64,000 bases of DNA. It comes from Virgibacillus sp. MSP4-1. GTDB taxonomy: Bacteria; Bacillota; Bacilli; Bacillales; Alkalibacillaceae. The translations under genes were made by a program, and so were the position numbers. Positions within the stretch are counted from its first letter, which is position 1; each line of letters starts with the position of its first letter. Where the stretch lies: positions 2,542,001 through 2,606,000 of the forward strand of contig NZ_CP048021.1 of the NCBI RefSeq assembly GCF_010092505.1. The letters are read 5' to 3'. Positions 1-64,000 of this stretch are shown one piece after another. The notes under the pieces are model-generated. The model did no database searches and was not told the origin of the DNA. It was given only the letters and a program-made list of their open reading frames with translations.

Positions 1-141
1 TATGGATTCATTCGCCATCTTTTGCTCTTCCATAAGCTCCGAGAGATAATCACGGCGTAAATAGGTCTGGTTAGGCTCATGAAGTTCACCTTGATTTTTA
101 TAGACACCCGGATTTCCGGACTGATTCATATACAACCCCAT
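1..141 (-). CDS. Partial gene of unknown function (5' end only)
   Basis: A reading frame enters from the left edge on the minus strand. It begins with ATG at 141, preceded by AAGGGATG about seven bases upstream. The 47 visible residues start MGLYMNQSGNPG and are polar and charged, with a likely helical stretch (residues about 28-44, rich in Leu, Glu, Arg). No signal peptide or known motif is visible. The Nudix gene lies upstream on the same strand, 75 bases from this start, so the two may be co-transcribed. The function is not recognised and the C-terminus lies outside the window. Confidence 0.5.
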   Translation of the reverse strand, partial: MGLYMNQSGNPGVYKNQGELHEPNQTYLRRDYLSELMEEQKMANESI

Positions 142-216
142 TGATATCACATCCCTTGTTGAAATGCTGGTTTATTATATGCATTTTGTCTCAATTCGGG
201 ACGTTCAACTGGAAAA

Positions 217-834
217 TCAGCGGCGAATCAGTTCAATAAAATGGGATAGAATTTTTGCCGTCAGTCCCCATATCACTTTTTGATCATAAACGTAAAAATA
301 CTCATCTATTTTACTCGTCCGCCACTTATAATTTTTACCCCCTGTGATTAATTCAAAGGGAAAACCTGCTTCCGGCTTCACCTTCACATCCACGTGATAA
401 ACATCTGGTTCATTTTCCATAAAAAAGGTCAGCGGTACCATAAATATCTCCTCCACCTCTTCAGGATTCGGATTCAGGTTGTCTAACGAATCAATCCAAC
501 CGGCATGGGCATATACAATCATTCCGAATGGAGAGACCATGTAATCAAGCGGATACACATCCTTAATTTCTGATTCACCAATCCCCAGCTCCTCCGTTGT
601 TTCCCGAATCGCCGCAGCCTGTTCTGAATCATCGGTTTGATCAATTCTGCCCCCGGGAAAACAAATTTCCCCAGGCTGCCGTTTTAGCTGATGAGAACGG
701 ACTTCAAAGAGGATATAAATATCGTCATCTTTACGAATAAGAGGCAGTAAAACAGAGGATTTTGAAAAACGTTCATTGCCTAATACAGAAGGCTCATGCT
801 GCTGCACCTTTTTTAAAATATCTCCAGAATTCAT
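217..834 (-). CDS. Nudix hydrolase, CoA pyrophosphatase type
   Basis: A 205-residue Nudix protein. A Nudix box fitting GX5EX7REUXEEXGU runs from about residue 62 to 84 (GRIDQTDD...AAAIRETTEELG). Immediately before it is the block that marks the CoA-pyrophosphatase subgroup (NudL/YeaB family), HQLKRQPGEICFPGG. Enzymes of this type split CoA and its derivatives into 4'-phosphopantetheine and 3',5'-ADP using divalent metal bound by the Glu residues of the box. The protein is soluble, with no signal peptide, and its length is typical of the family. It reads toward the partial gene at the window edge. Subgroup assignment rests on the upstream block; the exact substrate is inferred. Confidence 0.85.
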   Translation of the reverse strand: MNSGDILKKVQQHEPSVLGNERFSKSSVLLPLIRKDDDIYILFEVRSHQLKRQPGEICFPGGRIDQTDDSEQAAAIRETTEELGIGESEIKDVYPLDYMVSPFGMIVYAHAGWIDSLDNLNPNPEEVEEIFMVPLTFFMENEPDVYHVDVKVKPEAGFPFELITGGKNYKWRTSKIDEYFYVYDQKVIWGLTAKILSHFIELIRR

Positions 835-895
835 ACATTCACCCCAACATGTTATCCTTTCATATAACTATAGCAGAAAATATTAGGGGATGACA

Positions 896-913
896 GAAAA
901 GCGGAGGCGACCG
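896..913 (+). repeat. REP-like word GAAAAGCGGAGGCGACCG, copy A
   Basis: This 18-base word recurs exactly on the opposite strand at 25707-25724, where it forms the 3' end of brnQ. Only a short part of the longer element seen there is recognisable here. From memory, similar AAAAGCGGAGGCG sequences are common in intergenic DNA of Bacillus relatives; that is not checked. Confidence 0.55.
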
Positions 914-932
914 GGTAGGCCCGACGGCTGGA

Positions 933-1479
933 TATCGTAATGAGAGGTGATGAAGGCCATTTATCCTTAAGATTTATATGGATTTGGTCTTCATGGGATC
1001 AATGACGGACACTTTTGGCGAATTCCGCCATTCATTTGGCCTTCATGAAACCTGTGACGGACATTGGATGATTATCTTTTCATAAATTTGGCCTTCACAA
1101 CTTTGTTGACGGACACTTCCGGCGAATTCCACCATTCATCTGGCCTTCATGAAACCTGTGACGGACATTGGATGATTATCTTTTCATAAATTTGGCCTTC
1201 ACAACTTTGATGACGGACACTTCCGGCGAATTCCACCATTCATTTGGCCTTCATGAAACCTGTGACGGACATTGGATGATTATCTTTTCATAAATTTGGC
1301 CTTCACAACTTTGATGACGGACACTTCCGGCGAATTCCACCATTCATTTGGCCTTCATGAAACCTATGACGGACATTGGATGATTATCTTTTCATAAATT
1401 TGGCCTTCACACCTTTGATGACGGACACTTCCGGCGAATTGCACCATTCATTTGGCCTTCATTCATAATCTTATAAAGA
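933..1479. repeat. 52-bp-phased dyad array, 11 positions (104-bp higher-order repeat)
   Basis: Eleven 27-bp dyads have centres at 946, 998, 1050, 1102, 1154, 1206, 1258, 1310, 1362, 1414 and 1466, exactly 52 bp apart. Arms follow TGGCCTTCAT / ATGACGGACA. Two 52-bp subunits alternate, one beginning GACGGACACTTCCGG and the other GACGGACATTGGATG. The near-identical unit is therefore 104 bp (starts 1004, 1108, 1212, 1316, 1420). The array fills the gap between the Nudix gene and the divergent MFS gene. It has no credible coding potential. Confidence 0.93.
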
Positions 1480-1561
1480 AAATAAACCTCACTACTCATT
1501 CGCATTTTAAAACGATTTGAATTATCATAAAAGAATAATCATCGTCATAGGAGTGACCGAC

Positions 1562-2722
1562 TTGGAAACCAAAAAAGCATTGCCAATCCTGTTTGCTGTC
1601 ATGTTTTTTGTGATGGTGGGGTTCGGCATTATCATACCTGTTTTACCCTTTTACGCAGAAGAATTAGGCGCATCCCCTACTGAACTGGGACTGCTCATGG
1701 CGGTGTATTCCTTTATGCAGCTGCTTTTTGCACCCATGTGGGGACGTATGTCAGATCGGATTGGCCGAAAACCCGTGATCATGGTGGGCATTTTGGGACT
1801 TTCCTTATCCTTCTTTTTTATGGCTCTATCCACTCAGTTATGGATGCTGTTTGCTGCCAGGATTTTAGGAGGATTTCTATCTTCAGCGAACATGCCTACC
1901 GTTATGGCTTATGTAGCTGATATCACTTCTGAGGACGATCGAGGCAAAGGCATGGGAATCATTGGAGCCTCTGTTGGACTTGGCTTCATTTTCGGTCCGG
2001 CAATTGGAGGAATTTTTTCAGAATCAAGCCTGACGATTCCGTTTTATTTAGCTGGAGCCTCCTCCTTGCTTACCTTCTTTTTTGTGCTGTTTGTCCTTAA
2101 AGAATCCATTCATTATAGCGAGGAAAGTGCAGGCGCTCGAAAACGGCCACCTTTACTAAAAGTATTGACAGGTCCACTTGCCATTCTGTTTATTCTTCAA
2201 TTGATGATGACTTTATCGCTGGCTGGATTAGAAGCAACATTTGCCTATTTTGCGGCAGAAACAGCCGGACTCGGGACTGTGGATTTAGGCTATATTTTTA
2301 TGATCATGGGCCTTGCCGGAGCCATTGTTCAGGGTGGGTTAGTCGGAAAGATGACGAAGCGCTTCGGGGAGGGGCTTGTGATTCAAATCGGAGCGGCCGT
2401 CTCTGCAATTGGATTTTTCCTTATATTATTTGTGAAAGATTTTTTCACAGCTACCTTGTTTCTAACGATTTTTGCATTGGGAAATGGCGTGATTCGTCCT
2501 AGTGTCTCATCTCTGTTAACAAAGCAATCGGAAATGGGTCATGGCAATACAACTGGAGTACTGTCATCGATGGATTCCCTGGGGCGAATGATCGGCCCTC
2601 CTCTAGGCGGTCTGCTCTATTCCGTTTCCATAGGTCTGCCATATATATCCGGCATCCTTTTGTCCGTCATTGCTTTTGTCTTGTATCGCCGCTATTCGCA
2701 CGTTCAGGCAAAGACGGCTTAA
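1562..2722 (+). CDS. MFS drug:H+ antiporter (DHA1 type)
   Basis: A membrane exporter of about 386 residues with twelve predicted helices. The N-terminal half has the DHA1 layout, FAVMFFVMVGFGIIIPVLP in helix 1 and motif A in the first cytoplasmic loop (GRMSDRIGRKPV). A motif C-like glycine-rich stretch, ASVGLGFIFGPAIGG, lies in helix 5. Proteins of this kind export drugs or other small molecules using the proton gradient; the substrate cannot be read from sequence. An upstream ATG at 1517 would add 15 residues, but AGGAG at 1549-1553 sits eight bases before TTG 1562, which I take as the start. The gene follows the 52-bp repeat array and appears monocistronic. Confidence 0.85.
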   Translation: METKKALPILFAVMFFVMVGFGIIIPVLPFYAEELGASPTELGLLMAVYSFMQLLFAPMWGRMSDRIGRKPVIMVGILGLSLSFFFMALSTQLWMLFAARILGGFLSSANMPTVMAYVADITSEDDRGKGMGIIGASVGLGFIFGPAIGGIFSESSLTIPFYLAGASSLLTFFFVLFVLKESIHYSEESAGARKRPPLLKVLTGPLAILFILQLMMTLSLAGLEATFAYFAAETAGLGTVDLGYIFMIMGLAGAIVQGGLVGKMTKRFGEGLVIQIGAAVSAIGFFLILFVKDFFTATLFLTIFALGNGVIRPSVSSLLTKQSEMGHGNTTGVLSSMDSLGRMIGPPLGGLLYSVSIGLPYISGILLSVIAFVLYRRYSHVQAKTA

Positions 2723-2729
2723 GTATAAA

Positions 2730-2779
2730 GTGAACCTTCCAGTAGTGGTAGGGGTACGGACAGTTCATGCGTGATAAAC
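2730..2779 (+). repeat. Short derivative of the structured intergenic element (GTGAACCTTCCA...CGTGATAAA)
   Basis: The segment matches the two ends of the roughly 150-bp element at 29892-30045: a left end like GTGAAACTTCCATCAGTGG and a right end like ACGGCCAGTTCATGCGTGAT, with the middle missing. It lies between the convergent MFS and lipoprotein genes. Confidence 0.55.
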
Positions 2780-2789
2780 AGGCAATTGC

Positions 2790-3287
2790 TCAATCCTCCT
2801 TCACTTGAAAAGAGCGTGCCAAAGCAATTTCTTTTCCATCTACTGCAGGACACAGCAGCGTTTTTACGAGCCGGTAAGTTCCGGGCGGGAGGTCGATATC
2901 CAGACGCTTAAGCGAAAAGGTCTGGTCTTCCTGACTGACTGGTTTTAATAATAATCCCCGATCATGAAAGTCAGGGTAATTTAAAAATATCTCATCCGGA
3001 TAAACAACACGATACCACTGATTCTGATGCAGCCGCTCTATACTGTAATAGGTCCCATATTTGCATTTCTGATTCGTATCATTTTCAATGGAGGTCCTGA
3101 TTTCATCTGGTGATTCCGTAAAAGTACTTTTGCTAAATGAGAGGGTTAATCCATCAGACGATGACTCTATATCCTGTATAGGAACCGGGCCATCTGATAT
3201 GTTGATGGGGTCACCAGCTCCACATGAACTGAGAAAAATAAACGCAAAAGAAAACAGACCCATGAATAATAGTAATCTGGTATTCAT
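2790..3287 (-). CDS. Lipoprotein with Ig-like domain
   Basis: A 165-residue predicted lipoprotein. The signal peptide has a hydrophobic core at residues about 5-19 and lipobox LSSC, with the acylated Cys near residue 22. The mature part contains the features of a small bacterial Ig-like domain seen in Bacillus lipoproteins: YGTYYSIERL, WYRVVYPDEIF, a central proline/glycine turn, and the closing LPPGTYRLVK strand. Its role is not known. GGAGGTC lies eight bases before the ATG. It is the first of several small secreted or membrane proteins on this strand (2.8-6.5 kb). A Cys pair (QKC and LLC) could form a disulfide outside the membrane. Confidence 0.7.
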   Translation of the reverse strand: MNTRLLLFMGLFSFAFIFLSSCGAGDPINISDGPVPIQDIESSSDGLTLSFSKSTFTESPDEIRTSIENDTNQKCKYGTYYSIERLHQNQWYRVVYPDEIFLNYPDFHDRGLLLKPVSQEDQTFSLKRLDIDLPPGTYRLVKTLLCPAVDGKEIALARSFQVKED

Positions 3288-3398
3288 CTTTTGACCTCCT
3301 TATCCAGTCTCCCCCTCATCTTTAGCATATAAAGATAAAAGAGATGACACATTGATAGAGGTCAATTTTGTTTTCATCTCTCCCAGCTGTTCAAACCC

Positions 3399-3689
3399 TT
3401 ATTTTATAATTACCTCATCCGTAATTTCACCATCACCAAACGTCCAGACTCTGTATTTCGTATCCGTTCCCTTTTTAACAATTAGAACATATTCCCTGAA
3501 GAACTCTCCCCACCCACCTAAATGATCAATACTTTCTACGGATGTGATTTCAGGGTTATGATCCAATACTTCCTGTTTGACGTTGTACAACTTAATTTGG
3601 ATCAACAACGAAATACACAGGTAGCCGGCAATGAGTAATGAAGCCGGTATCAAAATGAATTTGAACCAAAACTTTTTATGTCCTTTCAT
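3399..3689 (-). CDS. Small single-pass membrane protein, unknown
   Basis: A 96-residue protein with a basic N-terminus (MKGHKKFWFKF) followed by one membrane helix at about residues 9-31, then a 60-residue extracytoplasmic tail. The tail has alternating beta-like stretches (EYVLIVKKG, KYRVWTFGDGEI). It resembles small PepSY- or DUF3139-like proteins only in architecture, and I do not assign a family. It stands alone between the Ig-like lipoprotein and the small lipoprotein cluster. Confidence 0.55.
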   Translation of the reverse strand: MKGHKKFWFKFILIPASLLIAGYLCISLLIQIKLYNVKQEVLDHNPEITSVESIDHLGGWGEFFREYVLIVKKGTDTKYRVWTFGDGEITDEVIIK

Positions 3690-3798
3690 GCTTATCCCCC
3701 ATAAAATTCAGTCTTTGAGATCCTTTGTTTCCGTTTAATATGAAAAGAAAATTACACTTTACCTTGCTAAAAAATTTCATTGCTTTGCTCCTCGTCTA

Positions 3799-3987
3799 TC
3801 ATTTGTCATCATTGTCTTTCTTCCATTTATATGGTACTTTTGACCAATTATAAATTAGAATAAACAAGAACATTATAAAACTTATACCTAGATTATCGAC
3901 CCACTTAACCTCTTTATCAAAAATGAACTGCCAAATCATTGATACAACAAAAAATATTAAAGGAAATCTTATGCTTTCCCTAAACAT
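3799..3987 (-). CDS. Small two-helix membrane protein, unknown
   Basis: A 62-residue protein with two hydrophobic segments (about residues 8-23 and 33-47) and a charged C-terminus ending KWKKDNDDK. AGGGGGC lies close upstream of the ATG, within the 3' end of the preceding reading frame. The two frames overlap by eight bases, suggesting translational coupling. No family is recognised. Confidence 0.5.
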   Translation of the reverse strand: MFRESIRFPLIFFVVSMIWQFIFDKEVKWVDNLGISFIMFLFILIYNWSKVPYKWKKDNDDK

Positions 3988-4165
3988 ATTGGTGCCCCCT
4001 ATAGCTTAACAACTTGAAATTTGGATTTCTTCTAATTTCATCAATTATATGTTTAAATTGGCTCACATAAACGGAACTGCCCATAATAAGACTATTTTGT
4101 AACATTAGAACCAAATAGTCATCGAATTGGGACTTTTCAGTATTACACCCTGCCAAGGTCACCAT
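3980..4165 (-). CDS. Small lipoprotein with apparently lost start codon
   Basis: From ATG 4165 the frame gives 61 residues containing the lipobox-like LAGC at residues 4-7, with no signal peptide before it. The same frame stays open for 14 more codons upstream. Those codons encode a good lipoprotein leader (KDLLSTIILIIFI) beginning at CTT 4207-4205, six bases after GGAGGG. The natural start therefore seems to be a codon now reading CTT, which is not a normal initiator. The gene may be silenced, or may use a rare start. The mature part (DDYLVLMLQNSLIMG...) is unrecognised. Confidence 0.45.
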   Translation of the reverse strand: MVTLAGCNTEKSQFDDYLVLMLQNSLIMGSSVYVSQFKHIIDEIRRNPNFKLLSYRGHQYV

Positions 4166-4243
4166 AATAAAAATTATTAGGATTATAGTTGATAAGAGGT
4201 CTTTAAGATAATTCCCTCCATAAAGCTTTACTTTAATAAGAAA

Positions 4244-4765
4244 CTACCACTCAACTAAAACATCATTTTGATCATCCAGGATTTTGTAATGTAGCCTCTT
4301 AGTATTATTATAAATATCTTTAGATAATTTTTGATAAACAATATTTTTTTCGGATATTTTTATACTTGATGTATATATAACATCTCCGTTTCCATCCTCT
4401 AAAGAATAATTTACAGTTTCAGCGTTGGGAAGAAAAACAGCCCCCCATAAAGCACCAAAAGAACTATTCCCAACGGATGTAACCCGAATTTTTTCAAATT
4501 TTTTTGATGTATCTATATCTGAGCTATGTTCACCAGAACCTGAATTATATTCATATCTAGAGTCATCTGCTGAAAAAGTATTTAAACTCAACATTGGTTG
4601 TCCCGTGTAATCTTCACTCAAGAAAATAACAACATCATCATTATTATCTTTAAATAAAATTTCAGTATTTTCTCTACCACTTTCCTCTATGGCATCAAGA
4701 AGTGTCGCTGATGAACATCCCCCTAAAAAAATAACCAATATAAGTAGTGAGTAAATGAACCTCAT
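4244..4765 (-). CDS. Lipoprotein, unknown
   Basis: A 173-residue predicted lipoprotein with hydrophobic leader and lipobox LGGC (Cys near residue 17). The C-terminal half has the pattern FLPNAETVNYSLEDGNGDVI, echoed in the lipoprotein at 5329-5901 (DNIEYELIDGSGKI). The two are probably distant paralogues sharing a beta-rich domain with a conserved Asp-Gly-x-Gly turn. Function unknown. It is one of at least four lipoprotein genes in tandem here, which suggests repeated local duplication followed by decay. Confidence 0.6.
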   Translation of the reverse strand: MRFIYSLLILVIFLGGCSSATLLDAIEESGRENTEILFKDNNDDVVIFLSEDYTGQPMLSLNTFSADDSRYEYNSGSGEHSSDIDTSKKFEKIRVTSVGNSSFGALWGAVFLPNAETVNYSLEDGNGDVIYTSSIKISEKNIVYQKLSKDIYNNTKRLHYKILDDQNDVLVEW

Positions 4766-4784
4766 CTAATCTCTCCCCTGCGTT

Positions 4785-5193
4785 CTAAATGGTCTGATTA
4801 CCTTCTTCAACCCTTCCGCTCGTTTCTTTAATAAAAACAAAACGACCAACTCTGTCTCTGATCGAAAGTCTCATTGTATATTCATCCGCCTTAATGCAAT
4901 AAGCTTTACTGAACTTGTTGCATATCCATCAAAAAAATGATACTGCTTTTACCTGTATGACTATTATCTGATGATTTATGCAAAGCCCCAACAGACATTA
5001 CAAAGGTTAATGAATTGATTTCCAATTTATCACTTTCAACTTTTTGAATGCTATCATGTTTAACCATATAAACTGTTGCATTTTGATAATTATCTAGCTC
5101 TTCGTTTCCATGTATCGCTTTTAAAAAGTAGATACTATATTGGTCCGCTTGAGGTAATGTATCAAAGATTGAATACCAAGGTGCATGATCAGC
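4785..5193 (-). pseudogene. Decayed secreted-protein gene (frameshifted)
   Basis: Two well-formed reading frames follow each other out of phase on the minus strand. The first runs from just inside 5193 (PWYSIFDTLPQADQYSIYFL, then YQNATVYMVKHDSI) and ends at a TAA after MDMQQVQ. The second frame continues with KADEYTMRLSIRDRVG and ends at the TAG 4787-4785. The upstream frame has no start codon because TAA at 5196-5194 closes it. At least one frameshift plus loss of the 5' end is needed to explain this. Composition and position match the neighbouring lipoprotein genes. I see nothing further in 5194-5328. Confidence 0.5.
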
Positions 5194-5328
5194 TTAATAT
5201 CTCCCAGAACTAATATTAACATAATATTCCAACTATTTATCAAATAAAATAAGGACGACCAAAATGTTGATCGCCTTGTTCAACTATTGCATCCCGTTAG
5301 CAAAAGAGTCTTTTTCCAAATTGTATTT

Positions 5329-5901
5329 TTAAATTTTATTTCCATCTACTTCTTTTATCTTTCCACTTCCATCAATCAATTCATACTCAATATTATCAGC
5401 ATTTGAATAACTATCTCCGATTGGAATGAGAAATACGTCTCCTTCCAATGATGCGTTATAATGTTTAATGCTATTATTATTTGTTATTTTCACGATTACC
5501 TCTTTTATGTTTTCAGGGCTATTAACTTTTCCATTCAAATACTTTTCTCCTGTATCAGCATTAGTAAATTCCTGGACTCTAACTGGTGGACCCGCTTTTC
5601 CTATAGCCATTGAAACTTCTCCATTTCCTTCTTCTCGTTTATATTTATCTTTTTTCATTTCATACGGAATTACAAGAAGTCTGTCAGCTAGTTCATTGTC
5701 GTCATGTTTACTTAGTGATACGACAATTTCCTCTTTAGGTCTATCTATTAAAATCTCATGTGTCCAATCCCGTTCAACAGCATTTAAGGCGGCTTCTAAC
5801 GTTGAGTAATATTCTTCAGATTCTTGTGATTCACACGCTGATAATACTAATAAGATAATCATAGAGAGTATTATTACGAATAATATTTGGTTTCTTTTCA
5901 C
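5329..5901 (-). CDS. Lipoprotein, unknown
   Basis: A lipoprotein of about 190 residues with leader KRNQILFVIILSMIILL and lipobox LSAC. A longer frame opens at GTG 5919, but its first codons contain the ribosome binding site itself (AAAGGAG). GTG 5901 is eight bases downstream and is the better start. The C-terminal part (DVFLIPIGD, IEYELIDGSGKI) resembles the end of the lipoprotein at 4244-4765, pointing to paralogy. Residues about 25-70 contain an acidic helix (YYSTLEAALNAVERDW). Function unknown. Confidence 0.6.
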   Translation of the reverse strand: MKRNQILFVIILSMIILLVLSACESQESEEYYSTLEAALNAVERDWTHEILIDRPKEEIVVSLSKHDDNELADRLLVIPYEMKKDKYKREEGNGEVSMAIGKAGPPVRVQEFTNADTGEKYLNGKVNSPENIKEVIVKITNNNSIKHYNASLEGDVFLIPIGDSYSNADNIEYELIDGSGKIKEVDGNKI

Positions 5902-6100
5902 TATTATTACTCCTTTCACTATGACTAAAATAGTAATGACTTATAGCACTAAAACTGCTTCTATAACACAAGAAGCGATGTCTTGTCCCGCAATCGCCAC
6001 CGTTAATGGAGTAAGAAACGAATTCCGATTAGTTGGTTTAATTAAAACAATAAGCTATTATTTTTGCTTTATGGCATTGACTAAAAATTCTTCTGCTCCG

Positions 6101-6490
6101 TTAATTCAATATAATTATTTCAGATGCCTTTAGTCCTTCCCTGCTTTCCTTGTCTGGGTTTATGTCTTTTTCTTCAATAAGAACGACTTTTGCCTCTTTG
6201 CGCTTATTTAATCTATTAGCTTCCCATTTCTTTAATTCATCAACACTTAAAACATTTCCATCCTCAGTTTTTATTGTAGTATTTTCATTAACCTCTACAA
6301 TACAACTATATCCTTCTTCCGTAGTTGTATTAAGGTTTCTTTTAGCTGTTTTCGAACAATCAAATTGCAACTCGTTATTTGTATTAACTGATTCAAAATA
6401 ACCCTCAAATGAACGAATCGGGTCGTGTTGACTACAAGCACCAAGAACAGAAAAGATTAGTGCAAAAAATAACAACTTACTTTTGACCAT
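6101..6490 (-). CDS. Lipoprotein, unknown
   Basis: A 129-residue predicted lipoprotein with leader MVKSKLLFFALIFSVL and lipobox LGAC. GGGAGG lies upstream of the ATG. The mature protein contains a beta-rich segment with a Cys pair (FDCSKTAK and YSCIVEV) that could form a disulfide, then a Lys/Glu-rich C-terminal part. The spacing of strands is reminiscent of small OB-fold lipoproteins, but I do not assign a family. The upstream gap 5920-6100 shows no supported gene. Confidence 0.55.
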   Translation of the reverse strand: MVKSKLLFFALIFSVLGACSQHDPIRSFEGYFESVNTNNELQFDCSKTAKRNLNTTTEEGYSCIVEVNENTTIKTEDGNVLSVDELKKWEANRLNKRKEAKVVLIEEKDINPDKESREGLKASEIIILN

Positions 6491-6684
6491 ATTAAATACT
6501 TCCTCCCTTTAATAGAAATCCGCATATTTTATATTCACCCTATTAAAACATTCCTGCCCTTTAGTTCAACATCAATCTTACCCGCAATTTTAACACATAT
6601 ATCCATTTGGTGTTGTAAAATTTTGAAAATAGCTTCTTGTCATATACATTTACCTGCGAATTTTATCCCGAATACCACATAAGG

Positions 6685-6786
6685 GGAAATTTCCATCAGT
6701 GGGGGTTTTCTCTATCCCCCCACTTATTCTTGTTGGTTTACCCTCAAGACTTGAAGGGGGTATTACGGCCAGTTCATGCGTGACAA
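6685..6786 (+). repeat. Structured intergenic element, internally deleted copy
   Basis: The segment shares the left end (TTCCATCAGTGGG), the core CTTGTTGG.TTACCCTCAAGAC and the right end TATTACGGCCAGTTCATGCGTGA with the larger copy at 29892-30045. It lacks about 50 bases of the middle. CCCCC and GGGGG tracts pair across the core. It lies immediately downstream of the htrA terminator. Confidence 0.7.
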
Positions 6787-6822
6787 AAAAATAAACGCCT
6801 GGATGTCCAGACGTTTAAAATA
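6784..6822 (-). terminator. Intrinsic terminator of the htrA-like gene
   Basis: On the minus strand AAACGTCTGGA pairs with TCCAGGCGTTT around a short loop and is followed by ATTTTTTT. It sits about 20 bases after the HtrA stop codon. Confidence 0.8.
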
Positions 6823-6842
6823 AGGGGGGTCAATGTTATTTG

Positions 6843-8162
6843 TTATTGCTGTTCATTACTTGTCAGTGTCAGGTCCATTTTCTCCGTTTCTCCTCCTCTG
6901 TTCACTTCTATTGTGACCTCATCGCCAATAGAATGCTCGGAATAGAGGTACTTGCGAAGATCACCGACATCGGTAATTTTCTCTCCATCGACAGCTACAA
7001 TGATATCTTCTTTTTGCAATCCAGCTTTGGCTGCAGGTGTGTCCGGTTGTACGCCGGCAATAATGACACCCTGGTTAACCTCGATGGATTCTTTCTGTCG
7101 ATAAACAGATGGGATTTCATTTACATTTAACAGCTTCACGCCTAAGTATGGACGCTCTACCTGGCCATTCTTCATGAGTTCATCTACTATCGATTGAACT
7201 TTGTTACTTGGAATCGCAAAACCTAAGCCTTCAACGTTTTGATTGGAGATTTTCAGGCTGTTGATTCCGACCAGTTTTCCATTGCTGTCGATTAGGGCTC
7301 CACCGCTGTTACCAGGGTTAATGGCCGCGTCGGTCTGAATCACTTCTAAATCCCATTCACCCGCTGAAGTGTTTACCGTAATACTGCGGTCTACGGCACT
7401 GACAATTCCTTGAGTTACCGTTCTGGAAAGTTCTAAGCCAAGCGGGTTTCCAATCGCAATTACCTGTTCACCTGTTTGTAGAGAGTCTGAGTTGCCGAAT
7501 GGTAATGGTTTAATATTATAATCGCCGGAGATCTTTAAGACGGCAATATCGGTTAAAGCATCTCTTCCCACCAGTTCGGCGGTTTTGGTTTTATCATTGT
7601 GTAAGGTGACCTCAATTTCATTGGCGCCTTCCACCACGTGATTGTTGGTGACAATGTAAGCCGCATTGTCCGTCACCTTGTAAATCACCCCAGAGCCAGT
7701 TCCTGTTTTTTGCTGCTGGGTACTTTCCAGAAATGGATGGTTTTGTTTGGAAATATTGACGACTCCAACAATTGCTTCAGAGGCCTGATCAACAATGTCG
7801 GTTACAGATGACCCAGTTGCATTTATCTGCTGCACATTCGGTGAGGCAGAAGCCGAAGTACTTTCACTGGATCCAGCCGCTTCCTCCTGTACGGCCTCCT
7901 GATTATTGCCGGTGATCCACTGTTCAAGACCATCTACCTGTGTAACTGCAGTTAATGTTAAAACAGAGCCGATCATTCCGGCTGCTACCGTCATAAGCAT
8001 ACTTTTAAGCCTTGAGCCCTTTTTCGATTTTCCTTTATTTGGCTGATTCTTTGGCTGCTGTTCTGGTTGTTGTTCAGCTTTTTCCTGTTCACCTTCTGCT
8101 GGTTCTTGTTCACGATTCTGTTCGAGCTTCTGTTCCTGCTCTTTTTCGTGTTCATCCATCAT
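6843..8162 (-). CDS. htrA: HtrA/DegP-family membrane-anchored serine protease
   Basis: A 439-residue protein with a Glu/Gln-rich cytoplasmic N-terminus (about 50 residues), one membrane helix near residues 54-76, a Ser/Ala linker, a trypsin-like domain and a C-terminal PDZ domain. The catalytic triad is visible as His in TNNHVVEGA, Asp in LTDIAVLKI and Ser in GNSGGAL. The PDZ segment includes GVIIAGVQPDTPAAKAG. HtrA-type proteases degrade or refold misfolded proteins on the outer face of the membrane and are usually induced by secretion stress through CssRS. A two-component system lies 6 kb away, but no link is demonstrated. GAGGTGATC precedes the ATG. The gene is divergent from the CPBP protease. 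Paralogue identity (htrA versus htrB/htrC) is not resolved. Confidence 0.85.
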   Translation of the reverse strand: MMDEHEKEQEQKLEQNREQEPAEGEQEKAEQQPEQQPKNQPNKGKSKKGSRLKSMLMTVAAGMIGSVLTLTAVTQVDGLEQWITGNNQEAVQEEAAGSSESTSASASPNVQQINATGSSVTDIVDQASEAIVGVVNISKQNHPFLESTQQQKTGTGSGVIYKVTDNAAYIVTNNHVVEGANEIEVTLHNDKTKTAELVGRDALTDIAVLKISGDYNIKPLPFGNSDSLQTGEQVIAIGNPLGLELSRTVTQGIVSAVDRSITVNTSAGEWDLEVIQTDAAINPGNSGGALIDSNGKLVGINSLKISNQNVEGLGFAIPSNKVQSIVDELMKNGQVERPYLGVKLLNVNEIPSVYRQKESIEVNQGVIIAGVQPDTPAAKAGLQKEDIIVAVDGEKITDVGDLRKYLYSEHSIGDEVTIEVNRGGETEKMDLTLTSNEQQ

Positions 8163-8337
8163 GCCTGATCACCTCTTTATATCGTAATGATGAATTGGTT
8201 TATCTTTCTATACTTTTACTATAAAGGACGAATGTGTCAGACGGATGTCAGAGGCAAAATTTTTACGTTAGCCGTAGAAAGTTCTTGCAGGTGACGTAAC
8301 GTAACCATTTAACCTATTTACTAAGGAGGTATTTTAA

Positions 8338-9042
8338 ATGAATGTGCATAAAACTTTCTTTCAAAAGTCACCGTGGACATGGAAGGAAATGATCAAACTA
8401 CTTTTACTCGTGTTAGTGGTTGTTCCAATATTCATAGAGCATTTATTAAAGGGCTATTTGTCAGATCTATTACATAACAACCTTTATTCTGGTACACTGA
8501 CTGGTCTAATCATGGCAGTGTTATTTATGTCTGGGCTATATTTATTGGCAATAAGACCTAATCACCTTAGCTGGAGCGAAGTCGGTCTAAGAAGGTTTCC
8601 AACCTATTATTGGCGGGCCATAGTAGGTTGGACAGTTGTATTAATTGGAGTAAGCATCGCAATGCTTGTTTTGATGGAGATGCTTTTGGGCGTTGGATCA
8701 GACAATAGTAAGACTGACAGCCTGCAGTCGCGAATGACACTGCTTCATTTCCTGATCGGTTTTGTTTCAGCAGCCATTATTTCTCCGCTTTACGAAGAAA
8801 TATTTTACCGAGGATTCCTTTACCGGTTCATTCGCAGCAAATACGGTATTCTTGCAGGGTTGTTATGCAGTTCGTTTATTTTTATGATTGTTCATATCCC
8901 AACGTTTAATACATTGCCTATAACTTTTGTTTCCGGTCTTGTCTTTGCATGGACATATGAAAAATCAGGCTCCATTATACCCGCCATGATCATCCATGGT
9001 TCATTTAATGGAATTGCCATCATCCTCACTGCTCTTGGGTGA
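8338..9042 (+). CDS. CPBP family intramembrane glutamic endopeptidase
   Basis: A 234-residue polytopic membrane protein. The CPBP (Abi/CAAX protease-like) motifs are present: EEIFYRG around residue 153 (the EExxxR motif), then FIFMIVH with its conserved His, and a final helix with IHGSFN. These Glu and His residues line the intramembrane active site in the family. Members process prenylated proteins, peptides or bacteriocins; the substrate here is unknown. AGGAGG is nine bases before the ATG. The gene is divergent from htrA, and its last 17 bases overlap the convergent MerR gene. Confidence 0.8.
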   Translation: MNVHKTFFQKSPWTWKEMIKLLLLVLVVVPIFIEHLLKGYLSDLLHNNLYSGTLTGLIMAVLFMSGLYLLAIRPNHLSWSEVGLRRFPTYYWRAIVGWTVVLIGVSIAMLVLMEMLLGVGSDNSKTDSLQSRMTLLHFLIGFVSAAIISPLYEEIFYRGFLYRFIRSKYGILAGLLCSSFIFMIVHIPTFNTLPITFVSGLVFAWTYEKSGSIIPAMIIHGSFNGIAIILTALG

Positions 9043-9754
9043 TGGCATAAGCCTCTTCAATAAAATCTATGATTTCCTGCTTGATTGGATATAGATTTAA
9101 TGCTTTGGAAGACTCTTGTGAGCGACGTACCTCCCAAAACTTTGCCATCAGGTTTTGGTCACCCTGAAACGTTTCTTCTAACAGTATTTCCATGTCTTCC
9201 ATAATAAGCTGAGCCTGTTCAGACCCTGGGGAGATATCTCCCTGCATGCAATGTTCAATGCGTCTTACTATATTTACCCATTTTTTTGTAGACAAGTTGT
9301 CATTCTCTAATTTCGGCAAGTTCTCACTTAAAACTTCCTGCTCTTCTCCTGAGAAAAAAGAGGTCCAGCTTCTTGTGTTTTCTGGCGGGACAGTTAGCGA
9401 AACTAAGTCTTCCCAGTTAATCGACCCTTCTAACTTAAGAATTTGCAGCAATGAAGTTGTATGTGCGATTGATTTCTCCGTGTTAGTTAATTGCTCTTCC
9501 AAATACGTTTTATGAGCGATAAGAATCTTTTCGGTTGATTGATCTTGAATAATCCTTTTAATTTCTTCGAGCGGAAGAGCAAGCGATTTAAGAAGGATAA
9601 CTTTTTCAAGAATTAAGCAATCCTCTGCTGAATATAGCCGCTGTCCACCCTCTCCTAATTTAGATGGACAAACCAGCGCAATTTGATCGTAATATCTGAT
9701 TGTCCTTATTGAAACCTTGAACTTCTTAGCTAATTCCCCACTGGACATGTACAT
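9026..9754 (-). CDS. MerR family transcriptional regulator
   Basis: A 242-residue regulator. The N-terminal winged helix-turn-helix is clear (SGELAKKFKVSIRTIRYYDQ, then GQRLYSAEDC). A dimerisation helix containing LEEIKRIIQDQ follows. The C-terminal 120 residues are alpha-helical and may be an effector domain of the TipAS sort, although no ligand residues can be named. MerR proteins bend promoter DNA between -10 and -35 in response to a ligand. The likely target is its own operon or the quinone oxidoreductase just upstream on the same strand, as with many MerR/drug-response pairs. This is inference. Confidence 0.8.
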   Translation of the reverse strand: MYMSSGELAKKFKVSIRTIRYYDQIALVCPSKLGEGGQRLYSAEDCLILEKVILLKSLALPLEEIKRIIQDQSTEKILIAHKTYLEEQLTNTEKSIAHTTSLLQILKLEGSINWEDLVSLTVPPENTRSWTSFFSGEEQEVLSENLPKLENDNLSTKKWVNIVRRIEHCMQGDISPGSEQAQLIMEDMEILLEETFQGDQNLMAKFWEVRRSQESSKALNLYPIKQEIIDFIEEAYAITQEQ

Positions 9755-9825
9755 GTGATTTCCCCTTTAACAAAAGATATCGATTATTTCCTAACTCTTC
9801 TTGAAGAAAACATCCCTTTGGTTCA

Positions 9826-10812
9826 TCAAAGACTATGATTAATGCTAATTAAAACTTTTCCTTCATAACTGCGACTTTCAATTAGTCTATGAGCTTGATT
9901 AACATCACTTAAATTGAACACTTGTGCAACAGGGAGAGTAATGTTATTTGAATCAAATAACCTCAAGACTTTTTCTGCAACAGGTGCTAAACGTTCTGAA
10001 TTATGCTTTCTGGTTGTTCCTAAACTAAAACCTTTAATATTTCTGCAACTACTATGTACGTCGCTTGTTTTAAATGTACCAGCCTTACCACTGCTATTAC
10101 CAAATTGGACAAGTGTTCCGAATAATGCTAAACAATCTAAGCTATTCCTGCTCACTTCACCTGCAACAGAGTCAAATATAATATTAGCTCCTTGATCATT
10201 TGTCAGCCTTAATACTTCCTGTGTAAATGTTTCGTAGGTGCATACTATATCCGCTCCTAATTCTTTTACATAATTTTCTTTATCTAAATCTCCTACTGTT
10301 CCAATGATGTTTTGGATGCCAGCTAACTTTGCTAACTGTACAAGCATTGAACCCACACCACCAGCTGCACTATGTATAACAATGGTATCTGATTTTTGAA
10401 CCTGCCCAATTTCATATAGGAGAATATAAGCTAAAATGGACACCGTTGGCATTGTAGCAGCTTTCTTAAGTGGCAGGTTATGAGGGATTTTAAAAACCAA
10501 TTGCTCATTTGCTGTTACATATTCTGCATATGAACCGTTTTTTGGAAAGGCTATCACCCTATCTCCTTTTAAGAGTGTGGAATTAGGGGGAACTTCTTCA
10601 ATTACTCCTGAAACATCTAACCCTAATATTAAGGGGAAATCAGCTTTTCCTTTCTTTCCCGAACGCTTTTTTATATCTGCATAATTCACATTTGAATAGG
10701 CTGACCTTATTAAGACTTCATTTTCACCTATTTTTGGTATTTCAACATCAGTATAGGTAAGTACATCTGCATCTCCATATTCATTTTGGACCACTGCCTT
10801 CATTTTTTTCAT
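9826..10812 (-). CDS. NADPH:quinone oxidoreductase-like zinc-free MDR dehydrogenase
   Basis: A 328-residue medium-chain reductase. The N-terminal GroES-like domain contains GLDVSGVIEEVP. The Rossmann half contains AAGGVGSMLVQLAKLAG, the NADPH-binding glycine motif of the quinone oxidoreductase (Qor) branch. The zinc-ligand pattern of alcohol dehydrogenases is not seen. The enzyme would reduce quinones or enals with NADPH in the cytoplasm. AAGGTG precedes ATG 10812. It is separated by about 70 bases from the MerR regulator downstream on the same strand and is divergent from an MFS exporter. Confidence 0.82.
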   Translation of the reverse strand: MKKMKAVVQNEYGDADVLTYTDVEIPKIGENEVLIRSAYSNVNYADIKKRSGKKGKADFPLILGLDVSGVIEEVPPNSTLLKGDRVIAFPKNGSYAEYVTANEQLVFKIPHNLPLKKAATMPTVSILAYILLYEIGQVQKSDTIVIHSAAGGVGSMLVQLAKLAGIQNIIGTVGDLDKENYVKELGADIVCTYETFTQEVLRLTNDQGANIIFDSVAGEVSRNSLDCLALFGTLVQFGNSSGKAGTFKTSDVHSSCRNIKGFSLGTTRKHNSERLAPVAEKVLRLFDSNNITLPVAQVFNLSDVNQAHRLIESRSYEGKVLISINHSL

Positions 10813-10991
10813 TTCTTTACACCTTCTCTTATTTAATGATTATATGAACAAATTTATATATAAAGCTTCCCTCTAAAATAGGATAATCTTTTAAGCAAGA
10901 ATATGCTTGCGGGAAATTGTCCTTTTTTGCAGCAATAATCCAGCAGACTCTAACCCGCTTTATCCTTATAGTTGTCTCTGAGGTGATTGAA

Positions 10992-12227
10992 TTGTTTAAA
11001 AGGGTATGGAAAGATAAAAATATACGGTACTACTTACTTGGTGGAGGAGTATCAAAGCTCGGGGATGTTCTATCCGGAATGGCTTATTTATTCTTGGCAT
11101 ACGATTTAACGGAATCTAAAATGCTTACCACTATAATGGCTATTGCCGAGACCCTGCCCTATTTACTTTTTGGTTTAATTGGCGGGGTTATGGCAGACTG
11201 GCTACCTAGGAAAAGATTATTAATTTTCTTAGATATGATTCGCATCCCATTAATATTTTCAGTTGTATGCCTGTATTCCTTTGAATTACTCTCCTACTCT
11301 TATTTATTTGTTATTAGTTTTCTTATGCAGAGCATTGGTTGTTTCTTTAATCCCACGCACAGAACTGTTTTGCCTGCCATAACCATTGAAGAAGAAAGGA
11401 CAAAAGTAAATAGTATAAATGATACTTTAACTCGGGGTGTGACGGTCTTAAGTCCTTTTCTGTCGGTTTGGCTATTAAACAGTTATGGGGTCATTCATTT
11501 TTTTACTTTTGATGCCTTAACATACGCAGTTAGTGCATACTGCATATCAAAAGTAAATATAAAGGAAAAGAGACAGGTCGTTAACAAATCCGTTCAGAAG
11601 GTCCTTAGATCTATCGTAGAGTTTGCTTCTTGGGCTAAGTCACATACGACTGTAAGAAAACTCTTTCTCTTCACTTTTTTAACCGTTTTCTTTAACACTT
11701 GGTGCTGGGAAGTTGGGCTTTTACTTGCGTTAAGTGAAATGAGTTCCCAAAGCGAAGAATTGTATAGTATCATCCAGGGAGTTTTTGGAGGCGTCGTGAT
11801 AGGAACCAATATCATCCTGCCCATTTTCTTAAAGAAAATGACGATTCAGATTCATCTTGTTGGAGCTATAATCTGGGGTGTTGGGATCGCCTGCTATGGT
11901 ATCTTCTATGGGATAAACTCCTTTTTTATCAGCAGTGCAATCGTAGCTATTGGTTTACCGATAGCTGGACTTTCACGCATTTACCTTATTCAATCACTTG
12001 TACCGGAAAGTAAAATGGGAAGAGCTTTTAGCACTAATGCAGTTTTGTTGTACTTTTCCAACACTATTTCCTTAGCAATCTACGGTATTTTAGTATCCAT
12101 CATTTCCATACAACAGCTGATGCTGTACAGTGGCATTCTTATCATTATAACTAGTGTTACAGGATTATTATTTTCCATGAATCGAACGAAATTGCGTGGG
12201 CGTTTTATGATAAATCTTTTTAAATAA
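10992..12227 (+). CDS. MFS transporter (MFS_3/exporter type)
   Basis: A membrane protein of about 411 residues with twelve predicted helices. The first segment YLLGGGVSKLGDVLSGMAYLF and the loop GGVMADWLPRKRLLI match the MFS_3 branch, which includes enterobactin and macrolide exporters. Substrate unknown. An ATG-less longer frame opens at 10917, but GAGGTG at 10980-10985 precedes TTG 10992 with normal spacing, so I choose that start (FKRVWKDKN...). The 3' end overlaps the convergent AraC-type gene by 60 bases. Confidence 0.8.
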   Translation: MFKRVWKDKNIRYYLLGGGVSKLGDVLSGMAYLFLAYDLTESKMLTTIMAIAETLPYLLFGLIGGVMADWLPRKRLLIFLDMIRIPLIFSVVCLYSFELLSYSYLFVISFLMQSIGCFFNPTHRTVLPAITIEEERTKVNSINDTLTRGVTVLSPFLSVWLLNSYGVIHFFTFDALTYAVSAYCISKVNIKEKRQVVNKSVQKVLRSIVEFASWAKSHTTVRKLFLFTFLTVFFNTWCWEVGLLLALSEMSSQSEELYSIIQGVFGGVVIGTNIILPIFLKKMTIQIHLVGAIIWGVGIACYGIFYGINSFFISSAIVAIGLPIAGLSRIYLIQSLVPESKMGRAFSTNAVLLYFSNTISLAIYGILVSIISIQQLMLYSGILIIITSVTGLLFSMNRTKLRGRFMINLFK

Positions 12228-12974
12228 ATGATTATAAGAAGAAACGCTATTAAAACCATGTTCAAGGGCAATAGTTAAAACTGAATGATCTGTATAAATA
12301 AGGGGTTGCTGGCTTTTAAACAGACGGTATAATTGAAGCCATGAATAAGGAGATATTCCGATTTCTTCCTTAAAAAAGTGTGCGAACTGGTATTTACTCA
12401 TTCCAGCGACCATAGACATCTGATCCAATGTCCAATCTTCCTGATAGCTATCCTTTAGTGCATCTAAAACATGATGAATAGTCTGCTTGCTAATGATTTT
12501 CGGAAACTGATTTTGGTGTGAACCAGAACCATATTGAAGCATTAAAATAGAAAGTTGCGCTAAACTATTCTCCAGAAAAAGTTGATTGGACATTGGATTA
12601 GAATCCTTGTTGATCATTAAAAATTCTCTTATAAACGATGTCCATTGATGAATCTGGGCATGCCGGTATGATAGCAAAGAAAATTCAGGTTCTGCCATTT
12701 TGAATCCTAATTGCTGTGCTGTCTCTTTTAGTAATGATGGTTGTATCTCAACCAGAAATTTTTCCTTTGTAGCTTTTAATTGTTTATGGTCAATATTTGG
12801 GTTGAAAATAAAGAATTCATTTTGCCCGATAGAAATATCGCCTTGACTTAACTGATATTCAGATTGACCATAGGGAGAAAAAACAAGTTTGTAGCAATCG
12901 TCGTTTCTCCAGTTTCGTTCATGTAAGTGATCATTGCGCATGAGAATAAGACCATTATTGTTATTTACTATCAT
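12168..12974 (-). CDS. AraC family transcriptional regulator
   Basis: A 268-residue regulator. The N-terminal part looks like a cupin sensor domain (GDISIGQNEFFIFNPN). The C-terminal 100 residues hold two helix-turn-helix units: LDQMSMVAGMSKYQFAHFFK and TIALEHGFNSVSSYNHLFKK, ending with the AraC signature KTPTQFR. No effector can be named. It overlaps the 3' end of the MFS gene by 60 bases on the opposite strand, so simultaneous full-length transcription could interfere. The target gene is not evident; the MFS exporter or the FAD oxidoreductase are candidates. Confidence 0.82.
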   Translation of the reverse strand: MIVNNNNGLILMRNDHLHERNWRNDDCYKLVFSPYGQSEYQLSQGDISIGQNEFFIFNPNIDHKQLKATKEKFLVEIQPSLLKETAQQLGFKMAEPEFSLLSYRHAQIHQWTSFIREFLMINKDSNPMSNQLFLENSLAQLSILMLQYGSGSHQNQFPKIISKQTIHHVLDALKDSYQEDWTLDQMSMVAGMSKYQFAHFFKEEIGISPYSWLQLYRLFKSQQPLIYTDHSVLTIALEHGFNSVSSYNHLFKKIYHKTPTQFRSIHGK

Positions 12975-13099
12975 TTTTGTCCCGCCATTTCTAAAATTAG
13001 CATTCTATCATCCACTGTGTTTTCAAGTTCAAACCACACAAATAAAATCACTACATAGATCGCCTTTTCCTATGATAACCTACATGTCCTAATCAGTAA

Positions 13100-14188
13100 T
13101 TAATCTTTATATTCCCTGATATAATGTGTATCCACCCAGTTTTTTAAATGCCAGGCCAAACGCCCGGTAATCAAATGTTCCTTATAATTTAGCAATCCCT
13201 CTTTATCACCCAGTGACATCATGGACAAACCATTCTTCTGCCGCTTGTACAGTTCTCCTTCTCCTGTTTCAAAAAATCCTTTTAAGTTTTTGAAAAGGAC
13301 CGGTCCCTGTCTAACAGCGGACACTGGACCCTCGTTAATATTTGAATCGTTCTCCAGTGATACACAACCTCCTGCTCCAAACATAAAGGGATATTGTTTC
13401 ACTTGAAGGGTATCCTCCACCTTTAAATACCCTTGATCATCAACAGGTAATTTTGATGTGCGAAATAACCCGGGAGCTTTCGGGCCTGTTAACCAGAGCA
13501 ATTTATTAAAATAAATCTCGTTTTGTAACGATGTCATGATTTTATGATGTTTTACACTGGTGACTTCCTCATTTTTTATATAGTTTATATCTTTTTGAAC
13601 AACGATTTTCTCTATTTTATCTGATACCTTATGACTCTTATCCGGAAGGAACCGGTCCGGACTTATGAGCGTGACGGGGGTGGTAACATGATTCTTTTTT
13701 CGCCAAGTCTGTAATGACAAGCTGATTTCAATCGCCGCAGCACCGCCGCCGACGATGACGACTTTATCTGCTTGGCGACATTCATTTATCGCATCGACAA
13801 AGTGATAATTAGGTTTTATCCGGTAGGCATATTCAACGACTCCCGGAAGATCTGTACTCGCTGTTAATGAACCTATATTAAAAGAAATGGCATCAAAAGT
13901 AAGAACATCTCCGTTCGAGGTTAAAACCATCTTCTGCTTGGGATCAACGGAAGTAATCGCTCCCTGCACCCAATGAATCCCACTGGTTTTGGCTAAAGCC
14001 TCGAGATTGATACGAATATCACTTTCATCAAACAGCCCTTCCGCATAAGCGCCAAACCTACCTGAAAAGTACTGGAATTTTGAAGGTGAAAGGACTGTGA
14101 CGTCTACATCGGCTATGGGTTGATCTTTTAGTTTCTTAATGACGTGCAAATGTGCGTGTCCGCCACCCACGAGCAATAATTTTTTCAT
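13100..14188 (-). CDS. FAD-dependent pyridine nucleotide-disulfide oxidoreductase (NDH-2/SelD-N like)
   Basis: A flavoprotein of 362 residues. The FAD dinucleotide fold begins at the start (LLLVGGGHAHLHV), with a second nucleotide-binding motif KVVIVGGGAAAIEISL near the middle and a C-terminal FAD-contact segment MFGAGGC. The GGGHAHLH start is typical of the NDH-2-related family that includes the N-terminal part of some SelD fusions. Such enzymes pass electrons from NAD(P)H, or another donor, to quinone. A longer frame opens at 14236, but AGAGGATG precedes ATG 14188 with good spacing. It lies directly downstream of the two-component genes on the same strand, separated by a terminator. Confidence 0.75.
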   Translation of the reverse strand: MKKLLLVGGGHAHLHVIKKLKDQPIADVDVTVLSPSKFQYFSGRFGAYAEGLFDESDIRINLEALAKTSGIHWVQGAITSVDPKQKMVLTSNGDVLTFDAISFNIGSLTASTDLPGVVEYAYRIKPNYHFVDAINECRQADKVVIVGGGAAAIEISLSLQTWRKKNHVTTPVTLISPDRFLPDKSHKVSDKIEKIVVQKDINYIKNEEVTSVKHHKIMTSLQNEIYFNKLLWLTGPKAPGLFRTSKLPVDDQGYLKVEDTLQVKQYPFMFGAGGCVSLENDSNINEGPVSAVRQGPVLFKNLKGFFETGEGELYKRQKNGLSMMSLGDKEGLLNYKEHLITGRLAWHLKNWVDTHYIREYKD

Positions 14189-14253
14189 ATCTGCATCCTC
14201 TTTTAATCGTTTTTCAACACTACTTATGTAAACCATGGTAAATCATTCAAATT

Positions 14254-14287
14254 AAGCAGTCCAATTTTTACGTTGATTGAACTGCTT
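14254..14287 (-). terminator. Hairpin at the end of the sensor kinase gene
   Basis: AAGCAGTTCAAT pairs with ATTGGACTGCTT on the minus strand around a short loop. The stem overlaps the kinase stop codon. The following AATTTG is only weakly U-rich, so termination may be partial. Confidence 0.55.
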
Positions 14288-15701
14288 ATGTCTCTTTAGG
14301 CAATGAAAAGCGAAAGGTCGTCCCGGATTCAGAGCTGCTTAATAGCTCTAAGTCACCGTCCATGGCTTGAGCAATCATTTTACTGAACGGGAGTCCCAGA
14401 CCAAGGCCTCCTACTTTATACTTTTTCCCTTCTCCTCGATAAAAGCGTTCAAAAATAAAGGTTTGTTCCGCTTCGGGTATGCCTGTTCCTGTATCCTGCA
14501 CATCAATGTGAATCAATTCAGGCCCTGCTTTAACCGTAATGTGAATCTGACCGGTTGCCTCCATCGCCTGATTCGCATTGTTGAGCAGGTTAGTCATAAT
14601 CTGCTGAAAACGGACGGAATCCACTCGCACCTGCAGTTCCTGTTCGGGTAATGAGATAGAAATGTCCGGACGCTGATCATCCTGAGTCATTTCCCACTGA
14701 TGAATCGTTTCCTTAACCAGTTTATGAACCGAATGGGTTTCAAACGTCATCGGCACCGCATTTGCCACGAAGGAGTTAAAAGCCAATAAATCCTCCACCA
14801 TCTTTTTCATTTTCGTCGTTTCTTTTAAGGATATATCCAGAAACTCCTTCGCTTCCTCCCCGCTGACTACATCATCCTTAACCGCCTGCAGTAAGCCGCT
14901 GACAGAGGTGATCGGCGTTTTTAATTCATGGGTAACACCAGCAAGCAATTCCGAGCGCAGCCCCTCCAGTTTTTGCAGCTGCTGTGACATCTCTTTAAAC
15001 GAATGAACAAGCTCATAAACTTCCTCTTCCCGCGCCTCAGAGGGCAGCTCAATATTATAATTTCCCTCCTGTACCTGTCTGGCCGCCTTTGCAACATCCT
15101 TAATCGGCCTGGATAACCTTTTTGACAGAAAGTAGATCGCCGCCCATCCCAAGAGAGCCAGTACAGCAATGATCATAAGTAGCTGCTGATACTCCTGGTT
15201 CACGCGGTACAGGTTATCTTCTGTTTCCATGACGACCACCCACCCAAATAACACAGAACCTACTTGAATGGGCTGTTTAACGAGATACAGACTGCCCGCT
15301 TCATCTGTGGTTAACTTCTGCACCTGCTGATCATTATTTAATACAGATGGATTAATCCGCTGCTCATACGGACTCTGCGGGCGGTTGCTTGAAAGAATCA
15401 CACCTTCCGTATTCACAATATAGATGTACGGATTGCTCTCCATATTGGAAAACTGGCCCCGTTCCTCTAAAAATTTACGCACATCTTCCTCGGGACGTAC
15501 AGGCTCATCATTCACAAAACGATTCGAAATTTCCTGAGCCATAAAATTCATAATATTAATCCGGGTTTCAAACGTCTGATGCCTGATCCAAATCGCAGAA
15601 ATCACCGCAACCACAAGCAATCCGACAGCAAGTGTGTAAAGATAGCGGGTTGTCCAGTACCGCTGTAGAGGGATTCGCTTTTTGTTATTTTTCATAAACA
15701 C
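14286..15701 (-). CDS. Two-component sensor histidine kinase
   Basis: A 471-residue kinase with a membrane helix at about residues 19-41, an extracytoplasmic sensor region of about 130 residues, a second helix near 175-195 (LLMIIAVLALLGWAAIYF) and then HAMP. The HisKA domain carries the phospho-acceptor in LLAGVTHELKTP. The ATPase domain shows the N box (NLLNNANQAM), G1 (DTGTGIP) and G2 (GGLGLGLPFS). It phosphorylates the response regulator encoded just upstream; the two genes overlap. The frame opens at GTG 15701, with an ATG two codons later that is equally plausible. The sensor domain resembles Bacillus YclK/YkoH-type kinases in length, but the stimulus is unknown. Confidence 0.9.
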   Translation of the reverse strand: MFMKNNKKRIPLQRYWTTRYLYTLAVGLLVVAVISAIWIRHQTFETRINIMNFMAQEISNRFVNDEPVRPEEDVRKFLEERGQFSNMESNPYIYIVNTEGVILSSNRPQSPYEQRINPSVLNNDQQVQKLTTDEAGSLYLVKQPIQVGSVLFGWVVVMETEDNLYRVNQEYQQLLMIIAVLALLGWAAIYFLSKRLSRPIKDVAKAARQVQEGNYNIELPSEAREEEVYELVHSFKEMSQQLQKLEGLRSELLAGVTHELKTPITSVSGLLQAVKDDVVSGEEAKEFLDISLKETTKMKKMVEDLLAFNSFVANAVPMTFETHSVHKLVKETIHQWEMTQDDQRPDISISLPEQELQVRVDSVRFQQIMTNLLNNANQAMEATGQIHITVKAGPELIHIDVQDTGTGIPEAEQTFIFERFYRGEGKKYKVGGLGLGLPFSKMIAQAMDGDLELLSSSESGTTFRFSLPKET

Positions 15702-16365
15702 TTAACTGATACCCCAATCCCCGCAGTGTACGGATTTCCCCTTCATCATCAGGCCAGCCTTTTAAAGCCTTCCGCAGGCGTTTAATGGCTAAATCAACCG
15801 CGCGATCACTGCCTTCATAATCAAATCCCCACACCTGCTCAATCAGCTGCTCTCTGGTAAACGTCTTGTTCGGATGCTCGGCCAGAAAAAGCAGAAGGGA
15901 TAAATCCCGGGGCCGCAGATCAATTTCCTCTTCCTGCAGCCAGACCCGATGTGCATCAAGGTCAATCTTCAGTCGCCCAAACTGCTGAACGGACGAATCC
16001 TGCTCCTCTGTCCGGCGGAGAACGGCTTTAACACGGGCAACCACCTCATCACCGACAAAAGGCTTCGAAATATAATCATCCGCTCCCTCGTTTAACCCTG
16101 TCAGCCGATCATTGACCTCACCTAATGCCGTTAACATAATGACCGGACAGCTGCTTTTTCCCCGGATTTCCTTTAAAATCTCCCATCCGTCTTTTTCAGG
16201 CAGCATAATATCCAGGAGCACCAATGAGGGATTGAACCGAACAAACGTATCCAGAACCTCATCCCCACTGTAGACCTGTTCCGTATCAAACCCTGCCTTC
16301 TGCAAATACGCCCGCAAAACCTGACTGATAGGATATTCATCCTCAACAATTAAAATCCGCGTCAT
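15685..16365 (-). CDS. OmpR/PhoB family response regulator
   Basis: A 226-residue regulator. The receiver domain has the acidic pair in VEDE, the phospho-acceptor Asp in LVLLDIMLPEKDG, Thr in MLTALGE and Lys in YISKPF. The C-terminal winged helix ends with the OmpR pattern RTLRGLGYQL. It partners the overlapping downstream kinase. CAGGAGATGATACGG gives a strong ribosome binding site before the ATG. A 31-bp sequence that recurs exactly near gntR lies 20-50 bases upstream of the start. Targets unknown. Confidence 0.92.
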   Translation of the reverse strand: MTRILIVEDEYPISQVLRAYLQKAGFDTEQVYSGDEVLDTFVRFNPSLVLLDIMLPEKDGWEILKEIRGKSSCPVIMLTALGEVNDRLTGLNEGADDYISKPFVGDEVVARVKAVLRRTEEQDSSVQQFGRLKIDLDAHRVWLQEEEIDLRPRDLSLLLFLAEHPNKTFTREQLIEQVWGFDYEGSDRAVDLAIKRLRKALKGWPDDEGEIRTLRGLGYQLSVYEK

Positions 16366-16385
16366 TCCGTATCATCTCCTGTGTT

Positions 16386-16416
16386 GGTGCCTGTCACCAC
16401 CCGAATTTTGTCGAAT
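16386..16416 (-). repeat. 31-bp exact repeat, copy 1 (ATTCGACAAAATTCGGGTGG...)
   Basis: On the minus strand the 31 bases match 31434-31464 on the plus strand exactly. Both copies lie in the same orientation relative to the regulator gene they precede (response regulator here, gntR there). The segment ends in GGTGACAGGCACC, an imperfect palindrome. Confidence 0.9.
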
Positions 16417-16481
16417 AATATGGTAAGCTTTCTCTCATTTTATCATGGAAAGATGTCCGCTTGATGTCAAACCTTACTAGG

Positions 16482-17033
16482 TTAATCTGAAATCACTCGC
16501 TTTAGAGCCCGACTGTAAACCTGGTAATCCTGCTCCGAAAATAAGGTCATAATCACTTTGCCAAAATGATGATCCTGTAAAAATTCAATGATTGTCTCCA
16601 GCGCAACCGAAGCCGCCTTTTCAATCGGATAACCATAGACGCCCGTTGAAATCGATGGAAAGGAAATACTGCTTAAATTCTTATCTTTCGCCAGCTTGAG
16701 GGAATTCTGGTAGCAGTTCGCCAGGAGCCCAGGCTCATTTCCGCTATTACTCCAGACCGGACCAACCGTATGCATCACATACCCGGCCGGCAGCTGATAG
16801 CCTTTAGTGAGCACCGCTTCTCCAGTCGGCAAATATTCGTTATTTAAAAAGTCTTTCCTGAGTTGTTTACATTCCTCAAGAAGATCGGGCCCGGCCGCAC
16901 GGTGTATGGCACCATCCACACCACCGCCACCGAGCAGAGAGCCATTCGCCGCATTAACAATGGCATCGGTCTGCTGCCTGGTAATATCACCTGTCATAAG
17001 CTCCACTTGATTTCCGTTGATTTCCGTACGCAT
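16482..17033 (-). CDS. Macrodomain protein, O-acetyl-ADP-ribose deacetylase type
   Basis: A 183-residue single macrodomain. Hallmarks are DAIVNAANGSLLGGGGVDGA (ADP-ribose loop with the catalytic Asn and Asp region), TGEAVLTKGYQLP, and the second phosphate loop SISTGVYGYP. Together these place it in the MacroD/YmdB branch, which hydrolyses O-acetyl-ADP-ribose and can remove ADP-ribose from acidic residues. The protein is cytoplasmic and of typical length. AAGGAGGCGATTG gives a strong ribosome binding site. It precedes the large repeat array, which therefore lies just upstream of its promoter region. No sirtuin or ADP-ribosyltransferase is nearby. Confidence 0.9.
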   Translation of the reverse strand: MRTEINGNQVELMTGDITRQQTDAIVNAANGSLLGGGGVDGAIHRAAGPDLLEECKQLRKDFLNNEYLPTGEAVLTKGYQLPAGYVMHTVGPVWSNSGNEPGLLANCYQNSLKLAKDKNLSSISFPSISTGVYGYPIEKAASVALETIIEFLQDHHFGKVIMTLFSEQDYQVYSRALKRVISD

Positions 17034-17136
17034 GCAATCGCCTCCTTGCTTCTATCATATAATAAAATTAGGGTTTTATCATTTAGAATGTTGGGGATAG
17101 CGGGGAATGGCATGAGATGGCGTGTGATGCCGTGTG

Positions 17137-18411
17137 ATGCCGTGTGACGCCGTGTGACGGCCATTTTTTATGGTTTTTACCTGGGATTTGGCCTTCATTT
17201 CCTGGATGATGGCCATTTTTATTGCTTTTCAGCCTCATTTTGGCCCTCATTTCCCGGATGATGGCCATTCCTCGCCAGAGAGCATCCCCCAATGGCCTTC
17301 ATCTCTTTTATGAAGGACAGTTTTTTCTTATTATCCATTCCTTTTGGCCTTCATCCCCCGCTCCTGCCTTGGTCCGGATCTATGAGGTGCCGCTGACTGC
17401 CTGTGATGGCCATTTTTATTGCTTTTCACCTGGGATTTGGCCGTCATTTCCTGGATGATGGCCATTTTTATTGCTTTTCAGCCTCATTTTGGCCCTCATG
17501 TCCCGGATGATGGCCATTTCACGCCAGAGTGCATCCCCTACTGGCCTTCATCTCTTTTATGAAGGACAGTTTTCTCTTATTATCCATTCCTTTTGGCCTT
17601 CATCCCCCGCTCCTGCCTTGGTCCGGATCTATGAGATGCCGTGTGACGCCGTGTGACGGCCATTTTTTATGCTTTTTACCTGGGCTTTGGCCCTCATGTC
17701 CCGGATGATGGCCACTTTTCTTACTTTTCAGCCTCATTTTGGCCCTCATGTCCCGGATGACGGCCATTCCTCGCCAGAGAGCATCCCCCACTGTCCATCA
17801 TCCCTTTTATGAAGGACAGTTTTCTCTTATTATCCATTCCTTTTGGCCTTCATTCCCCGCTCCTGCCTTGGTCCGGATCTATGAGATGCCGTGTGACGGC
17901 CATTTTTTATGCTTTTTACCTGGGCTTTGGCCTTCATTTCCTGGATGATGGCCATTTTTATTGCTTTTCAGCCTCATTTTGGCCCTCATGTCCCGGATGA
18001 TGGCCATTCCTCGCCAGAGATCATCCCCTACTGGCCTTCATCTCTTTTATGAAGGACAGTTTTCTCTTATTATCCATTCCTTTTGGCCTTCATCCCCCGC
18101 TCCTGCCTTGGTCCGGATCTATGAGGTGCCGCTGACTGCCTGTGACGGCCATTTTTTATGCTTTTTATCCGTGGTTTGGCCTTCATTTCCTGGATGATGG
18201 CCATTTTTATTGCTTTTCAGCCTCATTTTGGCCTTCATTCCCCGATTGACGGCCACTTTTCTTACTTTTCAGCCTCATTTTGGCCCTCATTTCCCGAATG
18301 ATGGCCATTTCACGCCAGAGAGCATCCCCCACTGTCCATCATCCCTTTTATGAAGGACAGTTTTCACCTATTCTCTATTCCCTCTGGCCATCATCCTATC
18401 CTCCCTCCATC
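17137..18411. repeat. 52-bp-phased dyad array, 26 positions in five blocks
   Basis: Dyad centres lie at 17150, 17202, 17254, 17306, 17358; 17399, 17451, 17503, 17555, 17607; 17649, 17701, 17753, 17805, 17857; 17889, 17941, 17993, 18045, 18097; and 18138, 18190, 18242, 18294, 18346, 18398. Spacing inside blocks is 52 bp throughout. The joints are 41, 42, 32 and 41 bp. Corresponding positions in successive blocks are closely similar (for example GGTCCGGATCTATGAG at 17371, 17620, 17870, 18110), so the higher-order unit is about 240-250 bp. Open frames inside are repeat translations and not genes. Confidence 0.95.
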
Positions 18412-18435
18412 CATCCCGCGATTCACTCTACCCAA

Positions 18436-18472
18436 TAAAAAAACCATCCCTCCCCCGAGGAATGGTCTTTAC
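18436..18472 (-). terminator. Intrinsic terminator of hom
   Basis: On the minus strand ACCATTCC pairs with GGGATGGT around TCGGGGGA and is followed by TTTTTTT. It begins within a few bases of the hom stop codon. Confidence 0.85.
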
Positions 18473-18476
18473 AATA

Positions 18477-19769
18477 TTATTCATTTGTCTCGACACGATA
18501 ATAACTCTTAATCGTGTCAATATGCTCCAGCCCGTCAAATTCCTTTAATACCTTGTGGATACTGCTCTTGGATGACTGATGAGTTACAATGATCAATTCT
18601 GCTTTATGTTCCAGCTCGTGTGGTTTTTGAATAACCTGCTCGATACTGACTTCATAGGCAGCGAGCCTCTTCGTAATTTGAGCCAGAACCCCGCTTTGGT
18701 CATCAACAACAAGGCGCAAGAAGTACTTGGCAAAAATTTCATCGTCACTTTTGAGCTTTTTCTCCCGGTATGGGGCAACCATTCCCCGACCACTGACTCC
18801 AAGCTTCATATTTTTTACAACTGTAACCAGATCAGAGACAATGGCATTGGCCGTTGGCAGCTCGCCCGCGCCAGGTCCATAAAACATCGTCTCGCCGACC
18901 GCTTCTCCATATACATACACGGCATTAAAGACACCATTTACTGACGCAAGGGGATGAGATTGTTTGATCATGGCAGGCTCTACACTGACTTCAATACGTT
19001 CATCATCCTGCTTGGCGATGCCGATCAATTTAATCACATAACCTAGATCCTGAGCATATTTAATATCATTCAGAGTGACGTCTTCCATCCCTTTGCATTC
19101 GACTTCATCCAAATTCATCCCGACATGAAAGCCTAACGTACTTAAAATGGACATCTTACGTGCGGCATCCAGACCGCCTACATCAGAGGTCGGGTCCGCC
19201 TCGGCATATCCGAGATCCTGGGCTTCTTTTAAGGCGGATTCATAGGATTCATCCTCCTGACTCATTTTCGTCAGCATATAATTGGATGTCCCATTCACAA
19301 TGCCCATCATTTTTGTAATCCGATCAGAGGAAAAGCCTTCTACCAGAGCCCTGAGTATCGGAATTCCGCCCGCAACGCTGGCTTCATAAAACAGGTCACA
19401 GCCATGCTTAGCTGCGGTTTCCAGAAGCTCTCCCCCATGAACGGCCATCAGATCTTTATTAGCCGTCACCACATGCTTTCCCTGCTCAAGGGCGGCAAGT
19501 ACATATTCTTTAGTCTGATCCACGCCGCCCATGACTTCTACAATGACATCAACGTCCGGATCCTGAAGAACTGTATAGGGGTCCTCTGTTAACAGATCCT
19601 GATCAATATCTATAGTCCTTTTCTTTTCACGATTCTGAACCAGAATACGTCCAATTCCAATTTCCATTCCAGTCTGTTTGACGAGGTCATCCTGATGACC
19701 TTCAATCAGACGGTAAACTCCTGTTCCTACTGTCCCCATCCCCATTAAGCCAATTTTCACCTTACTCAT
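18477..19769 (-). CDS. hom: Homoserine dehydrogenase
   Basis: A protein of about 430 residues. The N-terminal NAD(P) fold begins KIGLMGMGTVGTGVYRL. The catalytic domain contains VVTANKDLMAVHG, GIVNGTSNYML and the family signature around AEADPTSDVGGLDAARK. A C-terminal ACT domain (residues about 350-425, including VLAQITKRLAAYEVSIEQV) should provide feedback regulation by threonine. The enzyme reduces aspartate semialdehyde to homoserine, the branch point to threonine and methionine. An ATG at 19796 would add nine residues, but AGAGGCAGATC precedes ATG 19769. thrC and thrB do not follow, so the gene stands alone. metA, which uses homoserine, is 10 kb away. Confidence 0.95.
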   Translation of the reverse strand: MSKVKIGLMGMGTVGTGVYRLIEGHQDDLVKQTGMEIGIGRILVQNREKKRTIDIDQDLLTEDPYTVLQDPDVDVIVEVMGGVDQTKEYVLAALEQGKHVVTANKDLMAVHGGELLETAAKHGCDLFYEASVAGGIPILRALVEGFSSDRITKMMGIVNGTSNYMLTKMSQEDESYESALKEAQDLGYAEADPTSDVGGLDAARKMSILSTLGFHVGMNLDEVECKGMEDVTLNDIKYAQDLGYVIKLIGIAKQDDERIEVSVEPAMIKQSHPLASVNGVFNAVYVYGEAVGETMFYGPGAGELPTANAIVSDLVTVVKNMKLGVSGRGMVAPYREKKLKSDDEIFAKYFLRLVVDDQSGVLAQITKRLAAYEVSIEQVIQKPHELEHKAELIIVTHQSSKSSIHKVLKEFDGLEHIDTIKSYYRVETNE

Positions 19770-19956
19770 GATCTGCCTCTGCCTCCCCGAATTCATCTTT
19801 TAGAATCTATCAATTAAATGAATCTTAGTCCTTCTAAAAAGAACAATCGTATATATATAATGGACATTATAATGGCTATAGATTGGTTTTTCAATGGGAT
19901 TTGTATATAAAATTTTAAACATTTTTATTTAGAATTTTGTCGTCAGTACAAATAAA

Positions 19957-20000
19957 TGAAACACCCATCAGTGGGGGATTACGGCCTTTTGGTGCATGAA
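19957..20000 (+). repeat. Short derivative of the structured intergenic element
   Basis: GAAACACCCATCAGTGGGGG joins directly to ATTACGGCC...GGTGCATGA. These correspond to the left end and part of the right end of the element at 29892-30045, with the whole middle deleted. Confidence 0.5.
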
Positions 20001-20003
20001 ATA

Positions 20004-20038
20004 GCCCACGCTCAATCCTATAAATCCTGAGCACGGGC
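20004..20038 (-). terminator. Probable terminator of the Na+/H+ antiporter gene
   Basis: GCCCGTGCTCA and TGAGCGTGGGC pair fully if two G-U pairs are allowed. The hairpin lies about 20 bases after the stop codon. The U-tract is poor (TATTTCAT), so efficiency is uncertain. Confidence 0.5.
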
Positions 20039-20056
20039 ACCTCAGACCTCTTTCAT

Positions 20057-21865
20057 TTAATCTGTCTTATCCTTACTCAGTACTACCAGCTGATCTCCTT
20101 GTTCAACCGTAATTTTCTCCTTTAAAGTAACAAAAGTAAGCTCCTCATTTTCCCTTCTGATAAACAGCCAGGTGCCTTCCACAGGTACGGACAGGTCCTC
20201 CTTATTCATTGTCTGCTTTTCTTCCACTTCCAGATCAACTGTGTGAAAGGTGTAGCCTTCCTTTATTTTCCGATTCAGCCCTTCAAATTCTTCATCTTCT
20301 CCAAACAGGATATTCGGTTTATGGGCGGACGGAATATCTTTTTGTTCAGCCCCGCGCCCTTTAGAAGGCAAAGTAAATGTATGCTGATAGCCAAATTCCG
20401 GAATAAAGGACTGACAGACAAGGGCATTATACGCAGGATCCTCCGTCAGCGATAAGATGTATTCATAAGGGGTTAAATCCACTTCATATTTCATGTGCTC
20501 GGATAAAATTTCACCGTAGTAAACATCGATATCGTACTCCTGTGCTTTTATATAGTGATGAAAAGTGTGATCGATAATCAGAACAGGAATGTCCATCTTC
20601 CTAAGATGTTTGGCCAAAGCGAAGGAAAACTCGCTTGCGCCAACCAATAAAACTCCAGGGGCATCGTTACTGGCCAAGTCCAGCTTTTTAGCCAGAGGTC
20701 CCAGGCTGAATCCATGGGCACAAACAGTTATAAACACTAGCGCAAAGGTCAGAGCTGTCAGGATGGCCGCGTCTTCAAACCCGTCTTTTAAAAGAATGGA
20801 AGCAAAATAACTGGAAACGGTTAAAGCCACAATCCCTCTAGGTGCAATCCAGCCAATCAGCGTTTTTTCTTTATTCGTCAGCTCCGTTCCAATTGTCGAT
20901 AACCAGATGGACAAGGGTCTTACCACAAAAAGCATGATGGCTACATAACCAAGGATAGGCAGTGTAAAAATCTGCCCAATCGTTTCTCTTGATAAAGAAG
21001 AGGTTAAAAGAATAAAAATGGTAGACGTTAAAATGACCGATATGTTTTCAATAAAATGACCAATATTTCCAATCGATGACACATATTTTTGTTTCCTTGC
21101 GATTGTAAGACCCATAACGGTAACGGACAGCATTCCCGTTTCATGTTCAATCATTTCACCAAGGCTAAAGCAGAGAAGGACGAAAGAGAGGATAATGGGC
21201 GATTTTAAATATTCCGGAAATAGTCCTTTTCCGGCAAGCACACTTACCAGGATACCGAGCACATAGCCAATCAGACCGGCAACCAGTGCTCCTAAAAAGA
21301 ACGTTAACAGATAACCCAGGCCTGCTTCTGCCGATCCAATCACCTTAATAACCTCATAAGCGAACAGAGCCAGCAGAGGTCCTATCGGGTCAATAATGAT
21401 TCCTTCCCACTTCAGGACAGCAGCCACTCTCGGATCTAATTTGGCCTGACGTAGCAAGGGAATAATAACCGTAGGACCGGTCACAATGAACAAACCACCG
21501 ATGACAAAGGAAACGGCCCAGCTTAACCCGGCAATATAGTGAGCAGCAACAGCCCCTGCAACCCATGCTAAAAATGCTCCCAGGGTGACCACTCGAAAAA
21601 CGGATTTGGAGATGTTTTTAACTTCACGAATATCAAGACTTGAACTGCCCTCATACAATACAACGGCAACCGCAAGTGACACAATCGGACTGTATAAATC
21701 CCCAAGAGCCTGTTCCGGATTAACCAGCAGGAAGACAGGGCCAATGATAAGTCCTGCAATCGACATGATCACAATCGATGGCCATTGAATCCGCCAAGCC
21801 AGCCACTGAGAGAAAATTCCTAAAGCGATAATAACGACAATACTTAATAAAACCATATTTTCCAT
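20057..21865 (-). CDS. Cation:proton antiporter (CPA1/NhaP type) with C-terminal regulatory domain
   Basis: A 602-residue membrane protein with about 12-13 helices in the first 390 residues. Antiporter landmarks are the helix with VAVVLYEGSSSLDI, the TGPTVIIPLL stretch and the WEGIIIDPIGPLLA segment containing the conserved acidic residue. The C-terminal 200 residues form a TrkA-N-like fold (GVLLVGASEFSFALAKHLRK) that lacks a full glycine-rich nucleotide loop. A small TrkA-C-like beta domain ends the protein. Such tails gate transport in response to nucleotide or ions. The protein would exchange Na+ or K+ for H+. GTGGTGGGATAG precedes the ATG. It is monocistronic. Confidence 0.85.
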   Translation of the reverse strand: MENMVLLSIVVIIALGIFSQWLAWRIQWPSIVIMSIAGLIIGPVFLLVNPEQALGDLYSPIVSLAVAVVLYEGSSSLDIREVKNISKSVFRVVTLGAFLAWVAGAVAAHYIAGLSWAVSFVIGGLFIVTGPTVIIPLLRQAKLDPRVAAVLKWEGIIIDPIGPLLALFAYEVIKVIGSAEAGLGYLLTFFLGALVAGLIGYVLGILVSVLAGKGLFPEYLKSPIILSFVLLCFSLGEMIEHETGMLSVTVMGLTIARKQKYVSSIGNIGHFIENISVILTSTIFILLTSSLSRETIGQIFTLPILGYVAIMLFVVRPLSIWLSTIGTELTNKEKTLIGWIAPRGIVALTVSSYFASILLKDGFEDAAILTALTFALVFITVCAHGFSLGPLAKKLDLASNDAPGVLLVGASEFSFALAKHLRKMDIPVLIIDHTFHHYIKAQEYDIDVYYGEILSEHMKYEVDLTPYEYILSLTEDPAYNALVCQSFIPEFGYQHTFTLPSKGRGAEQKDIPSAHKPNILFGEDEEFEGLNRKIKEGYTFHTVDLEVEEKQTMNKEDLSVPVEGTWLFIRRENEELTFVTLKEKITVEQGDQLVVLSKDKTD

Positions 21866-22013
21866 CTATCCCACCACTTTTTGCCAGGATTGTTGACGAT
21901 TCTGATATATAGTTTATCCGATAAATGGGCATTCAATGAATAAAAGTGATGATTTTGTGCGTCGTAACCTCTTCTGATGATTTTTGTAAAATACTTTTTT
22001 CATCCCTGAATAC

Positions 22014-22049
22014 AAAACCCCCTCGCCATATTGGTTGAGGGGGTTTTTT
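22014..22049. terminator. Bidirectional intrinsic terminator
   Basis: AACCCCCTC pairs with GAGGGGGTT around GCCATATTGGTT, with TTTTTT on the plus side and TTTT on the minus side. It probably ends the TraB-family gene on the minus strand. Confidence 0.85.
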
Positions 22050-22096
22050 CGTTTGCAAATTTTTGTCCTATAAATGATGACTAAGACCTGTGTTAG

Positions 22097-23263
22097 TTAT
22101 AAATTCTCAAAGAACAGCCGTACAACGTCAGCGCCACCAATAAACGTTCCTAAAGAGCTTCCAATGTTGGCGAGTACAACAACCAGTAAAATCCGGGTAA
22201 CTTTGTTGTTCCAAAATCCTTTCACGTGAAAAACATCCTCTGACAAGTTTTCAAAATCCCGCACGTTCGGACGACGGAGAAAGGCTTGGACAATTCCTGC
22301 AATAAATCCCGCTGCAACCAGAGGATTTAAAGATGTAATCGGTGCTGCGACAAAAGCAGATAAAATAGTGAGAGGATGAGCAAAGGCAACAGCTGTGCCA
22401 ATCGCTGAAAAGCTGCCGTTCCACAACACCCAGCTAAGGGTCTGCTGCATACCTGCCGATGGATTTGTCGCAAATGTATAGGCGATTATACTTAAAATGA
22501 GAATGGGTATGGCCCATGCAATGATTTTTGGAGCTTTTGATTTCGACGGCCGTTCTGAAAGCTTGTCCAAATCATGGTCCCGATGCAGCTCTTCTGTGAT
22601 ACCTGGTACATGGGCAGCACCTAACACTGCAACGACCTTCTCCCCTGGGGCATTTTTGATTTTTTCAGCCAGGTATTGATCCCGTTCATCAATTAAGGGC
22701 TTTTTCAGCTTGGGAAAGTACTCGGTAAACTCCTGAAGCATGGAATTCAGCATATCCTGAGACTTCATTTTTTCGAGCTCCTCCTCAGAGATGGTTTCCC
22801 GGCTGAAAATACTCCCCACTACCTCTGTCAGCAGCATAAACTTTCCTTTAAGGCCAATGTTTCCCCATACTCTTGAAAAGGTAACTTGAATATTCCGATC
22901 GGCCAGAACTAAGTCAGCTCCAATCTCCTCTGCTGATTCCATTCCTTGTATCATTTCCTGTCCCGCATTAATGCCAAACTGCTTGGCCATGCGCTTCTGG
23001 AAGGAGGAGATGGCTAAATTCATTAACAGCAACGTCGCTTTTCGTTCTTTAATGACTTTAAATATATCCATATCCTGCCACTTACTATCTTTTTTGATCG
23101 ACTGATAACGCTGTTCATCCAACTCTATACAAACGGAATCCGGCTGTTCCGCTTCAATCACTTCTTTCACCTGCTCTGCACTTTGTTTGGAAACATGAGC
23201 GGTTCCAATGAGGATAATTTCCTTTCCATCCAGCTCAAGCCGTGTAATATTTTCTTCAGACAT
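22097..23263 (-). CDS. TraB/PrgY-family membrane protein
   Basis: A 388-residue protein. The N-terminal TraB domain is recognised by EIILIGTAHVSKQSAEQV and DSVCIELDEQRY, with a second conserved motif VVAVLGAAHVPGI near residue 210. The C-terminal third has four or five membrane helices. The family is named after proteins that shut down self-pheromone in enterococci. It is structurally related to GumN and Tiki proteases, with the GTAHV histidine as a proposed metal ligand. No pheromone system is visible here, and the role in Bacillaceae is unknown. The promoter region abuts a long 20-21-bp-phased repeat array. Confidence 0.82.
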   Translation of the reverse strand: MSEENITRLELDGKEIILIGTAHVSKQSAEQVKEVIEAEQPDSVCIELDEQRYQSIKKDSKWQDMDIFKVIKERKATLLLMNLAISSFQKRMAKQFGINAGQEMIQGMESAEEIGADLVLADRNIQVTFSRVWGNIGLKGKFMLLTEVVGSIFSRETISEEELEKMKSQDMLNSMLQEFTEYFPKLKKPLIDERDQYLAEKIKNAPGEKVVAVLGAAHVPGITEELHRDHDLDKLSERPSKSKAPKIIAWAIPILILSIIAYTFATNPSAGMQQTLSWVLWNGSFSAIGTAVAFAHPLTILSAFVAAPITSLNPLVAAGFIAGIVQAFLRRPNVRDFENLSEDVFHVKGFWNNKVTRILLVVVLANIGSSLGTFIGGADVVRLFFENL

Positions 23264-23455
23264 ATGTAACCTTCCCTTTATAGAAACTGAGTTCAGTATC
23301 TTTTTATTGAAAACCTTATTTCATCATACAATAATAAGCGAAAATAGGAAAATGGAGAATCAATGGCGTTATATCTCCTTCTATATTTTCTGCAAAAAAT
23401 GGAAAATCCCTCTATTGTATTTTGTGAGGCGAATTACCCTTGCTGTTTGGGGATA

Positions 23456-23497
23456 GGAGTGGGAGTTGGGGGATTGGGAGTGGGAGTTGGGGGATTC
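23456..23497 (+). repeat. Tandem 21-bp G-rich direct repeat
   Basis: GGAGTGGGAGTTGGGGGATT occurs at 23456 and again at 23477. The G-tracts could form a quadruplex on the plus strand. The 21-bp step is in phase with the adjoining array. Confidence 0.75.
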
Positions 23498-24088
23498 GTC
23501 CGAAATGATGGGATTTAAGCCTGTAATTCCGGAATTATGCATGATTCACTATTATTAAGCGAATTTTTATTTATTTAAGCCTGTAGGAGTGCTATTCTGT
23601 CCTGTTTTGAAATTTTTTAAGCCGGTTTTGGAAAAGATTCGTCCTGTTTTCAGAAGTATTGGGCCGGGGTTTCTATGATTGAGCCTATTTTTCAATGATT
23701 AAGCCAAAAACAGATTCATTAAGCCGGGGAGAAATCAAATCAGCCGAAAAGATATCAAATAAGCCGGGAATCTATTAAGTAAGCCAGAACTTTACGAAAT
23801 CGTCCAAAACACAACGAATCTATCCAGCACAATAACAATAAAGCATAAAATCCAATAAGTAAGCGAAACCTTCATTATTTAATCCAATACACTCTCTTTT
23901 AAACCAATTTCCAAAATCATTCATCCAACTTCAAAGAGGATTCAACCAGTTTTGCAAAAGATTAGGCCGAAATCCACAAAATTAAACCCTTTACACTTAT
24001 ATCCAGCATAAAGCTCCTTATTTAATCCCCCCACCCTATATATAAGCCAAACTTTTATCATTCAATCCACTACAGCGTTCATTATGCT
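23494..24088. repeat. 20-21-bp-phased short-word array, about 30 units
   Basis: Eight-base words ending in CC (ATTCGTCC, TTTAAGCC, ATTAAGCC, AATCAGCC, ATTCATCC, ATTAGGCC and similar) start at 23494, 23514, 23534, 23554, 23574, 23595, 23616, 23637, 23658, 23678, 23698, 23718, 23738, 23758, 23778, 23798, 23818, 23838, 23858, 23878, 23898, 23919, 23940, 23961, 23981, 23997, 24021, 24041, 24061 and 24081. The 12-13 bases between words are unrelated to one another. One interval is 16 and the next 24. It fills the gap between aprX and the TraB-family gene. Confidence 0.88.
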
Positions 24089-24105
24089 TCCTCGCCTCCA
24101 GCACC

Positions 24106-24138
24106 AAAAAAGGAGGGAGTACATGACGACTCCCTCTC
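24106..24138 (-). terminator. Intrinsic terminator of aprX
   Basis: GAGGGAGT and ACTCCCTC pair on the minus strand around a short loop and are followed by CTTTTTT, nine bases or so after the aprX stop. Confidence 0.85.
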
Positions 24139-24146
24139 TACATTCT

Positions 24147-25478
24147 TCATGATTCCGGAATTGCATTTTCCGCATTTATATAACCGGCGCCATAAACATT
24201 AGGGGCTCGATTATCCCAGCGCGTCGTATTCGTCTTTAACGATTCCTTCACTTGATCCGGTGTTAAACCAGGATTATTTTCAAGCATCAGACTGACCACT
24301 CCCGCACAAATCGGTGTGGCCATCGAGGTGCCTGACAACGTAAAATAATTTTCGCCTACACGATTGGATTTTTGCAGCTTATCTAAATAGGAGTTTGGTG
24401 AGCGAAGAGAAATAATATCGACTCCAGGGGCGACTATATCAGGCTTCTCCTCGCCATAGATGGTCGGGCCTCTGCTGGAGAAGCTGGCTATTTCATCATC
24501 ACTCCGGGTATTTGCCGTGTTGCGGTCATCGAGAGCCCCAACGGTAATGACCCGATCGCTAATGCCTGGACTGGCAATGGTCTGGCGGTCCGGTCCGCTG
24601 TTGCCGGCTGCTACCACAACGGTCATTCCTTCTCTCCATGCCTCTTCCACTAATTGCACCATGGGATCCTGATCTTCGTTTCCGTAATCCTGTGCAGATG
24701 TACCGAGAGACATACTCATAATATCAATTTTGTTATCAGGGTTCTTTTCATTATATGAAATACACCACTCAATTCCATCCATTATCGTATCAAGTGTACC
24801 TGAGCCCAGACTATCTAAAACCTTCACACCTGCTAAGCTGGCTTCCGGCGCCGGCCCCCTGTACTGAGATGAGGATTCAGAGCCATTTCCGGCAGCATCA
24901 CCTGCACAGTGAGTTCCGTGTCCATTATCGTCATAAGGTTCGGACTCATCATTGACAAAATCAACGAAATCTGTAATTCGACCCGATAAATCCTGATGAG
25001 GGTAAATACCAGTATCCACAATGGCAACTTTTGTACCCTTTCCTGTGAGCTCCGTACCATTCCGCACAACATTTCTGGCATTTGCAGATTCTACCGCAAC
25101 ATCCAGCAGTGCATGCACCCGTTTATTTTTATAGACCTTTTTAATATGCTTACAGCTGGTCAGCATCTCTTCTAAACTATTAGGGGTCAAATCCGCGGAA
25201 CAGCAGGATACTCGGGAAAAATACTTATTTACTTTATTCTTCCCATGTCGGTTTGCGATTTTCTTTACCTCATGACACCCTGCATCATAAGCATCAGGGT
25301 CAAACTGGATAATGACCGGCAGTTTCTTTGATCGCTTGAGCCGGTTCTCAAAAGCCTGATGCAAAAAGCAAGGCGTATATTTAAAAGGTTTATATAGATG
25401 AACTAATTCTTCACGTAAAGGCCGTTCCATTTTATTGGCATACTGACGCACCATTTGAATCATCGAATAGCCAAACAC
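24147..25478 (-). CDS. aprX: Subtilisin-like serine protease, AprX type
   Basis: A 443-residue S8 peptidase. The catalytic Asp is in VAIVDTGIYPHQD, His in NGHGTHCAGDAAG, the oxyanion Asn in VVAAGNSGP and Ser in SGTSMATPICAG. There is no signal peptide. The N-terminus MFGYSMIQMVR and the length match Bacillus AprX, a protease without a secretion signal reported mainly from stationary-phase cells. The N-terminal 125 residues form a propeptide-like domain. The gene is monocistronic with its own terminator, and its 3' flank is the 20-21-bp repeat array. Confidence 0.92.
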   Translation of the reverse strand: MFGYSMIQMVRQYANKMERPLREELVHLYKPFKYTPCFLHQAFENRLKRSKKLPVIIQFDPDAYDAGCHEVKKIANRHGKNKVNKYFSRVSCCSADLTPNSLEEMLTSCKHIKKVYKNKRVHALLDVAVESANARNVVRNGTELTGKGTKVAIVDTGIYPHQDLSGRITDFVDFVNDESEPYDDNGHGTHCAGDAAGNGSESSSQYRGPAPEASLAGVKVLDSLGSGTLDTIMDGIEWCISYNEKNPDNKIDIMSMSLGTSAQDYGNEDQDPMVQLVEEAWREGMTVVVAAGNSGPDRQTIASPGISDRVITVGALDDRNTANTRSDDEIASFSSRGPTIYGEEKPDIVAPGVDIISLRSPNSYLDKLQKSNRVGENYFTLSGTSMATPICAGVVSLMLENNPGLTPDQVKESLKTNTTRWDNRAPNVYGAGYINAENAIPES

Positions 25479-25575
25479 TCTTATCCCTCCTCTTCTTGTT
25501 TCATTAATAAACTATGAGAGAATAAGAGATTTGGAGTGCATGATTGTCCCTTAATAGAGAAAGATAGGCAAGAAC

Positions 25576-25603
25576 AAAGCGAGGGTTAATCCCTCGCTTT
25601 TCT
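25576..25603. terminator. Intrinsic terminator hairpin
   Basis: AAAGCGAGGG pairs with CCCTCGCTTT around TTAAT, followed by TCTC on plus and GTTC on minus. It lies between the brnQ 3' end and the aprX promoter region. It could end brnQ transcripts after they cross the REP-like element. Confidence 0.65.
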
Positions 25604-25724
25604 CTGTCCAGCTGCGGCTCACAGGTCAAGGCGGATATAAGTCAAAGCCATTCCGTGGCCAAAACCATGCCACTTCTTGTCTTCGTCTTATCCCGCATGA
25701 CCTAAACGGTCGCCTCCGCTTTTC
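25603..25724 (-). repeat. REP-like intergenic element, copy B, overlapping the brnQ 3' end
   Basis: Read on the minus strand the segment begins GAAAAGCGGAGGCGACCG, shared exactly with 896-913. It continues through GACAAGAAGTGGCATGG and TTTTGGCCACGGAATGG to GAGCCGCAGCTGGACAG. The start and end words resemble a dispersed repeat that I recall from several Bacillus genomes. The last six codons and the stop of brnQ lie inside it. Confidence 0.6.
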
Positions 25725-27018
25725 CTGCTCCATGAATAATAAGTGCAATCAGTGCTCCCGCCACACTTGGCAGAACCCAGCCTGCACCATATTCAAACAG
25801 AGGCAGATAAGATAAAAGATTTCTTATGGGTACCATGTTTAAGCCTGCTGCTGCCAGACCATCATACAGACTGATGAGAGCTGCTCCAATAATTGCGCCT
25901 GAAAATACAATCCGAGGCATGGCTTTTATCGAGTTTATAATGGATAAAATAATCAGCACAATAGCAATTGGATAAATCATTGTCAACACAGGTAGTGAAA
26001 CCGCAATAAGCTGGGTTAATCCCAGATTTGCCATGGTAAAACTGAATAAACAGATGATGGCTACAACCGCTTTGTATGGGATCTTTTCAAATCGTTCATT
26101 TATAAACTCCCCACAGGCCGAAACAAGCCCTATGGACGTGGTTAAACAGGCAAAAGTAATCACAAGTGCCAAAATGACCATCCCTGTAGGTCCGAAGAAT
26201 ATAGACGTAACATTTGTAAGGATGGAACCCCCATTATCCTGGACGCCTGTTGCACTTACACTTGTGGCCCCAATAAAGGCCAGGGAAAGATAAACAAAGG
26301 ACAGTCCGGCTCCAGCAATAAGCCCCGCCTTAACTGTGTAAGACCGTATGTTTGAAACATCAGTAATTCCTTTATCTTTAATTCGATTAATAACGACCAA
26401 GCCAAACACCAGAGCGGCAATGGCATCCATCGTTAAATATCCCTCAAGAAAACCGCTGGAAAAAGCTTTATCTAAATACTTTCCGGTTGCCTCACCCACA
26501 GGTCCCGGCGGTGAAGCGAAACCACGAATCGCAATCAGGACAATTAACAGCAATAATAAGGGTGTAATCATTTTCCCGATTCGATCCACAAGCTTTGCCG
26601 GATTAAGAGCCAATAAATACGTTAACCCAAAAAACACAAAGGTCGATAGAAATAAAATAAGTGAGCTATTTTCAGATAAGAAGGGCTGTACTCCCACTTC
26701 ATAAGCAACCGTAGCCGTACGCGGAATGCCGAAAAAAGGCCCAATTGCCAAGTAAATTACAAATGGAAATACAACCTGAAAAAACGGATGAACTCTTTGT
26801 GAGAGCCTGTCCAGGTTGCCGGCCATGGAAACGGTAATAATCGCCACAAGCGGAAGGCCAACACCAGTTACTAGAAAGCCTGCGATCGCCGGCCACAGAG
26901 ACTGACCTGCCTGCTGACCCAGTAAAGGAGGAAAAATGATATTTCCCGCACCTAAAAATAAAGCTAACATAAAAAATCCTAAGGCAAATACTTCTCTCGT
27001 TGCCAGGGTCTGTTTCAT
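25702..27018 (-). CDS. brnQ: Branched-chain amino acid:cation symporter BrnQ
   Basis: A 438-residue polytopic protein with about twelve helices. The N-terminus FALGFFMLALFLGAGNIIFPP is the family hallmark. Further conserved stretches are TATVAYEVGVQPF and YLTMDAIAALVFGLVVINRI. BrnQ carriers import leucine, isoleucine and valine with Na+ or H+. The start has upstream GGGAGGATCATC. The extreme C-terminus (KAEATV) and stop codon are supplied by a REP-like repeat, so the ancestral tail was probably different. The gene is monocistronic. Confidence 0.93.
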   Translation of the reverse strand: MKQTLATREVFALGFFMLALFLGAGNIIFPPLLGQQAGQSLWPAIAGFLVTGVGLPLVAIITVSMAGNLDRLSQRVHPFFQVVFPFVIYLAIGPFFGIPRTATVAYEVGVQPFLSENSSLILFLSTFVFFGLTYLLALNPAKLVDRIGKMITPLLLLLIVLIAIRGFASPPGPVGEATGKYLDKAFSSGFLEGYLTMDAIAALVFGLVVINRIKDKGITDVSNIRSYTVKAGLIAGAGLSFVYLSLAFIGATSVSATGVQDNGGSILTNVTSIFFGPTGMVILALVITFACLTTSIGLVSACGEFINERFEKIPYKAVVAIICLFSFTMANLGLTQLIAVSLPVLTMIYPIAIVLIILSIINSIKAMPRIVFSGAIIGAALISLYDGLAAAGLNMVPIRNLLSYLPLFEYGAGWVLPSVAGALIALIIHGAGKAEATV

Positions 27019-27139
27019 GATGATCCTCCCATGCTGAAATTTTGTATGTCGAACACGAACGTTTCATGTCGATTCAAAAGTACTAACCTAATATACAAAA
27101 CTTTTAGAAAACTGTAAATGTATTTTTTATAAAATGTAA

Positions 27140-27868
27140 TTATCCCCTGGTCGTTTCTTTTTCTATTCGATAGATCCCATTACCATCCCGCAGTCGACCG
27201 CCATTTTTCTGAAAAATCCTGATCATCGCCTCATTATGAATGTCCGTACTGCCCACATATTTTGCAGCTCCGAACGTACGGAGGATCTCTAAAGCACCTT
27301 TATGCAGTTCCTTACCAACTCCCTGAGACCTTTTATCAGGAACCACACCAAAATAAAACAGTCTTCCCTCATCCTTGGTGCCCATCTCAATGTGAGGAAT
27401 CGCCATCCCTAAATAATCCTGATCTTTCGTAAAATAATAGCAATGGTCCTTCCAATTTGGGCCTAATTCCTTTTTTACCGAATCGAGCACCTCATCCATA
27501 TTTTCCTGAAGATCATTTTTATTAGCGGTGCCACTTCTGCACAAACCATATAACCACTTGTATTCATCCTCACTGATTTTCCTATCAGAAAGGCAGGCGT
27601 ATGATATGTCATTATGAATCCTCGGCAATCCTTCAAGGTCTCTCGTATACTCCACAATCGTAGAAACTTTTTGAAAAGGCTTTTTCAATAGCCATTCTTC
27701 ATAGGCTTCATCCATCAGCAACGATAGAAAGCCGGACCGTCCCTCCTTCCACTGCTGTAAAATCTTTGACAATTGCTCTTTGTATTGCGCTTGATCAACA
27801 TTATCCTTTTGAATTTGATCAACCAGCCAATATTTTTTCTCATTTTTAATCACGTTAAATAGACGCAA
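27140..27868 (-). CDS. GNAT family N-acetyltransferase
   Basis: A 242-residue protein whose C-terminal half is a GNAT domain. Core strand FYFGVVPDKRSQGVGKELHK contains the acetyl-CoA loop (RSQGVGK). A later segment with IRIFQKNGG matches motif B. The N-terminal 110 residues are helical, with no recognised domain. The acceptor substrate is unknown. It lies upstream of brnQ on the same strand, about 120 bases away, and is divergent from the second Na+/H+ antiporter. Confidence 0.78.
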   Translation of the reverse strand: MRLFNVIKNEKKYWLVDQIQKDNVDQAQYKEQLSKILQQWKEGRSGFLSLLMDEAYEEWLLKKPFQKVSTIVEYTRDLEGLPRIHNDISYACLSDRKISEDEYKWLYGLCRSGTANKNDLQENMDEVLDSVKKELGPNWKDHCYYFTKDQDYLGMAIPHIEMGTKDEGRLFYFGVVPDKRSQGVGKELHKGALEILRTFGAAKYVGSTDIHNEAMIRIFQKNGGRLRDGNGIYRIEKETTRG

Positions 27869-28040
27869 TGGCTACGCTCCTTTACTTTTTCTCAAAAAGA
27901 GTATAACACGCAAGGCATCAAGATTCAGAATTTTTAACCATACTAGGCCCATGTACATCCCTATGAAATCTTTTTAATCATTTGGGAAACCTAACAAGAT
28001 GACGTAAATGCAGATACCGTAAAAAAGGAGGAACAGCCTC

Positions 28041-29621
28041 ATGCATGGACTCGATTTACATCATATATTTGAGCTTGGTCTCATTCTCATCATGATTGCA
28101 GCCGGCATTACAGCGATTGCTAAAAAGTTTGAAAGGCCCTATCCAATTGCACTCGTGATTGTTGGGACCATCATCGGTCTTTTTCATATCCCGATTCTCG
28201 AGCCACTTATTGAATTAATTACTGAAGGAGAAATCTTTAATTTTGTCATTCTTACTCTCTTTTTACCTGCATTATTAGGGGAAGCCGCATTGAAGCTGCC
28301 TTTTTCCCATTTAGAAGAAAATAAAAATCCTATTTTAGCTTTAGCCTTTGGTGGAACACTTTTATCCTTTATTGTGATTGGCTTGTTATCTTTATGGCTC
28401 ATGGACATCTCCATTCCCGCTGCATTTGTGTTTGCAGCTGTTTTAAGTGCGACAGATCCGGTCAGTGTTTTATCCATTTTTAAAAGCGTGGGGGTTCATA
28501 AACGGCTGTCTACCGTCATTGAGGGAGAGAGCTTAATCAACGACGGCCTGGCTGTTGTTTTATTTAACATTTCCGCCTTTTCCCTGTTAACCTATTTGGA
28601 CCTTGGCTTTGAAGGGTTAGGCTTAGGTGTCTGGGAATTTGTAAAAGTCGTATCTCTCGGACTGATCATTGGCGGAGCGCTCGGGTATGGATTTTCCAAA
28701 ATAACGAAATACTTCGATGATTATCCGTTAGAAATTATTTTCAGCATTATTCTTTTTTATGGAGCATATTTGCTCGCAGAAACCTTTCATGCATCAGGGG
28801 TCATTGCTGTTGTGGTTTCCGCCCTTGTTCTGGGGAATTATGGGACAAAAATTGGCATGAGCCCGACTACCAGATTAAATATTAATAACTTCTGGGACGT
28901 CGCGGCATTATTAGCCAACTCTCTGGTTTTTTTAATGGTCGGATTAGAAATCACAAGAATAAATGTAGCCGATAAATGGTGGATGATTTTCCTTGCTATT
29001 CTCATTGTCCTCATCGCCAGAAGTGTTGCCGTATATGGCAGTCTCTTGTTCATCAGTAATTTCCCCAACCCCTGGAAGCACATTCTCAATTGGGGTGGTT
29101 TACGAGGGTCCATATCGATTGCACTGGTTTTAAGTCTTCCAAGGGATTTTGCCGGCCGTGATGAGGTTTTAATTATGGCCTTCAGCGTGGTTCTATTTTC
29201 ATTAGTAATCCAGGGGTTAACGATTAAACCGCTCATATCTCTTCTGGGGGTAAAGGAAAAAGAAAAGGGCTATGAGGATTACCGGAAAATTATTGCCAGG
29301 GGCCATCGCTACGAAACCGCAATTGATGAAGTCGAGAAGGTGAAAAATAAACTGTTAATCAGTGAAACGGTTGCCCGTGAGCTCATTGATCACTATGAGC
29401 AGAGTCTCGAGGAATTACAGGATAAAATCAAGGAGCTTTTTGAAAAATACCCAAACCTGAAAGAACAGCAAAGAAATGTATTACAGCTGCATTCCCTCTA
29501 TGCACAGCATGAGGTGATTGACCATCTATTAAATGAAGGGATCATCACCAGCGAAATTGCCGAGGAGGAGGAAGAACTAATTACGAATAAACTGGTGGAG
29601 CTTGAGGAGGAACATGACTGA
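28041..29621 (+). CDS. Na+/H+ antiporter, CPA1 family (NhaG/NhaP-like)
   Basis: A 526-residue protein with about 12 helices in the first 410 residues and a cytoplasmic tail of about 115 residues. Key family segments are AAVLSATDPVSVLSIFK (the conserved ATDPV motif), GESLINDGLAVVLF (the ND pair expected to bind ions), and NWGGLRGSISIALVL. The tail is strongly charged and likely coiled-coil (residues about 430-520). It should expel Na+ (or Li+) for H+, supporting growth in salt or at alkaline pH. AAAAAAGGAGGAAC lies upstream of the ATG. It is monocistronic and followed by a 52-bp-phased array. Confidence 0.9.
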   Translation: MHGLDLHHIFELGLILIMIAAGITAIAKKFERPYPIALVIVGTIIGLFHIPILEPLIELITEGEIFNFVILTLFLPALLGEAALKLPFSHLEENKNPILALAFGGTLLSFIVIGLLSLWLMDISIPAAFVFAAVLSATDPVSVLSIFKSVGVHKRLSTVIEGESLINDGLAVVLFNISAFSLLTYLDLGFEGLGLGVWEFVKVVSLGLIIGGALGYGFSKITKYFDDYPLEIIFSIILFYGAYLLAETFHASGVIAVVVSALVLGNYGTKIGMSPTTRLNINNFWDVAALLANSLVFLMVGLEITRINVADKWWMIFLAILIVLIARSVAVYGSLLFISNFPNPWKHILNWGGLRGSISIALVLSLPRDFAGRDEVLIMAFSVVLFSLVIQGLTIKPLISLLGVKEKEKGYEDYRKIIARGHRYETAIDEVEKVKNKLLISETVARELIDHYEQSLEELQDKIKELFEKYPNLKEQQRNVLQLHSLYAQHEVIDHLLNEGIITSEIAEEEEELITNKLVELEEEHD

Positions 29622-29628
29622 TAGGTTG

Positions 29629-29812
29629 CTTGTTAAAAAGTATTCATGAAGGCCATTTCACCTGCGTATTTGGTGGTGAATGGCCTTCATTTGGGTTATG
29701 ACGGCCTTTTGACCAGGTTAGTCTGCAGTGGTAGGGCCTTCATCTGCGTTTTGAAGGCCATTTAATCAACTTATCTGCGGCAAGGTGGCCTTCATTCGCA
29801 TTTTGTTAAACG
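29629..29812. repeat. 52-bp-phased dyad array, 4 positions
   Basis: Dyad centres are at 29642, 29694, 29747 and 29799 (spacing 52, 53, 52). The outer two keep only one arm. Arms read TGGCCTTCAT / ATGACGGCCT and GGGCCTTCAT / TTGAAGGCCA. Located between the antiporter and metA. Confidence 0.9.
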
Positions 29813-29891
29813 GGTTTTATAATTTTCCGAATTTTATACCATGAAATATTCTGCGCTATCCTTTAGAATAGATATACATGATCTACATAAA

Positions 29892-30045
29892 GTGAAACTT
29901 CCATCAGTGGGAGGGTTCTCCATCCCCCACTGATGGTTAGTTGAACTTATCAGGGATTTACTGGCCGTTTATCCCCGACTTTGTCTTGTTGGGTTACCCT
30001 CAAGACTTGAAGTGGGGGTATTACGGCCAGTCAATACGTGATAAA
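29892..30045 (+). repeat. Structured intergenic element, longest copy, in the metA leader
   Basis: Left part CCATCAGTGGG pairs with CCCACTGATGG. Right part ACTGGCCGT pairs with ACGGCCAGT, enclosing GTCTTG/CAAGAC and a GGGTTACCC loop. Shorter relatives are at 2730, 6685 and 19957. It ends 12 bases before the metA start and so forms most of the leader. It does not match the SAM riboswitch core. It could be a MITE or an IS-end remnant. Confidence 0.7.
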
Positions 30046-30057
30046 AGGGGGAACAAC

Positions 30058-30966
30058 ATGCCAATTAATATACCTAAGCAGCTGCCAGCACGTGGTATCC
30101 TTGAAGAGGAAAACATTTTCGTCATGGACATGGAACGAGCTCACACACAGGACATTCGTCCGCTAAAAATTGTCATTGTGAATCTCATGCCGGATAAGGA
30201 GCGAACAGAGACTCAGCTTCTTCGTTTATTGGGGAACTCACCTTTGCAGGTATCCATCACCTTCCTTCATACTGCTACACATAAATCGAAAAACGTTGAG
30301 GCATCACATCTGAATCAATTTTATAACACCTTTGATAATATTAAGGACAAAAAATTTGATGGCATGATTATTACAGGTGCGCCCATTGAACAAATGCCTT
30401 TTGAAGAGGTGGATTACTGGGAAGAGCTGACGGAAATTATGGAATGGTCGAAAACGCATGTTACCTCTTCCTTACACATTTGCTGGGGTGCACAGGCTGC
30501 TCTTTATTATCACTATGGTATCGGAAAATTTGAGCTGCCGAAGAAATGTACTGGCGTCTACCGGCATTACGTTCAGAACCCAACTGTAGAACTGGTGCGG
30601 GGCTTTGACGAGGAATTTCTGGCTCCACATTCCAGATATACTAGTACGTCCTTAGAGGAGGTTAAGGCGTCAGACGACTTGCTTACGCTATCTGTTTCCG
30701 AACATAACGAACCTTTTCTCTTCTTATCAAAGGATGAAAAACATGTGATGATTACCGGTCACCTGGAATATGACGCACGTACCCTCGACGATGAATATAA
30801 GCGGGATACGAAACGGGGCTTAGAGGCCGATATTCCCGAAAACTACTATCCCGGGGATGACCCAAATCAAAGACCCCTCCATCGCTGGCGATCACACGCT
30901 CACCTGCTGTTTACAAACTGGCTCAATTATTATGTCTATCAGGAAACGCCTTTTGAATGGGATTGA
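30058..30966 (+). CDS. metA: Homoserine O-acyltransferase MetA
   Basis: A 302-residue cytoplasmic enzyme that activates homoserine by acylation as the first committed step of methionine synthesis. The start [13 protein letters not shown] and the following [18 protein letters not shown] are highly characteristic. The catalytic Cys is in [17 protein letters not shown], with His in ITGHLEYD as its partner. Bacillus-type MetA proteins usually use acetyl-CoA; the acyl donor here is inferred. A TTG-initiated frame from 29941 would add 39 residues encoded by the structured repeat. AAAGGGGGAACAAC before ATG 30058 makes this the real start. Confidence 0.95.
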
Positions 30967-31010
30967 AAGGAAATTAACCAGAGAGTTGGGTTATGAGGAA
31001 TGCATGATAC

Positions 31011-31051
31011 ATGGAGCATTGAATGGTTACACAATTTGATGCTCTTTTTTC
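31011..31051 (+). terminator. Terminator of metA
   Basis: GAGCATTG pairs with CAATTTGATGCTC imperfectly around GAATGGTTACA and is followed by TTTTTTC. Confidence 0.65.
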
Positions 31052-31062
31052 TTTTATACTTT

Positions 31063-31391
31063 GATCCATATGATGAAGAATGAAGGCCATTGTTCCGGAG
31101 TATATCCTGTATTATGTCCTTCATTCTTGTTATGAAGGACACTTAAAGAGAATATTCATTTTGTTTTGGCCTTCATACGGTTTATGAAGGCCATTTCTGT
31201 AAATTCCACACTCCCCTTTGGCCATCATCATACAACCATGGGTATCTTATAGCTTTGATGTATCTATATACGGAGTTATGAAGGCCAATTATCCACTTGT
31301 TTATTGAGGCTTTGTCCTTCATTCCGAGTATGAAGGACACGCCACCAGCATTTCCACCTTCATATGGCCTTCATCACGCCCATGAAGGACA
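31063..31391. repeat. 52-bp-phased dyad array, 7 positions
   Basis: Centres are at 31076, 31128, 31180, 31232, 31274, 31326 and 31378 (spacing 52, 52, 52, 42, 52, 52). The best dyads are perfect: TGTCCTTCAT/ATGAAGGACA at 31115-31141 and 31313-31339, and TGGCCTTCATA/TATGAAGGCCA at 31167-31193. The arms co-vary (TGTCC with GGACA, TGGCC with GGCCA) in these copies. Confidence 0.93.
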
Positions 31392-31433
31392 CTCCCCCTA
31401 TAGTTATAATAAAAAAAGGCCGTCACACCGATG

Positions 31434-31464
31434 ATTCGACAAAATTCGGGTGGTGACAGGCACC
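31434..31464 (+). repeat. 31-bp exact repeat, copy 2
   Basis: Identical to the minus strand of 16386-16416. It lies 18 bases upstream of the gntR -35 box. Confidence 0.9.
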
Positions 31465-31481
31465 TCCTCAAAAAGAAAGGG

Positions 31482-31510
31482 TTTACATTTCGTAAAGCTC
31501 GTGCTAATAT
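31482..31510 (+). promoter_or_regulatory. Sigma-A type promoter of the gnt operon
   Basis: TTTACA at 31482-31487 and TAATAT at 31505-31510 with a 17-base spacer. The GntR operator begins immediately after the -10 box. Confidence 0.8.
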
Positions 31511-31524
31511 ACTTGTATACAAGT
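31511..31524 (+). promoter_or_regulatory. GntR operator
   Basis: ACTTGTATACAAGT is a perfect 14-bp palindrome. With its flanks it reads ATACTTGTATACAAGTT, almost the Bacillus subtilis gnt operator ATACTTGTATACAAGTAT. It overlaps the expected transcription start, so bound GntR would block initiation and gluconate would release it. Confidence 0.88.
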
Positions 31525-31560
31525 TAAACAAGTATTGCACTTGAAAGAGGGTGGATTGAT

Positions 31561-31575
31561 TTGAAAGCGTTCTAT
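31561..31575 (+). promoter_or_regulatory. Possible catabolite-responsive (cre) site
   Basis: TTGAAAGCGTTCTAT fits the consensus WTGNAANCGNWNNCW at all but one position and overlaps the gntR start. In Bacillus subtilis the gnt operon has a CcpA site inside gntR. Assignment here rests on sequence alone. Confidence 0.45.
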
Positions 31576-32277
31576 CCTGAGCAAAGACTTGGCTCTTCTT
31601 CAATGGGAGAGAGAGTTGCTGCTGATCTGAGAATGCGCATTATCTCCAATGACATTGAAAAGGAGACCCTATTATCTGAAAACCAATTATCCAAAGAATA
31701 CCAGGTTAGCCGATCACCTATAAGGGATGCACTGAAGCTGCTTGAAAAAGAGGATTTAATTGAACTGAAAAAAATGGGTGCGGAAGTCATCGGGATAACG
31801 GAGAAGGACATCGAGGAAATCTATGATGTAAGACTGATGATTGAATCCTTTGTCTTTCGCAGAATCCTAAGTAAAGACAATCAGCAGCTCATTCTTGAAT
31901 TGCAGAAGATATTAGAAATGATGAAGATTGCGATTAAATATAAAGATGCCACTGAATTTACCTTTAAGGATATAGAGTTTCACGAAACCATTATCACATC
32001 GATTCAGCACAGGCATATCGGCATTCTCTGGGCAAATTTGAAACCGGTTGTAGAATGTCTGGTGTTACTGGATATGAGACATCGTATGCAGGAAAACTAT
32101 GAGGATTTTGAACGGGTCATGGCCAATCACGAACTGTTCATTCAGGCCATCAAGAAAAAGGATGAACAATTGGTTGAAGAAGCCTTCTACAAAAACTTTA
32201 ATGATGTTCAGAAGCAGTCAGAAGGGCTATGGCACAATCCGGAATATTTAAAGAGAGCGAGTGACTACCATGAATAA
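31561..32277 (+). CDS. gntR: Gluconate operon repressor GntR
   Basis: A 238-residue GntR/FadR-type repressor. The N-terminal winged helix contains LSENQLSKEYQVSRSPIRDALKLLE. The C-terminal FCD domain includes YDVRLMIESFVFRRI and metal/ligand-site residues such as IEFHETI. It is translated from TTG with AGAGGGTGG upstream. It is the first gene of gntR-gntK-gntP, as in Bacillus subtilis, and its matching operator lies about 40 bases before the start. It should bind gluconate or gluconate phosphate and so derepress the operon. Confidence 0.93.
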   Translation: MKAFYPEQRLGSSSMGERVAADLRMRIISNDIEKETLLSENQLSKEYQVSRSPIRDALKLLEKEDLIELKKMGAEVIGITEKDIEEIYDVRLMIESFVFRRILSKDNQQLILELQKILEMMKIAIKYKDATEFTFKDIEFHETIITSIQHRHIGILWANLKPVVECLVLLDMRHRMQENYEDFERVMANHELFIQAIKKKDEQLVEEAFYKNFNDVQKQSEGLWHNPEYLKRASDYHE

Positions 32278-33814
32278 ACCACAGTATATGCTTGGCGTAG
32301 ATATTGGTACTACAAGTACGAAAGCGGTTTTATATCAAAAATCAGGTGAAATCATCGCTGAAGAAAACAATGGCTATGAACTATACACGCCCGATATCAA
32401 TACGGCGGAACAGGACCCGGAAGAAATTTTTCAGGCCGTTCTGCTCTCCATTGGAAATGTAATGAAAAAATCCGGAATAAATCCTGAAGATCTTTCTTTT
32501 ATTTCCTTTAGCAGCGCCATGCACAGTTTAATTGCCATTGATGAAAAGGATCAGCCGTTAACCCAGTGCATCACCTGGGCGGATAACCGAAGCTCCAAAT
32601 GGGCTAAGAAAATGAAGGAAGACATGAACGGACACGACATTTACCGAAGAACCGGAACACCGATCCACCCCATGTCACCATTAAGCAAGATTGCCTGGAT
32701 CGAACATGACAAACCAGAGCTCGCGAAAAAGACGAAAAAATATATCGGGATTAAGGAATATGTTTTTTATAAATTGTTCAACGATTACGCCGTTGACTAC
32801 TCGCTCGCTTCCGCCATGGGACTGTTTAACCTTAAGAGGCTTTCCTGGGACGAAGAGGCGTTAAAAGTAGCCGGGATTACAGCGGACAAGCTTTCCCGCC
32901 TGGTATCCACCAAGGAAATCTTTACCGGCTGCAATGAGTCCTATGCGGAACAGATGGGAATTTTACCAGAAACCCTGTTTATCATCGGTGCCAGTGATGG
33001 AGTCCTATCCAATATTGGAGTAAACGCCATTAAGGAAGGGGAAGTAGCGGTTACCATCGGGACCAGTGGTGCGATTCGAACCGTTATTCCGAAACCTCAC
33101 ACGGATCCAAAAGGACGTACCTTCTGCTATGCACTGACCGAGGATCATTGGGTGATTGGAGGCCCTGTCAATAATGGCGGCATTGTCTTCCGCTGGATCC
33201 GGGATGAATTAGCCGACAGTGAAGTGGAAACAGCCAAACGCTTAGGCATTGACCCTTATGATGTCCTTACTGAAATTGCAGAAAGGGTAAAGCCTGGATC
33301 CAACGGGCTGATTTTCCACCCCTTCCTGTCCGGAGAAAGGGCACCGCTATGGAATTCTAATGTGCGCGGATCCTTTATCGGACTTACCTTAAATCATAAA
33401 AAAGAGCACATGGTCCGTGCCGCTTTGGAAGGCGTCATTTACAACCTTTATGCCGTGTTCCTGGCCTTAACCGAAGCAATGGACACACCTGTAATGGCCA
33501 TCAAGGCAACAGGAGGCTTTGCCAAATCCGAATTATGGCGTCAAATGCTTGCGGACGTATTCGACCAGGATGTTGTCATTCCGGAAAGCTATGAATCCTC
33601 CTGTCTGGGAGCCTGCTTATTAGGTCTCTACGCACTTAATGAAATTGATTCCTTTAATGTCGTTGAGGATTACATTGGTTCTACTCACCAGCACAAGCCA
33701 AATCCTGATCACGTTAAAGAATATCGCAAGCTGATGCCAACGTTCATCAATATCTCCCGCTCTCTGACCAGCGTGTATCAACAGATTGCGGACTATCAAT
33801 CGGAACTTGATTAG
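32270..33814 (+). CDS. gntK: Gluconate kinase (FGGY family)
   Basis: A 514-residue FGGY kinase. The N-terminal phosphate loop region is YMLGVDIGTTSTKAVLY. The catalytic Asp region is CITWADNRSS. The second domain has VAVTIGTSGAIRTV and GGFAKSELWRQMLADV. It phosphorylates gluconate to 6-phosphogluconate, which enters the pentose phosphate pathway. The ATG overlaps the gntR stop (ATGAATAA), implying coupling. A GTG three codons earlier is less well placed relative to the AGAGAG upstream. No gntZ (6-phosphogluconate dehydrogenase) follows gntP. Confidence 0.93.
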   Translation: MNKPQYMLGVDIGTTSTKAVLYQKSGEIIAEENNGYELYTPDINTAEQDPEEIFQAVLLSIGNVMKKSGINPEDLSFISFSSAMHSLIAIDEKDQPLTQCITWADNRSSKWAKKMKEDMNGHDIYRRTGTPIHPMSPLSKIAWIEHDKPELAKKTKKYIGIKEYVFYKLFNDYAVDYSLASAMGLFNLKRLSWDEEALKVAGITADKLSRLVSTKEIFTGCNESYAEQMGILPETLFIIGASDGVLSNIGVNAIKEGEVAVTIGTSGAIRTVIPKPHTDPKGRTFCYALTEDHWVIGGPVNNGGIVFRWIRDELADSEVETAKRLGIDPYDVLTEIAERVKPGSNGLIFHPFLSGERAPLWNSNVRGSFIGLTLNHKKEHMVRAALEGVIYNLYAVFLALTEAMDTPVMAIKATGGFAKSELWRQMLADVFDQDVVIPESYESSCLGACLLGLYALNEIDSFNVVEDYIGSTHQHKPNPDHVKEYRKLMPTFINISRSLTSVYQQIADYQSELD

Positions 33815-33853
33815 AAACAGACATATAAACAACCAGGATGGGAGAGAGGAAAC

Positions 33854-35215
33854 ATGTTTGAAAATATTTTTCCACTAATTATCGTCGCATTAGGAGTAGG
33901 GGTTTTATTACTTCTTATCACCAAGCTGCAAATCAACACGTTTATTTCCTTAATTATCACGGCATTTCTTGTTGCTCTGGCTCTGGGAATGCCCCTTGAT
34001 GAAATTGTGTCATCGATCGAATCGGGGATGGGCGCAACACTCGGCAGTATCGCTTTAATCTTTGGCTTTGGTGCAATCCTGGGCCGATTAGTCGCTGATG
34101 CTGGTGGTGCCCAGCGTATTGCGATTACCTTAATTAATAGATTTGGTGAGAAACGAATTCAGTGGGCCGTTGTAATCGCTTCCTTTATTATTGGTATTGC
34201 GCTATTCTTTGAAGTTGGACTTGTTCTGTTAATTCCTATTGTTTATCAAATTGCTAAAGAATTAAAAGTATCACCTTTATATCTGGGAATTCCAATGACA
34301 GCCGCACTATCGGTGACTCACGGATTTTTACCACCACACCCGGGCCCAACCGTTATTGCACAGCAGTATGAAGCAAATATTGGAATGGTATTAATTTATG
34401 GTATTATTATCGCGATTCCTACAGTCATTATCGCAGGACCTTTATTCACAAAACTGGCACAGAAAATTACACCAGACTCCTTTAATAAAACTGGAGACAT
34501 GACAGCTATTGGAGAATCAAAATCTTTTAAAATTGAAAATACACCAGGCTTTGGTATCAGTGTCTTAACTTCCTTATTCCCCGTTATTTTAATGGCGCTG
34601 ACAACCATTGTTGATTTAGTACAGGATCTTGGAAACGTTTCAGATAATCTATTGTTTGATATTATTCATCTCATTGGCCAGCCAACAGCAGCCTTACTCA
34701 TTTCCGTACTCTTAGCGATCTATACAATGGGAGTACAGCGAAACATTCCAATGAAGCAGGTCATGACTTCAGCCGAAGAATCCATCCGTGCCATCGGTAT
34801 GATGCTCCTGATCATTGGTGGTGGAGGTGTACTGAAACAAGTACTCATTGATGGCGGAGTTGGTGATGCCGTAGCTAATCTATTTGCCGACACCCAAATG
34901 TCACCATTAGTTCTTGCCTGGCTGATTGCCGCTATCCTGAGAATTGCGCTTGGTTCGGCAACTGTCGCAGCGTTAACAACAGCCGGTCTGGTTATCCCGC
35001 TCATGCAGGGAAGCGCTGTGGATCCAGCCTTGATGGTTCTTGCAACTGGTGCCGGAAGCTTAATCGCCTCTCACGTAAACGACGCAGGCTTCTGGATGTT
35101 TAAGGAATTCTTCGGTTTAAGTGTAAAAGAAACCTTTGCCACCTGGACATTCTTAGAAACCATCATTTCCGTTGTCGGACTTGCCGGTGTGTTAGTCATT
35201 AATATGTTTGTATAA
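33854..35215 (+). CDS. gntP: Gluconate permease
   Basis: A 453-residue transporter of the GntP family with about 12-14 helices. Family stretches are GATLGSIALIFGFGAILGRL, the loop HGFLPPHPGPTVIAQ and SHVNDAGFWMFKEFF near the C-terminus. It imports gluconate, probably with H+. GGGAGAGAGG is about nine bases before the ATG. It is the last gene of the operon and is followed by a strong terminator. Confidence 0.93.
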   Translation: MFENIFPLIIVALGVGVLLLLITKLQINTFISLIITAFLVALALGMPLDEIVSSIESGMGATLGSIALIFGFGAILGRLVADAGGAQRIAITLINRFGEKRIQWAVVIASFIIGIALFFEVGLVLLIPIVYQIAKELKVSPLYLGIPMTAALSVTHGFLPPHPGPTVIAQQYEANIGMVLIYGIIIAIPTVIIAGPLFTKLAQKITPDSFNKTGDMTAIGESKSFKIENTPGFGISVLTSLFPVILMALTTIVDLVQDLGNVSDNLLFDIIHLIGQPTAALLISVLLAIYTMGVQRNIPMKQVMTSAEESIRAIGMMLLIIGGGGVLKQVLIDGGVGDAVANLFADTQMSPLVLAWLIAAILRIALGSATVAALTTAGLVIPLMQGSAVDPALMVLATGAGSLIASHVNDAGFWMFKEFFGLSVKETFATWTFLETIISVVGLAGVLVINMFV

Positions 35216-35240
35216 AGAAATTCACACTAAATTTACATTT

Positions 35241-35273
35241 AAAAGGGACTTAGAAATTTTTCTAAGTCCCTTT
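35241..35273 (+). terminator. Terminator of the gnt operon
   Basis: AAAGGGACTTAGAA pairs with TTCTAAGTCCCTTT around a short T/A loop. It is a near-perfect stem ending in TTT. Confidence 0.85.
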
Positions 35274-35314
35274 AGCATGAACGCTCCCTTTCCTTTAAGT
35301 ACACAACTTCACAA

Positions 35315-35449
35315 TCAACTACCCAATGCAATATCCTCACTTGGATAAACATCTGCAAACCAACGGAATACTCCGTTATGATGATTTATGATTTGCCAGG
35401 CAGTCATATCTTGGGAATCCCAAGTGCCGTATGACAGACTGACCCCAAA
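35315..35449 (-). pseudogene. C-terminal remnant of an unknown gene
   Basis: The minus strand stays open for about 45 codons with protein-like composition (SYGTWDSQDMTAWQIINHHN, then RWFADVYPSEDIALGS) and ends at TGA 35317-35315. A TAG closes it upstream, and there is no ribosome binding site before the internal ATG 35407. I read it as the 3' end of a lost gene. The source family is not recognised. A CTTGGGA/TCCCAAG hairpin lies inside it. Confidence 0.35.
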
Positions 35450-35459
35450 TATCTATAAT

Positions 35460-37127
35460 TTAAATATCCATCAATATCGGAACAATCATGGGTTCTTTCT
35501 TCGTATGTTGTTTTACATATTTAGCAAGAGTCCTTTTTACCCGTTTTTTTATAAGATTCCTTGACCCTCGATCTGTATCACGCAGTTCGTTAATGGTTTC
35601 TTTTGTCATTCGATTCATTTCCTTTCTAAGCTCTGTGAAGTTTTGATCGACGAATCCACGGGAAATAAATTCGGGATCTGAGAGTAGTTTTTTATCGTGT
35701 TTGTTGATTGGGATAATTGCCATGAGCATTCCTTCTTCTGAAATTTGTTTACGGTCTCTTAATACAAACTCCATATCCCCTATATCTACTCCATCCACAT
35801 AAGTGTCCCCACTCGGGATGTTTCTCGTACTGCGGGCAATGGATTGCTCAAGATCAACAACATCCCCGTTCTTCAAAATAAAGGTGTTGCCTTTTTCAAC
35901 CCCCACCGATTCTGCGAGCATTCGATGGTGATGTAGCATTCGGTGCTCACCATGAATGGGTATGAAGTACTTGGGCTTCATCAGGGTTAGCATGAGTCGT
36001 AAATCCTCCTGATAACCATGACCTGAAACATGCATGCCTGAGCTGCTTCCTGAACCATAAATCACATGAGCTCCAAGTTTATAGAGGTTATCGACAATAC
36101 TGGTGACTTTCTTTTCATTCCCCGGAATTGGACCGGCAGCAAGGATGATCGTATCTTCGGGTAAAATCTCTACATCACGAAAGTTACCAGTGGAAAGGCG
36201 ACTAAGGGCTGCCAGGGCCTCTCCTTGGCTCCCGGTGCACAAAATGCTTACCCTATCCGGAGGCAGCTCATCAATATCACGGGCTTCTATTAACATCCAC
36301 TTTGGAATCACTAAATAGCCGCGGTCCATGGCAACCTTAACAACGTTCACCATCGATCGACCCAGTAAAGCCAGTTTTCGATTGGTTTTCTCAGCAGCAT
36401 CGACAACCTGTTGGATCCGACTAATATTGGAAGCGAACGTGGATACAATGACTTTTCGTTTTGCCTGAATAAATATCTGTTCTAAATTTTTCCCTACCAT
36501 TTGTTCAGAAGGTGTATAACCCGGTCGCTCAGCGTTGGTACTTTCGGATAATAGAAGCAGAACCCCTTTATTGCCAATGTCAGCCATTTTGTGAATATCT
36601 GGTTGTTCATTGTTCGCAGGGGTCAAATCAAATTTGAAGTCCCCTGTATGTACGATTGTTCCTTCTGGCATGTTAAAGACAATTCCTAAACAATCCGGAA
36701 TGCTATGGTTCACTTTGAAAAAGCTTATCTCCATGTCACCAATTTGAACCTTTGAATCAGAATGGATTTCAATTAATTCACTTTCCCGCAAAAGCCGATG
36801 TTCCTGTAATTTGATTTCAACAAGCCCCAGTGTGAATCGTGTCGCATACACGGGCACATTTATGGTTTTCAGAAAAAAAGGGACTCCTCCAATGTGATCC
36901 TCATGACCGTGTGTAAGAATCAGCGCACGCACTCGGCTCTGATTTTCTATGATGTAGGACATATCCGGTATAATTAAATCAATGCCTAATAACGTCTCAT
37001 CAGGAAACTTGTTGCCACAATCAATCAGTACAATATCGTTCCCATATTCGATGGCGTACATATTTTTCCCAATTTCATTTAATCCACCAAGAGCATAAAC
37101 GGACAATGAATTCCGGTTTGTTTCCAT
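35460..37127 (-). CDS. Ribonuclease J family protein
   Basis: A 555-residue beta-CASP metallo-beta-lactamase nuclease. The metal-binding motif HGHEDHIGG is intact, followed by the second-motif region IVHTGDFKFD and the beta-CASP residues in ASNISRIQQV, GSSSGMHVSGHG and FIPIHGE. RNase J enzymes mature and degrade mRNA as endo- and 5'-exonucleases. The motif is J1-like; J2 proteins usually read HGHDENIGG. rnjA is usually beside rpoY/def and rnjB beside the dap cluster, and neither context is present. This may therefore be an additional paralogue. GGGAGGG precedes ATG. Gene remnants flank it on both sides. Confidence 0.88.
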   Translation of the reverse strand: METNRNSLSVYALGGLNEIGKNMYAIEYGNDIVLIDCGNKFPDETLLGIDLIIPDMSYIIENQSRVRALILTHGHEDHIGGVPFFLKTINVPVYATRFTLGLVEIKLQEHRLLRESELIEIHSDSKVQIGDMEISFFKVNHSIPDCLGIVFNMPEGTIVHTGDFKFDLTPANNEQPDIHKMADIGNKGVLLLLSESTNAERPGYTPSEQMVGKNLEQIFIQAKRKVIVSTFASNISRIQQVVDAAEKTNRKLALLGRSMVNVVKVAMDRGYLVIPKWMLIEARDIDELPPDRVSILCTGSQGEALAALSRLSTGNFRDVEILPEDTIILAAGPIPGNEKKVTSIVDNLYKLGAHVIYGSGSSSGMHVSGHGYQEDLRLMLTLMKPKYFIPIHGEHRMLHHHRMLAESVGVEKGNTFILKNGDVVDLEQSIARSTRNIPSGDTYVDGVDIGDMEFVLRDRKQISEEGMLMAIIPINKHDKKLLSDPEFISRGFVDQNFTELRKEMNRMTKETINELRDTDRGSRNLIKKRVKRTLAKYVKQHTKKEPMIVPILMDI

Positions 37128-37244
37128 ATTAATCCCTCCCGGTACTAATATGGATTAGTATGCCCTTGGTTTATCGTATTTATCGGAGAATATAGCAAAA
37201 AATAACTATCTTGAAGAAAGCAAAAAACAAGAGGCTGTCCCATA

Positions 37245-37495
37245 CTTACCTTGATAGGCTTCTACTAATTTTTCTATAGGAAATTTTTTCATTTGGAGAA
37301 AGGCTTTTGTTTATCGATCCATCTGTTCGTCCGTCGCATTTGCTATCATTTCTCCCATCACTAATAGTCAGAATTGTCAGGAGACTCCATCCTTCTCTTT
37401 TAACCAACCACATTGTTCAGCTTTTGGATCTGAGGATCGTTTTTCAAGTAGCGGACACCGTAATCATGGAGGGAATTATCTAAAACTGCAGGAGC
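37245..37495 (-). pseudogene. Remnant of a VOC/PhnB-like (glyoxalase-fold) protein
   Basis: The minus strand carries YGVRYLKNDPQIQKLNN, then in a shifted frame LVMGEMIANATDEQMDR and TKAFLQMKKFPIEKLVEAYQ. These are interrupted by three stop codons and one frameshift. The order and words resemble the C-terminal part of PhnB-type VOC proteins (GWLKDKxGVSWQ...KAFLQMKK). The 5' part is gone, and the remnant overlaps the 3' end of the TVP38 gene. It occupies most of the 350-base gap upstream of the RNase J gene. Confidence 0.6.
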
Positions 37496-38097
37496 TCATA
37501 CAAATAATTCATCCCATATAAAGGAACCAGTGTATACAGTGTTAACGTAACCGGCTTACACAGGAGAAAATAAAAGATGAATTTCTTCAGCGTCATTTTG
37601 GTGAGTCCGGCAATCAGACAGATAAAATCATCAGGAAAGCCGGGAAATACCATGGAAATGGCAAAAAACCGCTCAAATCGCTTTCCCTCATTGACCCAAC
37701 CAATATATTTTTCATACGTCTCATCCTTAACAAAATAACGGGCAAAGGCTCGACCATATTTTCTGGCAAGCCAGAAGTTTGCCAGTGACCCCAAAAAGAT
37801 CCCCACAACATTTAAAACAGACCCCAGGCCAATTCCAAATAACATCACACCGACAACCGTTGTCACATTGCCCGGCAGCACGGGAATAACCACTTGAATA
37901 AAGGTTAGTGCCAAAAAAAGAAGTGGTGCGACACTGCCAAATCCTGAGATCCAATCCCGCACCCTTTCCGGATTTCCAAAAAAGTCACTTTTAATCACGA
38001 AAATTCCAATCCCGATAATGATGGCAAATCCGATGACACTAAAAATCTGAACGATAGGCTTTTGATACGTTTTTAAAAAAATTTTTAATCGGTTCAT
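37480..38097 (-). CDS. TVP38/TMEM64-family membrane protein (VTT domain)
   Basis: A 205-residue protein with about five or six helices. The VTT (DedA-like) core is visible as VIPVLPGNVTTVVGVMLFG, then LGSLANFWLARKYGRAFA, and the second re-entrant loop FPGFPDDFICLIAGLTKM. Relatives are implicated in lipid scrambling and membrane homeostasis; the precise role here is unknown. The ribosome binding site (AAAGAGAT) is weak. The TDT transporter is upstream on the same strand. Confidence 0.85.
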   Translation of the reverse strand: MNRLKIFLKTYQKPIVQIFSVIGFAIIIGIGIFVIKSDFFGNPERVRDWISGFGSVAPLLFLALTFIQVVIPVLPGNVTTVVGVMLFGIGLGSVLNVVGIFLGSLANFWLARKYGRAFARYFVKDETYEKYIGWVNEGKRFERFFAISMVFPGFPDDFICLIAGLTKMTLKKFIFYFLLCKPVTLTLYTLVPLYGMNYLYELLQF

Positions 38098-38174
38098 ATG
38101 TATCTCTTTCTAATGGATAGTTTTATCTTTTATTTTATTGAACTTACTTGCCTCTTGTCCACTCATCGCACAGG

Positions 38175-39221
38175 TCACCAGCTGAAGTGGGTCCGCATTC
38201 GCCCATAGAGATGATGGAGCAATCCCCCAAAAACAATGATCCATGCGGTAATAGCAATATACACAAAAAACTCAGGGATAGCCGTTAAAAAGGAAACCTC
38301 AAGCGCCTGGGATAATTGAAAGGTACTTGTTGTGTACATAGAAAGCGGGAACACCATCCCCCAGTATTGTGGATCATATTTTAACGGGTCCCGATGATAG
38401 AAATGCTTCCAGATCATGAGAATAAACAATAAGGGAATCCACCATGTACCAGTAATCCAGAAGAACAAGGTGAATCCTTTTAAAAAGGGCGTAATCTCAT
38501 CAAGCAGAGCCCATTCGTTTGCATGAAGAATAAGGGTGGATCCTGCCAGTGTCGTAATCGCTACCGCCCCCATATTGATCCAATAAGGAGGGGATAGAGA
38601 ATCATACTTAAAGTCCACAAACGTAAACCGGTAGAAAATCAGAGTAATAATATTTAAATAGAGCATACACCCTAAAAAGTACATGCATAATGTAAAAAAT
38701 AAAAGAACCTCCACTCCACTACCTTCAATACTTGGCGAAAGAAGAGTCCCTAAAATGGAAAGGGATTGGGTGGCCACCGCAGCAATCAGCCAGGCCCCAT
38801 TAATCCCCTTGGCGATGGACGGTTTATTTTTTCGTATGGTTACAGCTGTAAAGAAGTTATACATAATGATTACCCACAAAACAATAGCCAAAATCCATAA
38901 ATAGATAGCCACCGAAGAGAGCCCGGCCACTACAACCAGCTGACTTCCATAGACATTGGTCCCTGCCACTAATGTAAAAAAACCCGGACCAAGAGTATGG
39001 CTCATCATATCGGCTTTGAATTTTGGAAAATAATAAATCACTCTTAATAATGTAAGGATCCATAAAACCACATAAGCGCCGGTATTCATATAAAGCAAGG
39101 TTTTAGAAATCCACACCATGTCGAGCAAAAAGGAACCGATGGAAAGGGCTCCTGTTGCCATAACAAAGGCAAAATAGCCTGGAAAAAGATTTTCTGCAAG
39201 CTTTTTTAAAAACGTTAACAT
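38175..39221 (-). CDS. TDT family (TehA/SLAC1-like) transporter
   Basis: A membrane protein of about 348 residues with ten predicted helices. The opening segment LFPGYFAFVMATGALSIGSFL matches the tellurite-resistance/dicarboxylate transporter (TDT) family, which includes TehA, yeast Mae1 and plant SLAC1. Likely substrates are small anions or dicarboxylates; none is identifiable. A longer frame opens at 39278, but TTTAGGTGGTTTCTAT lies directly before ATG 39221, so that start is preferred. Confidence 0.8.
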   Translation of the reverse strand: MLTFLKKLAENLFPGYFAFVMATGALSIGSFLLDMVWISKTLLYMNTGAYVVLWILTLLRVIYYFPKFKADMMSHTLGPGFFTLVAGTNVYGSQLVVVAGLSSVAIYLWILAIVLWVIIMYNFFTAVTIRKNKPSIAKGINGAWLIAAVATQSLSILGTLLSPSIEGSGVEVLLFFTLCMYFLGCMLYLNIITLIFYRFTFVDFKYDSLSPPYWINMGAVAITTLAGSTLILHANEWALLDEITPFLKGFTLFFWITGTWWIPLLFILMIWKHFYHRDPLKYDPQYWGMVFPLSMYTTSTFQLSQALEVSFLTAIPEFFVYIAITAWIIVFGGLLHHLYGRMRTHFSW

Positions 39222-39534
39222 ATAGAAACCACCTAAAACACAAATTTCATCATTTGAAATTATATCACATTGCATCACCGAGCCCTATTTCCACTTAAAA
39301 CAGCATCTATGGAACATATTTAAAACATCGAAAGCGTACGCACTGACCCTTAACGCTAATTTTCCTCAACCCTGCCCTTCTTATTCGATTGAGGCAGCTC
39401 ATACCAGCAAGATTCCACTCTCTTTTAATCTATTAGCTTTACTAGTTTTCTGCGCAATTCTATTTTTTCTATTATACCTGCCCCAAGCATGTCCCCTGTA
39501 TTTTCATATAGTGATAACTAAAGGGGGTGAAACT
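39222..39534. other. Intergenic region without recognised features
   Basis: About 310 bases between the divergent TDT gene and the small protein gene. It should hold both promoters. I see no repeat family, strong hairpin or conserved leader. Confidence 0.5.
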
Positions 39535-39747
39535 GTGATCGATGTTCTTCTTTATACCTTAGTTGCAGGTTTGTTTATGTATGAGGTCTATGTCATAAGA
39601 ATGGCCATGCATCGCCAAAATCAAAAAGTACTGAATACCTTTACTAATGCGTCCAGTACTCAGCCTCAGCCTGAAAATGCCAAGGCACGTCCTGCACCAA
39701 AACCTGTCTTTGCAGTGCAGGAGTCTGCCAGACGGATAAAAGATTAG
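39535..39747 (+). CDS. Small single-pass membrane protein, unknown
   Basis: A protein of about 70 residues read from GTG 39535, which is preceded by AAAGGGGGTGAAACT. An earlier ATG at 39511 would place the ribosome binding site inside the gene. An N-terminal membrane helix (residues about 3-19, DVLLYTLVAGLFMYEVYVI) is followed by a basic, Pro/Ala-rich tail (ARPAPKPVF). No family is recognised. It lies upstream of the two Na+/phosphate-type transporter genes and could be co-transcribed. Confidence 0.6.
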   Translation: MIDVLLYTLVAGLFMYEVYVIRMAMHRQNQKVLNTFTNASSTQPQPENAKARPAPKPVFAVQESARRIKD

Positions 39748-39886
39748 AAGAAATATAAAAATTAAATCACTCCTTTCTCATATAGAGTAGGAATCTCCTG
39801 GTCCTACTCTATCTATTTCTCTGCAATCCCATTTTCGCTTCACCTCCTTTTTCTTTTTTTACCAGCAAAAGAAAGAAGGTGAGAAA

Positions 39887-40822
39887 TTGATTCAGACCTT
39901 GCTATTTATCCTGACATTAGGTGTATTTCTATTAGGAATGTATCTCGTAAGAACAGGTCTTTTCGATATGTCAGCTGATAAACTGAAAACCTGGCTTGCA
40001 AAACTGACGGATTCTCCATGGAAGGGACTCCTGCTTGGGACCGTAGTAACGGCCATTTTGCAGAGCAGCTCAGCCGTATCGATCATCGTCATTGGCCTTG
40101 TTGCAGGGAATATGCTTACTTTCAGTCAATCAATCGGGATTATTCTTGGGGCAAATATCGGAACCACTGTTACAACAGAGATTATAACCCTGGACATTAA
40201 CACCATGATTATTCCTATGGCAGCAATCGGCGCCATTTTCCTGCTCATAAACAGAGACACGATACGAAATACCGGCCTGGCTTTACTCGGATTATCCGCC
40301 GTATTTGGTGCCATGTGGAGCTTCAAAGCCCTTGCAGCTCCGATTACGGAAATGGCGTTTATCGACCAGTTATTCCTATCCCTGGATAACAATCGCCTTT
40401 ATGCTGTGTTAGCCGGAGCCATTCTGACAGCTATCATTCAATCCAGTACAGCGACAACAGGAATTACGATGGGCTTTATTGCAGCAGGAGCCTTAAATCT
40501 CGATACCGCTGTCGCCATTGTATTAGGGGCCAATATTGGAACCTGTATTGATGCATGGCTTGCCTCTATAGCAGGAGGAAGAGAAGCAAGACTTACCGCC
40601 TGGTCCCATATCTGGATAAACGTCCTCGGAGTCATTGCGTTCTTCCCATTCATCGGGGTTCTTGCCCATGCAGGTACGATGCTGGCCACACAGCCGGATG
40701 TACAAGTTGCCCACATCAGTGTACTCTTTAACGTTTTAAGCTCCCTGATTGCCCTGCCATTTGTTAACAAGCTGGCCAATATGATTACAAAAATCCATGG
40801 GCGAAAACAGACCGAGGCATAG
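39887..40822 (+). CDS. Na+/phosphate cotransporter family protein (first of pair)
   Basis: A 311-residue membrane protein with the duplicated QSS motif of the Na/Pi (NptA/PF02690) family: TAILQSSSAVSIIVIGLV in the first half and TAIIQSSTATTGITMGFI in the second. Each is followed by a GANIGT segment (LGANIGTTVTTE, LGANIGTCIDAW). There is no C-terminal PhoU domain. It would import phosphate with Na+. The start is TTG with AGAAGGTG upstream. A strong terminator separates it from its paralogue. Confidence 0.85.
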   Translation: MIQTLLFILTLGVFLLGMYLVRTGLFDMSADKLKTWLAKLTDSPWKGLLLGTVVTAILQSSSAVSIIVIGLVAGNMLTFSQSIGIILGANIGTTVTTEIITLDINTMIIPMAAIGAIFLLINRDTIRNTGLALLGLSAVFGAMWSFKALAAPITEMAFIDQLFLSLDNNRLYAVLAGAILTAIIQSSTATTGITMGFIAAGALNLDTAVAIVLGANIGTCIDAWLASIAGGREARLTAWSHIWINVLGVIAFFPFIGVLAHAGTMLATQPDVQVAHISVLFNVLSSLIALPFVNKLANMITKIHGRKQTEA

Positions 40823-40838
40823 CTTTCTCATTAAATGG

Positions 40839-40868
40839 GACATCTCCTATATGAGGAGATGTCTTTTT
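40839..40868 (+). terminator. Terminator between the two Na+/Pi-type genes
   Basis: GACATCTCCT pairs perfectly with AGGAGATGTC around ATATG and is followed by TTTTT. It ends the first gene or attenuates readthrough into the second. Confidence 0.9.
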
Positions 40869-40921
40869 CCAAATCTATTCCTCTTTCTTTATACGAAATC
40901 ATTTCAGGAAGGAGGTATACG

Positions 40922-41821
40922 ATGATTTCATTGCTGTCATTCCTTCTATTTTCAGGTGGAATCCTGTATGGGGTCTATCTGCTGAGGCATGGTCTTCATC
41001 TCCTGACATATCATTCATTTAAAATATGGCTGTCAAAACTTACCGATCGAACCTGGAAAGGAATCTTGCTGGGAGTTTTATGTACGACTCTACTACAAAA
41101 TAGCACGGCTATCATCATTGTGGTATTGATACTCGTTTCCGTTCAATTACTCGGTCTGAAAAGTGCGGTTGACATCGTTATTGGCGCCAACGCAGGAGCT
41201 GTCATCATATTGGAGTTCATGACCTCCTCTCTGGCTGCCTGTATGGCTCCGCTTGCTCTGATTGGGGCCATGCTAAGCATTATGAAATCAAAAACGGCTG
41301 TCTATTCAGGATATGCACTAATGGGAACAGCTTTAATCTTCGGAGGGATTTGGGGATTAAACCAGCTGGTCCTGCCCCTACAGGATATGCAAATCGTCCA
41401 TGAGTGGTTTCTTTTCACGAATGATGATCCCTTCCTCGCTATTCTCTCAGGCACATTCCTTTCAACCGTAACCCAATCCATGACGACTCTTACAGAAATA
41501 GCCATGAATATTTTACCTGAAGCAGCTCTATCTTTAGATACCAGCATTCTATTTACACTGGGTGGAAATCTGGGACTGGTCATACCTGTATTGTTCCTAT
41601 CCATGGTTTTAGGCAGAACGCCATTTTTTATAGCATTGACATACACAGGTCTTAACGTGACAGGGGCCTTGTTGTTTTATCCTCTAAGCCATTTACTGTT
41701 GACCCAATATGATTTAGCCTCCCAGCCACTCGAACAAATCTACCTGACAAACCTCTTTGTTAACACCATGATGACAATCCTCATGCTCCCTTTTCTAAAA
41801 AAATTTAAGACTTTTTTATAA
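40922..41821 (+). CDS. Na+/phosphate cotransporter family protein (second of pair)
   Basis: A protein of about 299 residues, paralogous to its neighbour. The first QxS motif reads TTLLQNSTAIIIVVLIL. The second is degenerate, STVTQSMTTLTEIAMN. The glycine segments also drift (GANAGAVIILE, GGNLGLVIPV). Loss of the second QSS motif suggests altered ion or substrate binding, or a regulatory partner role. A longer frame opens at 40835 but runs through the terminator hairpin. GGAAGGAGG before ATG 40922 fixes the start. Confidence 0.8.
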   Translation: MISLLSFLLFSGGILYGVYLLRHGLHLLTYHSFKIWLSKLTDRTWKGILLGVLCTTLLQNSTAIIIVVLILVSVQLLGLKSAVDIVIGANAGAVIILEFMTSSLAACMAPLALIGAMLSIMKSKTAVYSGYALMGTALIFGGIWGLNQLVLPLQDMQIVHEWFLFTNDDPFLAILSGTFLSTVTQSMTTLTEIAMNILPEAALSLDTSILFTLGGNLGLVIPVLFLSMVLGRTPFFIALTYTGLNVTGALLFYPLSHLLLTQYDLASQPLEQIYLTNLFVNTMMTILMLPFLKKFKTFL

Positions 41822-41834
41822 TGGCTGACAGCTC

Positions 41835-41872
41835 AAAAAGGAGTGCTATGCATGGCATACCGCACTCCTTTT
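41835..41872. terminator. Bidirectional terminator
   Basis: AAAAGGAGTGC pairs with GCACTCCTTTT. It lies between the convergent Na+/Pi-type and CorC/HlyC-type genes and suits both. Confidence 0.85.
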
Positions 41873-41931
41873 GTATGATGGAATCCTTCTGTACGCGCTG
41901 CTGAACTAATATCATCGTCATCATAAAGGCA

Positions 41932-43191
41932 CTATGAATCATCTTTTCTTACCCTTACTGTTTTTACCCGCCTTCCTGCGACCTCTTCTACAGTGATAAG
42001 CAACTGTTCATACGGAAAGGAATCACCTTTGGAAGGGATGGTTTCCAGATGCTCCATGATCCAGCCACCCAAGGAGTAATAAGCGGTCTCAGGCAAGGAA
42101 ACGTTAAAGATATCCGCAAAATTGCGTAAATTGTATTGTGCATCCAACAGATACTCGTTTTTACCGACCCGCTGAAACAGCCTGGTTTGCTTCTCATTTT
42201 CATCCAGGATTTCCCCGATAATTTCCTCTAGAATATCTTCTAACGTAACCATTCCTGTTGTTTCTCCAAATTCATTAACGACAATAGCAAGGGGGTTTTT
42301 TTGTAATCGGGATAACAGGGTTGAAATTTTTGTAGATTCCGCAACAAATAAAGGGTCTCTCAGTAGTTCCCTCATACTGACGTCCTGATATTTGAGCAGG
42401 TGGGTCAAAAATTCCCTTTCAGTCAGAAAACCAATGATATGATCAATGTTTCCTTCATAGACAGGAATTCTGGAGTAGCGTTCACGAAAAAAGACATTTT
42501 TGATTTCTTCAAGTGTTAAGTGACTGTCGATGGCCACCATATCGGATCGGGGAGTGACAATCTCTTTAACTGAAATCTCATCCAGGTTCAGAGAGCGTCT
42601 GATTAATTCCTGTTCAATTTTATCAATGACGCCCTCCTTCTCACTAATTCCCAGGATCACTTTAAGTTCTTCCTCTGTAAAAGAAGGGGATTGATTCTTC
42701 CGGCTGAACATACCGGAAACTAACCATTTCAATCGGAGAAAAAGAAAATTGACGGGAATCAGCAGCTTAGTGAGTAGATATAATAGATTGGAAATCATTA
42801 AGGCATAGGCCTCAGCGTGTTCCTTCGCTAGCGATTTAGGCAGGATTTCTCCAAAAATTAAAATAACCGTTGTCATGACCACTGTGCTTACAAATACGCC
42901 CATGGTCCCTCCAAAAAGGTCTGTAGCTATTTTCGCTGATATACTGGCAGCTGCAACATTCACAATATTGTTCCCGACGAGAATGGTGGAAAGCGTCTGA
43001 TCAAACCTGTGATCATCCACCAGCTTAAGGGCTCTTTTACTTCCTCTTCTTCCCTCACTTACATATTTCCTTAAACGTACGTGATTGACACTCGAAAAAG
43101 CAGTTTCTGAGGATGAGAAAAAGGCTGATAAACCTATGAGAGTGATTAATAGAAACAGATAAATGATGACCACCTCCCTGAAACGATGCAA
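41932..43191 (-). CDS. CNNM/CorC-HlyC family membrane protein with CBS domains
   Basis: A 419-residue protein. The N-terminal DUF21 transmembrane domain contains AFFSSSETAFSSVNHVRLRK and GNNIVNVAAASISA. Two CBS repeats follow (EIVTPRSDMVAID..., NPLAIVVNEFGETTGMVTLEDILEEI). A CorC_HlyC domain ends the protein. Family members mediate Mg2+ (or other divalent ion) efflux or sensing; the hemolysin label is historical. The frame opens with TTG 43191 but has no ribosome binding site there. GGGAGG lies inside the frame, and eight bases after it comes ATT 43164-43162, giving a normal-looking N-terminus. A rare AUU start is therefore possible. Confidence 0.85.
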   Translation of the reverse strand: MHRFREVVIIYLFLLITLIGLSAFFSSSETAFSSVNHVRLRKYVSEGRRGSKRALKLVDDHRFDQTLSTILVGNNIVNVAAASISAKIATDLFGGTMGVFVSTVVMTTVILIFGEILPKSLAKEHAEAYALMISNLLYLLTKLLIPVNFLFLRLKWLVSGMFSRKNQSPSFTEEELKVILGISEKEGVIDKIEQELIRRSLNLDEISVKEIVTPRSDMVAIDSHLTLEEIKNVFFRERYSRIPVYEGNIDHIIGFLTEREFLTHLLKYQDVSMRELLRDPLFVAESTKISTLLSRLQKNPLAIVVNEFGETTGMVTLEDILEEIIGEILDENEKQTRLFQRVGKNEYLLDAQYNLRNFADIFNVSLPETAYYSLGGWIMEHLETIPSKGDSFPYEQLLITVEEVAGRRVKTVRVRKDDS

Positions 43192-43272
43192 ATCTATGAC
43201 TTATCCTTCAAAATAGAACTACCTCCCCCAGCACCCATGGGAAAGGCAGTTCAGATGAGGAATTCACTCCTG

Positions 43273-43482
43273 TTACTCTTGTTTAAATTCAATCATATCA
43301 ATTTTTTCGCAAGGCGCTACAAAGGTGCTGTTTTCTTTATTTGTAAAGTAGACCAGGCCTCTTCTTTTATCATATTTTAAAAATTCGTCCACTCTCGACA
43401 CATCTTCTCCATTCATCATCAGTTCCTCAATTTTAGTACCTGAAGGGGTCTCTTCTAAAAGCTTACAAAGTTCGCGGGACAT
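43273..43482 (-). CDS. Small soluble protein, unknown
   Basis: A 69-residue acidic protein (MSRELCKLLEETPSG...) without membrane segments. AAAGGAGGGTGAAGC is a strong ribosome binding site before the ATG. The middle reads KYDKRRGLVYFTNKE, and the end IDMIEFKQE suggests a small beta-containing fold. Two cysteines are present. No family is recognised. It lies upstream of the CorC/HlyC-type gene on the same strand, about 80 bases away. Confidence 0.55.
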   Translation of the reverse strand: MSRELCKLLEETPSGTKIEELMMNGEDVSRVDEFLKYDKRRGLVYFTNKENSTFVAPCEKIDMIEFKQE

Positions 43483-43881
43483 GCTTCACCCTCCTTTATA
43501 TGAGTTACGATATACTATTCTATGTCGATAGATTTTGTTTGTGTGTTTGTTGATAGATTGTAGAAATCGATCCTGTCTTTGCTTTCTCGTCTATAAGATT
43601 TATGATTGATCAGCCTTTAACCTTTCGTAACTACCGAAAACTATTGTATTCCAATTTAGTATATATTTACCATAAATGGCGCTATATTAGGCGATGCAGT
43701 GAAGATTTTTTGAAGTCAAATCAATTATTTTCAGAGATTGAACCCTTTTCGTTCCTTTAAAATCCAGGAAGGTCAAAAAGCCCATGATCATGCCATTTTG
43801 CTCAGGGATTCACAAATTACACACACAAAAAATCTCACGTTTAATTAAAGGAATTGGTCGAAATGAGTCTATATTTTCCGA

Positions 43882-43930
43882 TATGATAATCTATTTTTAA
43901 CTATATTGGCTATTTCCGCACAAATAGCCA
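43882..43930 (+). promoter_or_regulatory. Promoter-like sequence and leader hairpin upstream of the BCCT gene
   Basis: TATGATAAT at 43882-43890 resembles a -10 box. Just downstream TGGCTATTT (43907-43915) pairs perfectly with AAATAGCCA (43922-43930) around CCGCAC, then a T-rich stretch. The hairpin would sit at the 5' end of the transcript or act as an operator. A good -35 box is not evident. The remaining gap, 43483-43881, shows nothing else. Confidence 0.45.
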
Positions 43931-44016
43931 TATTTATCTATTTTTCACATTTGTCTTTATGCCTGTTTATTCGTTATCTTTCAAAGGTTGAACTTTTACA
44001 CTATAAGGAGGCAACT

Positions 44017-45666
44017 ATGTCTGAACAACAAAGGAAACAAAAAGGATTACGTTCATTTAGAGAAGCTTTAAAGACTCCTGTTTTTATTATATCACTGGTA
44101 TTAGCCGTTTTATTTGTTGTAATCGGCATTACATTGCCTGATTTCGGTGAATATATGAATGCCACGTTTAATTGGATGGCAACAAACCTTGGCTGGTCAT
44201 TTATTTTAGGAGCCAGCGCATTCGTGATCGCTGCTATTGCTTTAATTATCAGTCCGCTTGGTCAAATCAAGCTTGGGGATGATGATGAAGAACCTATGTA
44301 TTCGACCGGTGCCTGGTTTGCCATGTTATTTAGTGCAGGAATGGGGATTGGACTTCTTTTCTGGGGAGTCTCAGAGCCGATTAACCACTATGACTGGCCC
44401 CCATACGGTGAAGGAGGAACAGCTGATGCTGTGCATATGGCATTACAGTATTCCTTTTTCCACTGGGGCATCCATCCATGGGCCATTTATGCCGTAGTAG
44501 CCTGTTCTCTTGCCTACTTCAGCTATCGTAAAGGGCTGCCGATGATGCTAAGCTCAACCTTAGAACCATTGATTGGACGCGACAAAATAAATGGACCGAT
44601 TGGAAACACCGTAAACATTATTGGCGTTCTTGCTACATTGCTGGGGATCTCCACTTCACTTGGTTTAGGTGTTATGCAAATTGGTCAGGGGCTTGAGAAT
44701 CTGTTCGGCATTCCAAATACGACTGGATTATGGCTTATTATCGTGGTCGTCGTTACTGCCCTGGCGATTCTATCAACCACATCAGGGATTGATAAGGGGA
44801 TTAAATGGTTAAGCCAAATTAACCTGAGTGTAGCCGGATTGCTCATGGTATTTATCCTGATCTTAGGACCAACTGTATTCATTTTAAATGCCATTACACA
44901 TTCAACCGGAAGCTACCTGCAAAATTTCCTTCAGATGTCATTTGGAATCGATGCAGCAGGAGAAGGCGCAGAAGGCTGGTATAACAGCTGGACCATTTTC
45001 TATTGGGCCTGGTGGATTGCGTGGGCACCATTTGTTGGTTCCTTTATCGCCCGGGTTTCCAGAGGGCGCACGATCCGCAGCTTTTCCATCGGTGTCTTAC
45101 TCGTTCCTACAGCCGTAAGTATGGTCTGGTTCGGTGTATTCGGCGGGGCCGCTCTATGGGGACAGCACTTTGGAGAATTTAATATCCTTGATGCGGTTAA
45201 AATCGACGAAGCCCAAGGATTCTTTGCCTTATTATCAGAGTTTCCTTTCTCAGGCTTGCTAATTGCCATTGCCATGATTTCAGTAGCCGTCTTTTTCGTA
45301 ACCTCTTCAGACTCAGGTACCTATGTCATTGGAATGCTTACATCAAAAGGAAACCCTCAGCCTCCAATCGGCTTAAGGGTTACATGGGGCGTACTGGAAG
45401 GAGCGTTTGCAGCGGTTCTGCTTCTTGCCGGGGGCTTAAGCTCACTGCAGACCGCTTCTGTGCTAGGCGGATTTCCATTTATGATTATCATGTTCTTCAT
45501 GATCTACGCCCTGGTTAAATCGCTGCTAAAAGAGTCCAAAGAAGGATCACTCCCTGTGGAAAGAAGAAGAATCTTCAATGCCCTTGGGGATCTGCAGGAC
45601 GAGAAGAAAATACAGCAGGATATCATTAATGAAGATGAAGTTGATGATGAGGACCGAGTATCTTAA
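44017..45666 (+). CDS. opuD: BCCT family glycine betaine/choline transporter (OpuD-like)
   Basis: A protein of about 549 residues with twelve helices. The glycine-rich motif MGIGLLFWGVSEP in helix 3 and the signature WAWWIAWAPFVGSFIARVSRGRT in helix 8 define the betaine/carnitine/choline transporter family. The Trp-rich segment forms the trimethylammonium site. The acidic C-terminus (IINEDEVDDEDRV) is typical of osmosensing members. It imports a compatible solute with Na+ and supports growth in salt. A longer frame opens at 43906, but AAGGAGGCAACT before ATG 44017 sets the start. The exact substrate is inferred. Confidence 0.88.
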   Translation: MSEQQRKQKGLRSFREALKTPVFIISLVLAVLFVVIGITLPDFGEYMNATFNWMATNLGWSFILGASAFVIAAIALIISPLGQIKLGDDDEEPMYSTGAWFAMLFSAGMGIGLLFWGVSEPINHYDWPPYGEGGTADAVHMALQYSFFHWGIHPWAIYAVVACSLAYFSYRKGLPMMLSSTLEPLIGRDKINGPIGNTVNIIGVLATLLGISTSLGLGVMQIGQGLENLFGIPNTTGLWLIIVVVVTALAILSTTSGIDKGIKWLSQINLSVAGLLMVFILILGPTVFILNAITHSTGSYLQNFLQMSFGIDAAGEGAEGWYNSWTIFYWAWWIAWAPFVGSFIARVSRGRTIRSFSIGVLLVPTAVSMVWFGVFGGAALWGQHFGEFNILDAVKIDEAQGFFALLSEFPFSGLLIAIAMISVAVFFVTSSDSGTYVIGMLTSKGNPQPPIGLRVTWGVLEGAFAAVLLLAGGLSSLQTASVLGGFPFMIIMFFMIYALVKSLLKESKEGSLPVERRRIFNALGDLQDEKKIQQDIINEDEVDDEDRVS

Positions 45667-45709
45667 ATTCTATTTTATATAAGTGAATAATGAGGATGGA
45701 TGTGGATTG

Positions 45710-45892
45710 AGGCTGTCTGAAGGTGCGTGACGGACAAATTTGAGTCGATCACAAATCAAATGGTCCGTCATAAGCCTCATGAAGGACAGAGCCAGGCAAA
45801 ATTAACTGTGAACAGTCCGTCATCACGCAAATGAAGGACTAAAGACCAAAAACAATCCCAATAACTGTCCGTCACCACATCCATTCCATTAT
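45710..45892. repeat. 52-bp-phased dyad array, 4 positions
   Basis: Centres are at 45723, 45775, 45827 and 45879, all 52 bp apart. Complete dyads read GGTCCGTCAT/ATGAAGGACA and AGTCCGTCAT/ATGAAGGACT. Outer positions keep one arm. Located between the BCCT and PAP2 genes. Confidence 0.9.
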
Positions 45893-45895
45893 GGA

Positions 45896-45932
45896 TAAAA
45901 GCTCCCACCGACACACAGTGGGAGCTTTTATT
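45896..45932. terminator. Bidirectional terminator
   Basis: AAAGCTCCCAC pairs with GTGGGAGCTTT around CGACACACA, with TTATTTT on plus and TTTTAT on minus. It overlaps the end of the PAP2 gene. Confidence 0.85.
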
Positions 45933-46611
45933 TTCGCCTTTTCCGCCACAGGGTATACTCCAACACAAGTACACAGGAGACGAGCCAGATGAGCCCAATC
46001 AAATAGCCGGCGATAACATCTGTTGCATAATGGACGTTCAGATAAATGCGGCTGAAGCCTATAGCTAAAATGATGATAACCAGAAGCAGATAAATCAGCC
46101 ATTTGACGTATGCATGCAGTCCACTTCTAATGGTCAGATAAATAAGAAAGCCATAAAAGACCATCGAACCGGTAGAATGACCGCTGGGAAAACTAAATCC
46201 CGTACCATCATATTCGGCTAAGATACTTGGCCTTTTTCTTTCATAGAGCCCTTTTAAAACAGTGGTTAACACACTAATGCCAATCATCGCCACAGCAAAA
46301 TAAAGGATCCGCCATTTCCTCCGTTGATAAAAGATCCATAACCCTGCAGCTACCAGGACCGAACAAATCGTAATGAACATCACAGAGCCTAACTCAGTTA
46401 TCAGCGAGAACACCCTATCAGCAGCAGGCGATTCCGCACTCTGAACAAACTCACGGGCCATACGGTCAATCATAAATTTCTCTTTTTCCAGAACGTTATC
46501 TGCCATTTCCAGAAAGACATAGAATAAAGCGGCTATGACCACAAGGATGATGGCTATGAATATGGCTGCCTGTTTTGGAATCCTGGTTCGCTCCTTACTG
46601 ATATCAATCAC
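45928..46611 (-). CDS. PAP2 superfamily phosphatase
   Basis: A 227-residue membrane phosphatase. The three acid-phosphatase motifs are present: KGLYERKRP, the PSGH box in FSFPSGHSTGS, and SRIYLNVHYATDV with the nucleophilic His. Five or six helices surround them, with the motifs on the outer face. Likely substrates are undecaprenyl pyrophosphate or phosphatidic/phosphatidylglycerol phosphate. The protein is similar in size to bacterial BcrC/YodM-type enzymes; which substrate is unresolved. The start is GTG 46611 with AAGGACGG close upstream, so initiation a few codons later is possible. Confidence 0.85.
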   Translation of the reverse strand: MIDISKERTRIPKQAAIFIAIILVVIAALFYVFLEMADNVLEKEKFMIDRMAREFVQSAESPAADRVFSLITELGSVMFITICSVLVAAGLWIFYQRRKWRILYFAVAMIGISVLTTVLKGLYERKRPSILAEYDGTGFSFPSGHSTGSMVFYGFLIYLTIRSGLHAYVKWLIYLLLVIIILAIGFSRIYLNVHYATDVIAGYLIGLIWLVSCVLVLEYTLWRKRRK

Positions 46612-46798
46612 CCGTCCTTCTAATACATTTACCTTTATTCATGTTCAGAAAAAAAATGGAATATACAGCAGCGGCTTGTGTACTGTAGTTTGCTTGATTA
46701 AATTAGATCAAATTAGATGAAACCTGAGTGAAGTTGATCCATCCCGGATAGCAGGAAGGAATCGTCATTAATATATGAATGAAACCAAAATCCCTATA

Positions 46799-47111
46799 AT
46801 TAAGCCGAATTTTAGTTTATTATGCCAGTCAGACAGCTCATTCATCCGATTTTGAAAATAATTTAACCAGTTTTAAAATGAATTCGTCCACTATTGAAAA
46901 CTTTCTGTCCGGTTTTGTCTGAATCGAGCTGAATTTTATAAAATCAGCCCGATTTATAAACAATTTACCCTGAATTTCCTTTATTCGTCCAATCCCACCT
47001 GAATGGAGCCGAAAACAGCGGAATTCATCCGGCCTCGCCGGTATTCATCCTCCTTCCCCGGAATTCATCCATCTCTCCCGGATAAATCCACAGCCAGTCC
47101 CGTATAAAGCC
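46799..47111. repeat. 20-21-bp-phased short-word array, 16 units
   Basis: Words ATTAAGCC, ATTATGCC, ATTCATCC, ATTTAACC, ATTCGTCC, TTCTGTCC, AATCGAGC, AATCAGCC, AATTTACC, ATTCGTCC, ATGGAGCC, ATTCATCC (three times), ATAAATCC and ATAAAGCC start at 46799, 46819, 46840, 46861, 46882, 46903, 46922, 46942, 46962, 46983, 47003, 47023, 47043, 47063, 47082 and 47104. It is the second locus of the family at 23494-24088. It lies between the PAP2 and mqo genes. Confidence 0.88.
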
Positions 47112-47115
47112 ACAG

Positions 47116-47147
47116 CAAAAAGCAGTGAAACCATCGATTCCACTGCT
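47116..47147 (-). terminator. Terminator of mqo
   Basis: AGCAGTGGAA and TTTCACTGCT pair on the minus strand and are followed by TTTTG. Confidence 0.75.
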
Positions 47148-47175
47148 CCATTAAATTCCTATTCCATTGACCGCC

Positions 47176-48681
47176 TTAATTCGCCATATAGGCTTCCGTT
47201 CCTTCCAGATCAAGGGCCTCATTTGCCGTAGATTGGATCTCCCGCAGCAGGTCAGGGTTGTCCATTAAGGATTCCCCATAGGACGGAATCATTTCTTTTA
47301 TTTTGGGTTCCCATTCCCCCATCTGCTCAGGGAAACATTTTTGAAGGACTTCAAGCATGACGTGAACAGCGGTGGATGCACCCGGGGAAGCCCCTAGCAA
47401 TGCGGCAATAGAACCATCTTCGGCACTGACGACCTCTGTGCCAAATTGAAGGGTTCCTTTCCCTTTTTCCTCCGTATCCTTGATGACCTGTACACGCTGG
47501 CCGGCGACGACCAAGTCCCAATCATCAGATTGAGCATCCGGGATAAACTCTCTTAGCTCTTCCATACGTCTTTCTTTCGTTAACAGCACCTGCTGAATCA
47601 GGTACTTGGTTAATGGGAAATTTTTTACACCTGCAGCCAGCATCGTAAATACATTATGCGGTTTGATGGACGTGAAGAGATCCAGCCATGAACCCGTTTT
47701 CAAAAACTTTGGCGAAAAGCCGGCAAAAGGTCCAAATAAAAGGGATCTCCGGTTGTCTATAAATCTGGTATCCAGGTGCGGAACCGACATGGGAGGGGCT
47801 CCAACCTTAGCTTTGCCATAGACTTTGGCATAATGCCTGTCTATTACATCAGGATTGTTACATACCATAAACAGACCGCTTACAGGAAAACCGCCAATTC
47901 CTTTGCCCTCTGGAATGCCGGATTTTTGCAGTAAATGGAGACTCCCTCCTCCACCTCCAACAAAAACGAATTTTGCTGTATGGCGCTCCACATTGCCGTT
48001 CATGTGATTTTTTACTTTTAGCTCCCATCGACCGTCCTGGGTTCGCTTTATATCTTTGACACTATGTCCGTAATTCACTTCAACCCCTTGAGACTCTAAG
48101 TGGTTAAACAGTTTACGGGTCAAGGCTCCAAAATTCACATCCGTTCCCGAATCCATTTTAGTTGCCGCTATCGGCTCATCGGCAGAACGGTCATCCATAA
48201 TCACCGGAATCCAGTCCTTTAATTTTTCCGGGTCATCAGAAAATTCCATACCCTCAAATAACGGATTTTTTGATAGCGCTTTAAAACGCTTCTTTAAAAA
48301 AGATACATTCTGCTCTCCATGTACCAAACTCATATGCGGGAGGGGCTGAATAAATTCCTGTGGCTGCTGAATCCGGTTCTGGTTGACAAGGTAAGACCAG
48401 AACTGTTTGGATACCTGAAACTGTTCATTAATTTTTATGGCTTTCCGAGTGTCAATCGTTCCATCTGCTTGTTCCGGGGTGTAGTTCAGCTCACAGAGGG
48501 CAGAGTGTCCGGTTCCTGCATTGTTCCACTCATTTGAACTTTCCTCTCCGGACTTGCTGAGCTTCTCAAAAACTTTAATATTCCAATCTGTCTCTAATTC
48601 TTTTAACAATGAACCCAAAGTCGCACTCATAATTCCTGCACCAATTAAGATTACGTCTGTGCTAGTTTGTTGATTACTCAT
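47176..48681 (-). CDS. mqo: Malate:quinone oxidoreductase
   Basis: A protein of about 501 residues. The FAD-binding N-terminus is [22 protein letters not shown]. Family stretches include [20 protein letters not shown] and, near the end, [19 protein letters not shown]. Mqo oxidises malate to oxaloacetate at the inner face of the membrane and reduces quinone, bypassing NAD-linked malate dehydrogenase. A longer frame opens at 48714, but AAGGAAGGTAAAA precedes ATG 48681. Malate synthase G, which makes malate, is encoded 1.2 kb away, with a LysR gene between them. Confidence 0.95.
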
Positions 48682-48912
48682 TTTTACCTTCCTTATCACT
48701 AAGATTGTAATCATGAAATTGTTATTCTCGTTAGGTATAACTAATTGTTATTCTACCTATAACCATATCATATTTTAGTATAATTATTAATACAATTTTT
48801 CTTATTCTCTGATAATTACAATACTCCGGAACACCTGTTTAATCAGCCGCGAGGTGTATATAACAGTGAAAACAGTGAGTGTTCCAGAATTACTGAGTGC
48901 AGAAAAGTAAAT

Positions 48913-49800
48913 CTATGAAACAACCACCCGCTCAGACATGTGAATAAATTCCCGTACTGAAAAAGGGAGATACCGATTTTTGCTCCAAATCATCCCCAGC
49001 CCAAGATGCAGAGAGGATTCCTCCAGAGGAATGGTTCTGACTGCAGGATGAGAGATGTCTTCACAGATCTTCTTCGGCAGCAGGGCAATTCCCAATTTGG
49101 AGCTGACCATCTCCAGCATAAATTCCTTTTGTGAGCTTTCACAAACAATGGACGGAGAGAATTGATGCCGGGAGCATTCTTCAATGATATGATCATACAG
49201 GGAAAAGTCATTTCGGTACAAAATAAAGGATTCATCCTTAAGGTCACCGAAATGCACATTTTTCTGCCTGACCAGTGGATTTTCATAATGAACGACAAGC
49301 ATGAGGGGATCCTTGACGATTTCCATTTTCTCAAACTCCTGATTATTGTCAGGCAGGTTACACACCAGCCCGATATCAAGCGATCCTTCCTTCACTCCCT
49401 GTTTAATGGCCTTCGTACCCACTTCCCTTAATGTAAGGTCGATCAGAGGATATAATTCCTTAAACCGGCTGATTAACCTGGCAAAAAAGGCAGCTCCAAC
49501 GATCGGTGGAATGCCAATTCGTATTTCCCCCTTTTTTAATTCCATAATATCCGTTAGTTCAGCTGTCAGGTTATTAAAGGACTCCAGCACGTGCTTGGCA
49601 TTCATAAACACCGCCTTTCCTGCATCTGTTAAATAAACCTGCCTGGCCGCACGGTAAAACAACGGCACCCCTAACTCTCCCTCTAAATTTTTAATCGCTT
49701 TACTGAGGGACGGCTGGGAGACATGCAGGCTGGCAGCAGCTTTGGTAAAACTGGATTGCCTGGCTACCTCCGAAAAGTATTCCAACTGACGAATATCCAT
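48913..49800 (-). CDS. LysR family transcriptional regulator
   Basis: A 295-residue LysR protein. The N-terminal helix-turn-helix is MDIRQLEYFSEVARQSSFTK with HVSQPSLSKAIKNLE. The C-terminal periplasmic-binding-like domain begins at GEIRIGIPPIVG. AAAGGGGGATGAAC precedes ATG 49800; an ATG two codons earlier abuts the ribosome binding site and is less likely. The gene is divergent from malate synthase G with 135 bases between, the classic arrangement for a LysR activator and its target. It may also act on mqo downstream on its own strand. The inducer is unknown; glyoxylate or a C4 acid would be reasonable. Confidence 0.88.
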   Translation of the reverse strand: MDIRQLEYFSEVARQSSFTKAAASLHVSQPSLSKAIKNLEGELGVPLFYRAARQVYLTDAGKAVFMNAKHVLESFNNLTAELTDIMELKKGEIRIGIPPIVGAAFFARLISRFKELYPLIDLTLREVGTKAIKQGVKEGSLDIGLVCNLPDNNQEFEKMEIVKDPLMLVVHYENPLVRQKNVHFGDLKDESFILYRNDFSLYDHIIEECSRHQFSPSIVCESSQKEFMLEMVSSKLGIALLPKKICEDISHPAVRTIPLEESSLHLGLGMIWSKNRYLPFSVREFIHMSERVVVS

Positions 49801-49825
49801 GTTCATCCCCCTTTCTATAACTCAT

Positions 49826-49857
49826 TGGAATAATACGTATTCAAAATATGTATTTTT
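49826..49857. promoter_or_regulatory. Possible LysR-type operator in the divergent promoter region
   Basis: The palindrome AATACGTATT (49832-49841) is followed by the near-palindrome AAAATATGTATTTT (49843-49856). Paired A/T-rich dyads of this kind between a LysR gene and its divergent target are typical binding regions. Assignment is by position and symmetry only. Confidence 0.35.
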
Positions 49858-49935
49858 GTTATAGTTAACTGTATTATAAGATATAAATAACAGAATAAAA
49901 AGAATTATTTTTCAATTTTTGAGGAGGCGACGTGT

Positions 49936-52113
49936 GTGGGGAACTATGTGACTACCGGGAATTATAAGGTTGCTGAGGAATTGTATGAGTTTGTAAATGA
50001 GAAGGTTCTGCCCGGGACTGGTTTGGATCAGGAGACGTTCTGGACGGATGTTGAACGTGTAATCGGTGAATTAATGCCCAAAAACCAGCGGCTGCTGGAG
50101 CATCGGGAAAAATTGCAGAAGGAGATTTCCCAGTGGCATAAAGAAAATAAAGGGAATTTTAACTTTGCTCAATATAAAGCCTTTCTGGAGGAGATTGGGT
50201 ACCTGGAGCCTGAAGTGAGTGAATTTAAGGTGACCACAGAAAACGTGGATGATGAAGTCACCATACAAGCAGGTCCGCAGTTGGTCGTACCGGTGAATAA
50301 TGCACGCTATGCCTTAAATGCTGCCAATGCCCGCTGGGGAAGCCTGTACGATGCCCTTTATGGATCAGACATCATCAGTGAGGAAGATGGAGCGGAAAAA
50401 ACCGGCGGCTACAATCCCATTCGGGGGCAAAAGGTCATTGCCTATGCCAGAGAATTTCTTGATCAGGCAGTGCCTTTAGCTAATCATTCTCACAAAGAAG
50501 CAACTGCTTATAAGATTTCTGATGGCCAATTATCTGTTTCCCTTGAAAACGGCAAAACTGTCAATCTTAAGAATCCTGTACAGCTCATTGGCTACACAGG
50601 TAAACCTGATGAAGCATCCAGCATTTTGTTAAAAAATAATGACCTGCATATTGAAATTCAAATGGATAGAAACCACTCTATCGGAAAAACGGATCTCGCT
50701 GGCGTGAAGGATGTTTATATTGAGTCTGCCATTACAACGATTATGGACTGTGAGGATTCAGTCACAGCCGTAGATGTAGAGGATAAAGTACTTGTTTATA
50801 AAAACTGGCTTGGACTTACAAAAGGACATTTAACGTCAACCTTTTCCAAAAACGGAAAAACCGTCACCAGATCCTTAAACCCTGACCGTGAGTATACGTC
50901 TGTGAATGGAGAAACCGTTACCCTGCACGGACGATCGCTGATGTTCGTCCGAAACGTCGGGCATTTAATGACAACCAGTGCCATTCTCAATGACGAGGGC
51001 CGGGAAGTTCCTGAGGGAATTTTAGATTGCATCATCACAAGTCTGATTGCCAAGCACGACCTATTACAGACAGGGGCCTATCGAAATTCTTCTGAAGGCT
51101 CAGTCTATATTGTGAAGCCTAAAATGCACGGTTCAAAGGAAGTTGCTTTTTCCAACCAAATGTTTGATAAAGTGGAAGACATGCTTAACTTAGAACGAAA
51201 CACCTTGAAAATCGGGGTTATGGATGAAGAACGCCGCACAACCCTCAACCTGAAGAATTGCATCAAAGAGGTGAAAGACCGAATCGTATTTATTAATACC
51301 GGTTTTTTAGATCGAACAGGCGATGAAATTCATACCTCAATGGAAGCAGGGCCAATGGTGCGTAAAAATGACATGAAATCCCTAACCTGGCTACAGAGTT
51401 ATGAAAAGGCCAATGTCAGTGTTGGCCTGGCATGTGGATTACAGGGGCATGCCCAAATCGGGAAAGGAATGTGGGCGATGCCGGAGCTTATGAAGGATAT
51501 GATGGAAAAGAAAATCGGCCAGCTTGAGGCAGGGGCCAACACCGCGTGGGTCCCATCCCCAACCGCTGCCACTCTGCATGCGCTTCATTACCACCAGGTT
51601 GATGTAAAAGCGGTTCAGGAACAGCTGATCAATAAGGATGAGGATTACACTGATGACATCCTCACCATACCTGTTGTCGAAAAACCGGACTGGACTCAGG
51701 AGGAAATCCAGGAAGAGCTGAACAACAATGCTCAGGGTATTCTCGGTTACGTCGTTCGCTGGGTCGATCAAGGCATAGGCTGCTCCACTGTTCCAGATAT
51801 TAATGACATCGGACTCATGGAGGACCGTGCTACACTGAGAATATCCAGTCAGCATATGGCGAACTGGCTCCACCACGGAATATGTACGGAGGAGCAGGTA
51901 GTAGAGACGCTGAAACGAATGTCCAAAATCGTGGATGAGCAAAACGCAGGGGATCCCAACTATCAGCCCATGTACAATAACTTTGATCAGTCCGTTGCCT
52001 TTCAGGCGGCTAAAGATCTCGTCCTCAAAGGCTATGACCAGCCGAGCGGATACACAGAACCGATTTTGCACAAGCGCCGGTTAGAAGTGAAATCGAAAGT
52101 GACGGCAAACTAA
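49936..52113 (+). CDS. glcB: Malate synthase G
   Basis: A 725-residue enzyme, the length of the monomeric G isoform (the A isoform is about 530). Recognisable segments are [52 protein letters not shown] and the catalytic region [10 protein letters not shown]. It condenses glyoxylate with acetyl-CoA to give malate. GAGGAGGCGACGTGT precedes GTG 49936. No isocitrate lyase is nearby. Glyoxylate may therefore come from glycolate or purine breakdown, or isocitrate lyase is elsewhere. The product feeds Mqo, encoded on the other side of the LysR gene. Confidence 0.95.
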
Positions 52114-52148
52114 TCATTCTATAAATTCAAACCATTAAACTCAAATTG

Positions 52149-52376
52149 GGGCTGGGATATAAGTGTTTTCGCTATAGGTAAATCCGAATAGGTGTAGGAA
52201 CCACCGCTCCGGAAATATACTTCGCTTTCCGCGGGCGGCTGGTGAGCCTCCTCGTGCTATCGCACTGCGGGGTCTCACCTAGGCCTTCCTCCCGCAGGAG
52301 TCTACGTATATTTCCTCCGATAAATCATCCTATCATTCGGTTTATTACCAAGAAAATTAGTTACGTCCCACCCTCC
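52149..52376. repeat. Long inverted repeat element, about 230 bp
   Basis: Nested complementary arms include GGGGCTGGGA with TCCCACCC at the ends, CGGAAATATAC with GTATATTTCCTCCG, CCGCGGG with CCCGC, and GGTGAG with CTCACC. The inner loop is about TGCTATCGCA. The middle (CTTTCCGCGGG...CCGCAGGAGTCT) resembles a cruciform-type intergenic repeat I recall from several Bacillaceae. It fills the gap between glcB and the convergent amidase gene. Confidence 0.7.
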
Positions 52377-52488
52377 TTTTCATAATACAAAATTTTTTAC
52401 TGAAATATTGCGGAGTACCAATCAGGAAAGGTCGCTGCCACCTATGTTCTTTACTGGCACAACCAATGAGGACATGAACCTGTACGTC

Positions 52489-53883
52489 TCATGTCCTCGC
52501 TAATTTGATACTTAATGGATGGATCTTCTCCCACGTACTTCCGACCTGCAGCAGCAGAGATTCCGATAGATGATTTCCCATAAATTGCATACCAGCTGGA
52601 AGACCTCTGGAATCGAATCCCATAGGTACTGACAAACTGGGGATCCCCGTTAGATTTACTGGAGCGGTAAAAGGTAAACATTCTTTCACAACATGTAAGT
52701 TCTGATCGAGCCAGTTTTCACGAAATGCCGGGGTTCGAATCGGTATCGTAGGGCCAAGCATAATATCCACTTCCTTAAAGGCCTCTTGAACACCTTTAAC
52801 CATTCTTCTCCTGGCTTGCTGGGCTTTAATATATTGCGGCGAATTCGTAAGTGAGCCTGCCAGGAAGAACGCACGGATATCTGCGGAATAGAGCTCTGAG
52901 TGGTTCTGCAGCCAGTCATGATGGAGAGCGGATGCTTCCCCTGTTACCGTTAAATAACCGGCAAATGCAGACATAGAAAGCTCAGGAACTTCAATTTCCC
53001 TTACTTCAGCTCCTAAATGCTGGAGAGCTTCTATAGCATGTTGAAAAAGCTTTTCCACTTCCGGGTCCAATCCCTCAAGATAATAGGCAGGAACACCGAT
53101 TGTAATGCCGTTCATTCCTTTGTTCAGATTTTCTGTATAATCGGGAATCTCTACCTTAAGACTTGCAGGATCATTGGGATCATACCCCGCCATATGATTC
53201 AGCATGAGTGCCAAATCTGATACCGAGCGCGCCATGGGGCCCGCCGTATCCAATGACCAGGCTGTCGGGAAGACTCCGTATGTGCTGATGAGACCATACG
53301 TCGGCTTTAACCCGTATACCCCGCACATAGCAGCAGGCAAACGAATGGAGCCAAATGTATCCGTTCCAGTCGCTACCGTTGTAAGCCCTGCCGCTAAGGA
53401 TGCTGTCCCGCCGCCGCTTGAACCGCCGGGCATGTATTGACGATTCCAGGGATTTCGGGTCGTACCAAAGAACGGATTGGTGCCTGTGGATCCAGCTGCT
53501 AGTTCATGCATATTTTGCTTTCCCAGCATAATTCCGCCTGCTCCCAGCAGTTTATCCACTGCCGTTGCACTTTTTTCAGGGACGGAATGGGCAAAGAGTC
53601 CGGATCCTGCTGTTGTCCGTATTCCTTTTGTATCATAATTATCTTTTATCCCCATCGGAATTCCGTGAAGAGGTCCCTTATACTCTCCACGCATCATTTC
53701 ATCTTCCGCTTCTTTCGCCTGCTGAAGGGCTAAATCAGGAAGCGGGGTTATATACGTATGGAGATCGGTATCAAAAGTCTCGATGCGATTTAAAAAATGC
53801 GTTGTCAGTTCTACAGGAGAAAGTTGCTTTGATTTGATCAACGGAGCAAGTTCCGATGCAGTCAAAAAGGCTGGGTCTGTCAC
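52489..53883 (-). CDS. Amidase-signature enzyme
   Basis: A 464-residue protein of the amidase-signature family. The Ser-cisSer-Lys triad can be placed: Lys in MGIKDNYDTKG, cis-Ser in GGSSGGGTASLAAG and nucleophilic Ser in TDTFGSIRLPAAM. The usual GTDTGGS reads TDTFGS here. It hydrolyses an amide bond to acid and ammonia; the substrate is not readable. Its ATG overlaps the stop of a 61-residue upstream gene by four bases. That gene resembles the AtzG-like small subunit that accompanies AtzE-type amidases. GatB is absent, so this is unlikely to be the tRNA amidotransferase. Confidence 0.85.
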   Translation of the reverse strand: MTDPAFLTASELAPLIKSKQLSPVELTTHFLNRIETFDTDLHTYITPLPDLALQQAKEAEDEMMRGEYKGPLHGIPMGIKDNYDTKGIRTTAGSGLFAHSVPEKSATAVDKLLGAGGIMLGKQNMHELAAGSTGTNPFFGTTRNPWNRQYMPGGSSGGGTASLAAGLTTVATGTDTFGSIRLPAAMCGVYGLKPTYGLISTYGVFPTAWSLDTAGPMARSVSDLALMLNHMAGYDPNDPASLKVEIPDYTENLNKGMNGITIGVPAYYLEGLDPEVEKLFQHAIEALQHLGAEVREIEVPELSMSAFAGYLTVTGEASALHHDWLQNHSELYSADIRAFFLAGSLTNSPQYIKAQQARRRMVKGVQEAFKEVDIMLGPTIPIRTPAFRENWLDQNLHVVKECLPFTAPVNLTGIPSLSVPMGFDSRGLPAGMQFMGNHLSESLLLQVGSTWEKIHPLSIKLART

Positions 53884-54065
53884 CGTATGACCCCCTTATC
53901 CACCACTGTTACAGGTACTTCCATATTTAAGTGCGGAAACACTTGCAGAGATGTCCGGGCCTGATTCATCGTCAAAAGCAGGTTTTGGATATAAGGGATA
54001 TCCGTCGTATACACGGGCAGCCCCTGTACGTATAATCCCTGTCTGATAAAGGCTTCATCCATCAT
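53880..54065 (-). CDS. AtzG-like (DUF4089-like) small amidase partner
   Basis: A 61-residue protein (MMDEAFIRQGLYVQGLPVYT...) directly upstream of and overlapping the amidase gene by four bases (ATGA). The pattern GLPV......YIQNLLLTMNQARTSL..FPLN.E.P resembles the GatC-like AtzG fold: one helix after GLPL, a second helix with NL..., then an extended tail with a proline-rich end that wraps round the amidase. AAAGGAGG lies eight bases before the ATG. Assignment is by pattern and gene order, without a database search. Confidence 0.55.
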   Translation of the reverse strand: MMDEAFIRQGLYVQGLPVYTTDIPYIQNLLLTMNQARTSLQVFPHLNMEVPVTVVDKGVIR

Positions 54066-54215
54066 CCGTTATACCTCCTTTGTGTGGGTATAATACCCTA
54101 TGAAAGGGTAACGCTAATGTGCAAAGCCATCATTTGTAATTTTGTTCTAATTCCAGAACAGGTTACATAGATATGTATATGGCTAAGAAAATTCAACGTT
54201 AGGATGGGTGATTAC

Positions 54216-56273
54216 ATGGATAATAAGTCATCAAGACACCACAATCCTGCTGGTCAAAATCCTAAACAGGAGCAGTTGGATCAGTACCGCAGACAAAACA
54301 CCGGAAAGCCAATGACCACGGCTCAAGGGAGAAAAATATCGAATGACTCTGAGACATTAAAAGCCGGTGAACGCGGTCCTTCCCTACATCAGGATTGGCA
54401 TTATTTCGAAAAGATGACCCACTTTGTGCAGGAGGAGGAACCGGAAAGAACGGTTCATGCCAGAGGGTACAGTGCGCATGGAGAGTTTGAAGCCTATGAG
54501 TCGATGAGACACGTAACCAGAGCATGCTTTTTGCAGGAACCAGGGAAAAAAACACCTGTAACCTGCCGTTTTTCCACCGTACAAGGGCCGAGGGGGTCCT
54601 ATGATACGGCAAGGGATTTGCGCTGTAAAGGAGTTAAGTTTTACACAGAGGAAGGAAATTATGACCTGACCACGATTGATATGCCTGTATTAATTAATCA
54701 GGACCCTATGAAATTCCCGGATGTCATGCATGCGTATCAGGCAAAACCGGATGATGACATCCCGACAGCTACTGGTGCCCATGACTATTTCTGGGATTAT
54801 GTCGCCAATAATCCGGAATCCATTCACATGGTAGAGTGGATCATGTCAGGCCGGGGGATTATAAGAAGCTACCGTATGATGGAATCCTGGTCCATTAATA
54901 CTTATTTATTTGTAAATGAAGAAGGAAGAGCTACTTTCGTCCGGTTTGTCTGGAAACCGGTTCTCGGCGTTCATCCTCTGCTTCAGGATGAGGCCATTAA
55001 GCTCGGAGGAATTGACCCGGATTATCACCGGAAGGATTTGCGCGAGGCGATTAACCGGGGAGATTATCCGGAATATGAATTAGGTGTCCAGCTTATTCCT
55101 ATGGAGGATGAATTTAAATACGATTTTGATATTCTCGATCCGGCAAAATTCTGGCCGGAAGAGCTCATCCCTGTTCATATTGTCGGGAAGCTGACGTTAA
55201 ATAAAAACATTGATAATTATCATACTGAATCTGAGCAGGTAGCCTTTAATCCCGCAAATGTGGTTCCGGGCATTGATTTTTCCAATGACCCCGTGCTCCA
55301 GGGCAGGCTTGTTGCTTATCATATGGCACAGGTTCATCGAATTGGAACAAACTTTCAGGAGCTGCCGATTAATAAACCTGTGTGTCCGTTCCATAATAAC
55401 CAGCGCCGCGGCCCGATGAGATATCGGATTGATGTAGATGAAGTTAATTATCATGAAAATTCATTGGCCAATAACACGCCATACACAACACCACCTGAGC
55501 AAGGCGGCTATGCACACTATCCTAAAAAGGTCGATGGAGTTGTTATTCGGGGCCGGAGCGAATCCTTCAATGACTTCTTTTCCCAGCCAAGAATCTTCTG
55601 GAACAGTCTGTCCCCTGTGGAAAAACAGCATACTATAGATGCATTCAGCTTCCAGCTCGGTAAAGTGGAAAGTGAATCGGTCCGCCAGCAGAATGTCAAT
55701 TTACTCGTTAATGTAGATAAGGATCTGGCCTGCACAGTTGCTGATAATATCGGGGTCGAGCGTCCAAGCGGCACCCATGTTCCCGTTTCAACCAGCTATC
55801 CTTCTCTCAGTCTGGAAAACACACCAAAATATGCCGCTACCCTAAAAGTTGGCGTCGTCATTGGAGACGGATTCAATGGTCAGGAAGTTACCAACACCCT
55901 GAACTTCCTGCAGAACAATCATGTTTACATTGAGGTCATAAGCAATAAGCTTGGTACGGTTACCGGAGCCGATGGTACACAAATCAAGGTGAACCAGACC
56001 TTTATGACCGCCAGCCCTTATTTATATGACACGATTTATGTTGTCGGTGGGGATATGGGCAATCAGGCGAAATTCATGCAGGACGTAACCGATTATGTTC
56101 ACAATGCCTATAAGCATTACAAACCAATCGGTGTGGCCACAACCGGACAGAACTTTATTCAAACTTCACCGAACAACAATCTGGCCGGCGTCGTTTTTGC
56201 CGCGAATAATCCAAACTTTGCTGAGGACTATCTGGCTGCGATTGCCCAGCAGCGATTCTGGAATCGAACCTGA
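54216..56273 (+). CDS. katE: KatE-type large catalase-like protein (first of pair)
   Basis: A protein of about 685 residues with the layout of large-subunit catalases: heme domain to about residue 500, then a flavodoxin/DJ-1-like C-terminal domain (KVGVVIGDGFNGQEV...). The distal His (TVHARGYSAHGEF) and the proximal Arg and Tyr (LQGRLVAYHMAQ) are kept. The region that normally reads VGNN(T/M)P, carrying the distal Asn, reads TTIDMP. HTF before the NEEG turn has become NTY. Peroxide dismutation may therefore be weakened. GGATGGGTGATTAC precedes ATG 54216. A paralogue follows. Confidence 0.82.
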   Translation: MDNKSSRHHNPAGQNPKQEQLDQYRRQNTGKPMTTAQGRKISNDSETLKAGERGPSLHQDWHYFEKMTHFVQEEEPERTVHARGYSAHGEFEAYESMRHVTRACFLQEPGKKTPVTCRFSTVQGPRGSYDTARDLRCKGVKFYTEEGNYDLTTIDMPVLINQDPMKFPDVMHAYQAKPDDDIPTATGAHDYFWDYVANNPESIHMVEWIMSGRGIIRSYRMMESWSINTYLFVNEEGRATFVRFVWKPVLGVHPLLQDEAIKLGGIDPDYHRKDLREAINRGDYPEYELGVQLIPMEDEFKYDFDILDPAKFWPEELIPVHIVGKLTLNKNIDNYHTESEQVAFNPANVVPGIDFSNDPVLQGRLVAYHMAQVHRIGTNFQELPINKPVCPFHNNQRRGPMRYRIDVDEVNYHENSLANNTPYTTPPEQGGYAHYPKKVDGVVIRGRSESFNDFFSQPRIFWNSLSPVEKQHTIDAFSFQLGKVESESVRQQNVNLLVNVDKDLACTVADNIGVERPSGTHVPVSTSYPSLSLENTPKYAATLKVGVVIGDGFNGQEVTNTLNFLQNNHVYIEVISNKLGTVTGADGTQIKVNQTFMTASPYLYDTIYVVGGDMGNQAKFMQDVTDYVHNAYKHYKPIGVATTGQNFIQTSPNNNLAGVVFAANNPNFAEDYLAAIAQQRFWNRT

Positions 56274-56318
56274 TATCTCGTCCTTCTGTCAGTAACCATA
56301 GATCAGGCATAAATAAGT

Positions 56319-56354
56319 ACAGGTGATGCATCCAATGGTGTATCACCTGTTTTT
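56319..56354 (+). terminator. Terminator of the first catalase-like gene
   Basis: ACAGGTGATGCA pairs with GTGTATCACCTGT (one mismatch) and is followed by TTTTT. Confidence 0.85.
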
Positions 56355-56447
56355 AATGAGAACATCCATATGTGACAAAAAGGTTCTATATCACTAAAAT
56401 TTTGAATATCCATATAAAGATAAACTACTGACAGGATGGGGGATTAC

Positions 56448-58520
56448 ATGGATAAGGATAAGTCATCAAGAAACCCAAAGCACGGGTACAATAACAGCAA
56501 GGATAGGCAACTGGAACCATACCGTGAGAAAAACACAGGGCCCGGGAAGAAAATGACCGATGATAACGGGGTAAAGGTTTCTAATGATCAGACAACATTA
56601 AGAGCAGGCCGGCGCGGTCCACTATTATTTGAGGACTACCATTTTTATAAAAAACAATCCTTTTTTAACCGGGAACGTATTCCTGAAAAAGTTGTTCATG
56701 CCCGAGGATTCGGAGTATATGGGGAGTTTGAAACCTACCAGTCCCTGAGACATCTTACGGCGGCCCAATTTCTGCAGGAGCCCGGCTGCAAAACACCTGT
56801 ATTTGTACGCTTTTCCAACTTCACAGGTAACAGGGGCTCTAAGGATACGGCGATTGATATTCGAGGGTTTGCAACCAAGTTTTATACGCAGGAAGGAAAT
56901 TATGATATGCTGGCCCTCCAATTTCCGGTTTTCATTTTGGCCGATTCAATGAAATTTATGGATCTGACACACGCAGCAAAACCACATCCTAAAGTTCACA
57001 TCCCACAGGCTTCGGTTGCACACGACAGCTTCTGGGATTATGTTGCCAATAATCAGGAATCCGCTCATATGGTCATGTGGTTAATGTCCATGCGGGGGCG
57101 GCCAAGAAGCTGGCGTATGATGGCAGGCTGGCCTATCAATACATTCCGATTCGTCAATGAACAAGGAAAGTCAACGTTTGTACGATTTAAATGGACGCCG
57201 AAGCTTGGTGTGCATTCCTTACTTCTCGATGAAGCGAACATCATCGGGGGAGTGGACCCGGACTTTCACCGCCGCGATATCACTTTAGCCATTGAGAGCG
57301 GACACTTTCCTGAATACGAACTCGGGGTTCAGCTTATTGCGGAAGAAGATGAATTTAAATATGATTTTGATGTTTTAGATGATACAAAACTTTGGCCGGA
57401 AGAAGTCGTTCCTGTTCAACCAATTGGGAAAATGACGTTGAATCGGCTTGTAGATAATTTCTTTGCAGAGGAGGAACAGTCTGCATTTGACCCTGCCAAT
57501 CTTGTTCCAGGAATAGATTTCACCAATGACCCCGCACTCCAGGGTAGGGCCTTTGCTTATCGGGACACCGAACTATACCGCCATCACTCTTCTAACTTTG
57601 AAAATCTCCCTGTTAACAAACCTATTACAGAAAAGAACTTTAATCTCCGTAAAGGACGTATGAAGCACCGGATTGATGTCGACTCCGTTGATTACCATAA
57701 CAATTCTTTAGCTGGCAATACACCATCTGAAGCATCCTTCCAGGAGGGTGGATATGTTCATTATCCTGGCAAGGTAGAGGGACACGTGACGAGAGAACTC
57801 CCAAGTGATTCATTTTATGATTTCTTTTCACAGCCACGGATCTTTTGGAACAGCCTGTCTCCGATTGAAAAACAGGACTTACTGGAGACCTTTGTTTATC
57901 ACCTGGGAAGAGTCGAGAGTCAGTCAGTCAGACAGCAAAATGTTGAAATGTGGGCAAACGTCGATCGGGAAATGGCATGTATTATTGCTGATAAAATTGG
58001 AGTTGAGCGACCTAAGAATTCACATGTACCAGTAGAAACCAGTTACCCATCTCTTAGTCAGATGAATACCCCATTTTACGCCTATACCCAAAGAGTGGCT
58101 GTCTTAATTGGAGATGGCTTTAATGGCGCAGAAGTTACATCAACCTTAAACATGCTGAAACAGAATGGTGTTCTGTTTGAAGTGATTAGCGACAGCCTCG
58201 GTACCGTTACAGGAACAGATGGCACAACGCTTCATGTAGAAAAAACATTTATTACAACATATCCTATTGTATATGATTCCATCTATATTGTTGGCGGGCG
58301 GTTTGAAAACAAGGCAAAACTAAACCAGGACATTATGGATTTTGTTAAAGAAGCCTACAAACATTACAAACCGATTGGGGTTGCGTCCACCGGCCAGCCT
58401 TATATTCGAACTTCTAAAAACAACAACCTTGCAGGGATCGTCTTTGCTGAAAACAACCCAAATTTCGGTCATGACTTTCTCTCCGCCATCGCTCAGCAGC
58501 GATTCTGGAATCGAACATAA
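56448..58520 (+). CDS. KatE-type large catalase-like protein (second of pair)
   Basis: A protein of about 690 residues, paralogous to its upstream neighbour across its whole length. The leader GGATGGGGGATTACATGGATAA is shared almost exactly. The distal His (VVHARGFGVYGEF) and proximal Arg/Tyr (LQGRAFAYRDTELYR) are present. The VGNN(T/M)P segment is replaced by MLALQFP, again losing the distal Asn, and HTF reads NTF. A C-terminal DJ-1-like domain (VAVLIGDGFNGAEV) is present. Each gene has its own terminator, so they are independently expressed. It may be a heme-binding protein with changed chemistry rather than an ordinary catalase. Confidence 0.8.
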   Translation: MDKDKSSRNPKHGYNNSKDRQLEPYREKNTGPGKKMTDDNGVKVSNDQTTLRAGRRGPLLFEDYHFYKKQSFFNRERIPEKVVHARGFGVYGEFETYQSLRHLTAAQFLQEPGCKTPVFVRFSNFTGNRGSKDTAIDIRGFATKFYTQEGNYDMLALQFPVFILADSMKFMDLTHAAKPHPKVHIPQASVAHDSFWDYVANNQESAHMVMWLMSMRGRPRSWRMMAGWPINTFRFVNEQGKSTFVRFKWTPKLGVHSLLLDEANIIGGVDPDFHRRDITLAIESGHFPEYELGVQLIAEEDEFKYDFDVLDDTKLWPEEVVPVQPIGKMTLNRLVDNFFAEEEQSAFDPANLVPGIDFTNDPALQGRAFAYRDTELYRHHSSNFENLPVNKPITEKNFNLRKGRMKHRIDVDSVDYHNNSLAGNTPSEASFQEGGYVHYPGKVEGHVTRELPSDSFYDFFSQPRIFWNSLSPIEKQDLLETFVYHLGRVESQSVRQQNVEMWANVDREMACIIADKIGVERPKNSHVPVETSYPSLSQMNTPFYAYTQRVAVLIGDGFNGAEVTSTLNMLKQNGVLFEVISDSLGTVTGTDGTTLHVEKTFITTYPIVYDSIYIVGGRFENKAKLNQDIMDFVKEAYKHYKPIGVASTGQPYIRTSKNNNLAGIVFAENNPNFGHDFLSAIAQQRFWNRT

Positions 58521-58575
58521 AAGAAATCTGCCCTACATTCCTTTTATGACATTTCATAAGAGATTCTAAATCATA

Positions 58576-58623
58576 AAAAAGCTTAGAGGAGCCTATCATC
58601 CCTTAAACTCCTCTAAGCTTTTT
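58576..58623. terminator. Bidirectional terminator
   Basis: AAAAAGCTTAGAGGAG pairs perfectly with CTCCTCTAAGCTTTTT around a 16-base loop. It serves the convergent catalase-like and ABC transporter genes. Confidence 0.92.
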
Positions 58624-58640
58624 CTGTATAAGTCATTCAT

Positions 58641-59369
58641 TTATAAAACTTTGGATAAAAAGGCCTGTGTTCGTTCGTTTTGCGGATTGTCAAATAGCTC
58701 TTTCGGTGTGCCCTGTTCCACAATAAACCCTTCATCCATAAAGATGACCCGATCGGCCACCTCCTTGGCAAAGCCCATCTCATGGGTCACAATGGTCATC
58801 GTCATGCCTTCTTCAGCCATATCCTTCATAACCTGCAGCACCTCTCCGACCATTTCCGGGTCCAGGGCCGAGGTAGGCTCATCAAACAGCATGATGTGTG
58901 GTTCCATGGCTAAGGCACGAGCCATCGCCACCCTTTGTTTTTGTCCACCTGATAAATTGTCCGGATAAACATCGGCTTTATCCACTAAACCTACCTTTTC
59001 AAGCAGATGTGTGCCTAATTCTATAGCTTCAGTTTCGGATTTACCCTTTAATCGTTTCGGACCAAGGATCACGTTTTCCATCACTGTCATATGAGGAAAC
59101 AGATTAAATTGCTGGAAAACCATCCCAAGTCTTTGACGCAATTCATTGATGTTCGTATCAGGTGCAGTCAGATTATCTCCTTCAATATAAATATCTCCGT
59201 CTGTTGGTTCCTCTAACAGGTTCATACAGCGCAGAAGTGTACTTTTTCCTGAACCGGACGGACCAATGACACAGACGACCTCCTGTTCCTGAACATCGAT
59301 ATTGATATCCTTCAGCACCTCTAAATTTCCAAAGGACTTTTTTAAGTTATTGACTTCAATCATCTTCAT
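58641..59369 (-). CDS. Polar amino acid ABC transporter, ATP-binding protein
   Basis: A 242-residue ATPase of the GlnQ/HisP family. Walker A is GPSGSGKST, the Q-loop region [12 protein letters not shown], the signature [15 protein letters not shown], Walker [14 protein letters not shown] and the switch His in VTHEMGF. It drives import through the overlapping permease gene (ATGA, four-base overlap at 59366-59369). An ATG two codons in is an alternative start. Substrate is a polar amino acid, not specified by sequence. Confidence 0.92.
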
Positions 59370-60031
59370 GCTACGTCCAATCTCCTTTCAAGCCAGCGGG
59401 AGAACAGGCTTAATGAATAAATAATCACGAAATAAAGAACGCCTACAGCAAATAAAATCTCAAAGGCATGGAAATTCGCTGCATAAATAGATTGGCCGGA
59501 TAATGTCAGCTCAGCTAATCCAATGGCAGAAAGGAGTGAAGTATCCTTAATACTTACGATAAATTGGTTAACAAAGGCGGGAATCATGCGACGTACGGCC
59601 TGGGGTAAAATAATAAGACGCATGGTCTGGCTATAAGAAAAGCCAATGGTTCTTCCGGCTTCCATCTGTCCTTTATCGATAGAGTTGATTCCAGCCCGGA
59701 AAATTTCAACTAAGTACGCGGCAGCATTAACCGTAATGGCAATCACACCAGCGGCAAACGCGGTCAGACTGATATCAATCACACTTGGTAAGCCGAAGTA
59801 GATAAACAGAATTTGAACAAGAAGCGGGGTTCCTCGAATAATATCCACAAACACTGTTGAGATGGTTCGCAGGATTTTACTTTTGGTAATACTGAATATG
59901 CCAAGTACAAGTCCTATAAACATTGCGAGAATCAGGGAAATGACGGTGACCTCTACTGTCACTCCCATCCCTTTTAATAGAGTAGGTAATGCTTCAAGAA
60001 TAATATTAATGGTTTCCATAGTTTCTGGCAT
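59366..60031 (-). CDS. Polar amino acid ABC transporter, permease
   Basis: A 221-residue permease with five helices, of the His/Glu/Gln/Arg type. The EAA-like cytoplasmic loop reads [34 protein letters not shown] in the usual place (its conserved glycine and proline are visible); [21 protein letters not shown] precedes it. Probably a homodimer. It lies between the binding-protein and ATPase genes. A terminator hairpin upstream likely lowers its expression relative to the binding protein. Confidence 0.9.
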
Positions 60032-60047
60032 CCCTCTTTCTTTTTTA

Positions 60048-60080
60048 GAAAAGGTGTGACAAGCTGCGCCACACCTTTTG
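60048..60080 (-). terminator. Internal terminator between binding protein and permease
   Basis: AAAAGGTGTG pairs with CACACCTTTT on the minus strand around GCGCAGCTTGT. The U-tract is short (the TTTT of the stem then CT). This suggests partial readthrough into the permease and ATPase genes. Confidence 0.75.
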
Positions 60081-60104
60081 ATTGGTTAAGTATTTTTTAA
60101 ATCC

Positions 60105-60926
60105 TTACTCGGAAAAGTATTGGTTATAGAGTTCATCAAATTCGCCGCTGTCTTTTAGCTCCTGAAGACCCGTATTGATTTTTTCCACAAGTCCTTCACT
60201 GCCTTTGGAAATGGCGATTCCGTAGTCTTCACTTGGATACTTATCGCCCACTAAGCGAAACTGGGATTCATCGCCATCCTGTTTAATCTTATAGGCAACA
60301 CTTGGGTAATCATTAATCAGTGCATCGGCATTTCCATTTTCCAATTCCATGTACATGGTTGCATCATCCTGGAGCTTTGTAACCTCACTATTGTATTGCT
60401 CAGCAAGCTTGTTCGCCAGTTTTAAGCTGGATGTTCCCTGTTTAGCAACAATCGTTTTTCCTTCCAGGTCCTCTTCGCTTTCAATGGCACTATCCTTCAA
60501 CGTCACTAAGGATAAACCTGATTCAAAATATGGATCCGAGAAGTTGACCACTTCTAAGCGATCCTCTCTTATTCCAATCGCTGACACGGCTGCATCTACC
60601 TGGTTGGCCTGAAGTGCCGGGATAATTCCATCAAACTTCATAATCTTCCAATTCACGCTTAAATCAGCTTTCTCTGCCACAGCTTCAACCAATTCCACAT
60701 CAAAGCCTGTCAGTTCTTCATCAACTTTATATTCAAATGGTGGATAATCCTGTACCACCGCAACCGTAATTTCTTCCTTTGCATTACCTGAATCACCTGA
60801 GTCTGCTGAAGCATCACTATTAGCTTCATCCGATCCACATCCTGCCAAAACAAATGCAATGATCCCTACTAAAGTCATCATTACAAGCTTTTTAAGGAAT
60901 GTGTCTTTCTTCTGCTGTTTTTTCAT
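60105..60926 (-). CDS. Polar amino acid ABC transporter, substrate-binding lipoprotein
   Basis: A 273-residue family 3 solute-binding lipoprotein. The leader has a long basic start and lipobox LAGC, followed by a Ser/Asp/Ala linker. The mature domain shows FEYKVDEELTGFDVELVEAVAE, the substrate-contact region IGIREDRLEVVNFSDPYFESG and the second lobe VAKQGTSSLKLAN. It captures a polar amino acid outside the membrane. GGAGGCTC precedes the ATG by about ten bases. It is first in the three-gene operon, as usual in this family. Confidence 0.92.
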   Translation of the reverse strand: MKKQQKKDTFLKKLVMMTLVGIIAFVLAGCGSDEANSDASADSGDSGNAKEEITVAVVQDYPPFEYKVDEELTGFDVELVEAVAEKADLSVNWKIMKFDGIIPALQANQVDAAVSAIGIREDRLEVVNFSDPYFESGLSLVTLKDSAIESEEDLEGKTIVAKQGTSSLKLANKLAEQYNSEVTKLQDDATMYMELENGNADALINDYPSVAYKIKQDGDESQFRLVGDKYPSEDYGIAISKGSEGLVEKINTGLQELKDSGEFDELYNQYFSE

Positions 60927-61169
60927 TAAAAATGAGCCTCCTGATAAATAGATTTAAAACGACATCTTTAATTCTATCGATATATTGAATCGTTTCCAAA
61001 CAAGATTAAAATGGGTCTATCAGGATATAGTTATATATTTTTTGACTATTCCTATTAATTAGAGAAATTTATAGAAATCCTCATATAAAGTCGAATATAC
61101 TGTCATATGCTCGAAAAATCCCGGGGACTGTCCCTCACTGCTTTAGAGAACTAAAGCGCGGGGCCAGCA

Positions 61170-61205
61170 AAAAAATGACTCCCCATCCAATGCGGGAGTC
61201 ATTTG
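61170..61205 (-). terminator. Terminator overlapping the stop of the first DUF2294-like gene
   Basis: AAATGACTCC pairs with GGAGTCATTT on the minus strand, followed by TTTTG. The 5' arm contains the TGA stop codon of the gene. Confidence 0.88.
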
Positions 61206-61885
61206 CTCAGTACAAAAACCATATACGATTTATCCTCTTTGAAATCCCAATCCACAAAGATATCCTTCACATCACGATCAAACAGTTCTTTAAACCTTCC
61301 GTACTTATGAAAATATTCCTTTTCCAAAGCATCCTTTGTGATCATCAGTTCATCCTTAAAGCCCTTATCCACCAGAGCCTTCTCTATCGGAATAAGAATA
61401 CCTGCACGCTCAACCAGGTACATATAAGGAGATAATGCATGGACATATAGTTTGCCCGGAACCTTCTGAACCAGCTCACTGATCCGCGCCACTTCATTCT
61501 CCAATTCTGACTGATTGACCGCAGTTTTACTCTCCTCAATTAAGGGTTCCGTTAAAACAAACAGAATCACACCGGAGTTATTAGGAAAGTTCCAGTCATG
61601 GTAATACTCCTCCACTTCACATTCGCAGGATATTTTCACAACCCCGATTAATTCTTTTATAATCGTATCTATGATGACAGTTCTTGCCTTTTCCACGTAA
61701 TTCTGCTGGCCTTCACTCAGCAGCACGTCCTCCATGGGGGAAACAAACCCGCGAATGTAAATGGCCATATACTTATGGGAGATAATCGTCTGACAGGACT
61801 TCGGACCCCTGCCAAAATTTTTTCTAAGGAGCTTGCTCGTATGACTGCTGATCTCATTTAATGTATCCTGATCCAACCAAACCAC
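61199..61885 (-). CDS. Two-domain DUF2294 (YbcI-like) protein
   Basis: A 228-residue soluble protein made of two copies of a roughly 110-residue domain. Copy 1 begins with helix TSKLLRKNFGRGPKSCQTII, a DUF2294 hallmark, and ends with YYHDWNFPNNSGVILFVL. Copy 2 spans about residues 125-228 and ends FVDWDFKEDKSYMVFVL, lacking the FGRGP part. DUF2294 includes Bacillus subtilis YbcI, whose gene neighbours inorganic-carbon uptake genes; the function is unknown. A paralogue lies just upstream on the same strand (61973-62665), 87 bases away. No carbon transporter is present in the window. Confidence 0.75.
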   Translation of the reverse strand: MVWLDQDTLNEISSHTSKLLRKNFGRGPKSCQTIISHKYMAIYIRGFVSPMEDVLLSEGQQNYVEKARTVIIDTIIKELIGVVKISCECEVEEYYHDWNFPNNSGVILFVLTEPLIEESKTAVNQSELENEVARISELVQKVPGKLYVHALSPYMYLVERAGILIPIEKALVDKGFKDELMITKDALEKEYFHKYGRFKELFDRDVKDIFVDWDFKEDKSYMVFVLSK

Positions 61886-61972
61886 CCTTTAACACTTCCA
61901 TATTATGGTTTAGTATGCCCAATGATGCTTGAATTCAAAAGTACCAGCCACTATTCTTAGCACAAATATCGA

Positions 61973-62665
61973 TTAAACCAGACAGAAAAATACATAACAT
62001 TCCTCATATTCGTAGTTCCAGATCATATAAATATCCTCCATTTTCCTGCCAAGCGCAGCTTCAAAGCGGTTACGGCTACGGCGATACACCTTCTTAATTT
62101 CCTCCGACTGCTGATGGAGGATATCCGAATATCCCTCCGAAAACAACAACTTTTCGATGGGCAGCAGGGCATCCCGGCATCTGACAGCTATAATTTTATG
62201 ACTGAGCCTCTGAACATCGATGTCTGCCGGAGCCCGGTGTACGTCCTTGCCTATGTCCATAATCTGATTCATGAGTTTCTCCTTTAAACCTGGAGCGGTA
62301 TAAGAATTCATCCAGTCTGAAGCGTCATTCTGAAATAAAATAATCCCCGTATCCGTCGCGAAATTCCAGTCACTGTAATAGTAACGGAAAGACTTCTCAA
62401 AAAGGTCTTCCATCTCTTTGTTAAATTCCTCATAGATTTTTTCCATAATTGAATATCGAAACTGATAGGCCAATGTCTGAGAATCCTTCTCCATTAACGC
62501 CTTCTCAGCAGCTGTAATAAAACCACTCACATGGATAACCATCATATCTGATCGAAAGGTGGCAAAACAATGCTCGGGGCCCTTTCCATACCAGCGCTTT
62601 ACGATTTTACTGAAAGTACTATTAATTTGTAGGAGGTCTTCCTGGGGTAAACCAACATTATTCAT
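61973..62665 (-). CDS. Two-domain DUF2294 (YbcI-like) protein, paralogue
   Basis: A 230-residue paralogue of the gene downstream. Copy 1 has FSKIVKRWYGKGPEHCFATF and ends YYYSDWNFATDTGIILFQ. Copy 2 has the shorter closing motif MIWNYEYEECYVFFCL. The two proteins differ in length by only two residues and have the same domain order, so they probably arose by tandem duplication. They may form a heteromer. Upstream in the same orientation lies a PAS protein related to histidine kinases, suggesting a possible signalling context. GGAGGAAT precedes the ATG. Confidence 0.72.
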   Translation of the reverse strand: MNNVGLPQEDLLQINSTFSKIVKRWYGKGPEHCFATFRSDMMVIHVSGFITAAEKALMEKDSQTLAYQFRYSIMEKIYEEFNKEMEDLFEKSFRYYYSDWNFATDTGIILFQNDASDWMNSYTAPGLKEKLMNQIMDIGKDVHRAPADIDVQRLSHKIIAVRCRDALLPIEKLLFSEGYSDILHQQSEEIKKVYRRSRNRFEAALGRKMEDIYMIWNYEYEECYVFFCLV

Positions 62666-62771
62666 TCACTCATTCCTCCTTTTCGTACAATAGTTCTTTG
62701 GATGCATTACCCTTTTCCCAGTCCTACTATGCGAATGGGAGACTACTATTTTCTAAGTAAACAAAATAAAC

Positions 62772-62811
62772 AAAAAATGGCCTAACTCCTTTGGATAAAG
62801 AAGTTAGGCCA
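62772..62811 (-). terminator. Intrinsic terminator downstream of the PAS protein gene
   Basis: TGGCCTAACT pairs with AGTTAGGCCA on the minus strand around a 14-base loop, followed by TTTTTTG. It lies about 160 bases after the PAS gene stop and separates it from the DUF2294-like pair. The rest of 62666-62972 holds nothing recognised. Confidence 0.85.
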
Positions 62812-62972
62812 TGGACAGACTTACTATGTAAAATAGATTCTCCCATTTACCGCTAACAATGAATTTTATACGTCGTTTGTAATTATACTTGCATAGCAAA
62901 ATGTACTAATGACAGTAAGACATTAGTCATTCCAATAATAGCATGATTCCTATGTTGATTCAATATATACTT

Positions 62973-63995
62973 TTAGCCGTCCATTAAATTTATAATCTGT
63001 TCTATGAGTTCATGTTTCCCATAGGATTTCTGCCCGTCATTCTCCAAAATAAGTACATCCTCAAGTGTTTTTTTAATATAATTTAAGTCCTGATCCACTA
63101 CTTTGAAATATTCTTCCTTTACGTTTCCGTTTCTGATTAAGTCCATAAACCCTTTGATCCGCACCACAGGCTCCTTAATTTCCTTTGCCAGCCCCATAGC
63201 AATAAGAACCGACAAATCAAAGGTATGAATGTTGTCGTAAACCCCGCGGATAATCAAATGGGTCATTCTTTTGTTGTTATAAATCGTCGGAAGTACTTGG
63301 ATTTCCGTGTTCACGGTCTCTCCGTTTTGTTTCACAAACTGCTGCTGAAAAGGTCTGGTTACCAGTCCGTTCCTGGCCTCTTCCATTTTGGACTTCATAT
63401 GTTCAATGTCAGCGGTTGGAATCATTGTAAAAACATTTATGCCTGCCACGGCCTCTTTACTCAAAGCTCCAATCGTTCTTAATGCAACTAGATTAACATG
63501 CTTAATTCGTTCATGATCAATGACCAGAATACCAAAAGGAGACTGCTCCACGAATCGATGATAATAAGCTTCCCGATCTGTTTCCTTTTTGCCCGGGTCG
63601 TCCCGTTCCCTTTTCAGAATGATATACCTGCCAATCAGCAGATCACCGGAAAAGATCGGGATCGATACCATCTTAATCTCCAACGAATCTGTGAAGTCTC
63701 TTCTGATTAAATCCGTCTGAACAGTCTGAACTGAATCCTTAAAAAAATGATGGATCGGTACGGATTGGTTAGGGATCAGATCATAAAGATTCATCACCTC
63801 CAATTCATCGGTCGAGTATCCTGTCAACTCCTCACACCACGGACTTCCATACACAATATCATGACTTGTATTCATGATTAAAAAAGGATCCTGATCTTCA
63901 GAAATGATCGTAAAACTGCTGTCCAGCCGGGATTGTATGTACTCATCAAGTAATTCATCTTCCCTTTTTTGCGTGATCCGTTTCCGATTAGGCAT
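62973..63995 (-). CDS. PAS-PAS protein with histidine-less kinase-like dimerisation domain
   Basis: A protein of at least 340 residues; the ATG at 63995 is at the window edge, so the true start could lie beyond. Two PAS domains are visible (about residues 30-130, with IVYGSPWCEELTGYS, and 145-265, with FGILVIDHERIKHVN). A HisKA-like helix pair follows at about 283-325. In sporulation-type kinases the H box reads GIAHEIRNPLTSIKGF. Here it is GLAKEIKEPVVRIKGF, with Lys in place of His. The protein stops about 15 residues later, with no ATPase domain. It cannot be an ordinary kinase and may act as a sensory partner or inhibitor. Confidence 0.78.
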   Translation of the reverse strand: MPNRKRITQKREDELLDEYIQSRLDSSFTIISEDQDPFLIMNTSHDIVYGSPWCEELTGYSTDELEVMNLYDLIPNQSVPIHHFFKDSVQTVQTDLIRRDFTDSLEIKMVSIPIFSGDLLIGRYIILKRERDDPGKKETDREAYYHRFVEQSPFGILVIDHERIKHVNLVALRTIGALSKEAVAGINVFTMIPTADIEHMKSKMEEARNGLVTRPFQQQFVKQNGETVNTEIQVLPTIYNNKRMTHLIIRGVYDNIHTFDLSVLIAMGLAKEIKEPVVRIKGFMDLIRNGNVKEEYFKVVDQDLNYIKKTLEDVLILENDGQKSYGKHELIEQIINLMDG

Positions 63996-64000
63996 GCGCC

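Follow-up and report, generated by a model that had tools for sequence, protein, structure and literature searches.

In the 64-kb stretch of DNA analysed here (the window), an array of short phased words occupies the space between a gene for a TraB family protein and one for a subtilisin-like S8 peptidase (Table 1). A G-rich duplication adjoins the array on one side and a terminator-like hairpin on the other. A scan of the whole window with a step-aware detector reported two places only, this array and a second one of the same kind, which is flanked by a SepP-like phosphatase gene and mqo. Two arrays with other words and longer periods also lie in the window.

Table 1. Features of the window and chromosomal sites of a further array class (window positions unless a contig is named)
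Feature	Position	Strand	Basis
52-bp (five-turn) array, TGGCCTTCAT / TGACGGACA words in both orientations	982..1462	.	
TTTGGCCTTCAT / GATGGCCATT word array with periods of 52 and 249 bp	17116..18410	.	
Flanking gene, TraB family protein (TIGR00261)	22097..23263	-	
21-bp duplication, G-rich, sharing the array's phase	23445..23496	+	TRF; phase read from sequence
Array of 30 phased ATTnRKCC-like words, 20 or 21 bp apart	23494..24088	+	Step-aware motif fit and shuffle test
Run of four successive 21-bp units, three with TTTT..AAA-type spacers	23574..23657	+	Motif fit
Run of three successive 21-bp units	23898..23960	+	Motif fit
Terminator-like hairpin, 3' of the S8 peptidase gene, adjoining the array	24113..24136	-	
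Flanking gene, subtilisin-like S8 peptidase	24147..25478	-	
Second such array, 17-19 units, including a run of four 21-bp steps	46717..47111	+	
TGACTGATA / GGTGGATA sites 1-7	Contig C1 at 16.7, 19.2, 79.5, 458.8, 528, 1449.8, 1795.8 kb		
TGACTGATA / GGTGGATA sites 8-13	Contig C1 at 1896.7, 2427.8, 2906.4, 3089, 3115, 3192 kb		

Words, steps and borders of the array

A preliminary description had counted about 30 words of the form WWTnnnCC at steps of 20 to 21 bp, and a variable-step motif fit indeed places exactly 30 units in the array, with 22 steps of 20 bp, 7 of 21 bp, and no other. The fit has no need of the 16-bp step followed by one of 24 bp that had also been described, and this detail was not reproduced. 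The word itself holds for most of the array: strict matches number 21, against 6.4 expected from 2000 dinucleotide shuffles, while about ten units are off by one or two letters. Pairs of strict words 20-21 bp apart occur 14 times; the 2000 shuffles gave 0.13 on average and never more than 4. The autocorrelation of CC within the array peaks at 20/21, 40-42, and 60-63 bp. The phasing is far above that of the shuffled sequences, the reverse of the outcome that had been set as refuting.

Likewise, the adjoining G-rich duplication was recovered by TRF and shares the phase of the array, its in-phase word being ATTGGGAG at 23473. It is all that TRF reports here; the array body is absent from the output. 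An ordinary tandem repeat or VNTR was rejected, as had been proposed, since neighbouring units do not have the whole unit, spacer included, in common. No open reading frame of at least 80 aa runs over the array body, and a BLAST search in plasmids gave no match.

Arrays across the chromosome and the conservation of their words

The window lies in a single 3.33-Mb contig. The genome, probably that of a salt-loving Salinibacillus, was covered by searches together with sampled stretches, and its arrays were found with a sequence-only profile of four units and the step-aware detector. Where a single array had been described, there are 21, of 8-83 units each, comprising 636 steps and 501 distinct units. 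The genome-wide search for phased words that had been suggested gave the same picture without recourse to the profile: a triplet of WTTnnnCC words spaced at 20 bp matched 94 times, always within the 21 arrays, and the reversed control never. Steps other than 20 or 21 bp are rare (12/636). All 21 arrays are intergenic, lying between co-directional (13), convergent (6), or divergent (2) gene pairs; a small or partial reading frame, which may be spurious, overlaps two of them.

Arrays of this class lie mostly on the left chromosome arm. The window array is 137 kb from dnaA, which is at 2.702 Mb. A link of the arrays to the replication origin had a raw p of 4e-7 but a p of 0.11 with only six independent clusters, for which reason it is not claimed. 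Two further classes occur in the same genome. The 52-bp class, whose TGGCCTTCAT / ATGAAGGACA words point either way, is present at about 18 places besides the two in the window, and arrays of this period with words on both strands were also seen in unselected genomes. The third class consists of TGACTGATA-type words at 21 bp (46 pattern matches, control 0); its TGACTGATA / GGTGGATA sites lie mostly on the right chromosome arm.

Across the 21 arrays the word reads A-T-T-V-R-K-C-C, with C at position 7 in 99% of units. Steps of 21 bp are clustered, forming 39 runs of three or four where 6.1 were expected and 14 was the maximum of 2000 within-array permutations, and every array of at least 12 units (18/18) has such a run. 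These runs recur in arrays with unrelated spacers, and their own spacers tend towards wGTTTTgAAAATA; a T3+..A3+ spacer is found in 63 of 128 distinct 21-bp units versus 18 of 373 20-bp units. In a genome of another family (G401), T5 spacers go with 21-bp steps, which there nearly alternate with 20-bp steps. Spacers of 20-bp units have an A/T maximum ten bases past the word's own, with G/C maxima between, a weak 10-bp rhythm whose amplitude is 0.98 as against at most 0.28 in permutations. Given this rhythm and the T4nA4-like spacers of 21-bp units, the earlier statement that spacers show no similarity is not quite right, although it is true that only the word is kept.

Several arrays contain duplicated blocks of 11-20 units, which allow word and spacer to be compared between copies. 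Word letters changed in 3.7% of cases (42/1125) and spacer letters in 16.4% (442/2700; Fisher p = 7e-32), a 4.4-fold conservation of the word. The blocks compared are not independent of one another and may have undergone gene conversion, neither of which favours word over spacer. The nnn letters changed in 12.3%, word position 7 in none of 225, and the T4 letters of 21-bp units were also kept, with 2 changes in 58 at each of the four positions. Together with the rarity of other steps, this contrast between word and spacer is read as purifying selection on both word and phase.

Phased arrays in other genomes

Two other genomes of the genus, Salinibacillus xinjiangensis and S. kushneri, were compared. 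In S. kushneri the gene order around traB is kept, but the gap holds other genes and no array. S. xinjiangensis has arrays of TTyAGCAT and GACGTGATT words. In 80 genomes with traB, the orthologous place has no array of this word next to the gene, and flanking proteins revealed no common neighbourhood for the array loci of different genomes. Scans that assume no preset word, used to find phased arrays elsewhere, detected 21-bp arrays in two Oceanobacillus genomes, besides the S. xinjiangensis arrays, the TGACTGATA-type class described above, and the ATTRRGCG elements described below. The three-word pattern had at least five matches in 31 of 397 Bacillales genomes (counted from the tabulated matches), with examples of 80 versus 0, 42 versus 3, and 31 versus 2 against the control. 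In some genomes the reversed control is itself enriched, which suggests that arrays with other words are present there and means that counts of the WTT word understate such arrays. Outside the Bacillales, among about 215 genomes of the phylum sample, none had more than two three-word matches, the same as in controls. Many Bacillales carry arrays of the same kind, often with different words.

Some of the high-count genomes (G004, Bacillus fonticola) carry plain 20-bp satellites with common spacers, so that some members of the class could be neutral repeats. In B. fonticola (L430, L433, L435) these are homogeneous, intergenic, and up to 31 copies long, and further periods of 40, 42, 60, and 80 occur. 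Intergenic TRF repeats cluster at 20-22, 38-42, and 51-52 bp, in a tally in which two of the genomes had been preselected for 20-bp matches. Four-word matches in viral contigs are likewise plain satellites, except in L452 (IMGVR_UViG_2509601041_000002), where four TTTTGTCC words at 20 bp with unrelated spacers lie next to a terminator. Shorter elements were seen as well. Two genomes from another genus of the same family (G003, G022; L172-L190) have dispersed, MITE-like ATTRRGCG elements of 5-6 units with inverted-repeat ends, and in one genus (L215-L218 in G348, L268, L272) elements of 5-6 units end in TGTCGAAT, a sequence that resembles a Spo0A box.

A candidate docking platform, its alternatives and known systems

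We consider it moderately probable that the arrays are docking platforms on double-stranded DNA for a sequence-specific protein that stacks or wraps, and that they grow by tandem duplication and are kept by selection. A putative DNA-binding protein would contact the word (ATTnRKCC, or GGMYnAAT in the complementary strand) once per two turns of the helix. Its adjacent subunits would then sit on one face of the DNA, where they could stack, form a polymer along the DNA, or wrap it. Where 21-bp units with T4nA4-like spacers come in threes or fours, the geometry would be different, perhaps that of an assembly centre. Growth may have proceeded through tandem duplication, both of single 20-bp units and of blocks of about 220-400 bp, after which spacers would drift while selection holds word and phase. 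The placement of words on one face, the selection, the lack of an RNA fold and of a reading frame, and a placement unlike that of promoters all fit such a platform, as does the A/T rhythm, which is expected for DNA bent on a surface.

The preliminary description had proposed a DNA-bound polymer or stacked protein because a two-turn phase is held across about 30 units. Docking sites at two turns on double-stranded DNA are supported by the selection, by the 10-bp rhythm, and by folds no better than those of shuffled sequence; the protein polymer bound to them, and with it an architectural role in the chromosome, is what we infer. Some observations sit less easily with a docking platform. Array position is not conserved, as the S. 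kushneri neighbourhood illustrates, and words differ from genome to genome. Furthermore, A-tracts are usually credited with a tighter helical repeat, whereas the T-tract spacers here are one bp longer, the opposite of what such a repeat would need.

Alternatively, the arrays might be selfish or neutral satellites, with slippage or unequal exchange as the source of their expansion. The word would then be needed only by the expansion machinery (for example, a nicking or recombining enzyme) or would be the remnant of a young homogeneous 20-bp satellite. The homogeneous satellites of B. fonticola, the block duplications inside arrays, and the differing places of arrays among related species are in keeping with this. 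Slippage alone, however, does not give words that persist as spacers diverge, nor the near absence of other steps, and the recurrence of 21-bp runs in arrays of unrelated spacers also argues against satellites, which we therefore regard as unlikely. That the arrays are an ordinary regulatory region with many sites for one transcription factor seems very improbable: their consistently intergenic position would suit it, but some are found between convergent genes, one holds as many as 83 sites, and promoter-like sites are not in excess around the window array.

A transcribed RNA or single-stranded DNA hairpin element, to which the inverted-repeat ends of short elements in some relatives might point, is extremely improbable, being largely refuted by RNA and DNA folds of the array that on both strands are weaker than those of shuffles (z +1.6, +1.75, +2.5). 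An Rfam RNA family was rejected too, as no curated covariance model matches the 64-kb window at gathering score. Explanations by RNA folding, by coding, or by promoters only fail for these arrays. Finally, the DNA could be wrapped by octamer rings of RemA, a protein that recognises AT-rich direct repeats of weak conservation, spaced at 10 bp, and that has been proposed to wrap DNA (PMC8481266). The spacer rhythm and the presence of RemA-family genes agree with this, but the arrays have strong words at 20-21 bp rather than 10, and 6 of the 21 separate convergent genes. Moreover, RemA-family genes occur in 31 of 31 genomes, with or without the tested word (two copies in 30 and one copy in the other, whatever their arrays), and RemA thus does not explain the distribution of arrays. 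We find this reading quite unlikely.

More broadly, and more tentatively than for the docking platform itself, we suggest that Bacillales carry an undescribed class of intergenic array where selection acts on nothing but a short genome-specific word and its helical phase, at two or five turns. Such an array would serve as a chromosomal scaffold on which an architectural protein assembles, its 20- and 21-bp steps forming a built-in pattern. Novelty is provisional: no earlier description of such arrays was found in a search of open-access literature. If correct, an order that includes laboratory models and industrial strains would carry DNA with a message in its spacing as much as in its letters. 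Selection would hold this DNA at many loci in each genome, and it would have been overlooked since divergent spacers conceal it from alignment and repeat finders. A further implication would be a new nucleoid or chromosome-arranging protein, for whose isolation the word offers a direct handle.

Several known systems resemble the arrays in part. Plasmid iterons likewise recur in direct orientation at about every second helical turn, with near-identical units in a replication origin that has a rep gene. The arrays were rejected as iterons, since they keep the word only and differ in their spacers, and since the window array lies 137 kb from dnaA with no rep among the flanking genes. STAR elements of Staphylococcus aureus repeat a short word in intergenic DNA at many loci, but the word is longer and GC-rich, the spacers are longer, and the 20-21-bp helical phase is lacking. 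The direct repeats of parC on plasmid pSK41, which have a 10-bp period and lie next to parM-parR, are occupied in the segrosome by ParR, a DNA-binding protein whose molecules stack into an extended structure (PMC4911067). The arrays, in contrast, are chromosomal and dispersed, with drifted spacers, and a ParR/parC centromere was rejected because the neighbours of the window arrays (traB, the S8 peptidase, the SepP-like phosphatase, and mqo) include neither parM nor parR. RemA binding regions at epsA and tapA of Bacillus subtilis comprise about six sites upstream of promoters (PMC8481266). Like the arrays, they are found in Bacillales and are proposed to be wrapped around an oligomeric protein, and their direct repeats are AT-rich, helically phased, and weakly conserved. 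They differ in that the arrays have strong words every 20-21 bp, extend to 83 units, and also lie between convergent genes; the arrays depart from RemA sites in their main step, in a 10-bp signal that is just a weak A/T rhythm, and in positions that are not confined to promoter upstream regions. The arrays, then, are real, selected, and recurrent, and fit none of RemA sites, ParR/parC centromeres, iterons, tandem repeats, or Rfam families; RemA is their nearest precedent.
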